This document shows, in pieces, positions 1 through 64,000 of a DNA stretch of 64,000 bases. The stretch is from the NCBI RefSeq assembly GCF_000344135.1, contig NZ_BAOP01000004.1, positions 1 to 64,000 on the forward strand, given 5' to 3'. Every line of letters starts with the position of its first letter. The first letter of the stretch is position 1. The notes below the pieces were generated by a model, which saw only the letters and a program-made list of their open reading frames with translations, was not told the DNA's origin and made no database searches. The stretch is from Gordonia malaquae NBRC 108250. Lineage in GTDB: Bacteria > Actinomycetota > Actinomycetes > Mycobacteriales > Mycobacteriaceae. Both the position numbers and the translations under genes were made by a program.

Positions 1-21
1 CCGGCCCCTACCCTTATTGTT

Positions 22-36
22 ACCTGAGAGTCAGGT
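22..36. promoter_or_regulatory. 15-base palindrome, putative operator
   Basis: A perfect inverted repeat, ACCTGA-gag-TCAGGT, lies about 65 bases before the hydrolase start at 102. Its short arms and 3-base spacer resemble operators of small dimeric regulators such as TetR-type proteins. No such regulator lies in the visible neighbourhood, but the window starts just upstream. The regulatory role is inferred from position and symmetry only. Confidence 0.4.
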
Positions 37-101
37 CACAGATCGGTCGCGAACTCCTCACGGCCGCAGCTCGACCCGGCTCGTCGGGGAGGTAATCGCA
101 C

Positions 102-2159
102 GTGAGCGTGTTGCGCCGGACGGTCCGGCAGTTTTCAGTTCTGATGGTCACCGCAGTCACCGTGGTCGCCGGGGCGGGGCTCGTTCCCGCCGTGCCTGGC
201 GCCGCCGACGCCGAACTCTACGGCGCACTCGGTGCGAAATGGACACGGACCCATGACGGGCCGTCGAAGTACAAGGGCTACAAGGTGACGCCGGACGTCC
301 CGATCCGGATGTCGGATGGCACCGTGCTTCGCGGAAACCTGATACGGCCGACGGACCGCAACGGTCGCCCGGTCAGCGAGAAGCTGCCGACCGTGGTCAA
401 CATGACCCCGTACACCAAGATGGTGTCGGCGCTGGCCTCCGAGTCGATGAACTATCCGGTGTTGGTCCCGCAACTCATCGAGCTCCTCAACTCGATCAAC
501 CTGCAGGGCACTTTCCTCTCCGGATACAACGAACTCGTCGGCGCGCTGCGCGGCGGTCTGATCAACACGTTCTCGTACGATCCGAAGCTCATCAAGAGCG
601 GCTACAACATGCTCGTCGTCGACGTGCGCGGCACCGGCTTCTCGCAGGGCACCTGGCAGGTGTTCGGAGAACGTGAACGCCGCGACACCGTCGAGGTGAT
701 CGACTGGGTGAAGCGACAGAGGTGGGACAACGGCAAGGTCGGCATGGCCGGTGTGTCGTACTCTGCGATCAACCAGCTCCAGGCCGCGTCCGACGCCCCC
801 GGCGAACTCGGCGCGATCTTCCCGATCGTTCCGGGCGCCGATCTGATCCAGGACGTCATCGCTCCCGGAGGCGGAGTCGGCATGGGATTCCTCGCACCGT
901 GGCTGGGCCTCGTCAACGGAACCAAGATGATCCCCAACGTCGCGTCCATGCTTAACGGCACATTCGACTGGAAGTGGCTCGGCGACCGTGTCAAGGACCC
1001 GCTCACCTACTTCGACGTGATGATCGAAGCCCTCACCACGAGGACGCCGAACGGTCTGCGCGGAACCACCAAGGATCTCGTCACCGCCGGCACCGCACGA
1101 CGCAGGTCCCTGCACACAGACACCTCGAAGATCACCACCCCGACATTCGCGATCGGAGGCTGGAACGATCTCTTCACCTTCAGCGAATCGCGCCTCCTCA
1201 GCGGATTGACCTCGCTGCCCGACGGACAACGCAAGCTGATCATGGACGACGGCTACCACATCACGTCCGGATCGAACTTCGGCCAGCGCGGCTACCCGCC
1301 GCGGGCCGACGTGCTCGCCCGCGCCTGGTACGACAAGTGGCTCAAGGGCATCGACAACGGTATCGATCGCTACTCCCCCGCGACGCTGTCGCAGGAGCCC
1401 AGCGGCGCGTTCGTCCAGGGTCCGACCTTCCCGCTGCCCGGTCATCAACGCCAGCGCCAGTACCTCTCGGGGCGTCCGTCCGGCACTACCGGCACTCCAG
1501 TGGCGGGTGACGGATCGTTGTCGTCGGCGGTTCCCGCGAACCGCGCCACACGACGCGTCGCGCCCGGATTGTCGACGGTGTGCAGCCGCGACGGAGCGCA
1601 GTCGGCAGCAGGCATCACTGCTCTCTTCGACTTCTGCGCACGCGACTCCCGGGTGTCCGAGATCGCCGCTCAGACGTTCACGTCGGCGCCCGCCACGGCG
1701 ACGACGACGATCAGTGGAACGCCCGTCGTCCACCTGCGGCAACGGCTCAACGCCCGCGACGGGTACTGGCACGCGACAGTCAACGTCGTCTCCCCGGACG
1801 GCCGCTCGACGACGGTCTCGATGGGGCAACTGATGGTCTCCCTACGAGGTCTCGACAAGCAGCGGACCGGCTTCGGGCCCAACGGCGACGTGATCGACGC
1901 CATCCCTACGCTGTCGCTGGACGACTACCGCCCGGTTCGGCCGGGCCAGGTGCTGACGATCGACATCCCGATGACCGCGACCCAGGCGAAACTGCGTCCG
2001 GGTGATCGTCTGCGGGTGGACATCTACGCGTTCAACTTCCCGAAGGCAGTTCCGCTCGGTCCGGGCCTGTGGTCGTCGCAGTTGCGTCCGCAGTACATCG
2101 AGATCGATCCGGCGAACCCGAGCTGGGTGAACGTCCCCGTGTCCCGCCCGCTGCGATGA
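102..2159 (+). CDS. Secreted CocE/NonD (peptidase S15-type) alpha/beta hydrolase
   Basis: This 685-residue protein belongs to the CocE/X-Pro dipeptidyl-peptidase hydrolase family, which cleaves esters or amide bonds with a Ser-Asp-His triad. Residues 1-35 form a signal peptide with a basic start, a hydrophobic core and Ala residues before the likely cleavage site, so it should act outside the membrane. The nucleophile is Ser219 in the elbow GVSYS. GGWND and DGYHIT further on supply the expected Asp and His regions. The C-terminal third is the beta-sandwich (PepX_C) typical of the family. The GTG start is chosen for the strong GGGGAGGT ribosome site 8 bases upstream and because it gives a complete signal peptide. 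The stop overlaps the cutC start by 4 bases. The natural substrate cannot be read from sequence. Confidence 0.9.
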   Translation: MSVLRRTVRQFSVLMVTAVTVVAGAGLVPAVPGAADAELYGALGAKWTRTHDGPSKYKGYKVTPDVPIRMSDGTVLRGNLIRPTDRNGRPVSEKLPTVVNMTPYTKMVSALASESMNYPVLVPQLIELLNSINLQGTFLSGYNELVGALRGGLINTFSYDPKLIKSGYNMLVVDVRGTGFSQGTWQVFGERERRDTVEVIDWVKRQRWDNGKVGMAGVSYSAINQLQAASDAPGELGAIFPIVPGADLIQDVIAPGGGVGMGFLAPWLGLVNGTKMIPNVASMLNGTFDWKWLGDRVKDPLTYFDVMIEALTTRTPNGLRGTTKDLVTAGTARRRSLHTDTSKITTPTFAIGGWNDLFTFSESRLLSGLTSLPDGQRKLIMDDGYHITSGSNFGQRGYPPRADVLARAWYDKWLKGIDNGIDRYSPATLSQEPSGAFVQGPTFPLPGHQRQRQYLSGRPSGTTGTPVAGDGSLSSAVPANRATRRVAPGLSTVCSRDGAQSAAGITALFDFCARDSRVSEIAAQTFTSAPATATTTISGTPVVHLRQRLNARDGYWHATVNVVSPDGRSTTVSMGQLMVSLRGLDKQRTGFGPNGDVIDAIPTLSLDDYRPVRPGQVLTIDIPMTATQAKLRPGDRLRVDIYAFNFPKAVPLGPGLWSSQLRPQYIEIDPANPSWVNVPVSRPLR

Positions 2160-2872
2160 CCACGCTGGAGATCGCAGTACAAGACGCCGCGGGCGCGGCA
2201 GTCGCGCTCGCGGGCGGCGCCGATCGGGTGGAGCTGTGTGCCGCTCTCGGCGCCACCGGCGGACTCACCCCGTCGCCTGCGACGATCGCGGCGACCGTGG
2301 CGACCGGAGTCGAGGTGCACGCGCTGATCCGCAACCGGCCCGGTGGATTCGTCTACTCACCGGATGAAGTCAGAGTGCTCGCCGACGACGTTCGACGCGC
2401 TGTCGACCTCGGTGCGGCAGGCGTCGTGATCGGGGCGCTGCAACCGGGCGGTGCACTCGACGCAGCGGCCACCGCGATCCTGCTCGACGCTGCAGGCGAC
2501 GCCGACGTGACGTTCCATCGCGCGATCGACACCGTGAGCGATCCCGTACGGACGCTGCACCAGCTCGCCGACATCGGCGTCCTGCGAGTGCTCACGTCCG
2601 GAGGTGCACCGAAGGCGGGTGACGGTCTGAACACACTCGCCGCGCTGATCGCCGCCGACACGGGTGTGGAAGTGATGGCGGGCGGCGGCGTCACTCCGAC
2701 GTCGATTCCGTCATTGCTCGCGGTCGGCGTGGATGCGGTCCACCTGTCGGCGAAGGCCGTCGTCGCCGATCCGGGCGCGACCGGCCCCGGCGGTGGCACT
2801 GCCAGTGGACTCGAGGTGACCGACCCTGCGGTCGTCGCGGCGGCCCGAGCCGCGACTTACACGAAGAGGTAG
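2156..2872 (+). CDS. cutC: CutC family protein (copper homeostasis family)
   Basis: The 238-residue product is a CutC-type TIM barrel. The N-terminal strand followed by GGADRVELC, the HALIRNRPGGF segment, GVVIGAL, DVTFHRAID and the late MAGGGVT stretch are all CutC landmarks. The family was linked genetically to copper tolerance, but a direct copper role is doubtful and the enzymatic activity is unknown. An in-frame reading extends further upstream, but the ATG at 2156 overlaps the hydrolase stop in an ATGA junction and begins exactly at the conserved first strand. Its 3' end overlaps the opposing gene at 2857 by 16 bases. Confidence 0.9.
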   Translation: MTTLEIAVQDAAGAAVALAGGADRVELCAALGATGGLTPSPATIAATVATGVEVHALIRNRPGGFVYSPDEVRVLADDVRRAVDLGAAGVVIGALQPGGALDAAATAILLDAAGDADVTFHRAIDTVSDPVRTLHQLADIGVLRVLTSGGAPKAGDGLNTLAALIAADTGVEVMAGGGVTPTSIPSLLAVGVDAVHLSAKAVVADPGATGPGGGTASGLEVTDPAVVAAARAATYTKR

Positions 2873-3330
2873 CCGGTTCGGAGGCCTTCCGCGGTCGCCA
2901 GACCGCGGAAGGTCTTTCCCATTCGCACGACGTAGACGTCCACGGTCTTCACGTCGTCCACCTCGAACTCGGCGAAGCAGGTGTCGCCGCCCATCACACG
3001 CAACGTGTCCAGGCGAGTCGTCGCCAGCGGTCCGCCGTGGACGTCGTCGGCGTCGTACAGTTCGACGGTGTCCCCGAAGGACACCTGCGCCGAACCCACT
3101 GCCGCACGCGTACCACAATCGATGGTCACCGCCCCAGCGGCGGTGATCGTCGAACGAGAGTCGACTCCGACCACGAGGGCGAGAACACCCAGCACGGTCA
3201 CGGTCAGCGCGACGATCACACTGCCGATCCTGATCGGCCACCGGTACCGCTGCTGCCACGTCTTCGGCGGCAACGGTGGGCCCGGTGGCAGATGGAAACG
3301 GACGTCGACCTGCTGCGTCGGGGCGGTCAT
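2857..3330 (-). CDS. Small single-pass membrane protein, unknown function
   Basis: The 157-residue protein has a proline-rich cytoplasmic N-terminus (about 1-25), one transmembrane helix at roughly 32-55, and a predicted outside domain of about 100 residues with two Cys residues (ITIDCGTR and GDTCFAEFE segments) that could form a disulfide. I do not recognise the family. The ATG is chosen because it overlaps the tesB stop in an ATGA junction; a longer in-frame reading would run back through tesB. The pair is probably cotranscribed from the tesB promoter. It converges on cutC with a 16-base overlap. Confidence 0.75.
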   Translation of the reverse strand: MTAPTQQVDVRFHLPPGPPLPPKTWQQRYRWPIRIGSVIVALTVTVLGVLALVVGVDSRSTITAAGAVTIDCGTRAAVGSAQVSFGDTVELYDADDVHGGPLATTRLDTLRVMGGDTCFAEFEVDDVKTVDVYVVRMGKTFRGLATAEGLRTGYLFV

Positions 3331-4217
3331 GAGCGCGGCGGGAAGTACTTGATCAGGGCTTCCTGCACGACGGACGCCGCGAGGGTGCCGTCGCGCATGA
3401 AATAGCGGCCCGAACCGATGCCGCGAGAGCCGGCGGCCACGGGTGACTCGGTCGCGTACAGCAGCCACTCGTCGAACCGGAACTCACGGTGGAACCAGAT
3501 CGAATGGTTGACTGTGGCCGCGAACAGCCTGTCGATTCCCCAGGACAACCCATGTGTCGTGATGATCGAGTCGAGGACCGTCGTGTCCGACGAGTACGCG
3601 AGAGCGCCCATGTGCAGCAGCGGGTCGTCGGGCATCGGACCGTCCGTCTTCATCCAGGCCCGGTTGTGATTGAGCTGTTCTCCGGTGCCCTTCATCTTCC
3701 ACGTGGGAGCGTTGGCGAACCGGACGTCGATAGGGTGGAGAGCCTTCACGAAAGCTTCGACGGTCTCCTCGTAGCCCTCGAAATGCTCACTGATCGGCGG
3801 CAGATCCTCTGGGTACGGCACCTGAGGGATCTCGACAGCGTGCTCGAGACCGGCCTTGTTGTCTTGGAAGGTGACGAGCATCGTGAAGACGACCTCACCG
3901 TCCTGCATCGCGGTGACCTGCCTGTTCGCGAAAGCTTTGCCGTCGCGGAACCTGCTGATGTGGTATTCGAGAGGCTTGGTGACGTCGCCGCCCCGAATGA
4001 AGTGGGCGTGGAGTGCGTGGACCGGAGGGGCGCCGCGAGTCAACGACCGCCCCGTGGCGACGAGGCCTTGCCCGAGCAACTGGCCGCCGAACGTGCGGGC
4101 CATCACCTGATCCGGGTGCTGTCCGATGTAGAGGTCGTCGTCGACGCGTTCCACGTCGAGCAGTTCGAGGAGGGTGACGAGGTCGTCGGACTGGACTGCT
4201 GCCGTGGCGTCGGTCAT
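3327..4217 (-). CDS. tesB: Acyl-CoA thioesterase II (TesB)
   Basis: TesB enzymes hydrolyse medium- and long-chain acyl-CoA to free fatty acid and CoA. The 296-residue product shows the double hot-dog layout. The first half carries FGGQLLGQ and HALHAHFIRGGD; the second carries the LLHMGALAYSSDTTVLDS segment with the catalytic Asp region and the HREFRFDEWLLY and GIGSGR segments near the end. Length is normal. An ATG 12 bases further upstream is possible, but 4217 is preferred because a TATGGT -10 box sits 7 bases before it and a GGTGGG stretch lies between. The gene is downstream of pyk but separated by a stem-loop, so it probably has its own promoter. Confidence 0.92.
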   Translation of the reverse strand: MTDATAAVQSDDLVTLLELLDVERVDDDLYIGQHPDQVMARTFGGQLLGQGLVATGRSLTRGAPPVHALHAHFIRGGDVTKPLEYHISRFRDGKAFANRQVTAMQDGEVVFTMLVTFQDNKAGLEHAVEIPQVPYPEDLPPISEHFEGYEETVEAFVKALHPIDVRFANAPTWKMKGTGEQLNHNRAWMKTDGPMPDDPLLHMGALAYSSDTTVLDSIITTHGLSWGIDRLFAATVNHSIWFHREFRFDEWLLYATESPVAAGSRGIGSGRYFMRDGTLAASVVQEALIKYFPPRS

Positions 4218-4224
4218 GCCACCC

Positions 4225-4230
4225 ACCATA
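4225..4230 (-). promoter_or_regulatory. -10 box of tesB, probably leaderless
   Basis: TATGGT on the minus strand lies 7 bases before the tesB ATG, matching the TAnnnT box and spacing of leaderless actinobacterial promoters. The upstream in-frame ATG falls inside this box, which argues against the longer start. Confidence 0.5.
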
Positions 4231-4236
4231 AACGAC

Positions 4237-4264
4237 GCGCACCGTCGGTCTCCCGACGGTGCGC
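4237..4264 (-). terminator. Stem-loop between pyk and tesB
   Basis: Two perfect 12-base arms (4237-4248 and 4253-4264) flank a 4-base loop directly after the pyk stop. On the minus strand the hairpin is followed by only a short T run (GTCGTTT), so it is a weak-tail intrinsic terminator of the kind common in GC-rich genomes. It would separate pyk from tesB. Confidence 0.6.
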
Positions 4265-4290
4265 GCGTGTGTCAGCGGGCCAGGCAGCGG

Positions 4291-5724
4291 TCAGTGGTCC
4301 TGCTCGCCGATGCGGTGGACGTGCACGAAGTTCGTCGAACCGATCACCGACGCCGGTGCTCCGGCCACGATCACGACGACGTCGCCGTGCTTGAGGTGAC
4401 CGTTCGTGACGAGAACGTCGTCGACCTGGTTGATCATCTCGTCCGTGTGGGACAGACGGACGACGAGGTTCGGGTCGACGCCCCAGCTCACCGACAGGTG
4501 ATTGCGGGTCGACTCGGTCGCCGTGAACGCGAACAGCGGGACGCGTGAGTGCAATCGCGCCACACGGCGTGCCGTGTCGCCCGACTCGGTGAACGCGACG
4601 ATCGCGTCGACGTTGAGGCGTTCGGCGATGTCGCGTGCCGCGTAGGTGACCACGCCGCGGCGAGTGCGCGGAACGTGCTTGAGCGGCGGGACGTCGCGAC
4701 TGCCGCCCTCGGCGGCCGAGACGATGCGGGCCATGGTCCGCACTGTGTCGTGCGGGTACTTGCCGACCGACGTCTCGCCGGACAGCATCACGGCGTCGGC
4801 TCCGTCGAGGACGGCGTTCGCGACGTCGGACGCCTCAGCGCGCGTCGGGCGCGAGTTCTCGATCATCGAGTCGAGCATCTGCGTTGCGACGATGACCGGC
4901 TTGGCGTTCTCGCGGGCCATCTGGATGGCGCGCTTCTGGACCAGCGGAACCTGCTCGAGCGGCATTTCGACGCCGAGGTCGCCGCGGGCGACCATGATGG
5001 CGTCGAAGGCGAGAACAACGGCCTCGAGGTTGTCGATGGCCTCGGGCTTCTCCAGCTTGGCGATCACCGGGACGCGGCGGCCCACGCGGTCCATCACCTC
5101 GTGAACCAGTTCCACATCGGCGGGGCTGCGCACGAACGACAGCGCGACCATGTCGACGCCGAGTTCGAGGGAGAACTCGAGGTCGGCGATGTCCTTCTCC
5201 GACATCGCGGGAACGGAGATGTTCATTCCGGGCATCGACAGGCCCTTGTTGTTGCTGACCGTTCCGCCCTCAGTGACGGTGCAGACCACGTCGTTGCCAT
5301 CGACGGTGTCGACGGTGAGCCCCACCTTGCCGTCGTCGACGAGGAGGCGATCGCCTGGGCGAGCATCGATCGCAAGGTTCTTGTACGTCGTCGACACTCG
5401 ATCGTGATTTCCGATGACGTCGTCGACGGTGATGCGGACCTGCTCGCCGTCGTTCCAGTCGACGGCACCGTTCGGGCGGCCGTTGTCTTCGAACTTGCCG
5501 AGACGGATCTTCGGACCCTGAAGGTCAGCCAGGATGCCGACTGTCTTACCGACGTTGGCGCTCGCCGCGCGCACTGCCTTGTACACGCTCTCGTGGTCGC
5601 TGTGGGCGCCATGGCTGAAGTTGAGCCGAGCGACGTTCATGCCGCACTCGACAAGAGTGGTGATGCTCTCTTCAGTATTGGTAGCAGGGCCCAGGGTACA
5701 AACGATCTTAGTTCGACGAGTCAC
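4291..5724 (-). CDS. pyk: Pyruvate kinase
   Basis: This enzyme makes pyruvate and ATP from phosphoenolpyruvate and ADP in glycolysis. The 477-residue protein is full length. RRTKIVCTLGPA opens the TIM barrel, RLNFSHG follows, VIAKLEKPEAI carries the catalytic Lys, and MVARGDLGVE contributes the metal ligands. The small B domain lies between, and the C-terminal allosteric domain ends the chain. The GTG start gives the canonical N-terminus, and a TAGCCT box sits 6 bases before it, so the mRNA is probably leaderless. Lgt ends 88 bases upstream on the same strand. Confidence 0.97.
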   Translation of the reverse strand: MTRRTKIVCTLGPATNTEESITTLVECGMNVARLNFSHGAHSDHESVYKAVRAASANVGKTVGILADLQGPKIRLGKFEDNGRPNGAVDWNDGEQVRITVDDVIGNHDRVSTTYKNLAIDARPGDRLLVDDGKVGLTVDTVDGNDVVCTVTEGGTVSNNKGLSMPGMNISVPAMSEKDIADLEFSLELGVDMVALSFVRSPADVELVHEVMDRVGRRVPVIAKLEKPEAIDNLEAVVLAFDAIMVARGDLGVEMPLEQVPLVQKRAIQMARENAKPVIVATQMLDSMIENSRPTRAEASDVANAVLDGADAVMLSGETSVGKYPHDTVRTMARIVSAAEGGSRDVPPLKHVPRTRRGVVTYAARDIAERLNVDAIVAFTESGDTARRVARLHSRVPLFAFTATESTRNHLSVSWGVDPNLVVRLSHTDEMINQVDDVLVTNGHLKHGDVVVIVAGAPASVIGSTNFVHVHRIGEQDH

Positions 5725-5730
5725 CGCTCA

Positions 5731-5736
5731 AGGCTA
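5731..5736 (-). promoter_or_regulatory. -10 box of pyk, probably leaderless
   Basis: TAGCCT on the minus strand, 6 bases before the pyk GTG, fits the TAnnnT leaderless pattern. The 88-base gap between lgt and pyk is otherwise without obvious structure. Confidence 0.5.
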
Positions 5737-5812
5737 TCGGTCGAGCACCTCGACTCCCAACCTACTTGCGAGTATCGGCGAGACGTTCACCGCCTATTCG
5801 CTTTGCACCTGT

Positions 5813-7705
5813 TCACGCGCCGTCGTTGTTCTCGTCTTTCGGTGCGGCAGGCCGGATCTCGATCGCGCCGGCGGACCATCCCGGGTTCTCTTCGACGACG
5901 GTGATCGCGTCGAGCCCGGAGTTCGACGACGACACGGTGAACGACTCGCCCGCTTCATGCGCGACGATGGTCGGCGTCCCCGATCGGGCCTCCTCGACCG
6001 TCGGCACATCGAGGTCGTCGACGTCGTCCTCGACGTCGACGATCGTCGGTTCCGCGTCCGCATCCTCGTCCTGTCCGCCAGTTGTGACCACGTGCGTGAC
6101 AGAACTGGCGGACTGAGCGTCTTCCGTCTCGGCGGCCTCGTCCGCAACAACAGTGTCGGCCGAGTCCTCGACAGAGGTCTCGGCTACCTCGTCCTCGACG
6201 ACTGCGTCGGCCGCGGTCTCGACGGAACTCTCGTCGACCTCGTCCGCAACAACAACGTCGGCCGAGCCCACGACGGAACTCTCGTCAGTCGCGTCCCCAG
6301 CGGGCTCCTCAACCACAGCGTCAGCCGACTCCTCGACCGAAGTCTCGGCAACCTCGTCCCCAACCACAGCCTCAGCTCCGGTCTCGACGGAACTCTCGTC
6401 GACCTCATCCACAGCAGGTTCCTCGACCACAGCGTCAGCCGACTCCTCGACCGAAGTCTCGGCAACCTCGTCCCCAACCACAGCCTCAGCCGCGGTCTCG
6501 ACGGAACTCTCAGCGACCTCATCCACAGCAGGTTCCTCGACCACAGCGTCAGCCGACTCCTCGACGGAGGTCTCGGCAACCTCGTCCTCGACCACAGCGT
6601 CGGCCGCGTCCTCGACAGACGACTCGGTGTCTGTGCCGTCGATCGTGTCCACTATGTGCTCACGATCCACGGCATAGTCGACTTCCTGGTCGGAAGCGTC
6701 CAGGTGCTTGTCCAGATCGACACCGTCGACGTGATCCTCGTCGTCGTACTTCTCATCGTCGTACTCGTCGTCGAGAGTCGGCGGGATGTAGCCGACCTCG
6801 CCCTCGGAGGCGAGGAGTTCGGCGCGTTCCGGACGGAACATCGACAAGCCCTCTTCGCGGCCCTTCGGTGCGATGACCACGTAAAGCGCTGCGCCGAGGA
6901 ACACGAGCGCGGCGACCAGGACGTTGACCCGGAGTCCGAGGATGTGAGTCGCCTCGTCGGTGCGCATCAGTTCGATCCAGAAGCGGCCGACGCAGTAGCC
7001 CGCAACGTACAGCGCGAACAGCCTGCCGTGACCGATCCGGAAACGGCGGTCGACGAACACGAGTGCGGCGACGATCAGCAGGTTCCACACGAGCTCGTAC
7101 AGGAAGGTCGGATGCACGACGCCGACGACATGTCCGTTCGAGACTCCGTCGATCACGGAGACGCCGGTCGCGCCGGTGTCGGGGTTGACGCGCTGGTACA
7201 GCTCAAGGCCCCACGGAACCGTCGTCGAATCGCCGTACAGCTCCTGGTTGAAGTAGTTGCCGATGCGGCCGATCGCCTGGGCAGCGAGGATTGCAGGCGC
7301 GAGCGCGTCGCCGAACGGCGGCAGTTTGATGCCCTTCCATCGGCAGCCGACCCATGCACCGACACCACCGAGCGCAACCGCGCCCCAGATGCCGAGTCCG
7401 CCGTCCCAGACCTGAAAAACGGCTGCGAGGCCCTTGCCGTCGTCACCGAAGTATCGCCACCAGTCCGTGATGACGTGATACAGGCGACCGCCGACGAGGC
7501 CGAACGGAACCGAGATGAGCGCCACGTCGAGGACGTCGCCCGGTTGGCCGCCGCGCGCCTGCCAGCGTCGGTCGCCCCACCAGACCGCGACGATGATGCC
7601 GACGATGATGAACAACGCGTACGCACGAAGCGGCAGCGGACCCAGATGCCACACGCCCTGCGGCGGGCTCGGGATATAGGCGAGGACGACGTCTCCTGCA
7701 GTCAC
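5813..7705 (-). CDS. lgt: Prolipoprotein diacylglyceryl transferase with long acidic repeat tail
   Basis: Lgt transfers diacylglycerol from phosphatidylglycerol to the lipobox Cys of prelipoproteins at the membrane, the step before LspA (also in this window). Residues 1-280 form the multi-helix enzyme: YIPSPPQGVWHLGPLPLRAYA near the N-terminus, the Lgt signature GRIGNYFNQELYG at about 146-158, and the HPTFLYE motif near 198-204. Residues from about 290 to 630 are an acidic, presumably disordered tail rich in Glu, Asp, Ala, Val and Ser, built partly from 38-residue repeats. Mycobacterial Lgt also has an extension, but this one roughly doubles the protein. A GTG at 7714 is possible; 7705 is preferred because AGGGTGG lies 5 bases before it. 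trpA ends just upstream, so lgt is probably in the trp unit. Confidence 0.93.
   Translation of the reverse strand: MTAGDVVLAYIPSPPQGVWHLGPLPLRAYALFIIVGIIVAVWWGDRRWQARGGQPGDVLDVALISVPFGLVGGRLYHVITDWWRYFGDDGKGLAAVFQVWDGGLGIWGAVALGGVGAWVGCRWKGIKLPPFGDALAPAILAAQAIGRIGNYFNQELYGDSTTVPWGLELYQRVNPDTGATGVSVIDGVSNGHVVGVVHPTFLYELVWNLLIVAALVFVDRRFRIGHGRLFALYVAGYCVGRFWIELMRTDEATHILGLRVNVLVAALVFLGAALYVVIAPKGREEGLSMFRPERAELLASEGEVGYIPPTLDDEYDDEKYDDEDHVDGVDLDKHLDASDQEVDYAVDREHIVDTIDGTDTESSVEDAADAVVEDEVAETSVEESADAVVEEPAVDEVAESSVETAAEAVVGDEVAETSVEESADAVVEEPAVDEVDESSVETGAEAVVGDEVAETSVEESADAVVEEPAGDATDESSVVGSADVVVADEVDESSVETAADAVVEDEVAETSVEDSADTVVADEAAETEDAQSASSVTHVVTTGGQDEDADAEPTIVDVEDDVDDLDVPTVEEARSGTPTIVAHEAGESFTVSSSNSGLDAITVVEENPGWSAGAIEIRPAAPKDENNDGA
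6130..6620 (-). repeat. Intragenic tandem repeat (114-base unit) in the lgt tail
   Basis: The region encoding the acidic Lgt tail repeats with a 114-base (38-codon) period. The same landmark, ccacagcg, recurs at 6313, 6427 and 6541, and the two central copies are nearly identical over their length. Outer copies are more diverged and shorter half-units are visible. All copies keep frame. Encoded units read as variants of DEVAETSVEESADAVVEEP, so selection appears to keep acidity rather than exact sequence. Confidence 0.85.
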
Positions 7706-7729
7706 AGGTGCCACCCTAGTGCACGCCTG

Positions 7730-8533
7730 TCAGGCGCGAGCCCGGCGCACTCCCTGTGCCAACTCGTCGACCAGCGATGCGACGGCCTTCTGGCTGTCCG
7801 CTGCAGCGCTCACGATCGCCGATCCGACGATCACACCGTCGGCGTATGCACCGATCTCAGCGGCCTGATCACCACTGCGGACTCCGAGACCGACGCCGAT
7901 CGGGATGTCCGAGACCTCCCGGACACGACGGCACAATTCCGGCGCAGCACTCGACACGGTCGATCGTGCGCCGGTGACACCCATGGTCGACGCGGCGTAC
8001 ACGAAGCCACGGCACTCGTCGACGGTCATCGCCAGCCGCTCCGGCGTGGACGACGGCGCGACGAGGTAGATGCGGTCCAGCCCGTGCGCATCGGAGGCGG
8101 CATGCCATTGCGCGCCTTCCTCCGGGATCAGGTTCGGAGTGATGATTCCGAGCCCTCCCGCAGAGGCGAGGTCCCGCGCGAACGCGTCCACGCCGTACTT
8201 GAGGATCAGATTCCAGTAGCTCATCACGACCGGTTTCGCGCCGGCCGCAGCCACGACCTCGGCGGCGGCGAACACGTCCCGGACTCGCGTGCCCTGTGCG
8301 AGCGCCGAGATGGCCGCTTTCGCCACAGTCGGACCGTCCATCACCGGATCGGAGTACGGAATCCCGAGTTCGACGATGTCGCAGCCCGCGGACACCATGG
8401 TGCGCAACGTCTCAAGCGAGCCGACAGGGTCGGGGTAGCCGACCGGCAGGTAGCCGATCAGAGCCGCGCGGTTCTCGTCGCGGCAGGCGGCGAACGTGTC
8501 GCCGAGGCGGGATGCGGGTGCGATGACGCTCAC
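7730..8533 (-). CDS. trpA: Tryptophan synthase alpha chain
   Basis: TrpA splits indole-3-glycerol phosphate to indole and glyceraldehyde 3-phosphate and channels indole to TrpB. The 267-residue TIM barrel has the catalytic pair Glu55 and Asp66 in [14 protein letters not shown], matching E. coli Glu49 and Asp60. The C-terminal phosphate-binding loops GVGLGVRS and [10 protein letters not shown] are present. The GTG start overlaps the trpB stop in a GTGA junction; an in-frame reading back to 8614 lies wholly inside trpB. Translation is presumably coupled to trpB. Confidence 0.96.
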
Positions 8534-9846
8534 TTGTCTTCCCCTGTGGTGGATGCGGCCAATTGGGCGGCGTACTCGGTCTCTGACGGCGGTTTGCCGA
8601 ACAGACCGAACCACTCTGCGGCGGTGTCGACGTCCTTGTCGCCACGACCCGACAGGTTGACGACGACGATCGCGCCCTCCCCCAGTTCCTGACCGAGCTT
8701 CAGTGCACCGGCCACAGCGTGTGCCGATTCGATCGCCGGGATGATCCCCTCGCGACGCGACAACAGCGCGAGTGCGTCCATGGCCTCTGTGTCGGTGACG
8801 GGCCGGTACTCGGCACGACCGATCTCAAGGAGGTGAGCGTGCTCCGGACCGACACCCGGGTAGTCCAGCCCGGCCGAGATGGAATGCGATTCGATCGTCT
8901 GCCCGTCTTCGTCCTGCAGAAGATAGGAGTACGCACCCTGGAAGGCTCCGGGGGTTCCGCCGGTGAAGGTGGCCGCGTGACGACCGGTCTCGACGCCGTC
9001 GCCTGCCGCCTCGAATCCGACGAGCCGAACGCCTGCGTCGTCGATGAAGGGGTGGAAGATGCCGATCGCATTCGATCCGCCGCCGACACACGCGGTGACG
9101 GCGTCCGGCAGACGACCGGTCTTCTCGAGGATCTGGTACCGCGCCTCCATGCCGATGATCCGCTGGAAGTCGCGGACGAGCATCGGGAACGGGTGCGGTC
9201 CGGCTGCGGTGCCGAAGCAGTAGTACGTGTCGTCTGCGTTTGTCACCCAGTCGCGCAGCGCTTCGTTGATGGCGTCCTTCAGCGTCGCCGAACCGGATTC
9301 GACAGCGACGACGGTCGCGCCGAGCAGTTGCATGCGCGCGACGTTCAGTGCCTGGCGCTCGGTGTCGACGCGGCCCATGTAGATCAGGCATTCGAGGTCG
9401 AGCAGGGCGCACGCGGTGGCGGTCGCCACGCCGTGCTGGCCGGCACCGGTCTCGGCGATCACCCGGGTCTTGCCCATGTGCTTGGCGAGCAGTGCCTGGC
9501 CGAGGACGTTGTTGATCTTGTGCGAACCGGTGTGGTTCAAGTCTTCGCGCTTGAGGAACAACCGGGCGCCGCCTGCAGCCTCCGAGAGCCGGGTGGCCTC
9601 GTACAACGGCGACGGGCGACCGGAGTAGTCGCGCTGAAGTCGGTCGAGTTCGTCGAGGAACGCGGTGTCGGTGCGCAGCTTCTCGTATGTGGCGGTGACC
9701 TCGTCGATCACTGCCATCAGCGCCTCGGGCACGTGGCGTCCGCCGAACTCGCCCCAATGGCCATGCTCGTCGGGTCCGATCTGCGCGATGTCGGCGACGC
9801 CGTCGCTGGCCTTGGGAAAGTCGGTCTGATCGGTCACGTGATCCAT
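8530..9846 (-). CDS. trpB: Tryptophan synthase beta chain
   Basis: TrpB condenses indole with serine to give tryptophan using pyridoxal phosphate. The 438-residue product has the expected [13 protein letters not shown] start and the PLP lysine Lys110 in [19 protein letters not shown], the phosphate-binding GGGSNAIG and the late LSGRGDKD are also present. Several starts are possible (9855, 9849, 9846, and a GTG at 9837); 9846 follows GATGAGG closely and adds only a short leader before the conserved region. About 90 bases separate it from trpC on the same strand, with no clear terminator between. Confidence 0.95.
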
Positions 9847-9936
9847 CATCCTCATCGGGCTCGGGTGACGGCAAACGAATATCTGTTCGCGTCGCACGCT
9901 GCCGCCCGCGCCGACGCTGTTGTCACATGGGAACAG

Positions 9937-10755
9937 TCAGCGCGACGGCTTCGGGCACGACGGATGGGCACCGGCGGCGACGAGGTCGGCGACGGCAGCA
10001 CGCGGATCACCCGACGTCACGAGGCCCTCGCCGACGAGCACCGCATCGGCGCCTGCGCCCGCGTACGCCAGCAGATCGGCGGTTCCGCGGACGCCCGACT
10101 CGGCGATCCGGACGATGTCCGACGGCAGGCCCGGCGCGATCCGAGAGAACACGTCGCGGTCCACCGTGAGGGTCTTCAGGTCGCGGGCGTTGACGCCGAC
10201 GACGCTCGCACCCGCTTCGAGTGCGCGGTTCGCCTCTTCTTCGGTGTGCACCTCGACCAGAGCTGTCATGCCCAGGGACTCGGTGCGGTCGAGCAGAGAG
10301 GCGAGCACCTTCTGCTCTAGAGCTGCGACGATCAGCAGAATGACGTCTGCGCCGTGGGCGCGGGCCTCATGAATCTGATACGGCCCGACGATGAAATCCT
10401 TGCGCAGCACCGGGATGTCGACGACGGCGCGGACGGCGTCCAGGTCGGCGAGCGATCCGTTGAACCGACGCTCCTCGGTGAGGACGCTGATGACTCGCGC
10501 CCCGCCGTCCTCGTACTGCTTGGCGAGGCTCGCCGGATCGGTGATGTTCGACAGCTGCCCCTTCGACGGGCTCGCACGCTTCACCTCGGCGATCACTCCG
10601 ATGTCGGGCATGCGGAGGGCGGCAGCGGCGTCACGCGGCTCGGGAGCCTTCGCGGCGAGAGCCTTGACCGCGGCCAGGTCGAGCACGGCTTCGCGCGCCG
10701 CGACGTCGGCCTTGACACCGTCGATGATCGAATCGAGCACTGACTGGCTGCTCAT
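9937..10755 (-). CDS. trpC: Indole-3-glycerol phosphate synthase
   Basis: TrpC closes the ring of the anthranilate-derived carboxyphenylamino-deoxyribulose phosphate to indole-3-glycerol phosphate. The 272-residue TIM barrel contains [13 protein letters not shown] with the catalytic Lys, [35 protein letters not shown] and IAESGV, all in order. It is a stand-alone enzyme, not fused to TrpF. The ATG has a GAAAGGGG ribosome site. It leads the trpCBA-lgt unit, facing away from the SWIM-domain operon. In related genomes, as remembered, trpE and its membrane-protein partner lie directly before it; here they are 9 kb away. Confidence 0.96.
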
Positions 10756-10785
10756 GCGGACGCCCCTTTCTCGCGCTGTTCATCA

Positions 10786-10791
10786 AGAGTA
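10786..10791 (-). promoter_or_regulatory. Putative -10 box for trpCBA-lgt
   Basis: TACTCT on the minus strand lies 30 bases before the trpC ATG, leaving room for a short leader with a GAAAGGGG ribosome site. No convincing -35 box was seen. If correct, trpCBA has its own promoter, which it would need because it is cut off from trpE. Confidence 0.35.
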
Positions 10792-10848
10792 AGCATCGAC
10801 GTGACGCCGGTCGGGGTCGGGGTCCCGACCGTTGTCGGACCGATGCCC

Positions 10849-10854
10849 TAGTGT
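10849..10854 (+). promoter_or_regulatory. -10 box of the SWIM/MoxR/VWA operon, probably leaderless
   Basis: TAGTGT lies 7 bases before the ATG at 10862, with no clear ribosome site in between. This supports both the start choice and a leaderless operon mRNA. The 106-base gap to trpC therefore holds two divergent promoters. Confidence 0.5.
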
Positions 10855-10861
10855 GCCGGGT

Positions 10862-12136
10862 ATGCCGTGGACACAGGAGCAGGTGATCGCCGCTGCGCCC
10901 GACGCCGCATCGGTCGCGGCGGGACGCAAGCTCGCCTCGCCCGGCCCGTGGTCGGGCACCGGCGCGACCGATGCACTCCTGTGGGGTTCATGCCAGGGCA
11001 GCGGGAAGAAGCCGTACCAGGTGAGCATCGACCTGACCGGTCCGGCGTTTCGATGCTCGTGTCCGAGCCGGAAGTTCCCGTGCAAACATGCGATCGCCCT
11101 GTTGCTGCTGTGGTCGGCGGGCGCGATCGCCGACGGCGAGGTGTCAGACTTCGCGTCGAGTTGGGCGGACGAGCGCGCATCGAAGGCGAAGACTCGTTCG
11201 AAGCCGGCGGCGCCCGTCGATCCGCAGGCGCAAGCCGCTCGTCGGGCCGAACGGGTCGCGAAGATGGACGCGGGCGTCGGCGAGTTCAGCCGGTGGCTGT
11301 CCGACCTCGTCCGCGCAGGCCTCGCGGAGGCTCTGCGCCGTCCCCTGCCGTGGTGGGAGACGACGGCGTCCCGCCTGGTCGACGCACAAGCGCCGGGTCT
11401 GGCCGAACGTGTCCGCGACACCGGAGCCGACGTCGTCGCCGGACTGGGCGCCGACGAATTGCTGGAGCGGATCGGGGTGTGGTGGATGCTCGTTCAGGCG
11501 TGGAACCGTCGCGACTCGTTGACGACATCCGAATCGGCTGATCTGCACGCTGCCCTCGGCTGGCCGACACCTACCGCAGAAGTCCGCGGCGGCGCCGTCG
11601 AATCACGCGTGTGGACGGTTGTCGGAGCTCATCGCGACCAGAAGGGCCGACTCGCTCAGCAACGCACTTGGCTCCGCGACGATGACGGCCGGTACCGACT
11701 CCTCCTGGAGACCGCCGGACCCGGCCAGTCCCTCGGCGTTCCCGCGCTGGCGGGCGCACGACTCCGCGCCGACCTCGCGATCTACCCCGGCGCCGAACCC
11801 TGCCGAGGCCTGTTCGTCGACACGCCGGAAGCCCTCGAACCTCACACGCGCTTCGGCGCCGGCCAAACCGTCGACGCGGCGTTGGCGGACGCAGCGACCG
11901 CGTTCGCCACGACACCGTGGCGGGACCGGCATCCGGTGATGCTGGCCGACGTCCGCTTCGGAGCCAGGCATGTCGTCGACCCGTCCGGTCAGTCGTTGGA
12001 GTTGGTCGAGGACACTCCGTCCACGGAGCTCGCAGCGATCAGCGGAGGCCGCGCCGATCATGTGTTCGGCGAACTCGACGGCGGCAGATTCCGTGTCCTC
12101 ACCGTCAGCGTCGACGGTCGAGTGGTTCCGCTGTGA
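10862..12136 (+). CDS. SWIM zinc-finger domain protein (YehQ-like), first gene of the MoxR/VWA operon
   Basis: The 424-residue protein has a SWIM zinc finger near its N-terminus: Cys65-x-Cys67, then Cys74-x-His76, in the order CxC...CxH that defines the family. SWIM domains bind zinc and are linked to DNA or protein binding. The remainder has no domain I can name, apart from a Lys/Arg/Ala-rich helical stretch near 110-140. An in-frame ATG at 10832 exists, but 10862 is preferred because of the TAGTGT box 7 bases upstream and its fit to the family N-terminus. The stop overlaps the next gene by 4 bases. E. coli YehQ, a SWIM protein beside a MoxR ATPase, DUF5682 and VWA protein, is the nearest parallel. 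Confidence 0.85.
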   Translation: MPWTQEQVIAAAPDAASVAAGRKLASPGPWSGTGATDALLWGSCQGSGKKPYQVSIDLTGPAFRCSCPSRKFPCKHAIALLLLWSAGAIADGEVSDFASSWADERASKAKTRSKPAAPVDPQAQAARRAERVAKMDAGVGEFSRWLSDLVRAGLAEALRRPLPWWETTASRLVDAQAPGLAERVRDTGADVVAGLGADELLERIGVWWMLVQAWNRRDSLTTSESADLHAALGWPTPTAEVRGGAVESRVWTVVGAHRDQKGRLAQQRTWLRDDDGRYRLLLETAGPGQSLGVPALAGARLRADLAIYPGAEPCRGLFVDTPEALEPHTRFGAGQTVDAALADAATAFATTPWRDRHPVMLADVRFGARHVVDPSGQSLELVEDTPSTELAAISGGRADHVFGELDGGRFRVLTVSVDGRVVPL

Positions 12137-13557
12137 CCGGAATCGCCGACTGGCATCGCGCGTTGTCGACGGCGGCCGTCCTCGGGACGGACCGGCGGCC
12201 GCCCCCACCGAACCCGCCGGGCTTCGTCGCGCGCCGCGACACCGAGTCGCCGCGGCTGCTGCTCGATCAGGCGGCGCTCGCCGCCGCACTGGTGAAGGCC
12301 GGACGCGTCGCAGGCGCCGAGGAGCCCGTCGACCCCGCGCCCCGCGAACGACTGCCGTATGCACCGGAGTCCGCGGTCCAACGACTCCGCACGCTCCTCG
12401 ACGTCCCGCCGGTTCCTCGGGAACTCCGGATGCATCTGCTGGCCCGATGGTTGCGCACCGCGGCTTCGCGGTCGGTCATCGTGCCGCCCGAGTTCATCCC
12501 CGCGCTGTCCGCGCACTCCGCCGGCAACCCAGACCTGCGCGCCGCACTCGCCGGCGTCTGGGGCGAACGCGGACGCTGGCTGGCACCGCGGCTCGGACCC
12601 GCTGCGGTCACTGTCGCCACCCTCTCCTCGGATGTCGTGAACGTGCCCGAACAGTGGCCCGCCCTCGCCGCACGCGAGAAGGAACACCTCCTGCGCGCAC
12701 CGGCGGACACCGTCATCGGCGTCGACGACTCGTTCCTCGACAGGTGCCTGGACGAGCGCGCGGCGCGCGTCCGAGACGCCGCTCGGGACGCACTCGCAGC
12801 ACGTCCGACGTCTGCGTTCGCACACCGGATGGCCGGCCGACTGTCGCGGCTGGTGGACGTCGAGGGGCCCCGCCGACGGCTCCTCGGATCGACCGACCTC
12901 GTGGTCCGGGTGCGTCCGCCGACCGACCTCGACGAGGCGGCGACCCGAGACGGGCTGCCCGGCGTCGCGACCGACGGCGACCGCGCGGCATCGTTGCGGG
13001 CCATTCTCCGGAGTGCACCCCTGCACACGTGGACCGCCGTCACCGAGTCGACGCCCGACCAGATAGTCCGTGCCCTCGCCGGCGACGACGTTGTGCTCGC
13101 TGCGATCTCGACCGCAGCCGTCACCCAGCGCGACAGCCTGTGGGCCGCCGCCCTCGCACCTCTCGCCGCGGCGCCCGGGCTGGTCGAGGTCCTCGACACG
13201 GCAGACCGGGAATCGTATGTGGTGTCCCGCCTTCCGAGCGCCCGACCGTCCGAGTTCACCGGCCTGGTCGACATGGCTGAACAGCCATGGTCGGCGTCCG
13301 TCGCCTCTGCCGTTCTCGACCGCCTCGCGTCGGCACGTGACGACGCGACGTGGGCGGCACTCCCCACGCTGCCGATCGGGCACGCCGCGCACTTTCCGCC
13401 GTCGCACCTCGGTCGTGTCCGCGCACTGCTCGACGCGCCCGAACCCTCTGGCGACAATCCTGTCACACGTGCGGCATTCGAACGCCGCCGTCGACTCCTG
13501 CACGCTACCGTCACCTTTCACGCTTTCGACCAGTCCATTCAGGAGGGCTTCGCATGA
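12133..13557 (+). CDS. DUF5691 family protein
   Basis: The 474-residue protein matches the DUF5691 family, found beside SWIM, MoxR and DUF5682 genes in actinobacteria. It is rich in Ala, Arg and Leu, with repeated short helices such as RVRDAARDALAARP and LRAALAGVWGERG. This suggests a HEAT-like helical scaffold, but that is my inference. No catalytic motif was found. The GTG start overlaps the upstream stop (GTGA); reading further back would lie inside the SWIM gene. It ends in an ATGA overlap with the ATPase gene. Its role may be to bridge the SWIM protein and the ATPase. Confidence 0.8.
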   Translation: MTGIADWHRALSTAAVLGTDRRPPPPNPPGFVARRDTESPRLLLDQAALAAALVKAGRVAGAEEPVDPAPRERLPYAPESAVQRLRTLLDVPPVPRELRMHLLARWLRTAASRSVIVPPEFIPALSAHSAGNPDLRAALAGVWGERGRWLAPRLGPAAVTVATLSSDVVNVPEQWPALAAREKEHLLRAPADTVIGVDDSFLDRCLDERAARVRDAARDALAARPTSAFAHRMAGRLSRLVDVEGPRRRLLGSTDLVVRVRPPTDLDEAATRDGLPGVATDGDRAASLRAILRSAPLHTWTAVTESTPDQIVRALAGDDVVLAAISTAAVTQRDSLWAAALAPLAAAPGLVEVLDTADRESYVVSRLPSARPSEFTGLVDMAEQPWSASVASAVLDRLASARDDATWAALPTLPIGHAAHFPPSHLGRVRALLDAPEPSGDNPVTRAAFERRRRLLHATVTFHAFDQSIQEGFA

Positions 13558-14678
13558 CCTCAGGGTCCGACCACCAGGCATCCGGCGAGTCCGCGGTCCT
13601 GCGCGCGCACGCCGAGCAGGCATACGCCGACGAACTCGCCGCCCTGGCCGCAGTCGACGACCGTCCGCGGCCGCCACAGTGGCAACTGTCGCCGTGGGCG
13701 GTGGCGACATATCTCCTCGGCGGAACGCTCCACGACGGGACGACGGTCAGCGCGAAGTACGTCGGTTCGCGACGTCTGATCGAGATCGCCGTGGCGTCCC
13801 TCGCCACCGATCGGGCATTGCTGCTGCTCGGTGTGCCGGGCACCGCGAAATCGTGGGTCAGCGAACACCTCGCAGCTGCGATCAGCGGCGATTCGACGCT
13901 GGTCGTCCAAGGCACCGCGGGAACCACCGAAGAGACCCTGCGATACGGGTGGAACTACGCGAGCCTGCTCGCGCACGGACCGTCCGACGGCGCACTCGTT
14001 CCGGGTCCGGTGATGCGTGCGATGCGCGAAGGCACCCTCGCCCGGATCGAGGAGCTGACCCGTATCCCCGCCGACGTGCAGGACACGTTGATCACGATCC
14101 TGTCGGAGAAGTCGCTGCCGATCCCCGAACTCGACGACGAGGTTCAGGCCCGCCGCGGATTCAACGTGATCGCCACCGCGAACAACCGCGACAAAGGCGT
14201 CAACGACCTGTCGTCCGCGCTGCGCAGGCGGTTCACCACCGTCGTCCTGCCGCTCCCCGACTCCCTCGACGACGAGGTCTCGATCGTCCAGGGCCGGGTG
14301 GCGAGCCTCGGCGCGTCCCTCGACCTGCCCGCCGACCTCGAGTCCCTCAGCGAGATCCGCCGGGTGGTGACGGTGATGCGAGAACTCAGGTCGGGGGTGA
14401 CCCACGACGGTCGGACGACCGTCAAGTCGCCGAGCTCCACTCTGTCGACGGCCGAGGCGATCTCGGTGATGACCAGCGGGCTGTCTCTGGCCGCGCATTT
14501 CGGCGACGGCCGGGTCGGGGCGGACGACGTCGCAGCCGGACTGCTCGGCGCCGTCGTCAAAGACCCTGTGCAGGATGCCGTCGTGTGGGACGAGTACCTG
14601 GAGACCGTCGTCCGCAGCCGCCCCGAGTGGAACGACCTGTACCGCGCGTGCCGCGACCTGGGCCCGGCTCGGGCGTGA
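13554..14678 (+). CDS. MoxR-family AAA+ ATPase (YehL-like)
   Basis: The 374-residue protein is a MoxR-type AAA+ ATPase. The Walker A loop GVPGTAKS is at 93-100. The Walker B region near 162-168 reads ARIEELT, with Glu where Asp is usual in AAA+ proteins. Sensor 1 is in IATANNRD (about 206-213) and the arginine finger in LRRRF (about 223-227). MoxR ATPases act as chaperones or remodelling machines and almost always pair with a VWA protein, here three genes on. AGGAGGG precedes the ATG, which overlaps the DUF5691 stop. Its N-terminal extension of about 45 residues before the core fits the YehL branch. Its substrate is unknown. Confidence 0.9.
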   Translation: MTSGSDHQASGESAVLRAHAEQAYADELAALAAVDDRPRPPQWQLSPWAVATYLLGGTLHDGTTVSAKYVGSRRLIEIAVASLATDRALLLLGVPGTAKSWVSEHLAAAISGDSTLVVQGTAGTTEETLRYGWNYASLLAHGPSDGALVPGPVMRAMREGTLARIEELTRIPADVQDTLITILSEKSLPIPELDDEVQARRGFNVIATANNRDKGVNDLSSALRRRFTTVVLPLPDSLDDEVSIVQGRVASLGASLDLPADLESLSEIRRVVTVMRELRSGVTHDGRTTVKSPSSTLSTAEAISVMTSGLSLAAHFGDGRVGADDVAAGLLGAVVKDPVQDAVVWDEYLETVVRSRPEWNDLYRACRDLGPARA

Positions 14679-16954
14679 CGGTCCGAGCGCTCGGAATCCG
14701 CCATCACGGCCCCGGATCGGCGCTGTCGGTGACGGCCGCACTCGAGCAGTTCGATCCCACGTTCGTGCTGGTGGAGGGTCCACCCGAGCTGACGCCCATC
14801 CTGCCGCTGCTGGCCGACGAGGCGATGGTCCCGCCGGTCGCCGGGCTCGTCTACGCGGTCGACGAGCCGCGTCGCGCCGGGTTCTATCCGCTCGCCGAGT
14901 TCTCCCCCGAATGGGTCGCGACGCGGTGGGCCCTCGCCCGTGGTGTCGACGTCGTGTGGGCCGACCTGCCCGCCGCACAGTCCCTGGCGATCCGGGCTGT
15001 CGTCGACGACTCGGCGGAACCCGCCGACGACAGCGGCCGGGCACACGTATCCGATCCCATCGGCGAACTCGCCCGGACCGCAGGGTACGACGATGCCGAA
15101 CGGTGGTGGGAGGACGCTGTCGAGCACCGTTCGGGTGACGCATCAGCCCAATTCGAGGCGGTCCTCGACGCGATCGCCGAACTCCGCCGCGACGAGCCCG
15201 AGGCGGCTCCGCTGCTGCGTGAGGACAAGACGGTCGACATCGCCGCGGCCTCCGATCCGACGGGCCCGTCGATCACCGCGGCACGCGAAGCCGCGATGCG
15301 TGCCGCGGTGCGTGCGGCCGTCAAGGCAGGCCATGATCGAATCGCGTTCGTATGCGGCGCGTGGCACGCGCCCGCCGTCGACCCGACGGCCGGGCGGTCC
15401 GCGGCAGCCGACAACCGACTGCTGCGAGGCCTGCCGAAGGTCAAAGTCGCGGCTGCGTGGGCACCGTGGACGGCGGCACGGCTGTCGCAGAGTTCCGGCT
15501 ACGGTGCCGGTGTCAACTCGCCCGGCTGGTACCGGCACCTGTACGCCTCCCGCCTGGCGGGTGACGATCCCGATGCGGCGGCCGCGTCGTGGCTGGTCAG
15601 GGTGGCACGCGAGCTGCGTTCCCAGGGCATGACCGCCTCCCCGGCATCGGTCGTCGACGCGACACGAGTGGCCCGGACCCTCGCGACAATTCGCGGCCGC
15701 CCGCATCCGGGCCTGACCGAGCTCGACGACGCCGCCCTCGCGGTGCTCGCCGACGGGGACCGGCTGCCGCTGTCTCTGGTCCACCGCGATCTCGTCGTCG
15801 GCTCGGACATCGGCGGTGTCCCCGACTCGGCACCCCTGGTTCCACTGGCCGCCGACATCGGCCGTCAGCAGAAACGGTGCCGACTCAAGCCCTCCGCACA
15901 CGCACAGACCGTCACGCTCGATCTCCGCACCGACGGCGGCCGAGCGCGGTCGGTGCTCCTGCATCGACTCCTGCTGCTCGATGTCGACTGGGGCGAACAA
16001 GCCGACAGCGGACGCACCACCGGCACGTTCAAGGAGACGTGGACGCTCGTCTGGGATCCGGGCCTCGCGGTCGCAGTGGTCGAGGCCGCCGTGTACGGCA
16101 CCACTGTCGTCGACGCCGCGTCGGCGAGGGTGGCGTCGGCCGCTGAAACGGCAACCGCCCTCGCCGACCTGTCCGCACTCGTCGATCGGTGCATGACCGC
16201 CGACCTTCCGACACACGACGTGGTGCGAGTGCTGGCCGACCGGGCCGCCGCACACACCGACGCCCCCGAACTGCTCGGTGCGATCGAACCGCTGGCGCGC
16301 ATCTGCCGGTACGGGACCGTCCGCCGAGTCGACACGACTCGAGTGCGTGCCGTCCTCGATCAGGTGACGGTACGTGCCGGCATCGGTCTGCCGTCGGCGG
16401 CCGTCGCCCTCGACGACGATGCGGCGGCCGCGTTGCGGACGGCGGTCGACTCCGCGCACCGCGGCCTGATGATGCTCGACGATGAACTCCTCACGGCTCG
16501 GTGGTTCACGTCCCTGCGGGAGGTGACCGACCGGGACCGTGTGCCCGGGCTCCTCGCCGGGCGTGCGGTTCGCATCCTGCTCGACGCCGGACACCTCGAC
16601 CGCGACGATGTGGAACGGCGGATGAGCCGGGAACTGTCGCGTGCGTCCGATCCTGTCGGCGCAGCAGCTTGGCTGGACGGCTTTCTCTCCGGCGATGCGA
16701 TGATCCTCGTGCACGACGCAGCGCTGCTCGGCGTCGTCGACCGGTGGGTGTCCGACGCACCTGTCGAGACTTTCGACGACCTTCTGCCGCTTCTGCGCCG
16801 CACGTTCTCCGCGTTCACGACCGCAGAGCGGCGGTCGATCGGCCAGACGATCGTGCGCGGCGGGTCGAACGATTCGACCGCGGTCGTCGACGAGACCCGA
16901 GCCGCACCCGCGATCTCCACGGTCGCCCGACTCATCGGATGGGAAAACGCATGA
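14675..16954 (+). CDS. DUF5682 family protein (YehM-like)
   Basis: The 759-residue product is a DUF5682 protein. The N-terminal part begins with the conserved GIRHHGPGSA motif, followed by FVLVEGPPE, and around residues 220-240 carries FVCGAWHAPA. The His and Glu residues in these motifs recall metal-dependent folds of the TraB/EreA/ChaN type, but that link is speculative. Then comes a patch with AAAWAPWTAARLS and GWYRHLY. The C-terminal half is helical, with Asp-rich segments and no recognised motif. The GTG start overlaps the ATPase stop (GTGA); the long in-frame reading upstream is a shadow of the two previous genes. In E. coli the counterpart yehM sits between the ATPase and VWA genes, as here. 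Confidence 0.85.
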   Translation: MTVRALGIRHHGPGSALSVTAALEQFDPTFVLVEGPPELTPILPLLADEAMVPPVAGLVYAVDEPRRAGFYPLAEFSPEWVATRWALARGVDVVWADLPAAQSLAIRAVVDDSAEPADDSGRAHVSDPIGELARTAGYDDAERWWEDAVEHRSGDASAQFEAVLDAIAELRRDEPEAAPLLREDKTVDIAAASDPTGPSITAAREAAMRAAVRAAVKAGHDRIAFVCGAWHAPAVDPTAGRSAAADNRLLRGLPKVKVAAAWAPWTAARLSQSSGYGAGVNSPGWYRHLYASRLAGDDPDAAAASWLVRVARELRSQGMTASPASVVDATRVARTLATIRGRPHPGLTELDDAALAVLADGDRLPLSLVHRDLVVGSDIGGVPDSAPLVPLAADIGRQQKRCRLKPSAHAQTVTLDLRTDGGRARSVLLHRLLLLDVDWGEQADSGRTTGTFKETWTLVWDPGLAVAVVEAAVYGTTVVDAASARVASAAETATALADLSALVDRCMTADLPTHDVVRVLADRAAAHTDAPELLGAIEPLARICRYGTVRRVDTTRVRAVLDQVTVRAGIGLPSAAVALDDDAAAALRTAVDSAHRGLMMLDDELLTARWFTSLREVTDRDRVPGLLAGRAVRILLDAGHLDRDDVERRMSRELSRASDPVGAAAWLDGFLSGDAMILVHDAALLGVVDRWVSDAPVETFDDLLPLLRRTFSAFTTAERRSIGQTIVRGGSNDSTAVVDETRAAPAISTVARLIGWENA

Positions 16955-18105
16955 CCGACCCGATCACCCGGTGGCGACTGATCTTGGGCGGCGGCGACGC
17001 CGACGGAACGGGCGTCTCGTCGACCGAACTGTCCGTCGACGACGCCGCGCGCGACCGCGTGCTCGGCGAGGTCTACGACGCCCCACGCCGCGGCGCGGGG
17101 CTCGGTGGATCCGCGCCGCGGGTCGCCCGGTGGCTCGGCGACATCCGGCAGTACTTTCCGGCGACGGTCGTCCGCGTGATGCAGGGCGACGCGATGGACC
17201 GACTCGGACTGCGGCAGTTGCTCCTCGAACCCGAGATGATGGCGGCGGTGACACCGGACATCCACCTGGCGACCACGCTGCTCGAGCTGAAGTCGGCGAT
17301 GGACGACGTCACCCGTGAGACGGCCCGCCAGGTGGTTCGGGCGGTCACCGACGAACTGGAGAAGCGGCTTCGCGATGCGACCGTGCAGGCGGTGAGCGGT
17401 GCGATCGACAGGTCTGCCCGCACCCGCAGACCACGCCCGGCCGACATCGACTGGAACCGCACGATCGCGGCGAACTTGAAGCACTATCAGCCCGAGTATC
17501 GGACGGTGGTGCCCGAGCGGCTCGTCGGCTACGCCCGACGGCGATCACACGTGGAACGCGACATCATCTTGTGCATCGACCAGTCGGGGTCCATGGCCGA
17601 ATCTGTGGTGTTCTCCAGCGTCTTCGGCGCGGTCCTCGCGTCACTGCGATCGGTGCGCACCCGGCTCGTCGTGTTCGACACGTCGATCGTCGACCTCACC
17701 GACGACCTCGACGATCCGGTCGACGTGCTGTTCGGCGTCCAACTCGGCGGCGGCACCGACATCAACGGCGCCCTCGCCTACTGTCAATCGCAGATCACGA
17801 GGCCTGCCGACACCGTGCTCGTCCTGATCAGCGACCTCTACGAAGGCGGCATCGCCGAGGAGATGCTCGAACGCGCTCACGCAGTCGTCGAGTCGGGTGC
17901 GACGATGGTCGCGCTGCTCGCACTGTCCGACTCCGGCGCACCGTCGTACGATTCCGGCCACGCCGCGGCTCTCGCCTCGATCGGCGTCCCCGCGTTCGCG
18001 TGCACACCCGACCTGTTTCCGGACATGATGGCCGCCGCGATCGAACGGCGGGACATCACCGAGTGGGCTTCTGCGAACGACATCGTGACCGCCCACGAAC
18101 GTTGA
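16951..18105 (+). CDS. VWA-domain protein (YehP-like), partner of the MoxR ATPase
   Basis: The 384-residue protein has a helical N-terminal half (1-200) and a C-terminal von Willebrand A domain. The metal-ion-dependent adhesion site is intact: Asp210-x-Ser212-x-Ser214 in IDQSGSM, then Thr in GGGTDIN, then Asp in VLISDLYEGG. In MoxR systems the VWA protein is the adaptor through which the ATPase acts on its target, as in RavA-ViaA and magnesium chelatase. There is no signal peptide or membrane segment, so the complex should be cytoplasmic. The ATG overlaps the DUF5682 stop. It is the last gene of the operon and overlaps the opposing small gene by 50 bases. Confidence 0.88.
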   Translation: MTDPITRWRLILGGGDADGTGVSSTELSVDDAARDRVLGEVYDAPRRGAGLGGSAPRVARWLGDIRQYFPATVVRVMQGDAMDRLGLRQLLLEPEMMAAVTPDIHLATTLLELKSAMDDVTRETARQVVRAVTDELEKRLRDATVQAVSGAIDRSARTRRPRPADIDWNRTIAANLKHYQPEYRTVVPERLVGYARRRSHVERDIILCIDQSGSMAESVVFSSVFGAVLASLRSVRTRLVVFDTSIVDLTDDLDDPVDVLFGVQLGGGTDINGALAYCQSQITRPADTVLVLISDLYEGGIAEEMLERAHAVVESGATMVALLALSDSGAPSYDSGHAAALASIGVPAFACTPDLFPDMMAAAIERRDITEWASANDIVTAHER

Positions 18106-18397
18106 GACACGACCAGACCGAGGAGCCGTTCGTCCGGGAAGTCGAGGACTCCGTCGGGTAGATCGAACGCCCACCCCGCCAGGAGGTCGTCGAGGAATCC
18201 TTCGCGGGGTCCACGCCCGGGTCGCGCTGCTCGTACCACGCCTCCATGTCGCGGAGCACGTCGTTTCCATCGTCCGAGCCGAACGGCGCGAACTCGTCGG
18301 TGGCACTGTAGAACGACTCCGGCGCGAGCGCGACGAAACGCGGGTGGCTGGTCTCGGGTCGCGGCGATTCCGCGGCGTCGTCGATGTAGATCGTCAT
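18056..18397 (-). CDS. Small acidic protein, unknown, probably frameshifted
   Basis: The reading frame starts with a good GGAG site and an ATGA overlap with the upstream gene, and gives a plausible acidic protein for about 70 residues (MTIYIDDAAE..., LRDMEAWYEQRDPGVDPAKD). The sequence then turns into Ser/Thr/Arg-rich text without character. Another frame, from about 18196 downward, reads FLDDLLAGWAFDLPDGVLDF and continues sensibly, so one base appears to be missing near 18196. Corrected, the protein would continue to around or into the end of the opposing VWA gene. I do not recognise the family. A real mutation and a sequencing error are equally possible. Confidence 0.55.
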   Translation of the reverse strand: MTIYIDDAAESPRPETSHPRFVALAPESFYSATDEFAPFGSDDGNDVLRDMEAWYEQRDPGVDPAKDSSTTSWRGGRSIYPTESSTSRTNGSSVWSCLNVRGRSRCRSQKPTR

Positions 18398-19725
18398 GTC
18401 GTCTCCTGTCCAGACAAATCGAAGACCTGGTTGTACAGCGGCTTGAGACCGTCTGGACCCTTGGCGACGATCGACACCGCACCGCGGTCGGAGTCGGCAT
18501 CCCGGCCCCACAGCGCAAACAGCGCGGCGCGCCACGCGAAATCCGTTCCACGCAACGCGAGGAGCGCACCGAGGGAGTCGGGATTCGCCATCATCGCCGG
18601 ATACGTGGAACGGTGACGGAGATGTTGGATGTTCCCGGCGCAGGCGACCAGGTAGGCCAGTGATTCAGGGGTCGCACCGTGGGAGTCGATGTACGCCTCG
18701 ACGAACTTCGCCTGCAACGACTGGTGTTCGCCGTCGACCAGTTCCAGATAGTCGCGTACCAGCGGCGCGAACCGTCGATCCGCCATCCCGAGCGCGAACA
18801 CCGCGAATGTCCCCGGCATAGCGCACTGCTCGTCGTGGAGATTCTCGTACCAGGCGTCCTCGCGCATCGCCGAGCGCGCGTACCGCTCGATCAATTCGTG
18901 CAGTTCCGGGTGTCTCGCCGCTGCGGCGAACAGTTGGTGGACGCCCTTCTTCGGCAGTCCCTTGATCGGGAGGCACACCTTCGTCGGCCCTCGGAACTCG
19001 ATCGCATAACTTCGCGGAAAGTCTGTCGAGTCCACAAGCCGCACGAGGTGGTCGAGGACGACTTCGTACACCTGTGCGGAGTCGTTCCTGATCACAATGC
19101 GGATCACCGCCACCGCGTCGTTGGCCGTGATCGTGACGTCGTCGGTCTGCAGGCGTGCCAGATCAGCAGGAAGGTCACCACTGCCGTGCTTCTTCAGCCG
19201 GCCGGGCAGGTCGGAGCCGAGCGCACTCACCCAGCCGAAGATCCGGTTCGCCGACACCGACGCGTAGCTCGGTCCGTGCTTGAGTTCACCGATCGCGATT
19301 CGGCACGCGAAGTCGTAGAACGAGTAAGGAACACCGCTGGTGTCCGCCTCGGGGCGCAACACCCACTCCTGGTCCCAGTCCCGTCCCCTGTTGACGAAGT
19401 ACGGTGCGCCGAGCCGACGTTCCACCCACATCTGGAGCTGATAGTCCATCTCGTTCCACCCGATGAGGAGTCGCAGCCGTTCGACGAACGCCCACGCGGA
19501 GTCTGCATCGAACGTCTCAGCCGGCCCCGCACCGACACCGACCCGGTATTCGAGCAGTCCACTTCCGAGGATCTTCTGACCGTCGGTCACGACGCCGACA
19601 GGGTACGCGGCGTCGACGACCGCGGTACCGGCCTCGACCTGTTCGACGGCGCGGTCGAACAGAGCGCGCACAGCCGGGTCTTGCTGGGCATCACCGACGA
19701 TCAGGTAACCGCGGCTGGTGGCCAC
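18394..19725 (-). CDS. Uncharacterised 443-residue protein at the end of the his-trp unit
   Basis: I do not recognise this protein with confidence; DUF6138 is a guess I cannot check. It has no signal peptide or membrane helix. Visible traits are a mixed alpha/beta N-terminal half with conserved-looking aromatic stretches (WNEMDYQLQMWVERR, RDWDQEWVLRPEADTS, YSFYDFACR) and a helical C-terminal half. The GTG at 19725 sits 2 bases after the stop of the Trp-associated membrane protein; the longer reading would run inside that gene. It ends in an ATGA overlap with the small frameshifted gene. Its place after trpE does not show a link to tryptophan, because the block next to it looks inserted. Confidence 0.75.
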   Translation of the reverse strand: MATSRGYLIVGDAQQDPAVRALFDRAVEQVEAGTAVVDAAYPVGVVTDGQKILGSGLLEYRVGVGAGPAETFDADSAWAFVERLRLLIGWNEMDYQLQMWVERRLGAPYFVNRGRDWDQEWVLRPEADTSGVPYSFYDFACRIAIGELKHGPSYASVSANRIFGWVSALGSDLPGRLKKHGSGDLPADLARLQTDDVTITANDAVAVIRIVIRNDSAQVYEVVLDHLVRLVDSTDFPRSYAIEFRGPTKVCLPIKGLPKKGVHQLFAAAARHPELHELIERYARSAMREDAWYENLHDEQCAMPGTFAVFALGMADRRFAPLVRDYLELVDGEHQSLQAKFVEAYIDSHGATPESLAYLVACAGNIQHLRHRSTYPAMMANPDSLGALLALRGTDFAWRAALFALWGRDADSDRGAVSIVAKGPDGLKPLYNQVFDLSGQETT

Positions 19726-19727
19726 CG

Positions 19728-20399
19728 TCAGTCGTCCGTCGGATCCACACCGCTGTCGAGCGAGTCCCACATGAGTCGCTCATTGCCGTCTGCGGCGCCC
19801 GGAGTGTCGACGTTCCCCTCGGCGGCGAGACGACGCTCGCGTTCGGCGAACACCTTCTTCTCCAGTTCCTCCTGGCGGGCGGCCGGTGAGGTGTACTTCG
19901 ACGACATGCCCCGGGCCGACGCCCCGCGCATCATCAGCACGGCCGCGATCACAGCGCACAAGGCGCCTGCGAGCAGCAGGTAACCGGGCGACGTGCTCAC
20001 GGTGACGGCCTCGATCTTGTACCGCCCGGGGATGTCGATCCGGGTCGAGGCGTACAGGTCGTCCGCGCCGTCCCTGATCAGAGTGAACGCCGGAACGGCC
20101 GACAGGACACCGGCGACCGCGATGATGACGGCGACCACCCGCAGCGCCCAGCCGCGGACCGCGAACTGGGCGATGACACCCGCGCCGAACAGCGCGGCGA
20201 CACCGGTCAACCATGGGCTCCAGTCCGACCCGAGCACCTCGAACACCCGTGGCAGCGACAGCCCGTCGGCGCCGAGCACCTCCGCCCACTTCATCCGCGA
20301 CGATCCCCACAATGCGCCTGCCGCCGCGATCAGCAGCAGACTCGCGATGCCCTGGAGGCGCCGGTTCGGCTTCGGGTGGTCGGTCGTGTCATCGCTCAT
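19728..20399 (-). CDS. Trp biosynthesis-associated membrane protein (TIGR02234 / Trp_oprn_chp)
   Basis: This 223-residue membrane protein is the actinobacterial tryptophan-operon protein known from the gene between trpE and trpC (Rv1610 in M. tuberculosis). It shows four hydrophobic segments, at about 15-32, 62-80, 85-105 and 140-158, with a loop carrying [17 protein letters not shown] charged C-terminal tail follows. Its function is unknown. The ATG overlaps the trpE stop (ATGA), so it is coupled to trpE. In this genome it is no longer followed by trpC. Confidence 0.88.
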
Positions 20400-21913
20400 G
20401 AGTTGTCTCCGACTCGAGTCACGGTTCCGGCGGCCGCAACTGCGTTGAGAACAGCCGTCGCCTTGTTGCGCGCCTCGTTGAACTCGTACTCGGCGTCACT
20501 GTCGGCGACCACACCGCCGCCCGCCTGCACGAATGCCGTGCCGCCGGACATGAGCGCGGTGCGGATCGCGATCGCGGTGTCGGCGTCGCCTGCGAAGTCG
20601 AGATATCCGACGATGCCGCCGTAAAGACCACGCCGAGTGAGCTCGTGTTCCTCGATTATCTCCATCGCCCGTACTTTCGGCGCCCCGGTCAGAGTGCCTG
20701 CGGGGAAACACGCGGTGACGGCGTCGAGCGCGTGCTTGCCGTCGCGCAGGCGTCCCGACACCGTCGACACCAGGTGCATCACATGGCTGTAGCGCTCCAC
20801 CCGACGGTAGTCCGTCACGCGGACCGTGCCCGGCTCGCACACGCGGCCGAGGTCATTGCGTCCGAGGTCGACGAGCATGAGGTGCTCGGAGTTCTCCTTC
20901 TCGTCTTCGAGAAGGCCCTTGGCGAGGAGTTGGTCCTCGGCTTCGGTGGCCCCGCGCCAGCGGGTGCCCGCGATCGGGTGCGTGGTGGCGACTCCGTCGG
21001 TGACCGTCACGAGCGCTTCGGGTGACGAGCCGACGATGGTGAACGGGTCGCGGCCCACTCCAGGGACTCGGACAAAGTACATGTACGGGCTCGGATTCGA
21101 CGCCCGGAGCACACGGTAGACGTCAAGCGGGTCGGCTCCGGTGTCCATCGAGAACCGCTGCGAGGGCACCACCTGGAACGCCTCGCCTGCTTCGATCTCC
21201 TCGACCACGTCCTCGACGATCACCCGATACTCGTCGAGTGTGCGCTGCGAGGTGTAGTCCGGCGTCGGGCGCTCGAACGTCGACACTGTCGACGGGGCCG
21301 GCGCCGCGAGTGCCGCGGTCATGTCGTCGAGACGTCGGACCGCGTCGGCGTACGCCTCGTCGGCCCGTTCGTCGCTGCCGTCCCAGTTGATCGCGTTGGC
21401 GATCAACGTGATGGTGCCTTCGTGGTGATCGAATGCCGCGAGCTCGGATGTCAGCAGCCAGAACATGTCGGGCAGTTCGAGGTCGTCGACAGTCGTCGAC
21501 GGCAGTCGCTCCAGACGCCGCACGAAGTCGTATGCCATGAATCCGACGAACCCACCGGTCAGCGGCGGCATGTCGGCGAGCGCCTCGGTCTGCAGCAGGC
21601 GCAGGGATTCCGCCAGCGCCTCCAGCGGGTCGCCGCCGATCGGGGCTCCCGCGGGCACCGATCCCCACCAGTGCGCTGCACCGTCAGCGACGGTCAGCGC
21701 AGTCGAACCGGAACCGATGAACGACCACCGCGACCAGGACTGGCCGTTGGGCGCGGACTCGAGCAGGAACGTGCCGTCGCGGTCTCCCGCCAGCTTGCGG
21801 TAGGCCGACAGCGGTGTCTCGGAGTCGGCGAGCAGCTTGCGCGTGACCGGGACCACGCGATGATCGGCGGCCAGGTCGAGGAACTCGTCGAGCGACGTGG
21901 TGTGCAGGCTCAT
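20396..21913 (-). CDS. trpE: Anthranilate synthase component I
   Basis: TrpE converts chorismate to anthranilate with ammonia from its TrpG partner, which is not in this window. The 505-residue protein has the N-terminal regulatory region with LLESA, where tryptophan usually binds, and the chorismate-binding C-terminal domain: [47 protein letters not shown] and [18 protein letters not shown] in order. The ATG at 21913 overlaps the tautomerase stop; the longer frame runs back through that gene. It sits in the long his operon rather than beside trpCBA. Confidence 0.95.
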
Positions 21914-22089
21914 CCGAGAGGTTCCCCGCCGACGCCCCACTGACTGCGCGGGATCTCGGTGATCGTCACCCACACCGAGTCGGGGTTCTTGCCCGTCGCC
22001 TTCGCGTATGCGTCGGTGACGGCGGCGATCGTCTCACGCTTCACCGCGTCGGAGAGTCCTGCGGTCTGCGAGATCTGGATCAGCGGCAT
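21910..22089 (-). CDS. 4-oxalocrotonate tautomerase family protein
   Basis: The 59-residue product is a tautomerase-superfamily subunit. After removal of Met it begins with Pro, the catalytic base of the family, in the stretch [11 protein letters not shown], and it carries [14 protein letters not shown] near the end, where the family has aromatic and Arg active-site residues. Such proteins work as hexamers on enol/keto acids; the substrate here is unknown. It begins 2 bases after hisI and overlaps trpE (ATGA), so it is certainly cotranscribed, though it has no known part in His or Trp synthesis. Confidence 0.85.
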
Positions 22090-22091
22090 GT

Positions 22092-22475
22092 TCAGTGCCC
22101 TCCTGTGTCGGGATCGGTGGAGTCGATGACGGAGTCGGTGAACTCCAGCGGCTCGGTGTCGAAACAGCTGTGATTGCCGGTGTGGCAGGCCGCGCCCACC
22201 TGGTCGACGGTGAGGAGCAGGGTGTCCCCGTCGCAGTCGATCCGGATGTCGTGCACGTATTGCGTGTGACCACTCGTCTCGCCCTTGACCCAGTACTCCT
22301 GGCGGGACCGCGAGTAGTACGTGCCCTTGCGGGTGGCGAGGGTCCGTTCGAGCGCCTCGTCGTCCATCCACGCCATCATCAGGACGATACCGGTGTCCCG
22401 TTCCTGGGCGATGGCGGCGAAGAGACCGTCCGGACCGCGTTTGAGTTTGGCCGCGAGTTCTGCGGGCAATGCCAT
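22092..22475 (-). CDS. hisI: Phosphoribosyl-AMP cyclohydrolase
   Basis: HisI opens the purine ring of phosphoribosyl-AMP in the third step of histidine synthesis. The 127-residue, stand-alone cyclohydrolase has the typical [28 protein letters not shown], the Asp metal ligands in [11 protein letters not shown], and CHTGNHSCF with the zinc cysteines. It is not fused to HisE, as is usual in actinobacteria. It lies 32 bases after hisF and 2 bases before the tautomerase gene. Confidence 0.96.
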
Positions 22476-22507
22476 GGGAACAACTCCTGGTGGAAGTGAA
22501 TGTGCGA

Positions 22508-23281
22508 TCAGCGGACGGTGATGCCGTCGGCCCGCATCGCGTCTTTGACCTGGCCGATCGTCAGCTCTCCGAAGTGGAAGACCGATGCGGCCAACACCGC
22601 GTCGGCTCCTGCGTCGACGGCGGGTGCGAAGTCGCCGACTGCGCCCGCACCGCCGGACGCGATGACCGGAATCGTGACGGCCGCCCGCACGGCGCGAATC
22701 ATGTCCAGGTCGAAACCGTCCTTGGTCCCGTCCGCGTCCATCGAGTTGAGCAGGATCTCACCGACGCCGAGCTCAGCCCCTCGACGTGCCCATTCGACCG
22801 CGTCGATGCCGGTGCCTCGACGACCACCGTGTGTTGTCACTTCCCACCCGGACGAGGTCTTCTCCCCTGTCTCGGGAACCGTCCGCGCGTCCACCGACAG
22901 CACGATGCATTGCGAGCCGAAACGGCGGCTCATCTCGTCGAGCACCTCGGGGCGGGCGATCGCCGCCGTGTTGACGCTCACCTTGTCCGCTCCGGCGCGC
23001 AGCATGGTGTCGACGTCGTCGACGGTGCGGATGCCGCCGCCGACAGTCAGCGGAATGAAGATCTGGTCCGCCGTCCGACGGACCACCTCGATCATCGTCG
23101 AACGGCCCGAACTCGACGCGGTGACGTCGAGAAAGGTCAGCTCGTCGGCGCCCTCTGCGTCGTAGCGCGCGGCGAGCTCGACCGGATCGCCCGCATCACG
23201 CAGGTTCTCGAAGTTCACGCCCTTGACCACGCGGCCACCGTCGACGTCCAGACACGGGATGACCCGCACCGCAACACTCAC
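22508..23281 (-). CDS. hisF: Imidazole glycerol phosphate synthase, cyclase subunit
   Basis: HisF uses ammonia from HisH to form imidazole glycerol phosphate and AICAR. The 257-residue barrel begins [17 protein letters not shown], with the catalytic Asp of the first half at CLDV. It has [12 protein letters not shown] and VSVNTAAI, and the second catalytic Asp lies in [22 protein letters not shown] contributes the C-terminal phosphate site. The GTG start overlaps the impA stop (GTGA). Confidence 0.96.
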
Positions 23282-24126
23282 TGCTCCACCTTGCTCTCGT
23301 TGGTTCGCCTGTCCGGCACACCGCTCTGGGCGACCACCGTCAGCAATTCTTCATGAAGTCGCTTGTCTCCGGCCACCATCGACCGTGAACCGACACGCCA
23401 CGGGTGCCCGTGCACGTCGGTCGCGATGCCGCCTGCCGCCCGGATCAGTGCCACACCGGCCGCGTTGTCCCACGCATGTCTGCTGAACGACACCGCGCCG
23501 CCGAAGATTCCGGCGGCCACATACGCCAGGTCGGCGCCGGTCGACCCGGTCATCCGCATCCGCCTCGCCCGGTAGCTGAGCATCCGATACAACTCGGCAC
23601 GCGCGGCGCCCGAGTACCGCCCTCCGCCGCGCGCGTTGTATGAGCCGCACCCGATGACCGCCGAGGACAACGCAGAGTCGACGAGCGGAGTGCCCGGCTC
23701 CCCGTTGACCGTGAACGACTCTCCGACCACCGCCGCATACGACTGATTGAGGATCGGCAGACGAGTCACACCGATCACCGGTTCGCCCTCGATCGCCAAC
23801 GACAGCAGCATCGCCGCCATCGGGAGACCGACGGAATAGTTGTACGTCCCGTCGATCGGGTCGAGGATCCACACGGTGCCCGCCTCAGACGGAGGCCCTC
23901 CGAACTCTTCGCCGTGCACCTCGATCCCGGTCAGTTCCTGCAGTTCGGCACCGATGCGTCGTTCCAGCGACAGATCGACGTGCGTGGCGAAGTCGTCACC
24001 GATCTTGGACACGGCGCTGGGCGCCCCGAGCCCGTCGATGAACACGTCCTGCACCGAGTCGAGCACGCCCTCGGCCATCGACAGCAGCCGCTGCAGGTCG
24101 AGGTCGGCCGGAACAGGCACGGTCAT
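23278..24126 (-). CDS. impA: Inositol monophosphatase family protein in the his operon
   Basis: The 282-residue protein has the lithium-sensitive phosphatase signatures: the acidic Glu in VHGEEFGG, the metal motif [14 protein letters not shown], and the second signature [17 protein letters not shown]. In this position (hisA-impA-hisF) mycobacteria and corynebacteria carry impA, annotated as an inositol-1-monophosphatase. A role as histidinol-phosphate phosphatase would also fit the operon, and no other histidinol phosphatase is present in the window. The sequence cannot decide between the two. The ATG overlaps the priA stop. Confidence 0.88.
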
Positions 24127-24872
24127 GCCCCCGACGACACCGCAGCCAGTGCTTCGGGGAGGGTGAATCGTCCCGCGTACAGTGCCTTGCCGATGATCGC
24201 GCCTTCCACCCCGAGGTCGGTGAGGTCGGCGATCGCGACGAGGTCGGCCACCGTCGAGACGCCGCCTGAGGCGACGATCGGCGCGTCCGTCGCCCGCGCC
24301 ACCTGCGCGAGAAGTTCGAGGTTGGGGCCGGTCAGTGTGCCGTCCTTGCTGACGTCGGTGACGACGTAGCGCGAGCAGCCGTCGTTGTTGAGGCGTTCGA
24401 GCGTCTCCCACAGGTCTCCGCCGTCGGTGACCCAGCCGCGACCACGGACTCGCCACGAGTCGCCGTCGCGCAACACGTCGAGTCCGACGGCGATCTTGTC
24501 GCCGTGCTCGGCGATCGCCCGCGCGCACCACTCCGGGTTCTCGATCGCGGCCGTGCCGAGGTTCACACGCGTCGCACCGGTCGCCAACGCCGCGGCGAGC
24601 GTCGCGTCGTCGCGGATGCCACCGGACAACTCCACCTTGATGTCGAGCTCCCCCGCGACCTCGGCGAGCAGCGCCCGGTTGTCACCACGACCGAATGCCG
24701 CGTCGAGGTCCACGAGATGCACCCATTCGGCGCCGCCCGCCTGCCATGCCTGCGCGGCGTCGCGCGGCGACCCGTACGAAGTCTCCGAACCGGCTTCGCC
24801 CTGCACCAGGCGGACCGCCTGCCCGTCGACGACGTCGACGGCCGGCAGCAGTTCCAGGGTCTTCATGCCCAC
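24123..24872 (-). CDS. priA: PriA: dual HisA/TrpF phosphoribosyl isomerase
   Basis: PriA isomerises both ProFAR (histidine step 4) and phosphoribosyl anthranilate (tryptophan step 3) in actinobacteria that lack a separate TrpF. No trpF was found near the trp genes here, consistent with this. The 249-residue barrel closely follows the mycobacterial PriA pattern: [76 protein letters not shown] and [11 protein letters not shown]. The catalytic Asp residues are in PAVDVV and TDVSKDGT. Start is GTG at 24872 or ATG at 24866; the first follows GAGAGA at a better distance. Confidence 0.93.
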
Positions 24873-24890
24873 AGTGGTTTCTCTCTCGCT

Positions 24891-25154
24891 CTACTTGTCG
24901 TCCGCCGCTGCGCGGCGTTCGTCGATCTCTCGCTGGACTCCCGCCAGCATGCGCTTCGACACCAGCGCGATCACCGCGACCATCACCACCACGGCGACGA
25001 TCGCGACGATCAGTGCCGCGACCGCCGACGTCTGCGCGACGACGAGGATGATCAGGACGGCGACGACGAGCACCAGCACACCGGCGCCGAGTGCGTACGC
25101 CACCGATTTGCCGTACGAGTAGTCGTCGGCCGCGGACGTCTTCTTGGCTGCCAT
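24891..25154 (-). CDS. Small two-helix membrane protein in the his operon
   Basis: The 87-residue protein has a short polar N-terminus with KSVAYALG, two hydrophobic helices at about 20-41 and 44-66 with almost no loop, and a charged tail (REIDERRAAADDK). The family is not known to me. It starts at the base next to the hisH stop and ends 18 bases before priA. Its conserved place inside a biosynthetic operon is the only clue to function. Confidence 0.75.
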   Translation of the reverse strand: MAAKKTSAADDYSYGKSVAYALGAGVLVLVVAVLIILVVAQTSAVAALIVAIVAVVVMVAVIALVSKRMLAGVQREIDERRAAADDK

Positions 25155-25792
25155 CTAGAGGCTCTCGATCCAGTTGACGAGCAGTTGCGAACCGACGTCT
25201 CCCGATTTCTCCGGGTGGAACTGAGTCGCCGACAGTGGTCCGTTCTCGACGGCCGCCAGGAACGGTCCGCCGTGGTCAGCCCAGGTCAAGAGCGGTGCGG
25301 CGATGTTCGATGCAACCGAGTCCATCTCCCACTCCTGCACCCCGTACGAGTGCACGAAGTAGAACCTCGCGTCGTCGTCGATGCCGGCGAACAGTGTCGA
25401 ATCCGCAGGCGCCTGCACCGTGTTCCATCCCATGTGCGGGAGGACGTCGGCCTGCAGACGTGTGACCGAACCCGGCCATTCGTCGCATCCGGCGGTGTCG
25501 ACGCCGAACTCGACACCTCGCGTGAACAGGATCTGCATGCCGACGCAGATGCCGAGCACCGGGCGTCCACCTGCCAGGCGACGGCCGATGATCCGGTCGC
25601 CCTGTACCGCGAGCAATCCCTCCATACAGGCCGCGTACGCACCGACGCCGGGTACGAGCAACCCGTCGGCGTTCAGCGCGGTCTCGAAGTCGGAGGTGAT
25701 CTCCACGTCCGCGCCGGCCCGCTCGAGCGCACGCTGCGCGGAGCGGAGGTTTCCCGAGCCGTAGTCGAGCAGGGCGACCTTCTTCGGGGCAC

Positions 25793-25796
<4 letters not shown>
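25155..25796 (-). CDS. hisH: Imidazole glycerol phosphate synthase, glutaminase subunit
   Basis: HisH hydrolyses glutamine to feed ammonia to HisF. The 213-residue class I glutaminase has [13 protein letters not shown] at the start, the oxyanion strand LLVPGVGAY, the nucleophilic Cys in [10 protein letters not shown], and the His-Glu of the triad in QFHPEKSG. The GTG start overlaps the hisB stop (GTGA). Confidence 0.96.
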
Positions 25797-28901
<3,105 letters not shown>

Positions 28902-28940
28902 GGTTTCTCCACTTTCGAGCGAGGGATTTCGGCTCCCACC

Positions 28941-28968
28941 AGGATATGCGGTCACCGCAAACTGTTAA
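28941..28968 (-). promoter_or_regulatory. Putative his operon promoter
   Basis: On the minus strand TTAACA (28963-28968) and TATCCT (28941-28946) are 16 bases apart, close to the standard -35 and -10 boxes. Transcription would begin near 28934 and leave a leader of about 30 bases with a GGAG ribosome site before hisD. There is no room for a long attenuator or T-box. Confidence 0.5.
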
Positions 28969-29000
28969 CGATCGCCTCCGCGGTGTGTGACGTGGTCCGC

Positions 29001-31232
29001 TCAGATCAGCCGCTGCCCACCCCGGTACAGATGTCCACCCGCGTTCACCACGCTGCCGCCGACTGCGTCGTCCAGCGGCAGATTCCAGAGAGCGCCGTCC
29101 GACTCGGGACCGAACACGGTGATACCCTGCTCGCCGGACACCGCGATCCGTGTCCCGTCAGAACCGAGGGTGTCGTACAACGAAGCGATCACCCTCGACG
29201 CCCCCACTCCGGTCGCCAGGTCGTACCAGGCGAATCGTCGTGCGTCGTTCTCGTCGCCGCTCATGTTGTCGATGATCACTCCGCGTCCGGACGCCTTCGC
29301 GTGAGCACTGTAGGCCCCGTCGAGTTTGCGAGACCAGAGGACGTCTCCGCTGGCTGGGTCGATGACGCCGACCTGTTTGTCGAGGTTCGCCATCACGGGA
29401 AGTGCTGGAGCGGGCACAGTGAGGGCATTGCCCTGCGCCACGTAGAGCGGCCGCCAGTCCCCCGGAATCGCAGCGAGTCGCTTGCCGTCGTTGGTGTAGA
29501 AGTGGTCTCCCAGGACGAAGCCTGACGCATAGGGCGTCAGCTGGGGGTCCTCCGCGTACTTGTCGTCGGGCTTCGACACTCGGGTGAGTTCTCTGCCGTC
29601 GCTCACTCGAATGGCGATCGTCTCGGCTTTGAAGAATGCGTCGCCGTTCGATGCGGGCGCCACCGCGACCACGGAGCCGCCCAGGATCACGTTCTTCGTG
29701 GAGTCGCGCTCCCACACGGTGTCGCCGCGGTTGTTGACCACTGTGACCGTGTAGTCGTCGCCGGACCCGGTGGACATCACAACCGAGTCTCCGACCACCG
29801 CGTACGACGTCGACGACCCCAGTGCGGTCACCGAGCCGGTGACGGCGGCGCGAGCGAGATCAACGATCACGATGCGTCCGTGGTATCCGACACGACACGC
29901 CGCCCATGCTCCGGAGCCGTTGACGCCGCAGTCGGTTGGAGCGTCGTCGCCGGAGATCCGCGCGGTCCGGAGGAGCTTCGCCGTCGACGCGTCGACGATG
30001 TCGAGGGCGCCGTCCCGGCCGACGAGAACGGTGTCGCCGACGGCACCGACAACTCGTACCCCGTAGTTCTGGTCGATGCCCGGCGGCGCGTATCGCCAGG
30101 CGCCCGCGGTCGGTTCGGTCTCGAGCGACGCCAGAGGCGGCGTCACGTCAGGCAGGTCGAGTGCCCGTGCGCTGTCGGTCGGTTCCTGCACGTAGTCGCC
30201 TTGACTGGCCTTGAGACTGTCGGGGAGTGCAAACCATATCCCGCCTGCGACGACCACCAGTATGGCGACGACCGCCCCGACTATCACGGCGATGCGTCGG
30301 CCGGATCTCGGCCGGTGCTGCGGTCCGGCGATCATCGTCGGCGGAGCGTGGACAAACGACGGAGGCGATGGGACCGGCGGCAATGTCGGCGACGCGGCGG
30401 GCGGTGTCTGTGCCAGTGCGTGGTCGAGGGCCGCGGCAAATTCCGCGGAGGTGGCGAATCGCGCTGCCGGATTCTTTGCCGTCGCCCGCTGGAGCACTGC
30501 GTCGACGGCAGGCGCGAGGTCCGGCCGAGCGGTCCGGACGCTCGGAAGCGGATCGTTCAGTTGACTGCTGATCACCCGCGCGGCGCTCGACGCGGCGAAC
30601 GGTGCACGACCGGTGAGCAGAGCAAACGCGGTGCACGCGAGCGAGTACTGATCGCTGCGGCCGTCGACCTGCAGTCCTTGGAGTTGCTCAGGCGACGCGA
30701 AGTCGACCGTTCCCACTGCCGTACCCGTCGACGTCAGCCCGACATCTGCAGACTCCGACCGTGCGATCCCGAAATCGGTGAGCAGGACGTCGCCGTCAGT
30801 GCTGCGCAGTATGTTGGCCGGCTTCACGTCGCGGTGGACCAGTCCCCTCGCGTTCGCCCTGTCGAGCGCGTCGGCGACCGTCCTGGTCACGAGCCTCACC
30901 TGGTTCGCGGTGAACGGGCCGTGTGTTCGGAGGCGATCGGCGAGGTCTTCTCCGTCGACGAACGCCATCGCGATCCACAGCCGGCCGTCGTATTCGCCGC
31001 GGTCGTGGACGGGGACGATCGCCGGGTGCCGCAATGACGCCGCCAGTTCTGCTTCCCGCTCGAAACGCGCCCGGTAGTGGGGATCCGACGAGAACTGCGG
31101 AGCGAGCACTTTCAGCGCGTCGTGCCTGGGGAGTCGTGGGTGCGCCGCGAGGTAGACCTCACCCATCCCACCGGAGCCGAGCAACCGCTCGATCGCATAG
31201 CCCGCGAACTCACTGCCGACGTCCAGGTTCAC
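29001..31232 (-). CDS. Receptor-like Ser/Thr protein kinase with extracellular PQQ-like propeller
   Basis: The 743-residue protein is a PASTA-less mycobacterial-type kinase. The kinase domain covers about 12-272: glycine loop GSGGMGEV, Lys41 in DALKVLA, catalytic HRDVKPAN with Asp135, DFG at 153-155, and GTVDFASPEQ in the activation loop. A Pro-rich juxtamembrane linker follows, then one helix at about 313-335. The outside region of about 400 residues has repeated strand motifs (VGDTVLVGRDGALDIVD, RIVIVDL, GDVLWSRKL), which suggest a PQQ-type beta-propeller. The kinase therefore probably senses an envelope ligand. The GTG at 31232 is preferred because TACGGT lies 7 bases upstream. The lone transcription unit sits between hisD and an acetyltransferase, where I recall no such kinase in mycobacteria. 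Confidence 0.88.
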   Translation of the reverse strand: MNLDVGSEFAGYAIERLLGSGGMGEVYLAAHPRLPRHDALKVLAPQFSSDPHYRARFEREAELAASLRHPAIVPVHDRGEYDGRLWIAMAFVDGEDLADRLRTHGPFTANQVRLVTRTVADALDRANARGLVHRDVKPANILRSTDGDVLLTDFGIARSESADVGLTSTGTAVGTVDFASPEQLQGLQVDGRSDQYSLACTAFALLTGRAPFAASSAARVISSQLNDPLPSVRTARPDLAPAVDAVLQRATAKNPAARFATSAEFAAALDHALAQTPPAASPTLPPVPSPPSFVHAPPTMIAGPQHRPRSGRRIAVIVGAVVAILVVVAGGIWFALPDSLKASQGDYVQEPTDSARALDLPDVTPPLASLETEPTAGAWRYAPPGIDQNYGVRVVGAVGDTVLVGRDGALDIVDASTAKLLRTARISGDDAPTDCGVNGSGAWAACRVGYHGRIVIVDLARAAVTGSVTALGSSTSYAVVGDSVVMSTGSGDDYTVTVVNNRGDTVWERDSTKNVILGGSVVAVAPASNGDAFFKAETIAIRVSDGRELTRVSKPDDKYAEDPQLTPYASGFVLGDHFYTNDGKRLAAIPGDWRPLYVAQGNALTVPAPALPVMANLDKQVGVIDPASGDVLWSRKLDGAYSAHAKASGRGVIIDNMSGDENDARRFAWYDLATGVGASRVIASLYDTLGSDGTRIAVSGEQGITVFGPESDGALWNLPLDDAVGGSVVNAGGHLYRGGQRLI

Positions 31233-31239
31233 GCACGTC

Positions 31240-31245
31240 ACCGTA
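31240..31245 (-). promoter_or_regulatory. -10 box of the kinase gene, probably leaderless
   Basis: TACGGT on the minus strand lies 7 bases before the GTG at 31232. The longer in-frame start at 31250 would place the box inside the coding region. Confidence 0.45.
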
Positions 31246-31286
31246 CACAACCGATCCGGTCAGATCGGGCTCTGCGTCATTCACAC

Positions 31287-31335
31287 AACGTCGGCGACGA
31301 TTTCCTGTCCTGCTCCGGAATTCGTCGCCGACGTT
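31287..31335 (-). terminator. Long stem-loop after the acetyltransferase gene
   Basis: Two perfect 14-base arms (31287-31300 and 31322-31335) flank a 21-base loop and begin one base after the acetyltransferase stop. No T-run follows on the minus strand, so this would be a tail-less terminator or an mRNA-end stabiliser. It should isolate the nad unit from the kinase gene. Confidence 0.5.
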
Positions 31336-31336
31336 C

Positions 31337-31783
31337 TCAGCGGCGCATGGGGACGTGCGGAATGCCGTCCTCTATGAACTGCGGGCCGTCGGCGACATAG
31401 CCCCAGCGGGCGTACATCTGTTCCAGGTGCGCCTGAGCGTCCAGAACGCTCGGCCGGTCGCCGATGTCAGAGACGATCCGGTCGATGAGAAGCCTGACGA
31501 GGCCATTGCCTCGAAGTTCGTGGCGGGCGCACACCCGCCCGATGCGCAGGAGCGCGGTGCCGTCCGGGAGTTCGTCGGTCAGGAGCCTGGCCGTGGCGAT
31601 CGGCGCACCGTCCAGGTCCGTGCACCAGTACTGAACCGCCGAAGGCTCAAGGTCTCGACCGTCGAGTTCGGGGTAAGCGCACTCCTGCTCGACCACGAAC
31701 ACGTCGACGCGCAACTGCATCAACCCGTACAAGGTCACCGGATCGATGTCGGCCAGGGCTGCGGCGTGCACGGTCGGATTCAC
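31337..31783 (-). CDS. GNAT family N-acetyltransferase (ElaA-like)
   Basis: The 148-residue protein has the GNAT core: RVDVFVVEQECAYPELDGRD near the start, an acceptor-side strand PIATARLL, the acetyl-CoA loop in GRVCARHELRGNGLVRLLID, and the ending QMYARWGYVADGPQFIEDGIPH. This pattern matches the ElaA branch, whose substrate is not established. The GTG start overlaps a 34-codon reading frame that in turn overlaps nadC, so it appears to be the last gene of the nadA-nadC unit. A 14-base stem-loop follows its stop. Confidence 0.87.
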   Translation of the reverse strand: MNPTVHAAALADIDPVTLYGLMQLRVDVFVVEQECAYPELDGRDLEPSAVQYWCTDLDGAPIATARLLTDELPDGTALLRIGRVCARHELRGNGLVRLLIDRIVSDIGDRPSVLDAQAHLEQMYARWGYVADGPQFIEDGIPHVPMRR

Positions 31784-31884
31784 CGTTCCATGATGCCGCG
31801 AAACGGAATCGTCCCGTCAAGCGCCCGCCACTCGGTCGGGTCGAGAAGCCGGTCGCGGGTGGCGTGAATCAGTCGTCCGCTCAC
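31780..31884 (-). CDS. 34-residue coupled mini-ORF between nadC and the acetyltransferase
   Basis: A GTG-started frame fills the gap exactly. Its start overlaps the nadC stop in a GTGA junction, and its stop overlaps the acetyltransferase start in another GTGA. The peptide runs [14 protein letters not shown] and ends IPFRGIMER. It is too short for a domain and I do not recognise it. It may be a functional micropeptide, the remnant of a larger gene, or a frame kept only to carry ribosomes across the gap. The double overlap is the sole evidence. Confidence 0.45.
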   Translation of the reverse strand: MSGRLIHATRDRLLDPTEWRALDGTIPFRGIMER

Positions 31885-32768
31885 ATGTCCAGACCGAGGT
31901 CGAGGACGGTGACGGAATGGGTGAGCGCACCGACGGCGAGGTAGTCGACGCCGGTGGTCGCATAGTCACGGGCGACGTCGAGCGTGAGGCCTCCCGACGA
32001 CTCCAGTTTCGTGTCGGGGGCACGCTTGTCACGACGCTGGACTGCCATCTGGGTTGCCCACGGCTCGAAGTTGTCGAGCAGAACCAGCTGGGGTGAGAGG
32101 CCGAGGACCTCGTCGAACTGATCGAGCGAATCGACCTCGACTTCAACGGGCACGTCGGGTGCTGCGGCGCGAACCGCGTTCAGAGCGGCGGCGACCCCGC
32201 CTGCGGCGACGACGTGGTTGTCCTTGATGAGCGCGGCGTCACCGAGACCCATGCGGTGGTTGACTCCACCGCCGGCCCGGACCGCGTACTTCTGCAGCAC
32301 CCGCATGCCGGGCAGAGTCTTGCGCGAGTCACGGATCTTGGCACCGGTGCCCTCCACCGCATCGACCCATGCGGCTGTCGCCGTCGCGATGCCCGAGAGG
32401 TGACAGAGGATGTTCAGTGCGGTGCGTTCGGCTGTCAGCAGGGCACCTGTCGGCGCGGTGACGGCCAGCACCACGGCGCCGGGCTCCACCCGCGACCCGT
32501 CGACGATCTCCTCGGAGACCGTGTAGCGGTCCGCGCCGATCACCTCGTCGAACACCGCTCTGACCACCGGCAGCCCGGCGATCACACCGGACTGCCGAGA
32601 GACGATCCGCGCCTGCGCAACCGCATCGGCGGGCACCGTCGCGAGCGACGTGATGTCGGGCCCGTACCGGAGGTCCTCGATGAGAGCGGTCCGGATCAAC
32701 GCGAGAACATCGTCGTCGATCTCCAGGCTCAACTCGCCGTTGACGTCGGCGTCTCCGATGAACGTCAT
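31881..32768 (-). CDS. nadC: Nicotinate-nucleotide pyrophosphorylase (quinolinate phosphoribosyltransferase)
   Basis: NadC makes nicotinate mononucleotide from quinolinate and PRPP in de novo NAD synthesis. The 295-residue enzyme has [11 protein letters not shown] at the N-terminus, [40 protein letters not shown] with the substrate-binding Arg and Lys, and [10 protein letters not shown] near the end. The ATG overlaps the nadA stop (ATGA). In related genomes nadB sits between the two; here it does not. Confidence 0.96.
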
Positions 32769-33820
32769 TCGCCGCCGCCCGGGTTGCCGATCTCGATCAT
32801 CCGCTGCACCGACGCGCGCGCACGCTCGGCGACATCGGGTGCGACGTGCACCTCGTCCTTACCCTCGCGCAGGCATCGGAGCAGAGCCGCCGGGGTGATC
32901 ATCTTCATGTACGGGCACGCCGCGCGTGAGTTGACCGCCTGGAAGTCGACCTCGGGAGCGGCCTTGCGCAACTGGTGCAGCATGCCCACCTCGGTCGCGA
33001 CGAGGACCTGCTTGGAGTGGGTCGCCCTGGCCGCGTCGATCATCCCGCCCGTCGACAGAATCTGCACGCGATCCGCCGGAACGGTCCCCTCGCCCGCAAG
33101 ATACAGAGCGGACGTCGCACAGCCGCATTCCGGGTGGATGAAGAGCTCGGCGTCGGGGTGCGAGTCGACCTGATCGGTCAGCTCGTCGCCGTTGATGCCG
33201 GCGTGAACGTGGCACTCGCCTGCCCAGATGTGAATGTTGTCGCGGCCGGTCTCACGCTTGACGTGCGCGCCGAGGAACTGGTCCGGGAGGAACAGGACCT
33301 CGCGGTCGGGGTCGATCGACGCGACGACGTCGACCGCGTTGGACGACGTGCAGCAGATGTCCGTCAGTCCTTTGACCTCCGCCGTCGTGTTCACGTAGGA
33401 GACGACGAGGGCGTCGGGATAGTCGGCCTTCCACGCACGGAGGTCGTCGGCGGTGATCGAGTCGGCGAGCGAGCATCCGGCTCGCTCGTCCGGGATGAGA
33501 ACCCGCTTCTCCGGGCTCAGGATCTTCGCGGTCTCGGCCATGAAGTGGACGCCGCAGAAGATGATCTCGTCGGCGTCGACCTCGGCCGCGATACGCGAGA
33601 GCGCGAGGGAGTCGCCGACGTGATCGGCGATGTCCTGGATCGCGGGCAGCTGGTAGTTGTGGGCCAGGATCGTCGCGTTGCGCGCCTTCGCTAGCCGCTT
33701 GATCTCGGCCGCCCAGGCGACGTCGGCCTCGACTCCCCCGTACGCGGCGGGGATCCCGTGGCGCGGGTCGGGCATGCCGAGGTCGGTCTCGGTACGTGTG
33801 ATCACGGTGTCTGTGGTCAT
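32765..33820 (-). CDS. nadA: Quinolinate synthase
   Basis: NadA condenses iminoaspartate with dihydroxyacetone phosphate to quinolinate using a [4Fe-4S] cluster. The 351-residue protein has [35 protein letters not shown] with the first cluster Cys, the [10 protein letters not shown] Cys pair, and AACPYMKM with the last. The ATG at 33820 gives the usual N-terminus; the frame further upstream has no family similarity. nadB, the source of iminoaspartate, is missing from the unit, so the substrate must come from a gene elsewhere. NrtR, divergent beyond the pseudogene, is the likely repressor. Confidence 0.95.
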
Positions 33821-33957
33821 GGCGAGGAACACTCCATTCGCAGCGTCTCCGGCGACGGGCTGAGCCACCGGAGCAGGTTTCCGACTGATGGTCGATAACC
33901 CTGCGGCCATGGTAACACCCGTCACCTCGGGCGGCTCCGCACGACTATGAAGGCCGA

Positions 33958-34459
33958 GTGGAGAGGATCGTCGGCCCGGCACTCGAATGTTTCAAGGTTG
34001 CGGTCGGATCCTGGGCGTACCCCGAGCCGGGCGTTCTCGTGATCGGCGGCATACCGCTGTACGCGGATCGGGGTCGTCGGCGCACTGGCGGTCGCCGCGT
34101 ACGCGAACTTCTGCAGTCACCACTGGATACCCGATCTGCGCATCCCGATACTCATCATGTTCGCCGCCGTGACGTGGCGCATGCGGGTCTGGTTCACCGT
34201 GAGCGATCGCCACTACTGGATGCCGCTCCCGGTGTCGTTCGTCCTCATCGGCTTCTTCCTCTGGGTCGCCGAGAACGTCGCGACCTACTTCGGCGCGTGG
34301 GAGTATCCCGATCAGGAAGGCGTCTGGCGGATGGTCCATCTCGGCAAGTTCAGTTCGTGGATCCTGCTGGTCAGTCTGAGCTTCGTCCTGGTATCGGCGC
34401 TGATGAGGCATCGAACATCGCGTGACTCCTCGCTCATCGGGCCCACCGTCGCACACTAG
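33958..34459 (+). pseudogene. Decayed DUF817 membrane protein gene
   Basis: Two frames together give the C-terminal part of a DUF817 family protein. From 33958, one frame reads [20 protein letters not shown] and on to GGIPLYA. From about 34072, another frame reads VVGALAVAAYANFCSHHW, then MPLPVSFVLIGFFLWVAENV and WRMVHLGKFSSW, ending at the TAG of 34457-34459. The N-terminal half of the family is missing, a stretch of about 35 residues appears lost between the two parts, and the frame changes there. The 100-codon frame from 34157 is therefore a fragment, not a gene. The remnant lies between nadA and nrtR. Confidence 0.8.
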
Positions 34460-34462
34460 ACT
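34457..34462 (+). promoter_or_regulatory. -10 box of nrtR, probably leaderless
   Basis: TAGACT lies 6 bases before the nrtR ATG at 34469 and overlaps the last codon of the DUF817 remnant. No ribosome site is present in the short gap. Confidence 0.5.
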
Positions 34463-34468
34463 CGACGC

Positions 34469-35155
34469 ATGCCGAGCTCCGTGGACGTCGAGGTCCTCAC
34501 TGCCGTGTTCCAGGTCCGCGAATGTGGCGACCGCGGACACACGCTGCACGTGCTGCTGCATCGCGCGTCCGACGACTCCGACACGTGGCGACTTCCGGGG
34601 GGCCTCGTCGGGGACCGCGACACACTCCCGACGTCGGCCGGCCGTCACCTCGGCGAACAGGCCGATCTGACCCGGGTCGCACACCTCGAACAGTTGTCGG
34701 TGTTCTCCGACCCCGATCGTGTGCCCGCCAGGCGGACCATCGCGTCGACCTTCCTCGGACTCGTTCCCCGCGACATCCCGGCCGATCCGGCTACCGCCGC
34801 GGCGGCGTGGTTCGACGTCGATGATCTGCCGGAGTTGGCGGGCGATCACCGCGACATCGTCGACCTGGCTCGTCAGCGACTCGCCGGGAAGCTGTCGTAC
34901 ACCAACATCGCGTTCGCGCTCGCACCCGGAACGTTCTCGATGTCAGAGCTTTCCGAGATCTACGGGGCCGCCCTCGGCTACCCCGTCGACGCGACCAACC
35001 TGCTGCGGATTCTGTCCAGGCGCGGTGTTGTGGTCGCCACCGGCACTGTCGGCCGGACCGGTCGGACCGGCGGACGCCCACCCAGCCTGTACGCCTTCGC
35101 CGACTCCCGGCTGCGGGTGACCGACGAATTCGCCACCTTGCGTCCCCCACTCTGA
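34469..35155 (+). CDS. nrtR: NrtR-type Nudix-related transcriptional regulator of NAD synthesis
   Basis: The 228-residue protein joins an N-terminal Nudix-like domain (about 8-140) to a C-terminal winged helix (about 150-228, from [33 protein letters not shown] through the basic wing [16 protein letters not shown]). The Nudix box lacks the usual catalytic REUxEE glutamates (it reads GRHLGEQADL), as expected for NrtR, which senses ADP-ribose rather than hydrolysing it. NrtR proteins repress NAD genes, and this one lies divergent from nadA, close to the mycobacterial arrangement. Its last 213 bases overlap the tail of the opposing DUF2567 gene. Confidence 0.88.
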   Translation: MPSSVDVEVLTAVFQVRECGDRGHTLHVLLHRASDDSDTWRLPGGLVGDRDTLPTSAGRHLGEQADLTRVAHLEQLSVFSDPDRVPARRTIASTFLGLVPRDIPADPATAAAAWFDVDDLPELAGDHRDIVDLARQRLAGKLSYTNIAFALAPGTFSMSELSEIYGAALGYPVDATNLLRILSRRGVVVATGTVGRTGRTGGRPPSLYAFADSRLRVTDEFATLRPPL

Positions 35156-35719
35156 CCCGACGAGATCCCCCGGGCGCAGGGCCGGGTTCTTCGCCGTCAA
35201 CACGCAGATCAAATAGACGATCAGTGCGGTCGTCGGAGCGCAGATGAGCAGCAACCACGGCGGGGCCACGTCACTGTCGAACCACAACTTCGCTGTCAGG
35301 TGATACTCGCCGGGATTCACACGGTTGAGGTCGGGGCGCGTCGCCTCGGCGATCGACGTGCCGATGTTCATCGCCAACCCGGCCGACACCACGGACATGA
35401 CCGTGGTCAGGATCAGTCCTGGCACGCCGCGCATGTGCGGGAGGCCGAACCAGCTGGCGAGAGCGAGCACCGCACCCAGCCCGAACGACAGCAAGGCGAA
35501 CACCGCCACTCCTCCGAACAGGTTCGCCGATGCCCCCTGGGAGAACCGAGCGTCTCCACCGGGGAGCACGGTCACCGTGATCGGCGGGGCGAGCCACACC
35601 CACAACGCGCCGGCCGCCACCGAGAGCACGACGACCACCAGGACAAAGAGCACGGGTGTACGGCGGTTGATCGCATTCGGGTTCGCCGGCGCGGGGCGAG
35701 AGGGCACGGCGGTGGTCAT
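34943..35719 (-). CDS. DUF2567 membrane protein with long low-complexity tail
   Basis: The protein (258 residues) is a DUF2567 member, known downstream of bioB-bsaP in mycobacteria. It has four hydrophobic segments at about 18-40, 62-85, 95-115 and 155-175, with the conserved [15 protein letters not shown] stretch in the first outside loop. After GDLVGSEWG (about residue 190) the last 65 residues are Gly/Pro/Val-rich and lie antisense to the 3' third of nrtR. They are probably extra sequence left by loss of the normal stop. The ATG overlaps the bsaP stop (ATGA). Confidence 0.8.
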
Positions 35720-35946
35720 CGGCGTCCGAGCTCCACCGAGTCGACGGTGCCGTGACGCGAACACCGGGCGTCCCAACCGTCCGGACGCACCTGCACCACC
35801 ATCCGGCGGCCGCACTGACCACAGAACCGCGGCGGTTCGAGACCCATTCTGGCAGCTGCGGGCACGGCGTCGTCGGCCTGGAGTTCCAGTTCCACCCCGG
35901 TGAAGACACCGAATTTCAGCGGCTCTGCAAGCGGTGTCGGGACCAT
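35716..35946 (-). CDS. bsaP: Biotin synthase auxiliary protein BsaP
   Basis: The 76-residue protein matches the small cysteine protein beside bioB in mycobacteria (Rv1590), reported to be needed for biotin synthase activity. The conserved core is [13 protein letters not shown] followed by [10 protein letters not shown], giving Cys42, Cys45, Cys62 and His65 as probable metal or iron-sulfur ligands. It sits 60 bases after bioB and overlaps the DUF2567 start. The AAGGAGG site is 11 bases from the ATG, a little far but acceptable. I expect it to help BioB's sacrificial cluster chemistry. Confidence 0.85.
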
Positions 35947-36006
35947 CAGGCGTCTGCCTCCTTCTCGGGCGAATCACCCACGACGCTACACGCCGCGGAC
36001 GACACG

Positions 36007-37044
36007 TCAGATCGTGTCATTGAGGGCCTTGATCGGCATCGACAGATCGGCGAGAAGATCGAGGTCGTTCTCGGCGGGACGGCCGAGGGTCGTCAGGTAG
36101 TTTCCGACGATCACGGCATTGATGCCTCCGAGAATGCCCTGCTGCGCTCCGAGGTCGCCGAGGGTGATCTCTCGCCCGCCCGCGAAGCGCAGAATGGTGC
36201 GCGGCAGCGCCAGCCGGAAGGCGGCGACAGCGGCCAGCGCCTCCGAGGCGGGCAAGACGTCGAGGTCGCCGAAGGGAGTGCCCGGGCGGGGGTTCAGGAA
36301 GTTCAACGGCACTTCGTCCGGGTCGAGTGACGCGAGGTCGGAGGCGAACTCCGCGCGCTGCTCGAGCGTCTCCCCCATTCCGAGGATGCCGCCGCAGCAC
36401 ACCTCCATGCCGGCATCGCGGACCATCCGCAGCGTCCCCCACCGCTCCTCCCACGTGTGGGTGGTGACGACGTTCGGGAAGTGGCTGCGCGCCGTCTCCA
36501 GGTTGTGGTTGTAGCGGTGGACGCCCATCGCCGCCAGTTCGTCGACCTGCTCTTGGGTGAGCATGCCGAGGCTGCACGCGATCTGGATGTCAACTTCGTT
36601 GCGGATGGCTTCGATGCCTGCCGCGACCTGGCTGAGCAGTCGCTTGTCCGGACCGCGGACCGCGGCGACGATGCAGAACTCGGTTGCACCGGTCTTGGCG
36701 GTCTGCTTGGCGGCCTCGACCAGCGACGGGATGTCGATCCACGCACTGCGGACCGGTGAGGAGAACAGTCCGGACTGGCTGCAGAAGTGGCAGTCCTCCG
36801 GGCATCCGCCGGTCTTCAGCGAGATGATGCCCTCCACCTCGACCTCCGGGCCGCACCAGCGCATGCGCACGTCATGGGCCAATGCCAACAGTTCGGTGAG
36901 CCGGTCCTCCGGCAGTTGCAGGACACGCAGCACCTGGTCGCGGTCGAGCCCGACTCCTCGTTCCAGCACCTGCTCGCGGGCGATCGCGAGGATGTCGTCG
37001 GTGGCCGCTCCGGTCGGGTCGTTGCGCTGTTCGGTTGTCGTCAC
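36007..37044 (-). CDS. bioB: Biotin synthase
   Basis: BioB is a radical-SAM enzyme that inserts sulfur into dethiobiotin. The 345-residue protein has the radical-SAM cysteines Cys81, Cys85 and Cys88 in CPEDCHFC. It also has [34 protein letters not shown] and FLNPRPGTP, and the conserved Arg in [11 protein letters not shown] near the auxiliary cluster. The GTG at 37044 follows AGGAG by 7 bases and overlaps the bioD stop. The longer frame is a shadow of bioD. Confidence 0.96.
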
Positions 37045-37751
37045 GGGTGTACTCCTGGCTGTGAGGTGGTCGGGCTGGTGATGGGGCTGCGCACCCAGGT
37101 CGGTGCGTTGATCTGAAAGGCCGCGGGGTCGAGTGATCCGGCGCCTGCGGGAAGGGTCGCGACGATCGGTACGCCGGTGAGACGTTGCAGGTCGTCGCGG
37201 TTGCATGTCATCGCGAGGTCCGGCTGCGGAGGCCATGCGCCGATGATCAAGCCGTCGACGCCGAGTCCCGCGCGCCGGATCTCCCGAACGGTGAGTTCGG
37301 TGTGATTGAGAGTTCCGAGACCCGAATCGGTGACCACGAGGATCTGCGCACCGAGGTCACGCGCGAGATCGAGAACAGTGAGGTCGGGCGCCAGCCGGAC
37401 GAGCACGCCCCCCGCGCCTTCGACGATCACGAGGTCGCACGTCTGCGCGAGATCAGAGACGGCCGAGCGGACATCGTCGAGCGTCACGTAGGCCAGACCA
37501 GCACGCCTCGCAGCGGTCTCCGGGGCGAGAGGCTCGGGGTAGCGAGCCGGTTCGCGCGTCGAGACGTCACCCGCGAGTGCGGTCACCACGGCGAGGTCCC
37601 CGGGCTCGCCTGGCGCGATCCCGGTCTGGGCCGGTTTGCAGACGCCGACGCACAGGCCGTTCGCCCGAGCCGATGCCGCAAGCGCCGCGACCGCGATCGT
37701 CTTGCCGACGTCCGTTCCGGTGCCGGTGACCACGACGATCCGGGCGGTCAT
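37041..37751 (-). CDS. bioD: Dethiobiotin synthetase
   Basis: BioD closes the ureido ring of diaminopelargonate with CO2 and ATP. The 236-residue P-loop enzyme begins with [13 protein letters not shown], with the loop Lys at 17, and continues with the substrate Lys in CKPAQTG, the EPLAPETAA segment and [11 protein letters not shown]. The ATG overlaps the bioF stop (ATGA). Confidence 0.95.
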
Positions 37752-38878
37752 GCCGCACCTGCCATGCCGAGCGCGTTCCGGACGACCGCTGCGACGGTGG
37801 TGATGGTCGCGTCATCGACGTCGGCCCGCATCGTCAAGCGCAGTCGCGACGTGCCCTCCGGCACCGACGGCGGCCGGAAGCAACCCACGAGCACTCCGCG
37901 GTCTCGGCACTCCTGTGCTGCGGCGACCGCTGCGGCGGGGTCGCCGACGATGAGTGAGACGACTGCCGACTCGGGCCGGTCCGCGCCGACAGCGGCCGCG
38001 ATACGGCGTGCGCCGGCGAGCAGACGATCGGGAAGGTGCGGATTCGCGATGAGCACACGCAATGCTGCGTGAGCGGCGCCCACCGCGGCCGGATTGACAC
38101 CGGTGTCGAAGATGAAGGTCCGTGCATGGTCGATCAGATGGTCTCGGAGCAACACCGACCCCGCAACCACGCCGCCCTGCGCACCCAACGATTTCGAGCA
38201 CACGGCGGTGACGACGAGGTCTGGAGAACCGGCGAGGCCGCATTCGGCGACCAGTCCCCTTCCGCCTGGGCCGCGCACTCCGATCGCGTGGGCCTCGTCG
38301 ACGAGCAGCGTTGCGCCGGTCGCTCGTGTGGCTGCGTACAACTCGCGCAGCGGTGCGAGTCGTCCGTCGATGCTGTACACGGAGTCGGTGACCACCAGGG
38401 CCCGTTGCTCTGTCCGCTCGGACAGCACACGACGCACTGCGTGGTGGTCTCCGCGATCGACGACGACCACACGTGCGCGAGACAGTCGGCAGCCGTCGAT
38501 CAACGAAGCGTGCGCTCCCGTGTCGCTCACGATCAGATCGCCGCGGCCGGCCAGCGCCGTCACAGCTCCGACGTTCGCGAGGTACCCCGACGAGAACATC
38601 AGTGCCGCGTCGGCGCCGACGAAGTCGGCGAAGTCGTTCTCGAAGTCCACATGCGCCTGCACCGTGCCGACCACCAGCCTCGACGACGTCGAACCGGTTC
38701 CCCACGTGTCGATCGCGGCATGCGCACCCGCCATCACATCGGGATGCGTCGACAGGCCGAGGTAGTCGTTGGACGCGAGATTGATCTCGGTGGCACCGGG
38801 CTGTCGGGCGACTGGCGCCCGATGCAGCCCGGCCGCGGCCGTGCGCTCGGCGACGTCGGCGAGCCACGCGGCGGTCAT
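37748..38878 (-). CDS. bioF: 8-amino-7-oxononanoate synthase
   Basis: BioF condenses alanine with pimeloyl-ACP or pimeloyl-CoA to the first biotin ring precursor. The 376-residue PLP enzyme has [50 protein letters not shown], the cofactor Asp in [12 protein letters not shown], and the PLP lysine in [13 protein letters not shown]. The ATG at 38878 overlaps the bioA stop; the long frame upstream is a shadow of bioA. Confidence 0.95.
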
Positions 38879-40179
38879 GCCGGGACTCCTTGGAGGGACC
38901 GCTCCTGCTCGAGGGTCGCGTGGACAGCTGCGGTGATTCCGGTGGTGATCGCGGTCAGGTGGGCGTCGTCGGCGATGAACGGCGGCATCGTGTAGATCAG
39001 ATTGCGGAACGGCCGCAGCCACACACCCGAATCGAGTGCGGCGTCGGTGGCGGCGACCATGTCGACGGGCCTGTCGAGTTCGACGACTCCGATCGCGCCG
39101 AGCGTCCGCACGTCGGCGACGCCGTCGAGCACGGCCAGCGGCGCGAGACCGTCGGCGAGACGCCGCTCGATCTGGGGCACGCGTGTACGCCAGTCGGATT
39201 CGCTGAGGACACCGATCGACGCGCATGCGACCGCGCAGGCGAGCGGGTTCGCCATGAAGGTGGGCCCGTGGGCCAGACCTCCCGCCTCGCCCCCACTGAT
39301 CACATCGGCCACCTCGTCGGTGGTGAGCGTGGCCGCGAGAGTCATGTATCCGCCGGTGAGAGCCTTGCCGACACACATGATGTCCGGCGTCACCCCCGCA
39401 TGGTCGACGGCGAACATCTCCCCCGTACGACCGAACCCGGTGGCGATCTCGTCGCAGATGAGCAGCACGTCGTGCACGGTGCACAGCCTGCGCAGTTCGG
39501 CGACCAGACGCGGATCGTGGAAGCGCATACCGCCCGCCCCCTGGACGACGGGCTCGACGATCACCGCGGCGATCGTGCCCGCATGCACGGCGAGCGACCG
39601 GTCGAGAGCCTCGATGTACGACGGGTCGAAGTCGGTCGGCGGAGCAGGTACGAACACTTGCTCGGCGAGGACTCCCCGCCACATCGAGTGCATGCCGCCG
39701 TCGGGATCGCACACGCTCATCGGAGCGAACGTGTCGCCGTGGTAGCCGCCGCGCCACGTGAGGATCTTCGTTCGGCCGACGAGTCCGCGGCCGCGTTGGT
39801 ATTGGACGGCCATCTTGACCGCCACTTCGACCGACACCGACCCGGAGTCGGCGAAGAACACCTTCCGGAGCGCATCGGGAGTGAGGTCGACGAGCAGGCC
39901 GGCCAGCCGGGCCGCAGGCTCGTGCGTGAGTCCGCCGAACATCACGTGCGACATGCGCCCGAGTTGCGCTGCGGCGGCGTCGTCGAGCACGGGATGCCGG
40001 TAGCCGTGGATCGCGGCCCACCACGAACTCATGCCGTCGACCGCCTCGGTCCCGTCGGCGAACCGAAGGTGGACGCCGGACGCCGACTCGACGATTCTCG
40101 GGCGGGTGGTCGACGGGAATCCGCCGTACGGGTGCCACACGTGTTCGGCGTCGAGTTGTGCAATCGTGTCGGGTCCCAC
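38875..40179 (-). CDS. bioA: Adenosylmethionine-8-amino-7-oxononanoate aminotransferase
   Basis: BioA aminates the BioF product using S-adenosylmethionine as donor. The 434-residue class III aminotransferase has HVWHPYGGF at the start, [58 protein letters not shown] and the PLP lysine in [13 protein letters not shown]. The GTG start has an AGAGGAG site 5 bases away. It leads the bioA-F-D-B-bsaP-DUF2567 unit and faces a TetR gene across tandem palindromes, so it is probably under that regulator. Confidence 0.95.
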
Positions 40180-40222
40180 GCGTGCTCCTCTCGTCGGGTC
40201 AGATCACAGCCGGTCCGCTGAT

Positions 40223-40261
40223 CCTGAACACCGTACAGGAAGTACCTGTACGTCGTACAGG
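40223..40261. promoter_or_regulatory. Tandem 17-base palindromic operators between bioA and the TetR gene
   Basis: Two similar sites lie here. At 40223-40239, CCTGAAC-acc-GTACAGG has one arm mismatch; at 40245-40261, CCTGTAC-gtc-GTACAGG is perfect. Their centres are 22 bases apart, about two helical turns, so two dimers could bind the same face. They lie just before the TetR -10 box at 40266 and 44 to 80 bases before bioA. The likely ligand is the adjacent BioQ-like protein, controlling itself and the bio unit. Confidence 0.75.
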
Positions 40262-40265
40262 TCGC

Positions 40266-40271
40266 TATGGT
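40266..40271 (+). promoter_or_regulatory. -10 box of the TetR gene, probably leaderless
   Basis: TATGGT is 6 bases before the GTG at 40278. The perfect palindrome ends 4 bases upstream of it, so a bound repressor would block RNA polymerase. Confidence 0.5.
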
Positions 40272-40277
40272 TGCCTG

Positions 40278-40865
40278 GTGAGCAACACCCGGGCCGACGT
40301 CCTCGCCGCCGCACGCGCCATCCTCGCCGAGCACAGCCTCGCCGACCTGACCATGCGGCGCCTCGCAACCGACCTCGGCGTTCGACCGAACGCGTTGTAC
40401 TGGCATTTCCCGAACAAGCAGTCGATGCTCGCCGCCCTCGCCGACGACATCCTCTCCCCGGTCATCTCACACGCGGCCACGTCGCCCGACGACGGCGATC
40501 TCGCCGACCGGATCCGTGCAGTCGCAACCTCCATGCGTCGCGCCCTGCTCGCCGTCCCCGACAGCGCAGAGATCGTGTCCTCGGCATGGGCGTCGGGCCT
40601 GTCGGGCCGCGATGCGGTCGACCTCGTCGTCGGGGTGGCGCGCAGCGGAGGTCTCGACATACAGACGTCCGCCGGGGTCGCGACAGCCGTGTGCCAGTTG
40701 ACGATCGGCCTCACGATCGAAGAGCAGACGCGCACTCAGATGGAACGACTCGGCGTCATCGAGCCGTCCGGTCGCGACTTCGACGCCGAGTTCGCATCCG
40801 GGCTCTCCGTCATCGTCGCCGGAGCGGTCGCCGGACGCGGAGTGAACGGGCGTCCAGGTCGGTAA
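40278..40865 (+). CDS. bioQ: TetR family regulator, probable biotin repressor BioQ
   Basis: The 195-residue protein has an N-terminal TetR DNA-binding domain: the helix-turn-helix lies at about 25-44, in TMRRLATDLGVRPNALYWHF, followed by PNKQSMLAALADD. The rest is the helical ligand/dimer domain. In actinobacteria BioQ is the TetR repressor of biotin genes. The name is inferred from the divergent bioA gene and the paired palindromes, not from a ligand motif. The GTG at 40278 is chosen because TATGGT lies 6 bases upstream and family members begin just before ADVLAAA; the longer frame would cross the operators. Confidence 0.8.
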   Translation: MSNTRADVLAAARAILAEHSLADLTMRRLATDLGVRPNALYWHFPNKQSMLAALADDILSPVISHAATSPDDGDLADRIRAVATSMRRALLAVPDSAEIVSSAWASGLSGRDAVDLVVGVARSGGLDIQTSAGVATAVCQLTIGLTIEEQTRTQMERLGVIEPSGRDFDAEFASGLSVIVAGAVAGRGVNGRPGR

Positions 40866-40868
40866 CAT
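40863..40868 (+). promoter_or_regulatory. -10 box of treY, probably leaderless
   Basis: TAACAT lies 6 bases before the treY GTG and uses the TAA stop of the TetR gene as its first three bases. A separate treY promoter therefore seems likely despite the short gap. Confidence 0.45.
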
Positions 40869-40874
40869 CATCGC

Positions 40875-43172
40875 GTGGAGCCGATAGCGACGTACCGCGT
40901 CCAGTTGACACCCGACTTCGCTTTCGCCGAGGTCGTCGGAATCCTCGATCACCTCTCGGACCTCGGTGTCAGCCATCTCTACCTCTCGCCGATCCTGCAG
41001 GCGATGCCCGGCTCCACACATGGCTACGACTGGTGCCCACCCGCGCGCATCGATGCCGGACTGGGTGGCCTCGACGGATTCCGCCTGCTTCGCGCACACG
41101 CTCAGGCGGTCGGCATCGGCGTGATCCTCGACATCGTGCCGAATCACCTGGGCATCGCCGACGCACGTCACAATCCCTGGTGGGCCGACGTCCTCCGGAA
41201 CGGCGCCGACTCCGCGTACGCCCACTACTTCGACCTCCACCTCAACTTCGGCGACGGCGCCCTGTGCCTGCCGTGGCTCGGCGCCGACGGCGACCTCACC
41301 GCGCTCCGGCTCGACGACGACGGCTGTCTCCGGCTCCACGATCGGGTTCTCACGACCGCGGAAGGGACCGCTGCTCCAGGCGACGATCCGCTCGCCGTCC
41401 TCGCCCGACAGCACTATCGACTCGTCCCGTTCGACAGCATGCAGATCGGGTATCGGCGTTTCCTTGCCGTGAACGATCTGGCGGCGCTCCGGCAGGAGAT
41501 CGTCGACGTTTTCGACGCGACTCACGGGTGGCTGACGGAGCTCGCGGCCGACGACCTCTTCGACGGTGTGCGGGTGGATCACCTCGACGGGCTCACCGAT
41601 CCCGTCGGCTACTGCGCTCGACTGCGCCGAGTGATCGGCGACCGCTTGTTCTACGTCGAGAAGGGACTGTCGGTGGGTGAGCGTCTCGATCCGGCGCTCG
41701 TCGTCGACGGGACGACGGGGTACGACACGCTCCGCATCATCGAAGGCGCCTACACGGCGGCGTCGGGAACCATCGAACTGTCGGAGACCAGCCAACGGAT
41801 GACCGGGGTCAGCGGCGACGGCGACGATCTGACCGCGCGCGCGAAGGACCTCAAGCATGTGACGTTGATCGACCTGTTCTCCGACCGCGTCCGCCGCACC
41901 ACAGAACTCTTCGCGGCCGCCGCACCCGACGTGCCGGTCCACAACATCCAGCAAGCCGTGACGACACTGATCTGCGACGCCAGACTCGCCCGGCCCGACT
42001 ACCCGTCGCTCGTCGACGACGTCGTCGCGTCGATCGACCGGATCGCCGAGGCCAACCCGACGATGGCCGATGCGCTGGACGCACTGGAGTTCACGTTCAC
42101 TCACCGCGATCACGCGCCCGGTGCCATCGCCCGTCTCGGCGAGGCCGTCGCCGCCGTCAACGCGAAGGCGATGGAGGACATCGGGTATCACCGGACCGGT
42201 CGCCTCGTCTCGAACAACGAACTGGGCTGCTCGCCTCTCGTTCCGTCGGTCAACCGGACCGAGTTCCACGGTCATCAGGCCGATCGCGCCCGGGACTGGC
42301 CGCTGTCGATGAATGCCCTGTCGACGCACGACACGAAACGCAGCGAAGACGTACGCGCCCGGATCGCCGTCATCGCGCAGACCCCGCAACGCTGGTCTGT
42401 GCTTGTGATGACCCTCTGGCGAGTCGTCCCTCCGCCGAACGATCGCACCGCGTACTTCCTCCTGCAGAACGTCGTCGGAGTGTGGCCGCAGGGCGACGTG
42501 CCCGACTCCGCGCTGCGCGATCGCCTCGCCGCATACGCTCGCAAAGCGATGCGCGAAGCCGGCCTCATCTCGTCGTGGACAGCCGTCGACGACGACGCCG
42601 AACACGCGATGCTCGCCTGGCTCGAATCTCTGTACATGGGCCCCGCAGCCACGCTGATCAGCAACTTCGTCGACATCATCGCGGACGCGGGACGTGACGA
42701 GGCGATCGCGCGCAAAGTGCTGTCGTTGTTGCTGCCCGGGGTCGGCGACATCTATCAGGGCACCCAGTGGTGGGACGACTCGCTCACCGACCCGGACAAC
42801 CGGAGACCAGTGGACTACACGCAGTCCCTCGATCACCCGAAGACCCGAGCGATCATCACCGCCCTCGCAGTGCGTCGCCGCACCCCGACGGCCTTCGGTC
42901 GCGACAGCGGCTACACCGACATCATGTCGAAGGGAACGAACTCCACACACGTCGTCGGATTCTCCCGCGACGTCGACGGTGAGGCCCGAGTCGTGGTGCT
43001 CGCCGTGCGTCTGGCGCACACCTTTCGCACTGTCGAGGCACGCGAGGAGGCCGTGGTTCCGCTACCGCCGGGGCTGTGGCGTGACGCCGAGACCGGGGCC
43101 GACCACTCCGAGCAGGCCACCGCATCCACGATCCTCGGTTCTCGACCCTTCGCGATTCTCGAACTCCTGTAG
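40875..43172 (+). CDS. treY: Maltooligosyl trehalose synthase
   Basis: TreY turns the reducing-end linkage of maltooligosaccharides into an alpha,alpha-1,1 bond; TreZ then releases trehalose. The 765-residue GH13 enzyme has the typical TYRVQLTPDF start, DLGVSHLYLSP and GSTHGYDW, the region-I stretch DIVPNHLG, the nucleophile Asp in GVRVDHLDGL, the acid Glu in FYVEKGL, and the late STHDTKRSEDVRARI. The length is family-typical. Neither treX nor treZ, which flank it in mycobacteria, is in the window. It converges on the Mce-associated gene with a 5-base gap. Confidence 0.95.
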   Translation: MEPIATYRVQLTPDFAFAEVVGILDHLSDLGVSHLYLSPILQAMPGSTHGYDWCPPARIDAGLGGLDGFRLLRAHAQAVGIGVILDIVPNHLGIADARHNPWWADVLRNGADSAYAHYFDLHLNFGDGALCLPWLGADGDLTALRLDDDGCLRLHDRVLTTAEGTAAPGDDPLAVLARQHYRLVPFDSMQIGYRRFLAVNDLAALRQEIVDVFDATHGWLTELAADDLFDGVRVDHLDGLTDPVGYCARLRRVIGDRLFYVEKGLSVGERLDPALVVDGTTGYDTLRIIEGAYTAASGTIELSETSQRMTGVSGDGDDLTARAKDLKHVTLIDLFSDRVRRTTELFAAAAPDVPVHNIQQAVTTLICDARLARPDYPSLVDDVVASIDRIAEANPTMADALDALEFTFTHRDHAPGAIARLGEAVAAVNAKAMEDIGYHRTGRLVSNNELGCSPLVPSVNRTEFHGHQADRARDWPLSMNALSTHDTKRSEDVRARIAVIAQTPQRWSVLVMTLWRVVPPPNDRTAYFLLQNVVGVWPQGDVPDSALRDRLAAYARKAMREAGLISSWTAVDDDAEHAMLAWLESLYMGPAATLISNFVDIIADAGRDEAIARKVLSLLLPGVGDIYQGTQWWDDSLTDPDNRRPVDYTQSLDHPKTRAIITALAVRRRTPTAFGRDSGYTDIMSKGTNSTHVVGFSRDVDGEARVVVLAVRLAHTFRTVEAREEAVVPLPPGLWRDAETGADHSEQATASTILGSRPFAILELL

Positions 43173-43177
43173 GAGGC

Positions 43178-43930
43178 TCAGCCCCCGGGCTGCGGCGCGG
43201 GCGCCGAAGGCGTCGGAGCACCCGGGGTGGTCGCTCCGTTCGGAACGCCGGGGACGACGGCGAAGTCGGAGACGAGCCAGTCGCCGTCGACTTTGTCGAC
43301 GGTCAACTGCACCAGCGCCAGGTTGGTGCCGCCGGTCGGCGCGGTGGCACTGGTGCCCTTCAACTCCACGGCGATCACGACAACGGCGTGGTCCTTGCTG
43401 AACGTCTTCACCGACGACGACGTCACCTTCGTGGTGAAGTTGTCGATCTTCGTCTCCTTGGCGAAGTCCACCGCACCCTGCGAGTCCTTCTCGACCCGAT
43501 CGTGGAATGCGCCGGTCGTCATCGGAAGCACAGCGTCCTTCAAGGCCGACGCCGACTGGTCCTTGCTGAACAGCACCTCGAAGTACTTCGTCACAAAGGC
43601 CGACGCCGCGGTCTGGGAGTCGTCGAATGCGGCGAGTTCACGCTTGGTGTCGAACAGAGTCCACCCGCCGAAGGCGATGGCGACGACGACGGCCACACCG
43701 ACGACTCCCGCGACGACCCGCTTGAGCGTGCGCGCCGATACCGTGAACTCACGGTCGGCGGCGGCGTCCGCCTCGCGTGCCTGCGCCTTCGCCTTCGCTT
43801 TTGCTGCGACGCCGCTGACCTTCACCTCGTCGGGCTCGACGGTCGCCTCGTCGGCGATGTCGTCACCGGTCTTGTCGAGGTTCACCGCGGAGTCGTCGGT
43901 GGTGTCGGTCTCTGGTGTCTCGGAACTCAT
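43178..43930 (-). CDS. Mce-associated membrane protein
   Basis: The 250-residue protein is a Mas-type factor at the end of an mce operon. The acidic N-terminus (1-65) and an Ala/Lys-rich stretch are followed by one membrane helix at about 72-92. The outside domain of about 135 residues, from AAFDDSQTAASAFVTKYFEVLF through DGDWLVSDFAVVPG, is of the NTF2-like/Tim44 fold often seen in Mas proteins. A Pro-rich tail ends it. Mas proteins stabilise Mce complexes. AAAGGA precedes the ATG, and mceF ends 12 bases upstream. Only one Mas gene is present here. Confidence 0.88.
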   Translation of the reverse strand: MSSETPETDTTDDSAVNLDKTGDDIADEATVEPDEVKVSGVAAKAKAKAQAREADAAADREFTVSARTLKRVVAGVVGVAVVVAIAFGGWTLFDTKRELAAFDDSQTAASAFVTKYFEVLFSKDQSASALKDAVLPMTTGAFHDRVEKDSQGAVDFAKETKIDNFTTKVTSSSVKTFSKDHAVVVIAVELKGTSATAPTGGTNLALVQLTVDKVDGDWLVSDFAVVPGVPNGATTPGAPTPSAPAPQPGG

Positions 43931-43942
43931 GTGTCCTTTTCT

Positions 43943-45103
43943 CTATCGGTCGAGCGGAACGGTACGCGCGTTCGGATCATAGTTCGGCGGCGGACCAGCC
44001 GTGTCGTCGCCCTTCGGGCGCGGAGCGTTCGCGGCGCCACGGGTCTGCAGTGTCGGGTCGTTGGTGACGCAGTACAGGTTCTTCGGGACGGTAAGTTCGA
44101 GGACCTGTGTGGGCGGCGTCGGTGCTATCGAGTAGTTGCACGACGGCCTCGGGTAGATCGAGGCCAGAGCCCACCAGGCGCCGTCGTGGAACATCTTCTG
44201 CGCCTGCACGCTGCCGTCACGGATGGACGGGAAGAGTGTGGCCATCGTCGGCGCCCGCAACGCACCCTGACGGGCGATGTCGGCGAACTGTTTGACAAGG
44301 TCGGCGAGCGGATCGCTGATCGTCGACAATGAGCCGGCGAGCGAGCTGAACTGCGCTGGGCCGCGGCCGAGCAGTTGTCGGAGTTCGCCGTCCGCATTCG
44401 CGGCCGCCGTCGCGACCTTGTTGAATCCCTTGGCGAGCGTGTCGAGATCGGGTTGAGCGTTCGCGGTCGTCTTGAAGATGGTCCCGAGGTTCTGGATCAA
44501 CTTCGTGGTCTGCGGAAGCGTCTTGGCCAGATCGGCGAAGATCACACCGCCCGAGTGGAAGATCGACTTCAACTGGTTGGGACCGCGGTCGTTGAGGGCG
44601 ATCTCCAACTGCTGAAGCGACGCCGTCAGCTTCGGCGGATCGATCTGACCGACCACGTCGAGAGTCGACTGCAGCATCGACGAGAACGCGACGGTCACAT
44701 GAGTCTGGCCGACCTGGACGATCGATCCGTCCTCCAGAAAGGGACCGTCGTTCGTGGTCGGGGTGAAGTTGACGTACTGCTCACCCGCACCGGACAGGCC
44801 CAGCGCGGACACTTTGCTGTTCTTGTTGATCTTGACGTCGTCGTCGAGACGCATCGTGACGACGACGTCGGTCGGCGTCACCTGAATCGTGCGGACGTGG
44901 CCGATCTCCGAGCCGCGCAGCATCACTTTGCTGGTCTCCTGCAGTCCTCCGGACTGCGGGAAATGGACGGTCACGTCGTAGGTGCCCTGCCACGGACGCC
45001 AGCTCAGTGAGCCGAAAGCGAGATACGCCAGTCCGAGAAGCATGACCAGCACCAGGGAGAGGTTGCCGACCATGATCTTGTGTTCACGCAGCCATGCCAT
45101 CAT
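43943..45103 (-). CDS. mceF: Mce family protein, MceF position
   Basis: The 386-residue protein is the sixth Mce subunit. One N-terminal helix (about 12-33) is followed by the MlaD/Mce domain (about 40-120: TYDVTVHFPQSGGLQETSKV, VTMRLDDDVKINKNSKV, GEQYVNFTP). Then comes a long helical region (150-310) that would stack into the lipid tunnel, and a Cys-containing, Pro-rich tail. ATG codons at 45103 and 45100 are both possible; GGTGA fits the first better. It starts 8 bases after mceE. Confidence 0.9.
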   Translation of the reverse strand: MMAWLREHKIMVGNLSLVLVMLLGLAYLAFGSLSWRPWQGTYDVTVHFPQSGGLQETSKVMLRGSEIGHVRTIQVTPTDVVVTMRLDDDVKINKNSKVSALGLSGAGEQYVNFTPTTNDGPFLEDGSIVQVGQTHVTVAFSSMLQSTLDVVGQIDPPKLTASLQQLEIALNDRGPNQLKSIFHSGGVIFADLAKTLPQTTKLIQNLGTIFKTTANAQPDLDTLAKGFNKVATAAANADGELRQLLGRGPAQFSSLAGSLSTISDPLADLVKQFADIARQGALRAPTMATLFPSIRDGSVQAQKMFHDGAWWALASIYPRPSCNYSIAPTPPTQVLELTVPKNLYCVTNDPTLQTRGAANAPRPKGDDTAGPPPNYDPNARTVPLDR

Positions 45104-45110
45104 CGTGCGA

Positions 45111-46196
45111 TCACCGCCCCGCCAGTCGTGCGAGCAGACGAGCCAACGTCTGCTGCAGGGCGTGATCCCCCTGCATGATGTCCGACGCCTCGGGCAGTCT
45201 CGACGCCGAGTCGAAGCCGACACCGGGTGTCAGCCAGAACACCTTCGCCGACACCAGGGCCGCCGAGCCCTGAGTCGACTTGATCCACTTCGGGTTCAGC
45301 TTCTCCATCGCGTCGGCCAGCGGGCCGAGCGTCGGCGCCGCATTGCCCAGTGCGATCAAGGTGGTGTTGAGGTGGCCGAGCAGTTCCGGCAGATTCTGCC
45401 GTTCGGACCGGAGGAAGTCGTTGGTCGCGTCGGTGACGTTGTTCGTCTTGTCCAGTGTCGACAGGATCAATCCGATGTCGCCGTTGACGGCATCGATCGC
45501 GCCGGGCAGCTTGTTGATCGATGCGGCCAATTGCGCACGACCGTCGGCGAGCGACTGGGTGAGATTCGCCGTCGTCGCGAACGCCTTGTCGACCGCGCCC
45601 GCGTTGCGATTCATCTTGTCGATGGCTGTGGTGAAGCCGTCGATGGCGCCGCGGAGTTCGGGCGCGTTGCCCGACAGTGCGGTCGACAGTTCGGTGAAGA
45701 TCCGTTGCATGGCGCCCACTGCGCCACCGTCGACCAGCCCGGTCATGCTGACCAGCAGGTCTTCGACGGTCGCGGCGGCCGATGTGGGCCCGGTGAGCTT
45801 GCCCCCGTCGGCGATGAGCCCCTTTGACGAATCCGCAGGCGGGATGAGCGCGACGAACACGTCACCGAGCGGCGTGGCCTGACGGAGTTCGGCTCCGGTG
45901 CCCACCGGCAGCTTCACGCTCGTCGACACCGACATCGTGACGTCGGCCCGATAGTTCGAGGCGACGATGTCGTCGACCTGTCCGACGTCGGTTCCCGCGA
46001 GCCGGACCTTCGCCTGGGCAGGCAGGTTCAACGCGTTGTCGAACAGCGCGTGGACGGTGATGGAGTCACCGATTCCGCCCGGCGCCGGCAGCGGGATCTG
46101 CTCAACGGTCAAGCCTGGGATCGAGCCGCAGGCGGCGAGGCTCACCGTGGTGACCAGAGCGACAGCTGTCGCTGCGACCTTCCTCATGCGGTTCAT
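45111..46196 (-). CDS. mceE: Mce family lipoprotein, MceE position
   Basis: The 361-residue protein has a lipoprotein signal peptide with lipobox SLAAC ending at Cys23, a feature of the E subunit in mycobacterial operons. The Mce domain covers about 45-115 (SITVHALFDNALNLPAQAKV, RLAGTDVGQVDDI) and a long helical part follows. Lgt and LspA, both in this window, would process it. The ATG overlaps the mceD stop (ATGA). Confidence 0.92.
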   Translation of the reverse strand: MNRMRKVAATAVALVTTVSLAACGSIPGLTVEQIPLPAPGGIGDSITVHALFDNALNLPAQAKVRLAGTDVGQVDDIVASNYRADVTMSVSTSVKLPVGTGAELRQATPLGDVFVALIPPADSSKGLIADGGKLTGPTSAAATVEDLLVSMTGLVDGGAVGAMQRIFTELSTALSGNAPELRGAIDGFTTAIDKMNRNAGAVDKAFATTANLTQSLADGRAQLAASINKLPGAIDAVNGDIGLILSTLDKTNNVTDATNDFLRSERQNLPELLGHLNTTLIALGNAAPTLGPLADAMEKLNPKWIKSTQGSAALVSAKVFWLTPGVGFDSASRLPEASDIMQGDHALQQTLARLLARLAGR

Positions 46197-47293
46197 TTCT
46201 GCAACAACCCCAACAGTCCTGAGTAGATGCCGAGGTCGGGGCCGAAATCGCCCAGCTGACCAGTACGGCAGCCCTTCTTGTTCACGTTGATCGCCTCACA
46301 CAGACGGTTGGACAGTTCGTTATCGACCAACGACTTGTCGAGCAGCACCGAGGCGCGCCAGGCGCCCTGTTCGGCGGAGATCGAGTTCGAGAGGTTCTGG
46401 AACAGCAACGGCGCCATGTCGATTCCATCGACGACCTCGCGCGAGAAGTCCGAGAGATTCGCCGTCACGGCCGCCATTCGAGACGTCGACGAACTGATCG
46501 TGCCCGAGTTGGCCTCGAGGAACTCCGACGTGTTCTGCAACGCCTTGTTGAGGTCGTCGAGCGTCGCGACGAGCCCGACGGACTGGTCGCCGAGCATCTG
46601 CGACACCTGAGTCATCGAGGAGGAGAACGCCATCATCTTCGGGTAGTTGTCGGTGAGCGCCGTGGTGAGCGTGCTCATCGCCTTGAGGATCTCGGTGAGC
46701 GAGTCGCTGTTGTCGGCGCCGGTCTTGCCCGCCGCGGCCAATGCGGTGAGTGCGTCGCGGAGCTTCGCACCGTTGCCCGATGCGATGCCGGACGTCACGT
46801 CGACGAAATCGGCGATGGGACCGGTGCCCGGCTTGTCGCCCGACAGGTTCTCCACGAGCGAGTCGACGGCGTCGAACAGCGTCCCGATCTCAACCGGGGC
46901 CTCGGTGTTCTTGACGGTTCCACCGTCCTGCAGCGTCGGGCCCTTGGTGTAGGCCGGCGTCAATTCGATGTGCCGGGTGGTGACGATCGACGTGTTGACG
47001 ATCGCCGCGGTGGCGTCTTCGGGAACGTCGACGTCATTGCTGACCGTGAAGACCACCTTGACGCGGGTGCCCTCCGGTTCGACCGACGTGATGCGCCCGA
47101 CCGGCATGCCGAGCACGGCGACGTCGTTGCCGACGAACAGCCCGGACACGTCGTCGAAGTACGCCGTCACCGATTTGGCTTGGCCGAGTGCGGTGGTCCA
47201 ACTCGCCGGCATCAGTGAGCAGCCGGTCACGCCGAGCGCGACGACTGCCGTCATGGTGGCCGCGGCGAACGCGCGGCGGGGTGCGGTCAGCAT
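46193..47293 (-). CDS. mceD: Mce family protein, MceD position, with lipobox
   Basis: The 366-residue protein has the Mce domain at about 40-115 (SVTAYFDDVSGLFVGNDVAVLGMPVG) and a helical C-terminal half. Its hydrophobic N-terminus ends in VTGC at Cys25, an acceptable lipobox, so it may be lipidated like MceE. That is unusual, because in most mce operons only the E subunit is. The ATG overlaps the mceC stop by 7 bases; the longer frame is inside mceC. Confidence 0.9.
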   Translation of the reverse strand: MLTAPRRAFAAATMTAVVALGVTGCSLMPASWTTALGQAKSVTAYFDDVSGLFVGNDVAVLGMPVGRITSVEPEGTRVKVVFTVSNDVDVPEDATAAIVNTSIVTTRHIELTPAYTKGPTLQDGGTVKNTEAPVEIGTLFDAVDSLVENLSGDKPGTGPIADFVDVTSGIASGNGAKLRDALTALAAAGKTGADNSDSLTEILKAMSTLTTALTDNYPKMMAFSSSMTQVSQMLGDQSVGLVATLDDLNKALQNTSEFLEANSGTISSSTSRMAAVTANLSDFSREVVDGIDMAPLLFQNLSNSISAEQGAWRASVLLDKSLVDNELSNRLCEAINVNKKGCRTGQLGDFGPDLGIYSGLLGLLQK

Positions 47294-48279
47294 CCTTCCA
47301 CCACCCGCGCGGCGCAGAGCCAGTTGTCGGGGAACAGTCCCCACGGCAGGTAGCTGTTCGCGTACGGACCGTCAGCCATGAGGTTGGTGGTCAAGCGGGC
47401 GGTCACCGGCAGTACCTCCAGGAGCTTCCGTAGGTTGTTGCGGTTCTTCTCCAGCCCGGACGAGATCGTGTCGAGGTTGGCCATCAGCGGAGCGAATGTG
47501 TTGCCGTTCTCCGCCGCGACTGCCCGAGCCTGCTCGGTGAGTTCGGCGATTCCGTCGAGCATCCTGGTGACGAGTTGTTCACGAGTCGTGATCTTGTTCG
47601 CGAGCTGGGCACCCTGGCCGACGATGATCGCCAGTTGGAACTGACTGCTCTGGACCTGCTCGGTCACAGCCTTCGTGTCGGTGAGGAGGGTGTCGATCTG
47701 CGAGCTGCGGTCGTTGATGATCTTCGACATGCGAGTCAGCGCGTCGAGTGTGGGCCCCATGATCGCCGGTGCGCCCTTGAGCTGTGTGTTCAGCGTCCGA
47801 ATGCTGTTGGCGAGATCCTCAGAGTTGATCCCGGCGAGAACCGGGGTGCCTTTGGCGAGGGTCTGCTGCAGATCGTAGGGCACCCGCGTGTCGGTTATCC
47901 GCTCCCCCGACAGATCCTTGTCCGACTCTCCGACGACGATGTCGATGTAGCGCTGACCCAGGAGCGTCGACATCTTGATCTCTGCGGATCCGTCTTCTTT
48001 GACTTGCACGTCGTCGTCGACGGCCATCGAGATGGTGACATGGTCGCCGTTGAGCTTCGTGCCGGTGACCTCTCCGACGTCAATGCCCGCCACTCGGACT
48101 TTGTCGCCGGGGCGGATTCCACCGGCTTGAGCGAAGTCGCCGGTGTAGTCGCGCTTGCCGAACTCTGCCTGGCTGAGCCCGACCGTCGCAACCAGGACGA
48201 TGATGATGCCGATGGCGCCGAAGATGCCCCACCAGAGGCGACGATTGCCGTCGTACGAGGATTTCAGTCGATTCTTCAC
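47287..48279 (-). CDS. mceC: Mce family protein, MceC position
   Basis: The 330-residue protein has a basic N-terminus, one helix at about 17-38, the Mce domain at about 45-125 (DYTGDFAQAGGIRPGDKVRV, VTISMAVDDDVQVKEDGSAE, GQRYIDIVVG), and a long helical region with many Gln, Thr and Leu. Two Cys residues sit near the C-terminus, as in other Mce C and A subunits. The GTG overlaps the mceB stop (GTGA). Confidence 0.92.
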   Translation of the reverse strand: MKNRLKSSYDGNRRLWWGIFGAIGIIIVLVATVGLSQAEFGKRDYTGDFAQAGGIRPGDKVRVAGIDVGEVTGTKLNGDHVTISMAVDDDVQVKEDGSAEIKMSTLLGQRYIDIVVGESDKDLSGERITDTRVPYDLQQTLAKGTPVLAGINSEDLANSIRTLNTQLKGAPAIMGPTLDALTRMSKIINDRSSQIDTLLTDTKAVTEQVQSSQFQLAIIVGQGAQLANKITTREQLVTRMLDGIAELTEQARAVAAENGNTFAPLMANLDTISSGLEKNRNNLRKLLEVLPVTARLTTNLMADGPYANSYLPWGLFPDNWLCAARVVEGC

Positions 48280-49313
48280 TGGCACACACTCGAATGGTTG
48301 GATCCGCCGATCTGAGTGATCAGACCGGGCGGCAGGAGGACGTCGCCGATCGCGATGTCCAATGTGCACGCGTAGATGTTCAGGTATGCGCCCTGAGACA
48401 TGACGAACGGGAAGTGTCCGAGGAAGATCGGCAGCTGCTTGGCAAGCGAGTCGAGCTTCGCGCCGACACCGATCAGCTGGTTCGTAGCGCTGACACCGGC
48501 CGAGCCGATCGACTTGAGACTCTCGCGACTGTCTGCCAGGACGCCGCCGAGTCCGGAGGCGGTCTGGCCGATCTTGGTGATGGCGGTGCCGAAGGCGCCC
48601 GAGTTGGTGTTCAGGTTCTCGACGAGCGTCGCGGTGCTGTCGAGGAGTCTTTTGACCTGGTCGCCCTGCGACGCGAGTTCACGCATGACAACGGACAGGT
48701 TCGTGATGATCGCACCGAGCACCTGATCTCGGTTGGCCATGTCGCCTGCCACCTGTCCGATCTCGGCGATGGTCCGTGACAGCGACACCTCGTCGCCCTG
48801 GAAGGCCTGGATGAGGCTCTCCGACATCGAGTTCACCTGTTCCGGCGTGAGCGTGTCGAAGACAGGCTGGAACCCGGCGAGCAGTTTGGTCACGTCGAAC
48901 GAGTCCTCACCCGGAAGCCGCAGTGTGGAGCCTTTGCTCAACTGACTGCCCGGCGTCGCACCGTCGAGGTTCAGTGCGAGATATCGCAGTCCGACGAGGT
49001 TCTGGTATCGGATCGCAGCGCGTGTGTTGTCGTAGACGTGCTGGCCGTCCTGCACTTCGAAGGTGACGTGCGCCTTGCCGTCTTCCAGGCTGATGTCCTG
49101 GACGCGGCCCACTCGGACACCCGCCATGCGGACGTCGTCGCCCGCCTTGAGGCCGGACGCGTCGCGGAACACTGTCGCGTAGTCGGTGGTGCCGCCCGAG
49201 ACGGACCGCTCGAGCGTCGACCAGATGATGTAGGTCAGCAGGACTGCGACGACCGCGAACACACCGAAGCCAATCAACGGCTTGCGGATGCTCTCGGTGT
49301 TCTTCTTGCTCAC
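48276..49313 (-). CDS. mceB: Mce family protein, MceB position
   Basis: The 345-residue protein has one N-terminal helix (about 12-34), the Mce domain (about 42-120: YATVFRDASGLKAGDDVRMAG, VTFEVQDGQHVYDNTRAAI, GLRYLALNL), and a helical tunnel region. It ends with two Cys residues (IYACTLDIAI and SSVCQ). The GTG start overlaps the mceA stop. Confidence 0.92.
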   Translation of the reverse strand: MSKKNTESIRKPLIGFGVFAVVAVLLTYIIWSTLERSVSGGTTDYATVFRDASGLKAGDDVRMAGVRVGRVQDISLEDGKAHVTFEVQDGQHVYDNTRAAIRYQNLVGLRYLALNLDGATPGSQLSKGSTLRLPGEDSFDVTKLLAGFQPVFDTLTPEQVNSMSESLIQAFQGDEVSLSRTIAEIGQVAGDMANRDQVLGAIITNLSVVMRELASQGDQVKRLLDSTATLVENLNTNSGAFGTAITKIGQTASGLGGVLADSRESLKSIGSAGVSATNQLIGVGAKLDSLAKQLPIFLGHFPFVMSQGAYLNIYACTLDIAIGDVLLPPGLITQIGGSNHSSVCQ

Positions 49314-50602
49314 CGTTCCCCTCCCTGCTCCGGCGCTGCCGACACCAACGGACCGACCATCAGGGTCTCGGCCGCCGACGGCTTGCGTCCCAGTGCCTTG
49401 CTCAGCGTCTTCTGGTCCTGCTTCGTGGTGACACCGCGGACGTTCTTCGACGCCTTGCGCTTCATCGAGTTCGGGTACACCGACAACGGACCGGACATGG
49501 TGGGGCCGGTTCCGGTGCCCGGGCCGACACAGCCGGGCCCGCGCAGCTGGCCGTACGGCCCGCCGTCGTACACCGGGCAGTTCTGCCGCGTGTACATCTG
49601 GTACGCGCCGAAGTTGACGCCGAGGTTGAGCTGCACGTGACCGTTCACGCCGGTGAAGACTCCGAGAACACGCGTCGCGAGTGTGTAGATCTCGCGGAGG
49701 CCCTCGGGCAACGAGTTCGGCTCGTACATGAGTGCACCGAGCATGGTGTTCAGGTCGTGGACGAGGCGCTTGCCGCCGTCGCCGTTCTTGGCGAACAGTG
49801 CCTGCGTCGAGTCGAGCATCGACTGCGCGTTCGTCAGCAACGCCGTCAGCTCGTCCTGCTTCTCGACGATCGTCATGGCGGGCTTCACCGCCTTGCCCAG
49901 GGTGTCGAGCAGTTCGGGCGTCGACGCGGCCAACGCGTTGATCGACCGGTTGAAGTTGTCGAACCCCGACGGGGCGCCCGCCGGGAACTGCGCGTTGATC
50001 GTCTTCCAGTAGGTGTCGAGAACGCCGACGAACGTAGAGAACGTCGCGCCGCCGCCGTCGAGCGAGTCGGCGATGGTGCCGAGCACCATGCCGAGATCCT
50101 CCGGCGGCACACTCTTGAGAAGTGTTCGAAGGTCGTTCTGCGCATCCTGCAACCGGATCGTCGGCTCGGATGTGTCGGCAGGAACGACGTCACCCGAACC
50201 GAGTCGGTCACTCGACGGGTTCTTGGGTTGAATCAGCTCCACCGAGTTCACGCCGAACAGGTTCGACGGCACCGTGCGCGCGGTCGTGTTCTTCGGGATC
50301 CCCGACGCTTGTCCGGGATCGAGCAGCATCGCCACGTCGCGTCGTTGGTCACCAGCCGAGCCGACGACCGAGACGGAGTCGACTTCGCCGACGATCATTC
50401 CGTTGTAGCGGACGTCCGCACCGCTGATCAAGCCGTCACCGACATCGGTGAGCTGAGCGGTGACTTCCGTGTTGTCGTCGAATTTGCCCTGGTAGCGCAT
50501 CATCAGCAGCGTCACGACGAGTGCCGCGACCGCCGCGAAGATCACGCCCCGCACGAAGTACGTCGACAGTGACGGGTCACGGCCTCCGGTATCGATTCTC
50601 AT
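49310..50602 (-). CDS. mceA: Mce family protein, MceA position
   Basis: The 430-residue protein is the first Mce subunit. It has one helix at about 17-37, the Mce domain at about 44-130 (VTAQLTDVGDGLISGADVRY, VGEVDSVSVV, NLFGVNSVELIQP), and a long helical stretch. A tail follows with QNCPVYDGGPYGQLRGPGCVG, which has a conserved Cys pair, then a Lys-rich end. Six such subunits form a tunnel across the periplasm for lipid import. It starts 6 bases after yrbEB. The substrate class (fatty acid, sterol or other) cannot be read from the sequence. Confidence 0.92.
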   Translation of the reverse strand: MRIDTGGRDPSLSTYFVRGVIFAAVAALVVTLLMMRYQGKFDDNTEVTAQLTDVGDGLISGADVRYNGMIVGEVDSVSVVGSAGDQRRDVAMLLDPGQASGIPKNTTARTVPSNLFGVNSVELIQPKNPSSDRLGSGDVVPADTSEPTIRLQDAQNDLRTLLKSVPPEDLGMVLGTIADSLDGGGATFSTFVGVLDTYWKTINAQFPAGAPSGFDNFNRSINALAASTPELLDTLGKAVKPAMTIVEKQDELTALLTNAQSMLDSTQALFAKNGDGGKRLVHDLNTMLGALMYEPNSLPEGLREIYTLATRVLGVFTGVNGHVQLNLGVNFGAYQMYTRQNCPVYDGGPYGQLRGPGCVGPGTGTGPTMSGPLSVYPNSMKRKASKNVRGVTTKQDQKTLSKALGRKPSAAETLMVGPLVSAAPEQGGER

Positions 50603-50608
50603 AGCCGG

Positions 50609-51475
50609 TTACCCCGATATCCTGATTCCGGCGGACATGCCCCAGAAGACGAGCGTCATGATCAGATTCGCGAACACGATCGTGATGATCGACAGTCGGA
50701 TCGCGTGTCCGGCCGCGACGCCGACGCCTTCGGGGCCACCCGACGCGAAGAAGCCGTAGTAGCACTGGATGAAGGTTGTCAGCAGGACGAAGACGATCAC
50801 CTTCACGAAGGAGAACGCGACGTCGCGCGACATGATGAACGAGTTGAAGTAGTGCAGGTACGTGCCGGTGCCCTGGCCGCTCTGCACCTGGAACATCAGC
50901 TGGCAGGCGATGTAGTTGGCCGCGAGTGAGATCGCGTACAGCGGGATGATCGAGAGGACGGCCGCCGCCATGCGGGTGGTCACCAGGTACGGGAGAGGTC
51001 TGATCGCGATCGCCTCGAGTGCGTCGATCTCCTCGCTGATGCGCATGGAGCCGAGCTGCGCGGTGAAACGGCAGCCGGACTGGGCGGTGAAGGCCGTCGC
51101 CGCCAACAGGGGCGCGATCTCACGGGTCGTCGCGAACGCCGACAGTCCGCCGGTAACCGGCGACATGCCGAGCAGATTCAGCGCGGTGTAGCCCTCGATG
51201 CCGACCGTCGCGCCACCCATGACGCCGAGGATCACCATGACACCGACGGTGCCGCCGCCGACGACGATCGCACCGTTGCCCCATGCGACGTCGGAGAGCA
51301 GACGCCACACTTCCTTCTTGTAGTGGCGGAAGGTGACGGGGGCGAGCCCGATCGACTTCACCAGGAAGGTGATGAGGTGGCCCATCGCGACGAGAACATC
51401 GCGGGGTGCCTCGAGCCCCTTGCGGCCCCATTCGAGGGGCTTCAGCAGAGGCGGCGTATACCGAGACGCGGTCAT
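50609..51475 (-). CDS. yrbEB: MlaE/YrbE-type permease, YrbEB
   Basis: The 288-residue permease is the second integral-membrane subunit of the Mce importer, acting with an Mce-specific ATPase encoded elsewhere. Motifs include GGGTVGVMVILGVMGGATVG, REIAPLLAATAFTAQSG, the EIDALEAIAIRPLPYLVTTR loop that contacts the ATPase, and the ending YGFFASGGPEGVGVAAGHAIR. Five to six membrane helices are visible. It lies one base after yrbEA. Confidence 0.93.
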   Translation of the reverse strand: MTASRYTPPLLKPLEWGRKGLEAPRDVLVAMGHLITFLVKSIGLAPVTFRHYKKEVWRLLSDVAWGNGAIVVGGGTVGVMVILGVMGGATVGIEGYTALNLLGMSPVTGGLSAFATTREIAPLLAATAFTAQSGCRFTAQLGSMRISEEIDALEAIAIRPLPYLVTTRMAAAVLSIIPLYAISLAANYIACQLMFQVQSGQGTGTYLHYFNSFIMSRDVAFSFVKVIVFVLLTTFIQCYYGFFASGGPEGVGVAAGHAIRLSIITIVFANLIMTLVFWGMSAGIRISG

Positions 51476-51476
51476 G

Positions 51477-52337
51477 TCACACCACCTTGGCCGGGACGAT
51501 GAGGGCGAACAGCTGCGTCATCACCACGTTGACGGTGAACAGCAGAAGGACCGAGTTCACGACCGCCGCGTTCACCGAGTTCGCGACGCCTGCGGGTCCG
51601 CCACTTGTGTTCAAGCCGCGGTCACAGGCGACAACAGCGACGATCGCACCGAATATCACGGCTTTCACCAGCGCGAATATCAAGTCCGATGTGCTCGCGA
51701 ACGACGCGAACGTGCCCGTGTAGCTGCCAGGCGTGCCTCCCTGCGCGTACACGTTGAAGACATAGCCGGTGATGAAGCCGACGAAGCAGACGAAGCCGCA
51801 GAGCAGGAACGCGACGACCATCGTCGCGAGGAGGCGCGGCGAGATGAGACGCTGGATCGGATTGACGCCCATCACCTTCATGGCGTCGATCTCCTCGCGG
51901 ATGGTGCGCGAGCCGAGGTCGGCGGCGATGGCCGATCCGACTGCCCCGGCGAGCAGCAGCGACGTGACCAGCGGCGCGCCCTGGCGGATCACACCGAGGC
52001 CGGTGGCAGCGCCGGAGAACGATGTCGCACCGATCTGGCCCGCGATGTTGGAGACCTGGATCGAGACGATCACGCCGATGGGAATCGCGACGAGCAACGT
52101 CGGGAACACCGACGTCGACGCCATGAACGCGCACTGGCGGATGAACTCCTTGAACGGGAATCGACGCTTCGCGATATCGGTGGCGAGGACCTTGAAGACT
52201 TCGATGAACATCGCCAGCTGTCGCCCGAACGTCTCGAACGATTTGGTCACGTGATCGTGGAACCACGTTCCGACGCCGCTGCGAGACCAGCGTTCGCCGA
52301 TGCCGGCGCGCCGGGTGTCGACCGTCTGTGTGCTCAC
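51477..52337 (-). CDS. yrbEA: MlaE/YrbE-type permease, YrbEA
   Basis: The 286-residue permease leads the mce operon. It has SVFPTLLVAIPIGVIVSIQV, AGAVGSAIAADLGSRTIREEIDAMKVMGVNPIQRLISPR, which is the conserved ATPase-coupling loop, and CDRGLNTSGGPAGVANSVNAAVV near the end. The GTG start is directly preceded by AGGGGA with no spacing, which is unusual, but no other start keeps the family N-terminus. The 305-base upstream region must hold the operon promoter. Confidence 0.92.
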   Translation of the reverse strand: MSTQTVDTRRAGIGERWSRSGVGTWFHDHVTKSFETFGRQLAMFIEVFKVLATDIAKRRFPFKEFIRQCAFMASTSVFPTLLVAIPIGVIVSIQVSNIAGQIGATSFSGAATGLGVIRQGAPLVTSLLLAGAVGSAIAADLGSRTIREEIDAMKVMGVNPIQRLISPRLLATMVVAFLLCGFVCFVGFITGYVFNVYAQGGTPGSYTGTFASFASTSDLIFALVKAVIFGAIVAVVACDRGLNTSGGPAGVANSVNAAVVNSVLLLFTVNVVMTQLFALIVPAKVV

Positions 52338-52642
52338 TCCCCTGACTTCACATCGTCGATGTCATGGCGCAGCCACGCGGTCATCCCGCCTTGCCCCCAC
52401 GATCCTTCGGATGGTCTTCGGAGCGTCGCCCCGGAGATCTGTGGCTCGAAGCATACACAGAACGACACGTTTCCGGTGCCACGGGTCACAGATAGTTACC
52501 TACTGTGATCCAGCACAGACGTATCGACAGTCGTCAGGGGTGTATTCGGGCATTTGGAACGATGGCGTGCCACATAGTACCGGTCGCGTGGCGAAATGGT
52601 CATCGTCGGTACAATCCGCCCGACTCTCACGGCGAGAGGACC
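52338..52642. promoter_or_regulatory. Gene-free region upstream of the mce operon, with a 23-base imperfect palindrome
   Basis: No coding frame of merit lies in these 305 bases between the yrbEA start and the ilvA stop. At 52485-52507 there is a symmetric site with TCACAG and CTGTGA arms around an 11-base centre, extended by partial matches (TCACAGATAG against TCACAGTAGG). It lies about 150 bases before yrbEA and could be an operator of the mce operon. No clear -35/-10 pair was found. No strong ilvA terminator was seen. Confidence 0.45.
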
Positions 52643-54034
52643 TCAGGTGAGATAGCGGTATGCGGGAGTTCCCGGTTCGAGGCGCTCCACGTCGAGACGT
52701 GAGTGCGCCATTCGACGTTCGAGTCCCTCGAGGCCCGAGGGGGCGCCGAGTTCGATGCCGACGAGCGCGGCACCGGTGTCACGGTTGTTCCGCTTCACAT
52801 ACTCGAAGAGCGTGATGTCGTCGTCCGGCCCGAGCACATCATCGAGGAACCTGCGCAACGCGCCCGGCTCCTGTGGGAAATTCACCAGGAAGTAGTGCTT
52901 GAGGCCACGATGAACCAGTGAACGCTCGATGATCTCTCCGTACCGGGAGACGTCGTTGTTGCCCCCGGACACCAGGGAGACGACTCGCGCACCGGGCGCG
53001 ATCGGAAGGTCGGCCAGCGCTGCAGTGGCGAGTGCACCGGCAGGCTCGGCGATGATCCCCTCGTTCTGGTACAGCTCCAGCATCGTCGAACAGATGGCGC
53101 CCTCGTCGACGTGGGTGAGCGTCACACTGCCCGGTGCGAGATCGATCTCGTCGGCGTCGATCACCGGCGCCGCAGGCGCGTCAGTGATGGCGGCGAGGAC
53201 CGGGTGGGCCACGACCCGCGCACCGGCAGCCGCCATCACTGCGTGGCCGAGGGCGCCGATCCGCTTGACCGAGGCACCGTCGACGAACGGATCGATCGTG
53301 TCGAGCGTGTAGGGCGCGCCGTTGACGAGCGCCGCTGCGAGCGACACCGCACCCGCGGGCTCCACACCGACGATCGCCACCGTGGGGTGCGCCGACCGAA
53401 GGTACGTGACGATTCCCGCCATGCACCCCGCTCCACCGACGGGGAGGACCACCACGTCCGGCGGTCCGTCGAGCTGGTCGAGGATCTCGCGGCCGATCGT
53501 GCCTTGGCCCGACGCCGTGCGCGCGTCGTCGAATGCATGGATCCAGGTGGCGCCGGTCCGCATCACGTCCGACTGCGCAGCAGCCGCGGCGGCGTCGTAC
53601 GTCTCCCCCACCGGGATCAACTCGACAAATCCGTTGCCATGCCAGACGATGCGGTCACGCTTCTGCTTCGGGGTGGTGGTGGGCACGTAGATCCGGCCGT
53701 GGACTTTCATCGTCGCGCATGCGAACGCGACACCCTGTGCGTGGTTGCCTGCGCTCGCGGCGACGACACCTGCCGCCAACTCCGTCTCGGACAGCTGCGC
53801 CATCACGTTGTACGCACCGCGAATCTTGTAGGACCGGACGGTCTGCAGGTCTTCGCGCTTGAGATGGATCTGCGCACCATAGTCGCGCGAGAGGCGCGGG
53901 CATGCGTCGAGAGGAGTGTTCGAGACGACACCCTCCAGTCGCGCCGCGGCAGCGTCGATACTGCTCGGCGTCAGACCGGGAACGGGCGGCTCAGAACTCT
54001 CGACTGCTGTCGGCGGCGTACTCACGCCGTCCAT
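52643..54034 (-). CDS. ilvA: Threonine ammonia-lyase (threonine dehydratase)
   Basis: IlvA deaminates threonine to 2-oxobutanoate, the first step to isoleucine. The 463-residue enzyme has the PLP lysine in VRSYKIRGAYN, SAGNHAQGVAFA, the glycine loop VLPVGGAGCMAG, and SGGNNDVSRY. The C-terminal part carries one ACT-like regulatory segment (HYFLVNFPQEPGALRRFLDDVL), as in corynebacteria, suggesting isoleucine feedback. The ATG at 54034 or a GTG 9 bases in are both possible. The small membrane-protein gene overlaps its first 44 bases. Confidence 0.94.
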   Translation of the reverse strand: MDGVSTPPTAVESSEPPVPGLTPSSIDAAAARLEGVVSNTPLDACPRLSRDYGAQIHLKREDLQTVRSYKIRGAYNVMAQLSETELAAGVVAASAGNHAQGVAFACATMKVHGRIYVPTTTPKQKRDRIVWHGNGFVELIPVGETYDAAAAAAQSDVMRTGATWIHAFDDARTASGQGTIGREILDQLDGPPDVVVLPVGGAGCMAGIVTYLRSAHPTVAIVGVEPAGAVSLAAALVNGAPYTLDTIDPFVDGASVKRIGALGHAVMAAAGARVVAHPVLAAITDAPAAPVIDADEIDLAPGSVTLTHVDEGAICSTMLELYQNEGIIAEPAGALATAALADLPIAPGARVVSLVSGGNNDVSRYGEIIERSLVHRGLKHYFLVNFPQEPGALRRFLDDVLGPDDDITLFEYVKRNNRDTGAALVGIELGAPSGLEGLERRMAHSRLDVERLEPGTPAYRYLT

Positions 54035-54257
54035 CGTCCCACCGTCGGCCGTACCAGGCGTAGCCGCCCCACCACGCTGTGACCGCCGCCGCTGCGGCCA
54101 TCCAGGCGGCGACGACCATCGTGCCGCCGAACACCATCACGGACACACCCGCGAGCACTCCGCACAGCACCGCGAGCAGCTTGTTCAGCGGCCAGCTCAC
54201 GCCTGCGACGTCGACGGTCGGCATCAACCGGGTCGCCTCACGAATCAGGGTGGTCAT
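53991..54257 (-). CDS. Small two-helix membrane protein overlapping ilvA
   Basis: The 88-residue protein has a polar N-terminus (MTTLIREATRLMPTVDVAG), two hydrophobic helices at about 24-44 and 46-62, and a charged Trp/Arg/Asp tail. I do not recognise the family. The ATG at 54257 is chosen because TATAGT lies exactly 6 bases upstream, indicating a leaderless start; the longer frame would begin beyond the promoter. The 3' end overlaps ilvA by 44 bases on the same strand in another frame. Confidence 0.75.
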   Translation of the reverse strand: MTTLIREATRLMPTVDVAGVSWPLNKLLAVLCGVLAGVSVMVFGGTMVVAAWMAAAAAVTAWWGGYAWYGRRWDDGRREYAADSSREF

Positions 54258-54263
54258 ATAACG

Positions 54264-54269
54264 ACTATA
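54264..54269 (-). promoter_or_regulatory. -10 box for the small membrane protein (and perhaps ilvA)
   Basis: TATAGT on the minus strand lies 6 bases before the ATG at 54257, the best match to consensus among the leaderless boxes in this window. Confidence 0.55.
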
Positions 54270-54335
54270 GCGCATCCTGATCAAGAGTTTCGGGTGCCCG
54301 AAACATGATGTGTCGCACACCCGGCAGATGGAGCG

Positions 54336-57300
54336 TCAGGTGAGGCAGCTGGGTCCGAGGAGGGCCTTCAGGTCGCCCATCAACGCCGACGTCGGATTCA
54401 CCCGAAGTGCGTCGGTGAGCCGCAGCTGCGTCTGCTTGCGGTCGCTGACCAGCGTCACGTGAACGTCGGACGTGCCGGGATGCCGGACCAGGACCTGTTT
54501 GAGCGCACCGATCCGATCCGGTGTGCACCTGTTCGCGGCCAGCGTCAGCATCAGCGGCTTCGACGTCCCGACCGCGGTGAGGTCCGGAACGGCGAGATCG
54601 TTGGCACTGATCATCAACGAGTCGTCACGCTTGTTGACACGCGCCCGGACGAGGACGATGTTGTCCTGCACCAAGTCCATGCCGTACGCCGTGAAGGCCC
54701 GCGGAAAAAAGTAGACCTCGGCGCCACCGACCATGTCTTCGATCGTGACGGCAGCCCACGGTTCGCCCTTCTTGTTCACTCGACGCGTGACAGACGAGAT
54801 GATGCCGCCGATCGTGATCTGCGCACCGTCGGAGATGTTGCCTTCCAGCAGCGAGGTGATCGACGTGTCGGTCTGCGCGGAGATCGCGTGTTCGACTCCG
54901 GCGAGGGGATGCCCGGACACGTACAGGCCGAGCATGTCGCGTTCGAGCGCGAGCTTGTGCTTGTTGTCCCACTCCTCGTCTGGAACCTTGACGGCGAACA
55001 CGTCGCCGACGTCCTCGATGTCGGAGCCTCCGAAGAGATCGAACTGCCCCATCGCCTCGGCCTTCTTGGTCCCGAGGACCGAGTCGACGGCGTCGGCATG
55101 CACCAGGAACAGCCCCTTGCGCGGATGTTCCATGGAGTCGAACGCACCCGCCTTGACCAGCGATTCGGTCACCTTCTTGGTACAGGCCACCACATCGATC
55201 TTGCCGAGATAGTCCGAGAAGTTCGTGTACGCGCCCTTGCTCTCGCGAGTCGCGATGATCGAGGCCACCACACCCGACCCGACGTTGCGGATCGCGGCGA
55301 GACCGAAGCGGATGTCCTCCCCGACGGCGGCGAAGTCGGCGCGCGACTCGTTCACATCCGGCGGAAGGACGGTGATGCCCATCTTCCGGCAGTCCGCCAG
55401 GTAGATCGCAGCCTTGTCCTTGTCGTCGCCGACGGACGTGAGCAGGCCGGCCATGTATTCGGCCGGGTAATTCGCCTTGAGGTACGCGGTCCAGAACGAG
55501 ACGAGACCATAGCCCGCCGCGTGCGACTTGTTGAATGCGTAACCCGCGAACGGGAGGACGGTGTCCCACAGGGCGGTGATCGCCGCCTGCGAGAAGCCGT
55601 TCTTCTTCATCCCCTCCGCGAAGCCGTCGTAGGCCTCGTCGAGGATCTCCTTCTTCTTCTTGCCCATCGCGCGTCGCAGGAGGTCGGCCTCGCCGAGCGA
55701 GTACCCGGCCACCTTCTGCGCGATCTGCATGATCTGTTCCTGGTAGACGATCAGACCGAACGTCTCCGAGAGGATCTCCTTGAGCGGTTCCTCCAGCTCG
55801 GGGTGAATCGGCTTGATGTCCTGCAGGCCGTTCTTGCGTTTGGCGTAATCGGTGTGCGCGTTCACACCCATCGGACCCGGTCGGTACAGCGCGAGAACAG
55901 CGACGATGTCTTCGAAGCCCGTCGGCTGCATCAGCTTGAGGAGTTCGCGCATGGCCGCACCGTCGAGCTGGAACACGCCGAGCGTGTCGCCGCGCGCGAG
56001 CAGTTCGTAGGTGGCCGGGTCTTCCAGCGGAAGCTTGTCGAGGTCGAGGTCAATTCCGCGGTTCGTCTTGATGTTCTCGATGGCGTCGCCGATGACCGTC
56101 AGGTTGCGCAGACCGAGGAAGTCCATCTTCAGTAGACCGATGGCCTCACACGACGGGTAGTCCCACCCGGTGATGATCGCGCCGTCCTGCGCACGCTTCC
56201 ACACCGGAATCGCGTCGGTGAGCGGCTCGCTCGACATGATGACGGCACACGCGTGGACGCCGGCGTTGCGGATCAGCCCCTCGAGGCCGAGCGCGGTGTC
56301 GTAGATGCGCTTGACGTCGGGATCGGTGTCGATGAGGGTCCGGACCTCGGCCGCTTCACCGAAGCGCTCATGATTCGGATCGGTGATGCCGGCAACCGAG
56401 ATGTCCTTGGCCATGATGGGCGGCGGCAGCGCCTTCGTGATGCGGTCGGCGATCGCGAAGCCCGGCTGCCCGAACTGAACGCGCGCCGAGTCCTTGATCG
56501 CGGCCTTCGTCTTGATCGTTCCGAAGGTGATGACCTGAGCGACCTTGTCGTTGCCCCACTTCTGCGACGCGTAGACGATCATCTCGCCGCGGCGGCGATC
56601 GTCGAAGTCGATGTCGATATCGGGCATCGACACGCGTTCAGGGTTCAGGAAGCGCTCGAAGAGCAGCCCGTGCGGGATCGGATCGATGTTCGTGATTCCC
56701 AAGGCCCATGCGACGAGTGACCCTGCCGCGCTGCCTCGGCCGGGGCCGACGCGGATCCCGACTTCGAGCGCGTGTTTGATGAGGTCGCCGACCACCAGGA
56801 AGTAGGCGGGGAAACCCATCTGGTTGATCACGCGGAGCTCGTACTCGGCACGTTCGGTGTAGTTCGTCGGCACCGTCTGTCCGGTGAACCGGCGATCGAG
56901 GCCTGCCATCACCTCGTGCGACAGCCACGACTCCTGCGTGTATCCCTCCGGCACGGGGAAGATCGGCATCCGGTCACGGTGCGTGAACACCCCTTGGTAG
57001 GACGTGACGCGCTCACCGATCTCGACGGTGTTGTCGCAGCCGCCGGGCACCTGGTGGTCCCACAGCTCGCGCATCTCGTCCGCCGACTTCAGGTAGTACC
57101 CGTCGCCGTCGAACTTGAATCGGGTCGGGTCCGACAGCGTCTTTCCCGTCTGCACGCAGAGAAGCGCTTCGTGCGAGGTCGCCTGCTCGCGAGTCACGTA
57201 GTGGCAGTCGTTCGTCACGATCGGCTTGATGCCGAGCTTGCGGCCGATGTCGAGCAGGCCCGAGCGCACGCGAGACTCGATCTCGAGGCCGTGTTCCATC

Positions 57301-57869
57301 AGCTCGAGGTAGAAGTTCTCCTTGCCGAAGATGTCCTGCCATTTCGCCGCGGCCTCGAGCGCCTCCTGCTCGTGGCCGAGACGCAGGCGGGTCTGGACCT
57401 CACCGGACGGGCATCCGGTCGTCGCGATGATGCCCTTGGCGTGTGCAGCGATGATCTCGGCGTCCATGCGCGACCACTTGCCGAGCTGCCCTTCCAGAGA
57501 AGCCAATGACGACAGCTTGAACAGGTTCCGGAGGCCGTCCTCGTTCTCGGCGACCATCGTCATGTGCGTGTAGGCGCCCGAACCGGAGACGTCGTCGCTC
57601 TTCTGGTCCCGTGTGCCCCACAGGACGCGCTTGGTGTTGAAGCGATTGTCCGGCGCGATGTACGCCTCGATGCCGATGATCGGCTTGATGTCGTGCTTGC
57701 GAGCGGCGTTGTAGAACTCGGACGCCCCGAACATGTTGCCGTGGTCGGTCATGCCGATCGCGGTCATCCCCAAGCGTTTGGCCTCCGCGAAGAGCGGTGA
57801 CACCTTGGCTGCACCATCCAACATCGAGTACTCGGTGTGGTTGTGCAGATGGACGAACGACCCCGACAC
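54336..57869 (-). CDS. dnaE: DNA polymerase III alpha subunit (DnaE1)
   Basis: This is the replicative polymerase of the chromosome. The 1177-residue protein has an N-terminal PHP domain with the metal motif HLHNHTEYS and [10 protein letters not shown], which in actinobacterial DnaE1 gives proofreading. The palm has [10 protein letters not shown] and the catalytic PDIDIDFDD. Then follow the fingers with [10 protein letters not shown] and [14 protein letters not shown], the beta-binding region near QFDLFGG, and the OB-fold ([14 protein letters not shown]). It lacks the imuB-linked features of DnaE2. GTG with AGGGGAG is the start. A TACAGT hexamer at 57909-57914 may be its -10 box. Confidence 0.96.
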
Positions 57870-57981
57870 GTGCGGCTCCCCTGATCAGATTCGGCTTCGA
57901 ATGACACCACTGTATGCGCCCGGTACGACACCACCGGTCCCGCACACGCGGGTGTGACGGATGAGGCGCGCTGCCCGGCTG

Positions 57982-58908
57982 TCAGACGTCTCGCAAGACG
58001 TCCAGAGCGTGTTGCAGATCATCGGGGTAGTCGGTCGTGAACTGCACACGACGACCGTCCGCGGGATGCGCGAACGCCAACGATCGAGCATGCAGCCACT
58101 GCCGCTCCAGGCCGAGGCGTTCGGCCAGCTTCGGGTCCGCACCGTATGTCGGGTCACCCGCGCACGGATGGTGCAGGGCCGAGAAGTGCACGCGGATCTG
58201 GTGGGTGCGGCCGGTCTCCAGATGCACGTCGAGCAGCGACGCGGCCGCGAACATCTCGAGCGTCTCGTAGTGCGTCGTCGACGGCTTGCCGTTCGCGGTG
58301 ACGGCGAACCGCCAGTCCGAACCCGGGTGGCGGCCGATCGGCGCCTCGATGGTGCCTTCCGGCGGATCCAGGTGGCCCTGCACGAGCGCGTGGTACACCT
58401 TCTCCACCGTGCGGTACTTGAACGCTCGCTTGAGCAGGGTGTAGGCGCGTTCGGACGCCGCCACCACCATGATCCCGGACGTTCCGACGTCGAGGCGGTG
58501 GACGATGCCCTGCCGCTCCTGCGCACCTGACGTCGAGATGCGGAACCCCGCCGCGGCCAGCGCCCCGATCACCGTCGGGCCGGTCCACCCCTGCGACGGG
58601 TGGGCGGCGACGCCCGGCGGCTTGTTGACGACGACGATGTCCGAGTCGTGGTAGATCACGTCGAGGTCTTCCACCGGTGTCGGCTCGATCGTCAGGGGAC
58701 GCTCCGGTTCGGGGAGCGTCACGTCGAGCCAGGCCCCGGCCACCAGCTTGTGCGCCTTGTCGACTGCGACGCCGCCCACGGTGATGTCACCGGCGTCGGC
58801 GAGACCGGCCGCAACGGTCCGGGACAGTCCGAGCAGACGCGCGACTCCCGCATCCGTCCGCATGCCGTGCAACCCGTCGGGCACGGGCATCGCTCGTGAG
58901 TCACGCAT
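57982..58908 (-). CDS. rluD: RluA/RluD family 23S rRNA pseudouridine synthase
   Basis: The 308-residue enzyme isomerises uridines in 23S rRNA. It has an N-terminal S4-like RNA-binding segment ([26 protein letters not shown]) and the catalytic domain with [13 protein letters not shown], the Asp in [22 protein letters not shown], and the ending [19 protein letters not shown]. The ATG at 58908 follows GAGGAG and overlaps the lspA stop by 8 bases; an internal Met at 58890 is an alternative. Which of the RluA subfamilies it serves is not decided. Confidence 0.92.
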
Positions 58909-59497
58909 GGTTGTCGGTCTCCTCATCGGTGCTGTCGGCCTCAGTCGGATCAGTCTCCGCCGGGTCGGGGTCGTTGCGAGCCGCCCACCCCGTTCGGGTG
59001 CCGTCGTAGTCGTAGCCGAGCAGTGTCAGGACTACGAGGAGGATCGCGCCGCACACGACGGCGGAGTCGGCCACGTTGAACGTCGGCCACCAGTCGCCGA
59101 CCTTGATGAAGTCGACGACGTGGCCGCGCAACGGCCCGGGCGAGCGGAACATGCGGTCGGTCAGGTTGCCGAGCGCACCGCCCAGGACCATGCCGAGTCC
59201 GATCACCCAGCCCGTCGAGACGAGTTTCGACGAGTACCGGATGATCCCGAGGACCACGGCGAGCGCGACGAACGTGAGCACCCACGTGTAGCCGGTCGCC
59301 ATCGAGAACGCCGCACCGCTGTTGCGGATCAGCGTGAACGTGACGAAGTCGCCGATGACCTCCATCGGCTCGTAGGGCGTCAGAAACGCGACGACGAGGA
59401 CCTTCGTCAGCAGATCCAGCAGGTAGACGGTCACCGCGATGGCGGCGAGCAGAGTGACGGTCCGGGCGACGCTGCGCCCGGGCACGGTTTGCTTCAT
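58901..59497 (-). CDS. lspA: Lipoprotein signal peptidase
   Basis: LspA cleaves the signal peptide from diacylglyceryl-prolipoproteins made by Lgt. The 198-residue membrane protein has four helices, the motif NSGAAFS, and the two catalytic Asp residues in GNLTDRMFR and [11 protein letters not shown]. The acidic C-terminal tail ([20 protein letters not shown]) recalls the much longer acidic tail of this strain's Lgt. Starts at 59554, 59512 and 59497 are possible; 59497 is nearest to the family N-terminus. Confidence 0.94.
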
Positions 59498-59526
59498 GCA
59501 TCGATTGTCCCTCATCGGCCGACCAC

Positions 59527-59532
59527 TACTCT
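59527..59532 (+). promoter_or_regulatory. -10 box of the DUF6263-like lipoprotein gene, leaderless
   Basis: TACTCT lies 7 bases before the GTG at 59540. An earlier in-frame GTG at 59534 is only one base from the box and is therefore unlikely. Confidence 0.45.
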
Positions 59533-59539
59533 CGTGGGC

Positions 59540-60544
59540 GTGACTGTTCCGCATCGAGACGCCACCGACCCTCCCCGTTCGTCGACCCCGCGACGCCGCA
59601 CCGTCGTCGCGCTCGCGGTGCTTCCATTGAGCGCCACGATCGCGCTGACCGGCTGTTCGTCCGACGACTCCGGCGGGACATCCGACTCCGGTCCATGTGC
59701 GGAATCGTCGAGCGTGGACCGCGCCGGGGTGCGACCGATCCCGGTCTCCGCAGCCACCGTGACTGTCGTCGACCCGGGGTCCGGCACTCCGCAGCCGCTG
59801 ACGCCCGCACCGGACACCGCTCGCGCGCAGAAGGTGACGTTGACGACGGACTCGTTGGAAGCCAGCATCGCGCCGGATGCGCAGAACAAGCAGCAGGTGC
59901 AGCGAACGCAGCAGAACCTCACGACGCCGATCACGGCTCGAGTGGCGTGCGACGATCCGTCGAACCTCGAGTTCACGATCGGCACGCCGACCACCCTCGA
60001 CGATGCTCTGACTCCGGAACTGGGCGCGATATCCGGTTCGGCCGGAGGGGTCACCTTCGCGCCCGGCCTCAATCCGCAGATGCTGAGGCTGCTCCCCAAC
60101 GACGACTCGTCGTCGCCTGCGAGGAGTGCAGTCGAGCAGTCGTTCACCGGGGCGTTCGATCAGTCGATCCCACTGCCGACGGAGCCCGTCGGCGTCGGCG
60201 CGCGGTGGGAGTCGGTTCGCACGATCGCCTCGGCCGCCACCATTCGCCGCACCACAACGGTAACGCTCAAGGCGCGCGTCGGATCTGTGCTGACCTTGGC
60301 GGTGACCGTCGACGAGACGCCGGTGGACTCGGTGTTCCGCATCCCGGGGTCGGCCCAGACGCTGACCATCGACCGCTACGCGATGTCGGGGTCCGGCGAG
60401 GTGACCGTCGACCTGACGAAGATGCTGCCGACTGGGGGGAAGATCGTCACCAAGGGTGCGCGTCAGCTCTCCGGAGACGCTGGAGCCCCTCCGCTGCTCC
60501 AGCAGAACGAGTACACCGTCTCGTGGAGTCCGGCGGCCCCCTGA
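59540..60544 (+). CDS. Putative lipoprotein, possibly DUF6263
   Basis: The 334-residue protein has a charged start, a hydrophobic stretch and the lipobox LTGC ending at Cys39, so it should be anchored outside the membrane. The mature part has a long Gln/Thr-rich region and a beta-rich domain with [21 protein letters not shown], a pattern I associate with DUF6263 proteins; the function is unknown. Divergent from lspA. Its transcript ends at the strong hairpin 30 bases after the stop. Confidence 0.8.
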
Positions 60545-60574
60545 CTCTCACGTCGAGACCCGCTGAAACGCACA

Positions 60575-60602
60575 AATGCCCCCGCCGAACGGCGGGGGCA
60601 TT
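60575..60602. terminator. Bidirectional intrinsic terminator
   Basis: Perfect 12-base arms (60575-60586 AATGCCCCCGCC and 60591-60602) flank a GAAC loop between two convergent lipoprotein genes. The A and T bases at the outer stem ends give short T-runs in both directions. Confidence 0.85.
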
Positions 60603-60620
60603 CGTGTCAGCAGGCCGGAC

Positions 60621-61208
60621 TCAGTTGGTCGACTTCGCCTTCTTCTTCGACGACGGCGTGTCGCTCGCGCACAGCGGCGACTTGGTGTCGCTCATCGCGA
60701 GCAGCGAGCACACGGTGTCCTTCGACAGCTTCCAGCGGCCGTTGTCGAAGACGATCGATGCGTCGATCGGGTTCGCCGGGTTGCCTGGAATCTTGACGAG
60801 GACCTTCACCTTGGCCTTCTTCGGACCGTTCTTGGTGACCGGAGCCTTGATCCGGTAGGTGACCTTCGGGTTGTCCTTCTTCGCCTTGACCAGCTTGTCG
60901 AAGATCGACGGATCCTTCTCGGAGCCTTCGATGAGGTCGACCTTCTCCGATGCCTTGATCTTCGGATCAAGGGCGGTCGTCAGCATGTCGTTGAGCGCGG
61001 CGACGCTCGGCACCTTGCTCGCGTTGGTCATTTCCGCTTCGGTGCCGGTCGCCTCGGTGCTGGTCGAGGCGGCGGCCGACGAACTGGTCGAGGTGGGCAC
61101 GGGCGGCACGCCGGAGTCGTCGGAGCCGCACGCGGCGGTGGTGGCGACAGCAGCGGCCACCACGGCAACGGCCACGAAATTGCGAATCTTCAAGAGTTCA
61201 ATCCTCAC
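60621..61208 (-). CDS. MTB12-like lipoprotein
   Basis: The 195-residue protein has a signal peptide ending in the lipobox TAAC at Cys27, a Ser/Thr/Ala linker, and a C-terminal domain of about 115 residues resembling the secreted mycobacterial antigen MTB12. VPSVAALNDMLTTALDPKIKASEKVDLIEG corresponds to the helical start, and FDNGRWKLSKDTVCSLL to the end of the beta-sheet. Function is unknown. The last dozen residues are very basic (SSKKKAKSTN). GTG at 61208 is chosen, with TTG at 61193 an alternative. It converges with the other lipoprotein gene. Confidence 0.8.
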   Translation of the reverse strand: MRIELLKIRNFVAVAVVAAAVATTAACGSDDSGVPPVPTSTSSSAAASTSTEATGTEAEMTNASKVPSVAALNDMLTTALDPKIKASEKVDLIEGSEKDPSIFDKLVKAKKDNPKVTYRIKAPVTKNGPKKAKVKVLVKIPGNPANPIDASIVFDNGRWKLSKDTVCSLLAMSDTKSPLCASDTPSSKKKAKSTN

Positions 61209-61372
61209 GTCATGTTCCGCCCTGGCCGACTGTCGAGCCCGAGCACACATCCACTATGCCAAAAGGCGGCGGCGGCACGCATCCGATCATTCGCGACACA
61301 TCCGCCACTTCCGTCCCGTCCGCTACCGATGACCAGCGCACACGCCCCGCCAGAAAGTGCAACAATCGGCCC

Positions 61373-62311
61373 ATGAACGCATGCCGGGTTGTGATGATCA
61401 CCACCGGCGGGACGGCCGCGTCCCGCACGACGGACGACGGAGCGGTGCCCGTACTGACCGCAGCGGACCTCGTCCCGACGGTCTCCGACGACATCACTGT
61501 GATCCCCGTCGAGTTGATGGCTGTCGACTCGTCCGCGATGACCGTCCGTGAGCAGTTCGCCGTGGTCCGCGCGATCGCCGACGCCCTCGACGACCCGGAA
61601 GTGACCGGAGTCGTCGTCACACACGGGACCGACACACTCGAGGAGACCGCCTACCTGGCCGACCTCTTCGCAGCTGATCCACGAACGGTCGTGTTCACCG
61701 GCGCGCAGTATCCGGCCGATCACCCGGAGTCCGACGGCCCGGCGAACATCACGACGGCCGTCACCGCCGCCGCCGATCCGCAGTATCGCGGGCGCGGTGT
61801 GCTGGTCGCACTAGGCGGGACGATCCTGAACGCCCGTGGAGTGTTCAAACGCTCGACCACCGACATTCGGGCCTTCGACACGGTGAATGCCGACCTCCCG
61901 CGCCCCTTGGTCGCCGAAGCCCTCCCGGACCGGCTCCGCGCGCGTGTGGATCTCATCGCGCTGTACCCGGGAGTCTCACCGGGGACCATCGCCGCGGCGG
62001 TTGAACAGCGCGCGTCCGGCATCGTCCTGTCGGCGACCGGGTCGGGCAACACACACCCCGACATCACCGCCCAGGTGAGCCTCGCCGTGCAGCGCGACGT
62101 TGTCGTCGTCGTCTCGACCCGTGTCCCGTTCGGCACGGTCGAACCGACCTACGGCGGAGGGGGCGGCGGGGTCGATCTCAACCGGGCCGGCGCGATCTTC
62201 TCCCCATGGCTCCGGGCGCCGCAAGCCCGGATGGCGCTGCTCGCGCTGCTGTCGGTCGGAGCGGACCGTCAGCGGGTGTCCGAGTTCTTCGCCGCGTCGT
62301 CGCCGTCCTGA
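61373..62311 (+). CDS. ansA: L-asparaginase
   Basis: AnsA hydrolyses asparagine to aspartate and ammonia. The 312-residue enzyme has both active-site threonines in their motifs, TTGGTAAS at 10-17 and [11 protein letters not shown] from 84, plus [17 protein letters not shown]. There is no signal peptide, so it is cytoplasmic (type I-like). The ATG at 61373 begins at the conserved first strand; upstream in-frame codons lack family character. AACAAT 6 bases before it is a weak -10 candidate. The 3' end overlaps dinB by 43 bases on the other strand. Confidence 0.93.
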
Positions 62312-63654
62312 TCCCACCCGAGGCTGTCGAGCGGATCAGCCCTGGTCAGGCCGGACGCTGCCAGCCGGAAGTTCCGGGTGCGCCCCGGGCCGGTCTCACG
62401 TGTCTCGAAGCGCACTGTCACGAACCCGTGTCCACCGCCCTGCACCCAGCCGTGCCCATGGTCGGGATGTCGGACATCGGTGCCGGTCGGCAGGTCGTCG
62501 TCTCGATCCGGCCCTCGGGGGATCTGCACCCCGCGCGGCACGTCCACCGGGTCTGTGCCGGCAGTCGGGTCAGCGTCGAGTTCGGGGAAGAGCGAGTCCT
62601 GTCGGACGTCGGTGAGCCCCGCGTACCCGACGCCGACGAGACGGATGGGACCGATCTCCGACGGATCGAGCATCACCTTCAACGCGGCGTTCGTGAGGAC
62701 GTCGAGGTCGGTCGTCGCGGCGTGCAAGGTGGACGAGCGGGTCAGCACGGACATGTCGCTCCGCCGAAGCTTCACCACAACCGTTCGCGCACCTCGACCG
62801 TCGTCGATCAGCCTGCGATGCGCATCGGCTGCGGCAGCCAGTACCGCAGCGCGCAGACCGACGAGGTCGATGATGTCGGTGGCGAAGGTCGATTCTGCAC
62901 TGATCTGCTTCGCGCTGGCGCGTTCGGCGACTGGTCGATGATCGATCCCTTTGGCGAGTTGATGCAGGGCGGGGCCGACGGTGCCGCCGAGCACGGAGGC
63001 GACTTCGGCGTCCGACATCGCGGCTAGGTCTCCGATCGTCTCCACGCCCAGGCGCGCGAGACGGTCGCCGGACACCGGCCCGATCCCCCACAGTTTCCGG
63101 ACCGGGAGTTCCTGCAGGAACTCGAGTTGACGACTCGGTTCGATCACTCGAAGGCCGTCGGGTTTCGCCAATCCGGACGCGATCTTCGCGATCTGTTTGC
63201 CGGTCCCGAATCCGACGGAGGCCGCCAGTCCCGTTGTGTCACGTATCGCAGCCCGCATGCTGCGGGCGAAGTCCGCAGCGTCGTCGACGGTGGCCCCCTG
63301 CAGCTCCGTCGGCTCCCCGAACGCCTCGTCGAACGACAACGTCTCGATGACGGGCGCGAACTCTCGGACGATGCCGAACACTCGCGCGCTGACGACGCGG
63401 TACACGTCGATACGCGGCGGCAGAACCACGGCGGACTGTCCGACGAGACGCCGCGCTTGATGCATCGGCATGGCGGAACGCGCGCCGAACGCTCGGGCTT
63501 CGTAACTGGCGCCTGCGACGACACCGCGTCCACCGCTTCCGCCGACGAGGACTGGACGCCCAGCGAGCGTCGGCCGGGTCAGTTGTTCCACCGAGGCGAA
63601 AAACGCGTCCATGTCGATGTGGAACACCCACCGCGAGCTGCGTTCTGCGGTCAC
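62269..63654 (-). CDS. dinB: DNA polymerase IV (DinB, Y family) with C-terminal extension
   Basis: The 461-residue translesion polymerase has the catalytic [13 protein letters not shown] with Asp14 and Asp16, [13 protein letters not shown], the second acidic motif in LSFDEAFGE, and the [15 protein letters not shown] fingers/palm region. The helix-hairpin segment [24 protein letters not shown] and the little-finger domain follow. An extra region of about 110 residues includes [27 protein letters not shown] (given here in its recognisable part), resembling a small Tudor-like tail seen in mycobacterial DinX. The GTG overlaps the stop of the 59-residue gene. Confidence 0.94.
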
Positions 63655-63830
63655 CGTTCGCGGCAGAGTGCCAGGACGCGCGGATCGGTCGACGTGAAGC
63701 GGTCGACCTCTTCCCCACCGTCGCACCGCAGCAGTGAGATCGTCACCGAGTCGGCCCGTAGCGCCGCGACCGACCACTGCGCGCCCGCGTCTTCCCAACG
63801 CTGCAATCGTTCCAGGTCGTCGGTGAGCAT
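63651..63830 (-). CDS. 59-residue protein coupled to dinB
   Basis: The small acidic protein begins [19 protein letters not shown], is followed by a strand-rich middle ([25 protein letters not shown]) and ends [14 protein letters not shown] do not recognise it, but its compact, non-repetitive composition looks genuine. The ATG at 63830 is 8 bases from a TAAACT box. The stop overlaps the dinB start (GTGA), so it leads the dinB transcript. Confidence 0.7.
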
Positions 63831-63838
63831 GTCTGAAG

Positions 63839-63844
63839 AGTTTA
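63839..63844 (-). promoter_or_regulatory. -10 box of the 59-residue gene and dinB
   Basis: TAAACT on the minus strand, 8 bases before the ATG at 63830. The remaining 150 bases to the window end show no convincing gene. Confidence 0.45.
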
Positions 63845-64000
63845 GTCCTCCTCCGACTGAGCCGAATCCTCCCCGCTCCTCAAGCGAGCGGCACCATTGG
63901 ACGCAGGCTCGCTCGGGAGCAGGAATCGGTCGTGTACTACTGCGGTGGGACGGACCAGTCCGGATACTTCGGCGCGAGGGTGTCCCCACTCGACACACCA

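Follow-up and report, generated by a model that had tools for sequence, protein, structure and literature searches.

What can a MoxR-type AAA+ ATPase and a VWA protein accomplish when they are encoded in a single run with a SWIM zinc-finger protein and with members of the DUF5691 and DUF5682 families? The question is raised by a cassette of Gordonia malaquae NBRC 108250, which lies within the 64,000-nucleotide stretch of DNA analysed here (the window). Five plus-strand genes, spanning positions 10862–18105 and joined by 4-base overlaps at all four junctions, form an operon that encodes, in order, a SWIM zinc-finger protein (424 aa; 10862–12136; Pfam SWIM, 28.5 bits) with its SWIM motif at residues 64–82 (11051–11107; PF04434), a DUF5691 protein (474 aa; 12133–13557; 235.8 bits), a MoxR-type AAA+ ATPase of the YehL type (374 aa; 13554–14678; AAA_5, 133.9 bits), a DUF5682 protein (759 aa; 14675–16954; 775.1 bits) and a VWA protein of the CoxE type (384 aa; 16951–18105; VWA_CoxE, 192.2 bits). 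The Pfam scores of all five proteins exceed the cut-off, whereas the bpMoxR match falls below its own. Both the overlapping layout and the five protein types had been recognized in a preliminary description made from the sequence, and the coordinates and Pfam searches bear them out. Matches to the VWA protein were found in 50 of 200 genomes of the order.

The ATPase and the VWA protein carry the AAA+ and VWA motifs that MoxR–VWA remodelling pairs require. As described previously, MoxR has the Walker A stretch GVPGTAKS and the sensor 1 and arginine-finger stretches, and the VWA protein has DQSGSM, GGTDI and ISDL of the metal site. The usual Walker B reads Asp-Glu; at this position MoxR has Glu-Glu in all 97 sequences, a feature absent from the earlier account.

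The five families belong together well beyond the window. All of them were present in each of the 58 named loci that span 20 kb or more, and the complete set was recovered in 66 of the 80 named loci overall (the best 80 of 571 relatives), every one of the 14 incomplete loci being shorter than 20 kb; these counts stem from profiles seeded from the window proteins and partly built on the same loci, which were picked via DUF5682, and the related loci are dependent samples. A further selection left out L099 and L107, which have open ends, and two loci with a late-starting profile match; 22 of 76 loci were removed as redundant. Among 296 genomes of the phylum, DUF5691 exceeded its cut-off in 18, all of which also encode DUF5682, found in 21 genomes in total (hypergeometric 4.7e-26, kinship ignored), and three more genomes have sub-cut-off DUF5691 matches without DUF5682. 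The preliminary description had proposed that its idea of a joint complex would fall if the families did not co-occur elsewhere; they do, and the idea therefore survives this first check. The MoxR–DUF5682–VWA core is retained in the variants seen, including those that lack DUF5691, such as yehLMP of Escherichia coli, and the recurrence of this trio, together with two reading-frame fusions of DUF5682 with VWA, strengthens the earlier suggestion that DUF5682 is a partner of the MoxR–VWA pair. SWIM and DUF5691, in turn, occupy a single reading frame in five relatives, and the cassette has a two-module build. In the 80 named loci, again the best 80 of 571, SWIM and DUF5682 lie on opposite strands in 26 cases and share a strand in 45; nine loci lack SWIM.

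When would such a machine be produced? A PafBC/RecA-NDp-type promoter motif, TTGTCGGAC-CGATGCCC-TAGTGT (10832–10854, plus strand), ends 7 bases upstream of the SWIM start codon. It agrees with the consensus tTGTCRgtg-8 nt-TannnT, given in the available text of PMC5656591 for actinobacterial DNA-damage promoters, at nine of nine scored positions, the lower-case gtg of the consensus reading gac, and has the exact spacing of the mycobacterial P1 promoters of that study. The motif idea was derived from an alignment of 20 of 23 divergent loci, and the upstream scans covered 64 loci (23 and 41) with a complete SWIM start; strict matches occurred only at the 11-base spacing and at none of the other spacings from 4 to 18. 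Both the relaxed form and the cut at 8 of 9 positions were picked after inspection, so that the counts based on them are not fully independent tests. In the one genome scanned for a wider regulon, that of G. malaquae, 23 matches compare with four in the backwards control. The motif also precedes recA-, uvrA-, uvrC-, polA- and radA-type genes there, as in the PafBC/RecA-NDp regulon (PMC5656591, available text), and six of the 20 downstream genes scanned are of repair type, with the downstream gene defined as the longest frame starting at most 120 bases from the motif and the matches L231 and L248, each followed by a 16-residue frame only, set aside. The same genome encodes pafBC-like genes, namely, two adjacent WYL genes located 3.4 kb after Pup, which from their position we infer to be pafB and pafC. 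According to the available text of PMC5656591, the proteins lowered in a pafBC mutant include two of MoxR type and one listed as ‘von Willebrand factor’ (MSMEG_5511); the term SWIM does not occur in that text. Taken together, the motif and its company suggest that the cassette may be induced by DNA damage. The damage-type promoter had escaped the preliminary description.

The motif is unevenly distributed. Its score stays below 8 of 9 in all 10 Micrococcales loci and in all 10 loci from outside the Actinobacteria, a division that relies on presumed order assignments and was made after the matches were known, and likewise in six of seven same-genus cassettes at other sites, L192 being excluded since its cassette lies at a contig edge; in the sister cassette L183, the spacing is one base short. 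Among the 22 class II–IV loci, a usable strict motif is lacking in 12; in seven it lies no more than 100 bases from some in-frame start, a number that drops to three when measured to the probable real start (the BLAST start less the missing residues). Streptomyces-type loci carry the motif on both sides of a split cassette, one side with an altered −10 base. As for other damage-response operators, control by LexA was rejected: the GAAC-N4-GTTC core was present in none of the 64 upstream regions, and a Deinococcus-type palindrome was not found in the one Deinococcus plasmid locus searched.

A further clue comes from the DUF5682 protein. The predicted model of its N-terminal domain (residues 1–245; 14675–15409) has the characteristic alpha/beta core of the TIKI/Ere/ChaN superfamily, and seven of its ten top structural matches are hydrolases of this fold, the remaining three being a ciliate subunit, probably of the TraB family. 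By contrast, the C-terminal part (residues about 482–730; 16118–16864) is helical and repeat-like, and searching the PDB with the whole model yields mainly helical-repeat matches. Residues H10, H11, E34, E79, D97, E205 and H231 are invariant, and in the model H11, E34 and H231 fall at places matching the 2His/2Glu catalytic set; they are candidate active-site residues. The domain would resemble TIKI/TraB, Ere and ChaN proteins (PMC6254334, available text) in its predicted fold, in a His after strand 1, a Glu after strand 2 and a late GxxH motif, and differs from them in its long helical C-terminal half and its tie to an AAA+ machine. It also lacks the Glu that precedes the first His, and for this reason we refer to DUF5682 as a fold relative rather than as an Ere or TIKI enzyme. 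The assignment rests on structure comparison, whereas sequence-level tests failed: hhalign against 13 Ere-family proteins gave a probability of 1.1, Pfam returned no TIKI-type match for 55 DUF5682 domain sequences and a PDB profile search with the domain found no sequence match; Foldseek alone, run with the N-terminal domain against the PDB, gave no match below E 0.08. The predicted TIKI/Ere/ChaN fold and the damage-type promoter motif of the cassette are both new here. Neither the hydrolase-type fold nor the two-module build had been noticed in the preliminary description.

Given the hydrolase-type fold, the two-module build and the damage-type promoter, a damage-response system is now the likelier biology, in place of an undescribed chaperone. 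We consider it somewhat probable that the cassette encodes a protein machine inducible by DNA damage, in which MoxR–VWA remodels a TIKI-fold hydrolase targeted by SWIM and DUF5691. Damage to DNA would lead an activator of the PafBC type (or ClgR type) to switch on the operon. The MoxR ring would then dock through the VWA protein, as in NorQ–NorD, and might remodel DUF5682: the His/Glu site could be set, a metal could be loaded, or the protein could be released from its helical tail. The activated hydrolase could act on a protein or other ester/amide target located at damaged nucleic acid; SWIM–DUF5691 or, in the E. coli type, SWIM with WGR/DUF4132 proteins would direct it there. Regulation is the best-supported part of this reading; catalysis, contacts and target are inferred. 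If the reading holds, many Actinobacteria possess a common AAA+ machine in the DNA-damage response.

Three other explanations have to be weighed against this reading. That MoxR–VWA is a cofactor-insertion chaperone, placing a metal or haem into DUF5682 as a housekeeping or stress enzyme for which DNA damage is only one trigger, appears unlikely. The pairs on which it is modelled, NorQ–NorD and CoxD–CoxE (PMC13036017, available text), share with the window a MoxR ring and a VWA partner, in the window of the CoxE type, but the cassette adds SWIM, DUF5691 and DUF5682 proteins and lacks the known clients, nitric oxide reductase and CO dehydrogenase; Pfam identifies no known metalloenzyme or cofactor gene among the five, and the copper finding concerns one gene among many. 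Least probable, in our estimate, is that the motif represents a general promoter of Actinobacteria or a chance match, in front of a protein-folding machine of the ordinary kind with no link to DNA damage. TAnnnT-like −10 halves are indeed common to many promoters, whole groups lack the motif and the wider regulon was scanned in a single genome; nevertheless, the strict 11-base spacing, the backwards control and the share of repair-type genes downstream argue for a specific signal.

More improbable than cofactor insertion seems a conflict or suicide system, whereby phage or other damage activates the cassette, whose hydrolase then kills the cell or arrests it. The patchy spread in the phylum and the genus (21 of 296 and 15 of 37 genomes), the several genomic sites within one genus and matches in 36 records of a plasmid collection, one adjoining a type I restriction system, all fit such a role. 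So does the likeness to the MoxR-vWA-X ternary systems, described as conflict systems in the available text of PMC7159879, which likewise combine MoxR, vWA and a third protein and are patchily spread. However, their third components are of the VMAP, iSTAND, FtsH and beta-propeller classes, whereas that of the window is DUF5682 with its predicted TIKI-type fold, and the cassette has a promoter motif of the damage type; the main text of that paper as available mentions neither SWIM nor DUF5682 nor yeh, and Pfam finds no domain besides VWA in the window VWA protein. Moreover, the promoter motif is common to repair genes, and a defence role, for which the preliminary description had proposed a look at the neighbours, is so far unsupported: PADLOC, run with the five proteins, gave no match to known anti-phage families, and no defence family was evident among the recurrent neighbours in the clusters of flanking frames. 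Synteny recurs in Streptomyces-type loci, to which, among the 40 largest clusters of flanking frames, those of up to 25 loci were confined; they adjoin a gene read by eye as a succinyl-CoA ligase subunit. Clusters reaching other genera were small (5–6 loci) and, by eye, generic, for example, a protein kinase and a short-chain dehydrogenase. A TerD gene beside the class IV locus L048 was not found at two other class IV loci, and the link was therefore dropped; DUF6138, which adjoins the cassette, was rejected as a member, not being found at L183–L185.

The damage-inducible machine that we favour has a relative of its core in E. coli K-12. SPRTN and p97 form a eukaryotic pair, and we regard as very doubtful the bolder proposal that the cassette is its bacterial counterpart, in which a damage-induced MoxR–VWA unfoldase and DUF5682 as a TIKI-type protease, guided to damaged DNA by SWIM–DUF5691 (or WGR/DUF4132), would clear DNA of proteins that are crosslinked to it or stalled on it, with yehLMPQ as a second form. 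To our knowledge, the yeh operon has no settled role; no study testing its function appeared among the papers listed. PMC3893208 (available text) names YehL as a subfamily of MoxR. The preliminary description held that yehLMPQ comprises the same protein types. This is correct for MoxR, DUF5682, VWA and SWIM, encoded in one run as in the window, but not for DUF5691, which is absent from the yeh genes and has no match in the E. coli control genome; furthermore, the SWIM gene comes last, WGR (yehF) and DUF4132 (yehI) genes lie upstream and the 27-kb yeh region contains no CTGT-N8-ACAG LexA-box core. The predicted fold and candidate active-site residues of DUF5682, together with the two-module build and the damage-type promoter, make this orphan operon directly testable. 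The Glu-Glu Walker B is kept in YehL, the VWA metal site in YehP, and YehM, at 23% identity to the window DUF5682, shares with it H10, H11, E34, E79, E205 and H231.

The cassette comprises five plus-strand genes, encoding SWIM (10862–12136), DUF5691 (12133–13557), MoxR (13554–14678), DUF5682 (14675–16954) and VWA (16951–18105) proteins, with Pfam matches above the cut-off for every gene and a 4-base overlap at every junction, in agreement with the preliminary description. The expectation that the five families co-occur elsewhere was also borne out. A profile search of genome contigs detected 571 relatives, of which the best 80 make up the set of named loci. With profiles seeded from the window proteins, all five families turned up in every one of the 58 loci that span 20 kb or more, and in 66 of the full set of 80. 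According to record titles, these best 80 of 571 include members of the Actinomycetota, Cyanobacteria, Chloroflexi, Planctomycetota, a Chthoniobacteraceae bacterium and Proteobacteria, the closest named DUF5682 relative being a Gordonia zhenghanii protein (68% identity). Among 296 genomes of the phylum, DUF5682 occurs in 21 and DUF5691 exceeds the cut-off in 18, every one among the 21; three further genomes carry DUF5691 matches under the cut-off and no DUF5682.

In 26 of the 80 loci (Streptomyces and kin), the cassette is split into divergent halves, DUF5691–SWIM versus MoxR–DUF5682–VWA, and 20 aligned divergent intergenic regions share a conserved pair, CCACTGACAAT...ATTGTCAGTGG, which is the motif tTGTCRgtg-8 nt-TannnT. 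This motif has been described as a LexA-independent mycobacterial DNA-damage promoter; it is associated with PafBC, and ClgR is a further candidate for the protein that reads it (PMC5656591). At the 11-base spacing, strict matches are found on the SWIM side in 21 of 23 divergent loci and on the MoxR side in none, the latter figure rising to 22 of 23 once C is allowed at the first −10 base, a relaxation picked after the alignment had been inspected. Strict matches were absent at the remaining spacings from 4 to 18, and relaxed ones off the 11-base spacing were confined to spacing 4 on the MoxR side (5/23) and spacing 12 (1/41); random windows gave 20 strict and 70 relaxed matches in 5,220. The 41 collinear loci include three strict matches and 18 with at least 8 of 9 positions (0–3 when the spacing is set to any other value between 7 and 15; 11 of 1,640 random windows), the 18 falling in Actinomycetota outside Micrococcales (18/21), with none in Micrococcales (0/10) or other phyla (0/10), a split drawn after the fact. 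As for the 22 loci of classes II–IV, which lack DUF5691, seven have the strict motif no more than 100 bases from an in-frame start of their first gene, by a lenient measure accepting any such start, three have it at 250–559 bases, and 12 offer none that is usable; when distance is taken from the BLAST start less missing residues, three lie within 100 bases (L046, L196 and L258) and seven others farther, at about 180 to 630 bases.

In the window, the motif reads TTGTCGGAC-CGATGCCC-TAGTGT (10832–10854) and ends 7 bases upstream of the SWIM start. Of the sister cassettes that share its genomic site, L185 scores 9, L184 scores 8 and L183 scores 9 with a spacing one short, and seven same-genus cassettes at other sites score 8 in one case, 7 in four and 6 in two. 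The 4.47 Mb genome (115 contigs) contains 23 matches to TTGTCRG-N10-TANNNT versus four for the backwards control. The downstream gene was examined at 20 of the 22 other matches and named from our reading of Pfam matches: six are of repair type (recA, uvrA, uvrC, DNA polymerase I, RadA and a DnaQ-type exonuclease), one encodes a T5orf172/GIY-YIG-type protein and the remaining 13 either match other Pfam families or match none. This genome also encodes Pup, with a pair of neighbouring WYL genes close by, as expected of pafBC. Judging from sequence, damage-type regulation of the window operon is probable.

Links to damage from other organisms are weaker. SWIM and WGR domains are present in eukaryotic DNA-repair proteins. 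In Deinococcus radiodurans, expression of an operon with DUF4132 and of a gene with a WGR domain, representing the families that partner the class II trio, reportedly increases when the DdrO repressor is depleted and shows no rise in irradiated cells without irrE (PMC8533742). Among the proteins listed as lowered in Mycobacterium smegmatis when pafBC is mutated are the ‘von Willebrand factor’ MSMEG_5511 and two MoxR proteins, which may or may not belong to a DUF5682 system (PMC5656591).

The MoxR–DUF5682–VWA trio also recurs without DUF5691. In what we label class II, it is joined by DUF4132 and a SWIM or SWIM-related gene, as in Escherichia coli yehF-yehI-yehL-yehM-yehP-yehQ, an Iodobacter plasmid and actinobacterial loci L044, L046 (DUF4132 fused to WGR) and L194–L196. 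Class III (L043, L045) features a DUF5682–VWA fusion and, upstream of MoxR, a very large protein that matches no Pfam family, and class IV (L048–L050) has the order VWA–MoxR–DUF5682 after a different protein without a Pfam match. A TerD-domain gene lies downstream of DUF5682 at one class IV locus (L048:6134–7618) and was not found at the other two. SWIM and DUF5691 form a single reading frame in L036, L047, L071, L097 and L129. Both types of fusion, together with the split into divergent halves, suggest that the cassette consists of two physical modules, and adjacency and fusions make a MoxR–VWA–DUF5682 complex fairly probable.

The Walker A motif of MoxR is kept in 97 of 97 sequences, including that from the window, and the Walker B position, usually read as DE, is EE in all 97, as it is in YehL of E. 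coli. Of 96 VWA sequences, 91 retain the motif DQSGSM. In NorQ–NorD, a VWA-domain finger reaches into the ring, and remodelling of NorD by the ATPase permits metal insertion (PMC13036017), and our working model is that the MoxR–VWA pair would operate by analogy.

Nine DUF5682 residues (H10, H11, E34, E79, D97, E150, R204, E205 and H231, the last within a late GxxH motif) show no variation among the class I sequences, those with DUF5691 (55 of 55), and are likewise invariant in an 18-row set with paralogues and a 10-row set with YehM. Judged from alignment ends, residue 1 of the predicted structure pairs with EreC residue 40 and BcR135 residue 75. Provided that the first strand holds no gap, H11 would fall on His-85 of BcR135, which forms the named catalytic pair with Glu-113; given that placing, E34 would come after strand 2, as Glu-113 does, although the loop is shorter by five residues. 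DUF5682 lacks the first Glu of the 2His/2Glu set, hence our label ‘TIKI-fold domain’ for the modelled N-terminal region, with a likely, though putative, active site. We infer catalysis, and give DUF5682 about an even chance of being a working hydrolase.

Most likely, DNA damage would induce the operon, MoxR–VWA would remodel and activate DUF5682, and SWIM–DUF5691 would aim it at an inferred target. The literature searched contained no paper naming DUF5682 or DUF5691, and the publications listed for the yeh genes included no study of yeh operon function. The component parts are of known kinds; their combination, fold and regulation are new as far as these searches on the two DUF families and the yeh genes reach.

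The cassette resides inside the trp operon, with trpC (9937–10755, minus strand) on one side and DUF6138, the Trp-associated membrane protein and trpE on the other. Across 9937–20399, the cassette and the DUF6138 gene part trpE and the membrane protein gene from trpC-trpB-trpA. The trpC junction, retrieved for 35 of 36 other same-genus genomes and measured in 34, has a gap of at most 449 bases in 29, the cassette in three and other inserts in two. Of 37 same-genus genomes, 15 encode DUF5682, which adjoins trpC in four. These counts suggest that the cassette is readily gained, moved or lost, and insertions may be especially frequent at this junction, a possible hotspot. By eye, one of the other inserts (L180:6486–12503 and L182:6954–9692) carries genes for a sigma factor, a methyltransferase and a DJ-1-like protein, and the other a gene for a UvrA-like ATPase. 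The sole DUF5682 match among 50,697 phage-collection records, MT835988.1, labelled as a faecal bacteriophage, is a near full-length relative (27.6% identity, 95% covered) and may be a misbinned bacterial contig. On Methylosinus plasmid pOB3b3 (L131), insertion sequences and a toxin–antitoxin pair lie near the cassette, whose VWA gene is missing from the gene table and was detected by tblastn, and plasmids of Hymenobacter (L227) and Deinococcus (L226) both carry a small hypothetical gene between MoxR and DUF5682.
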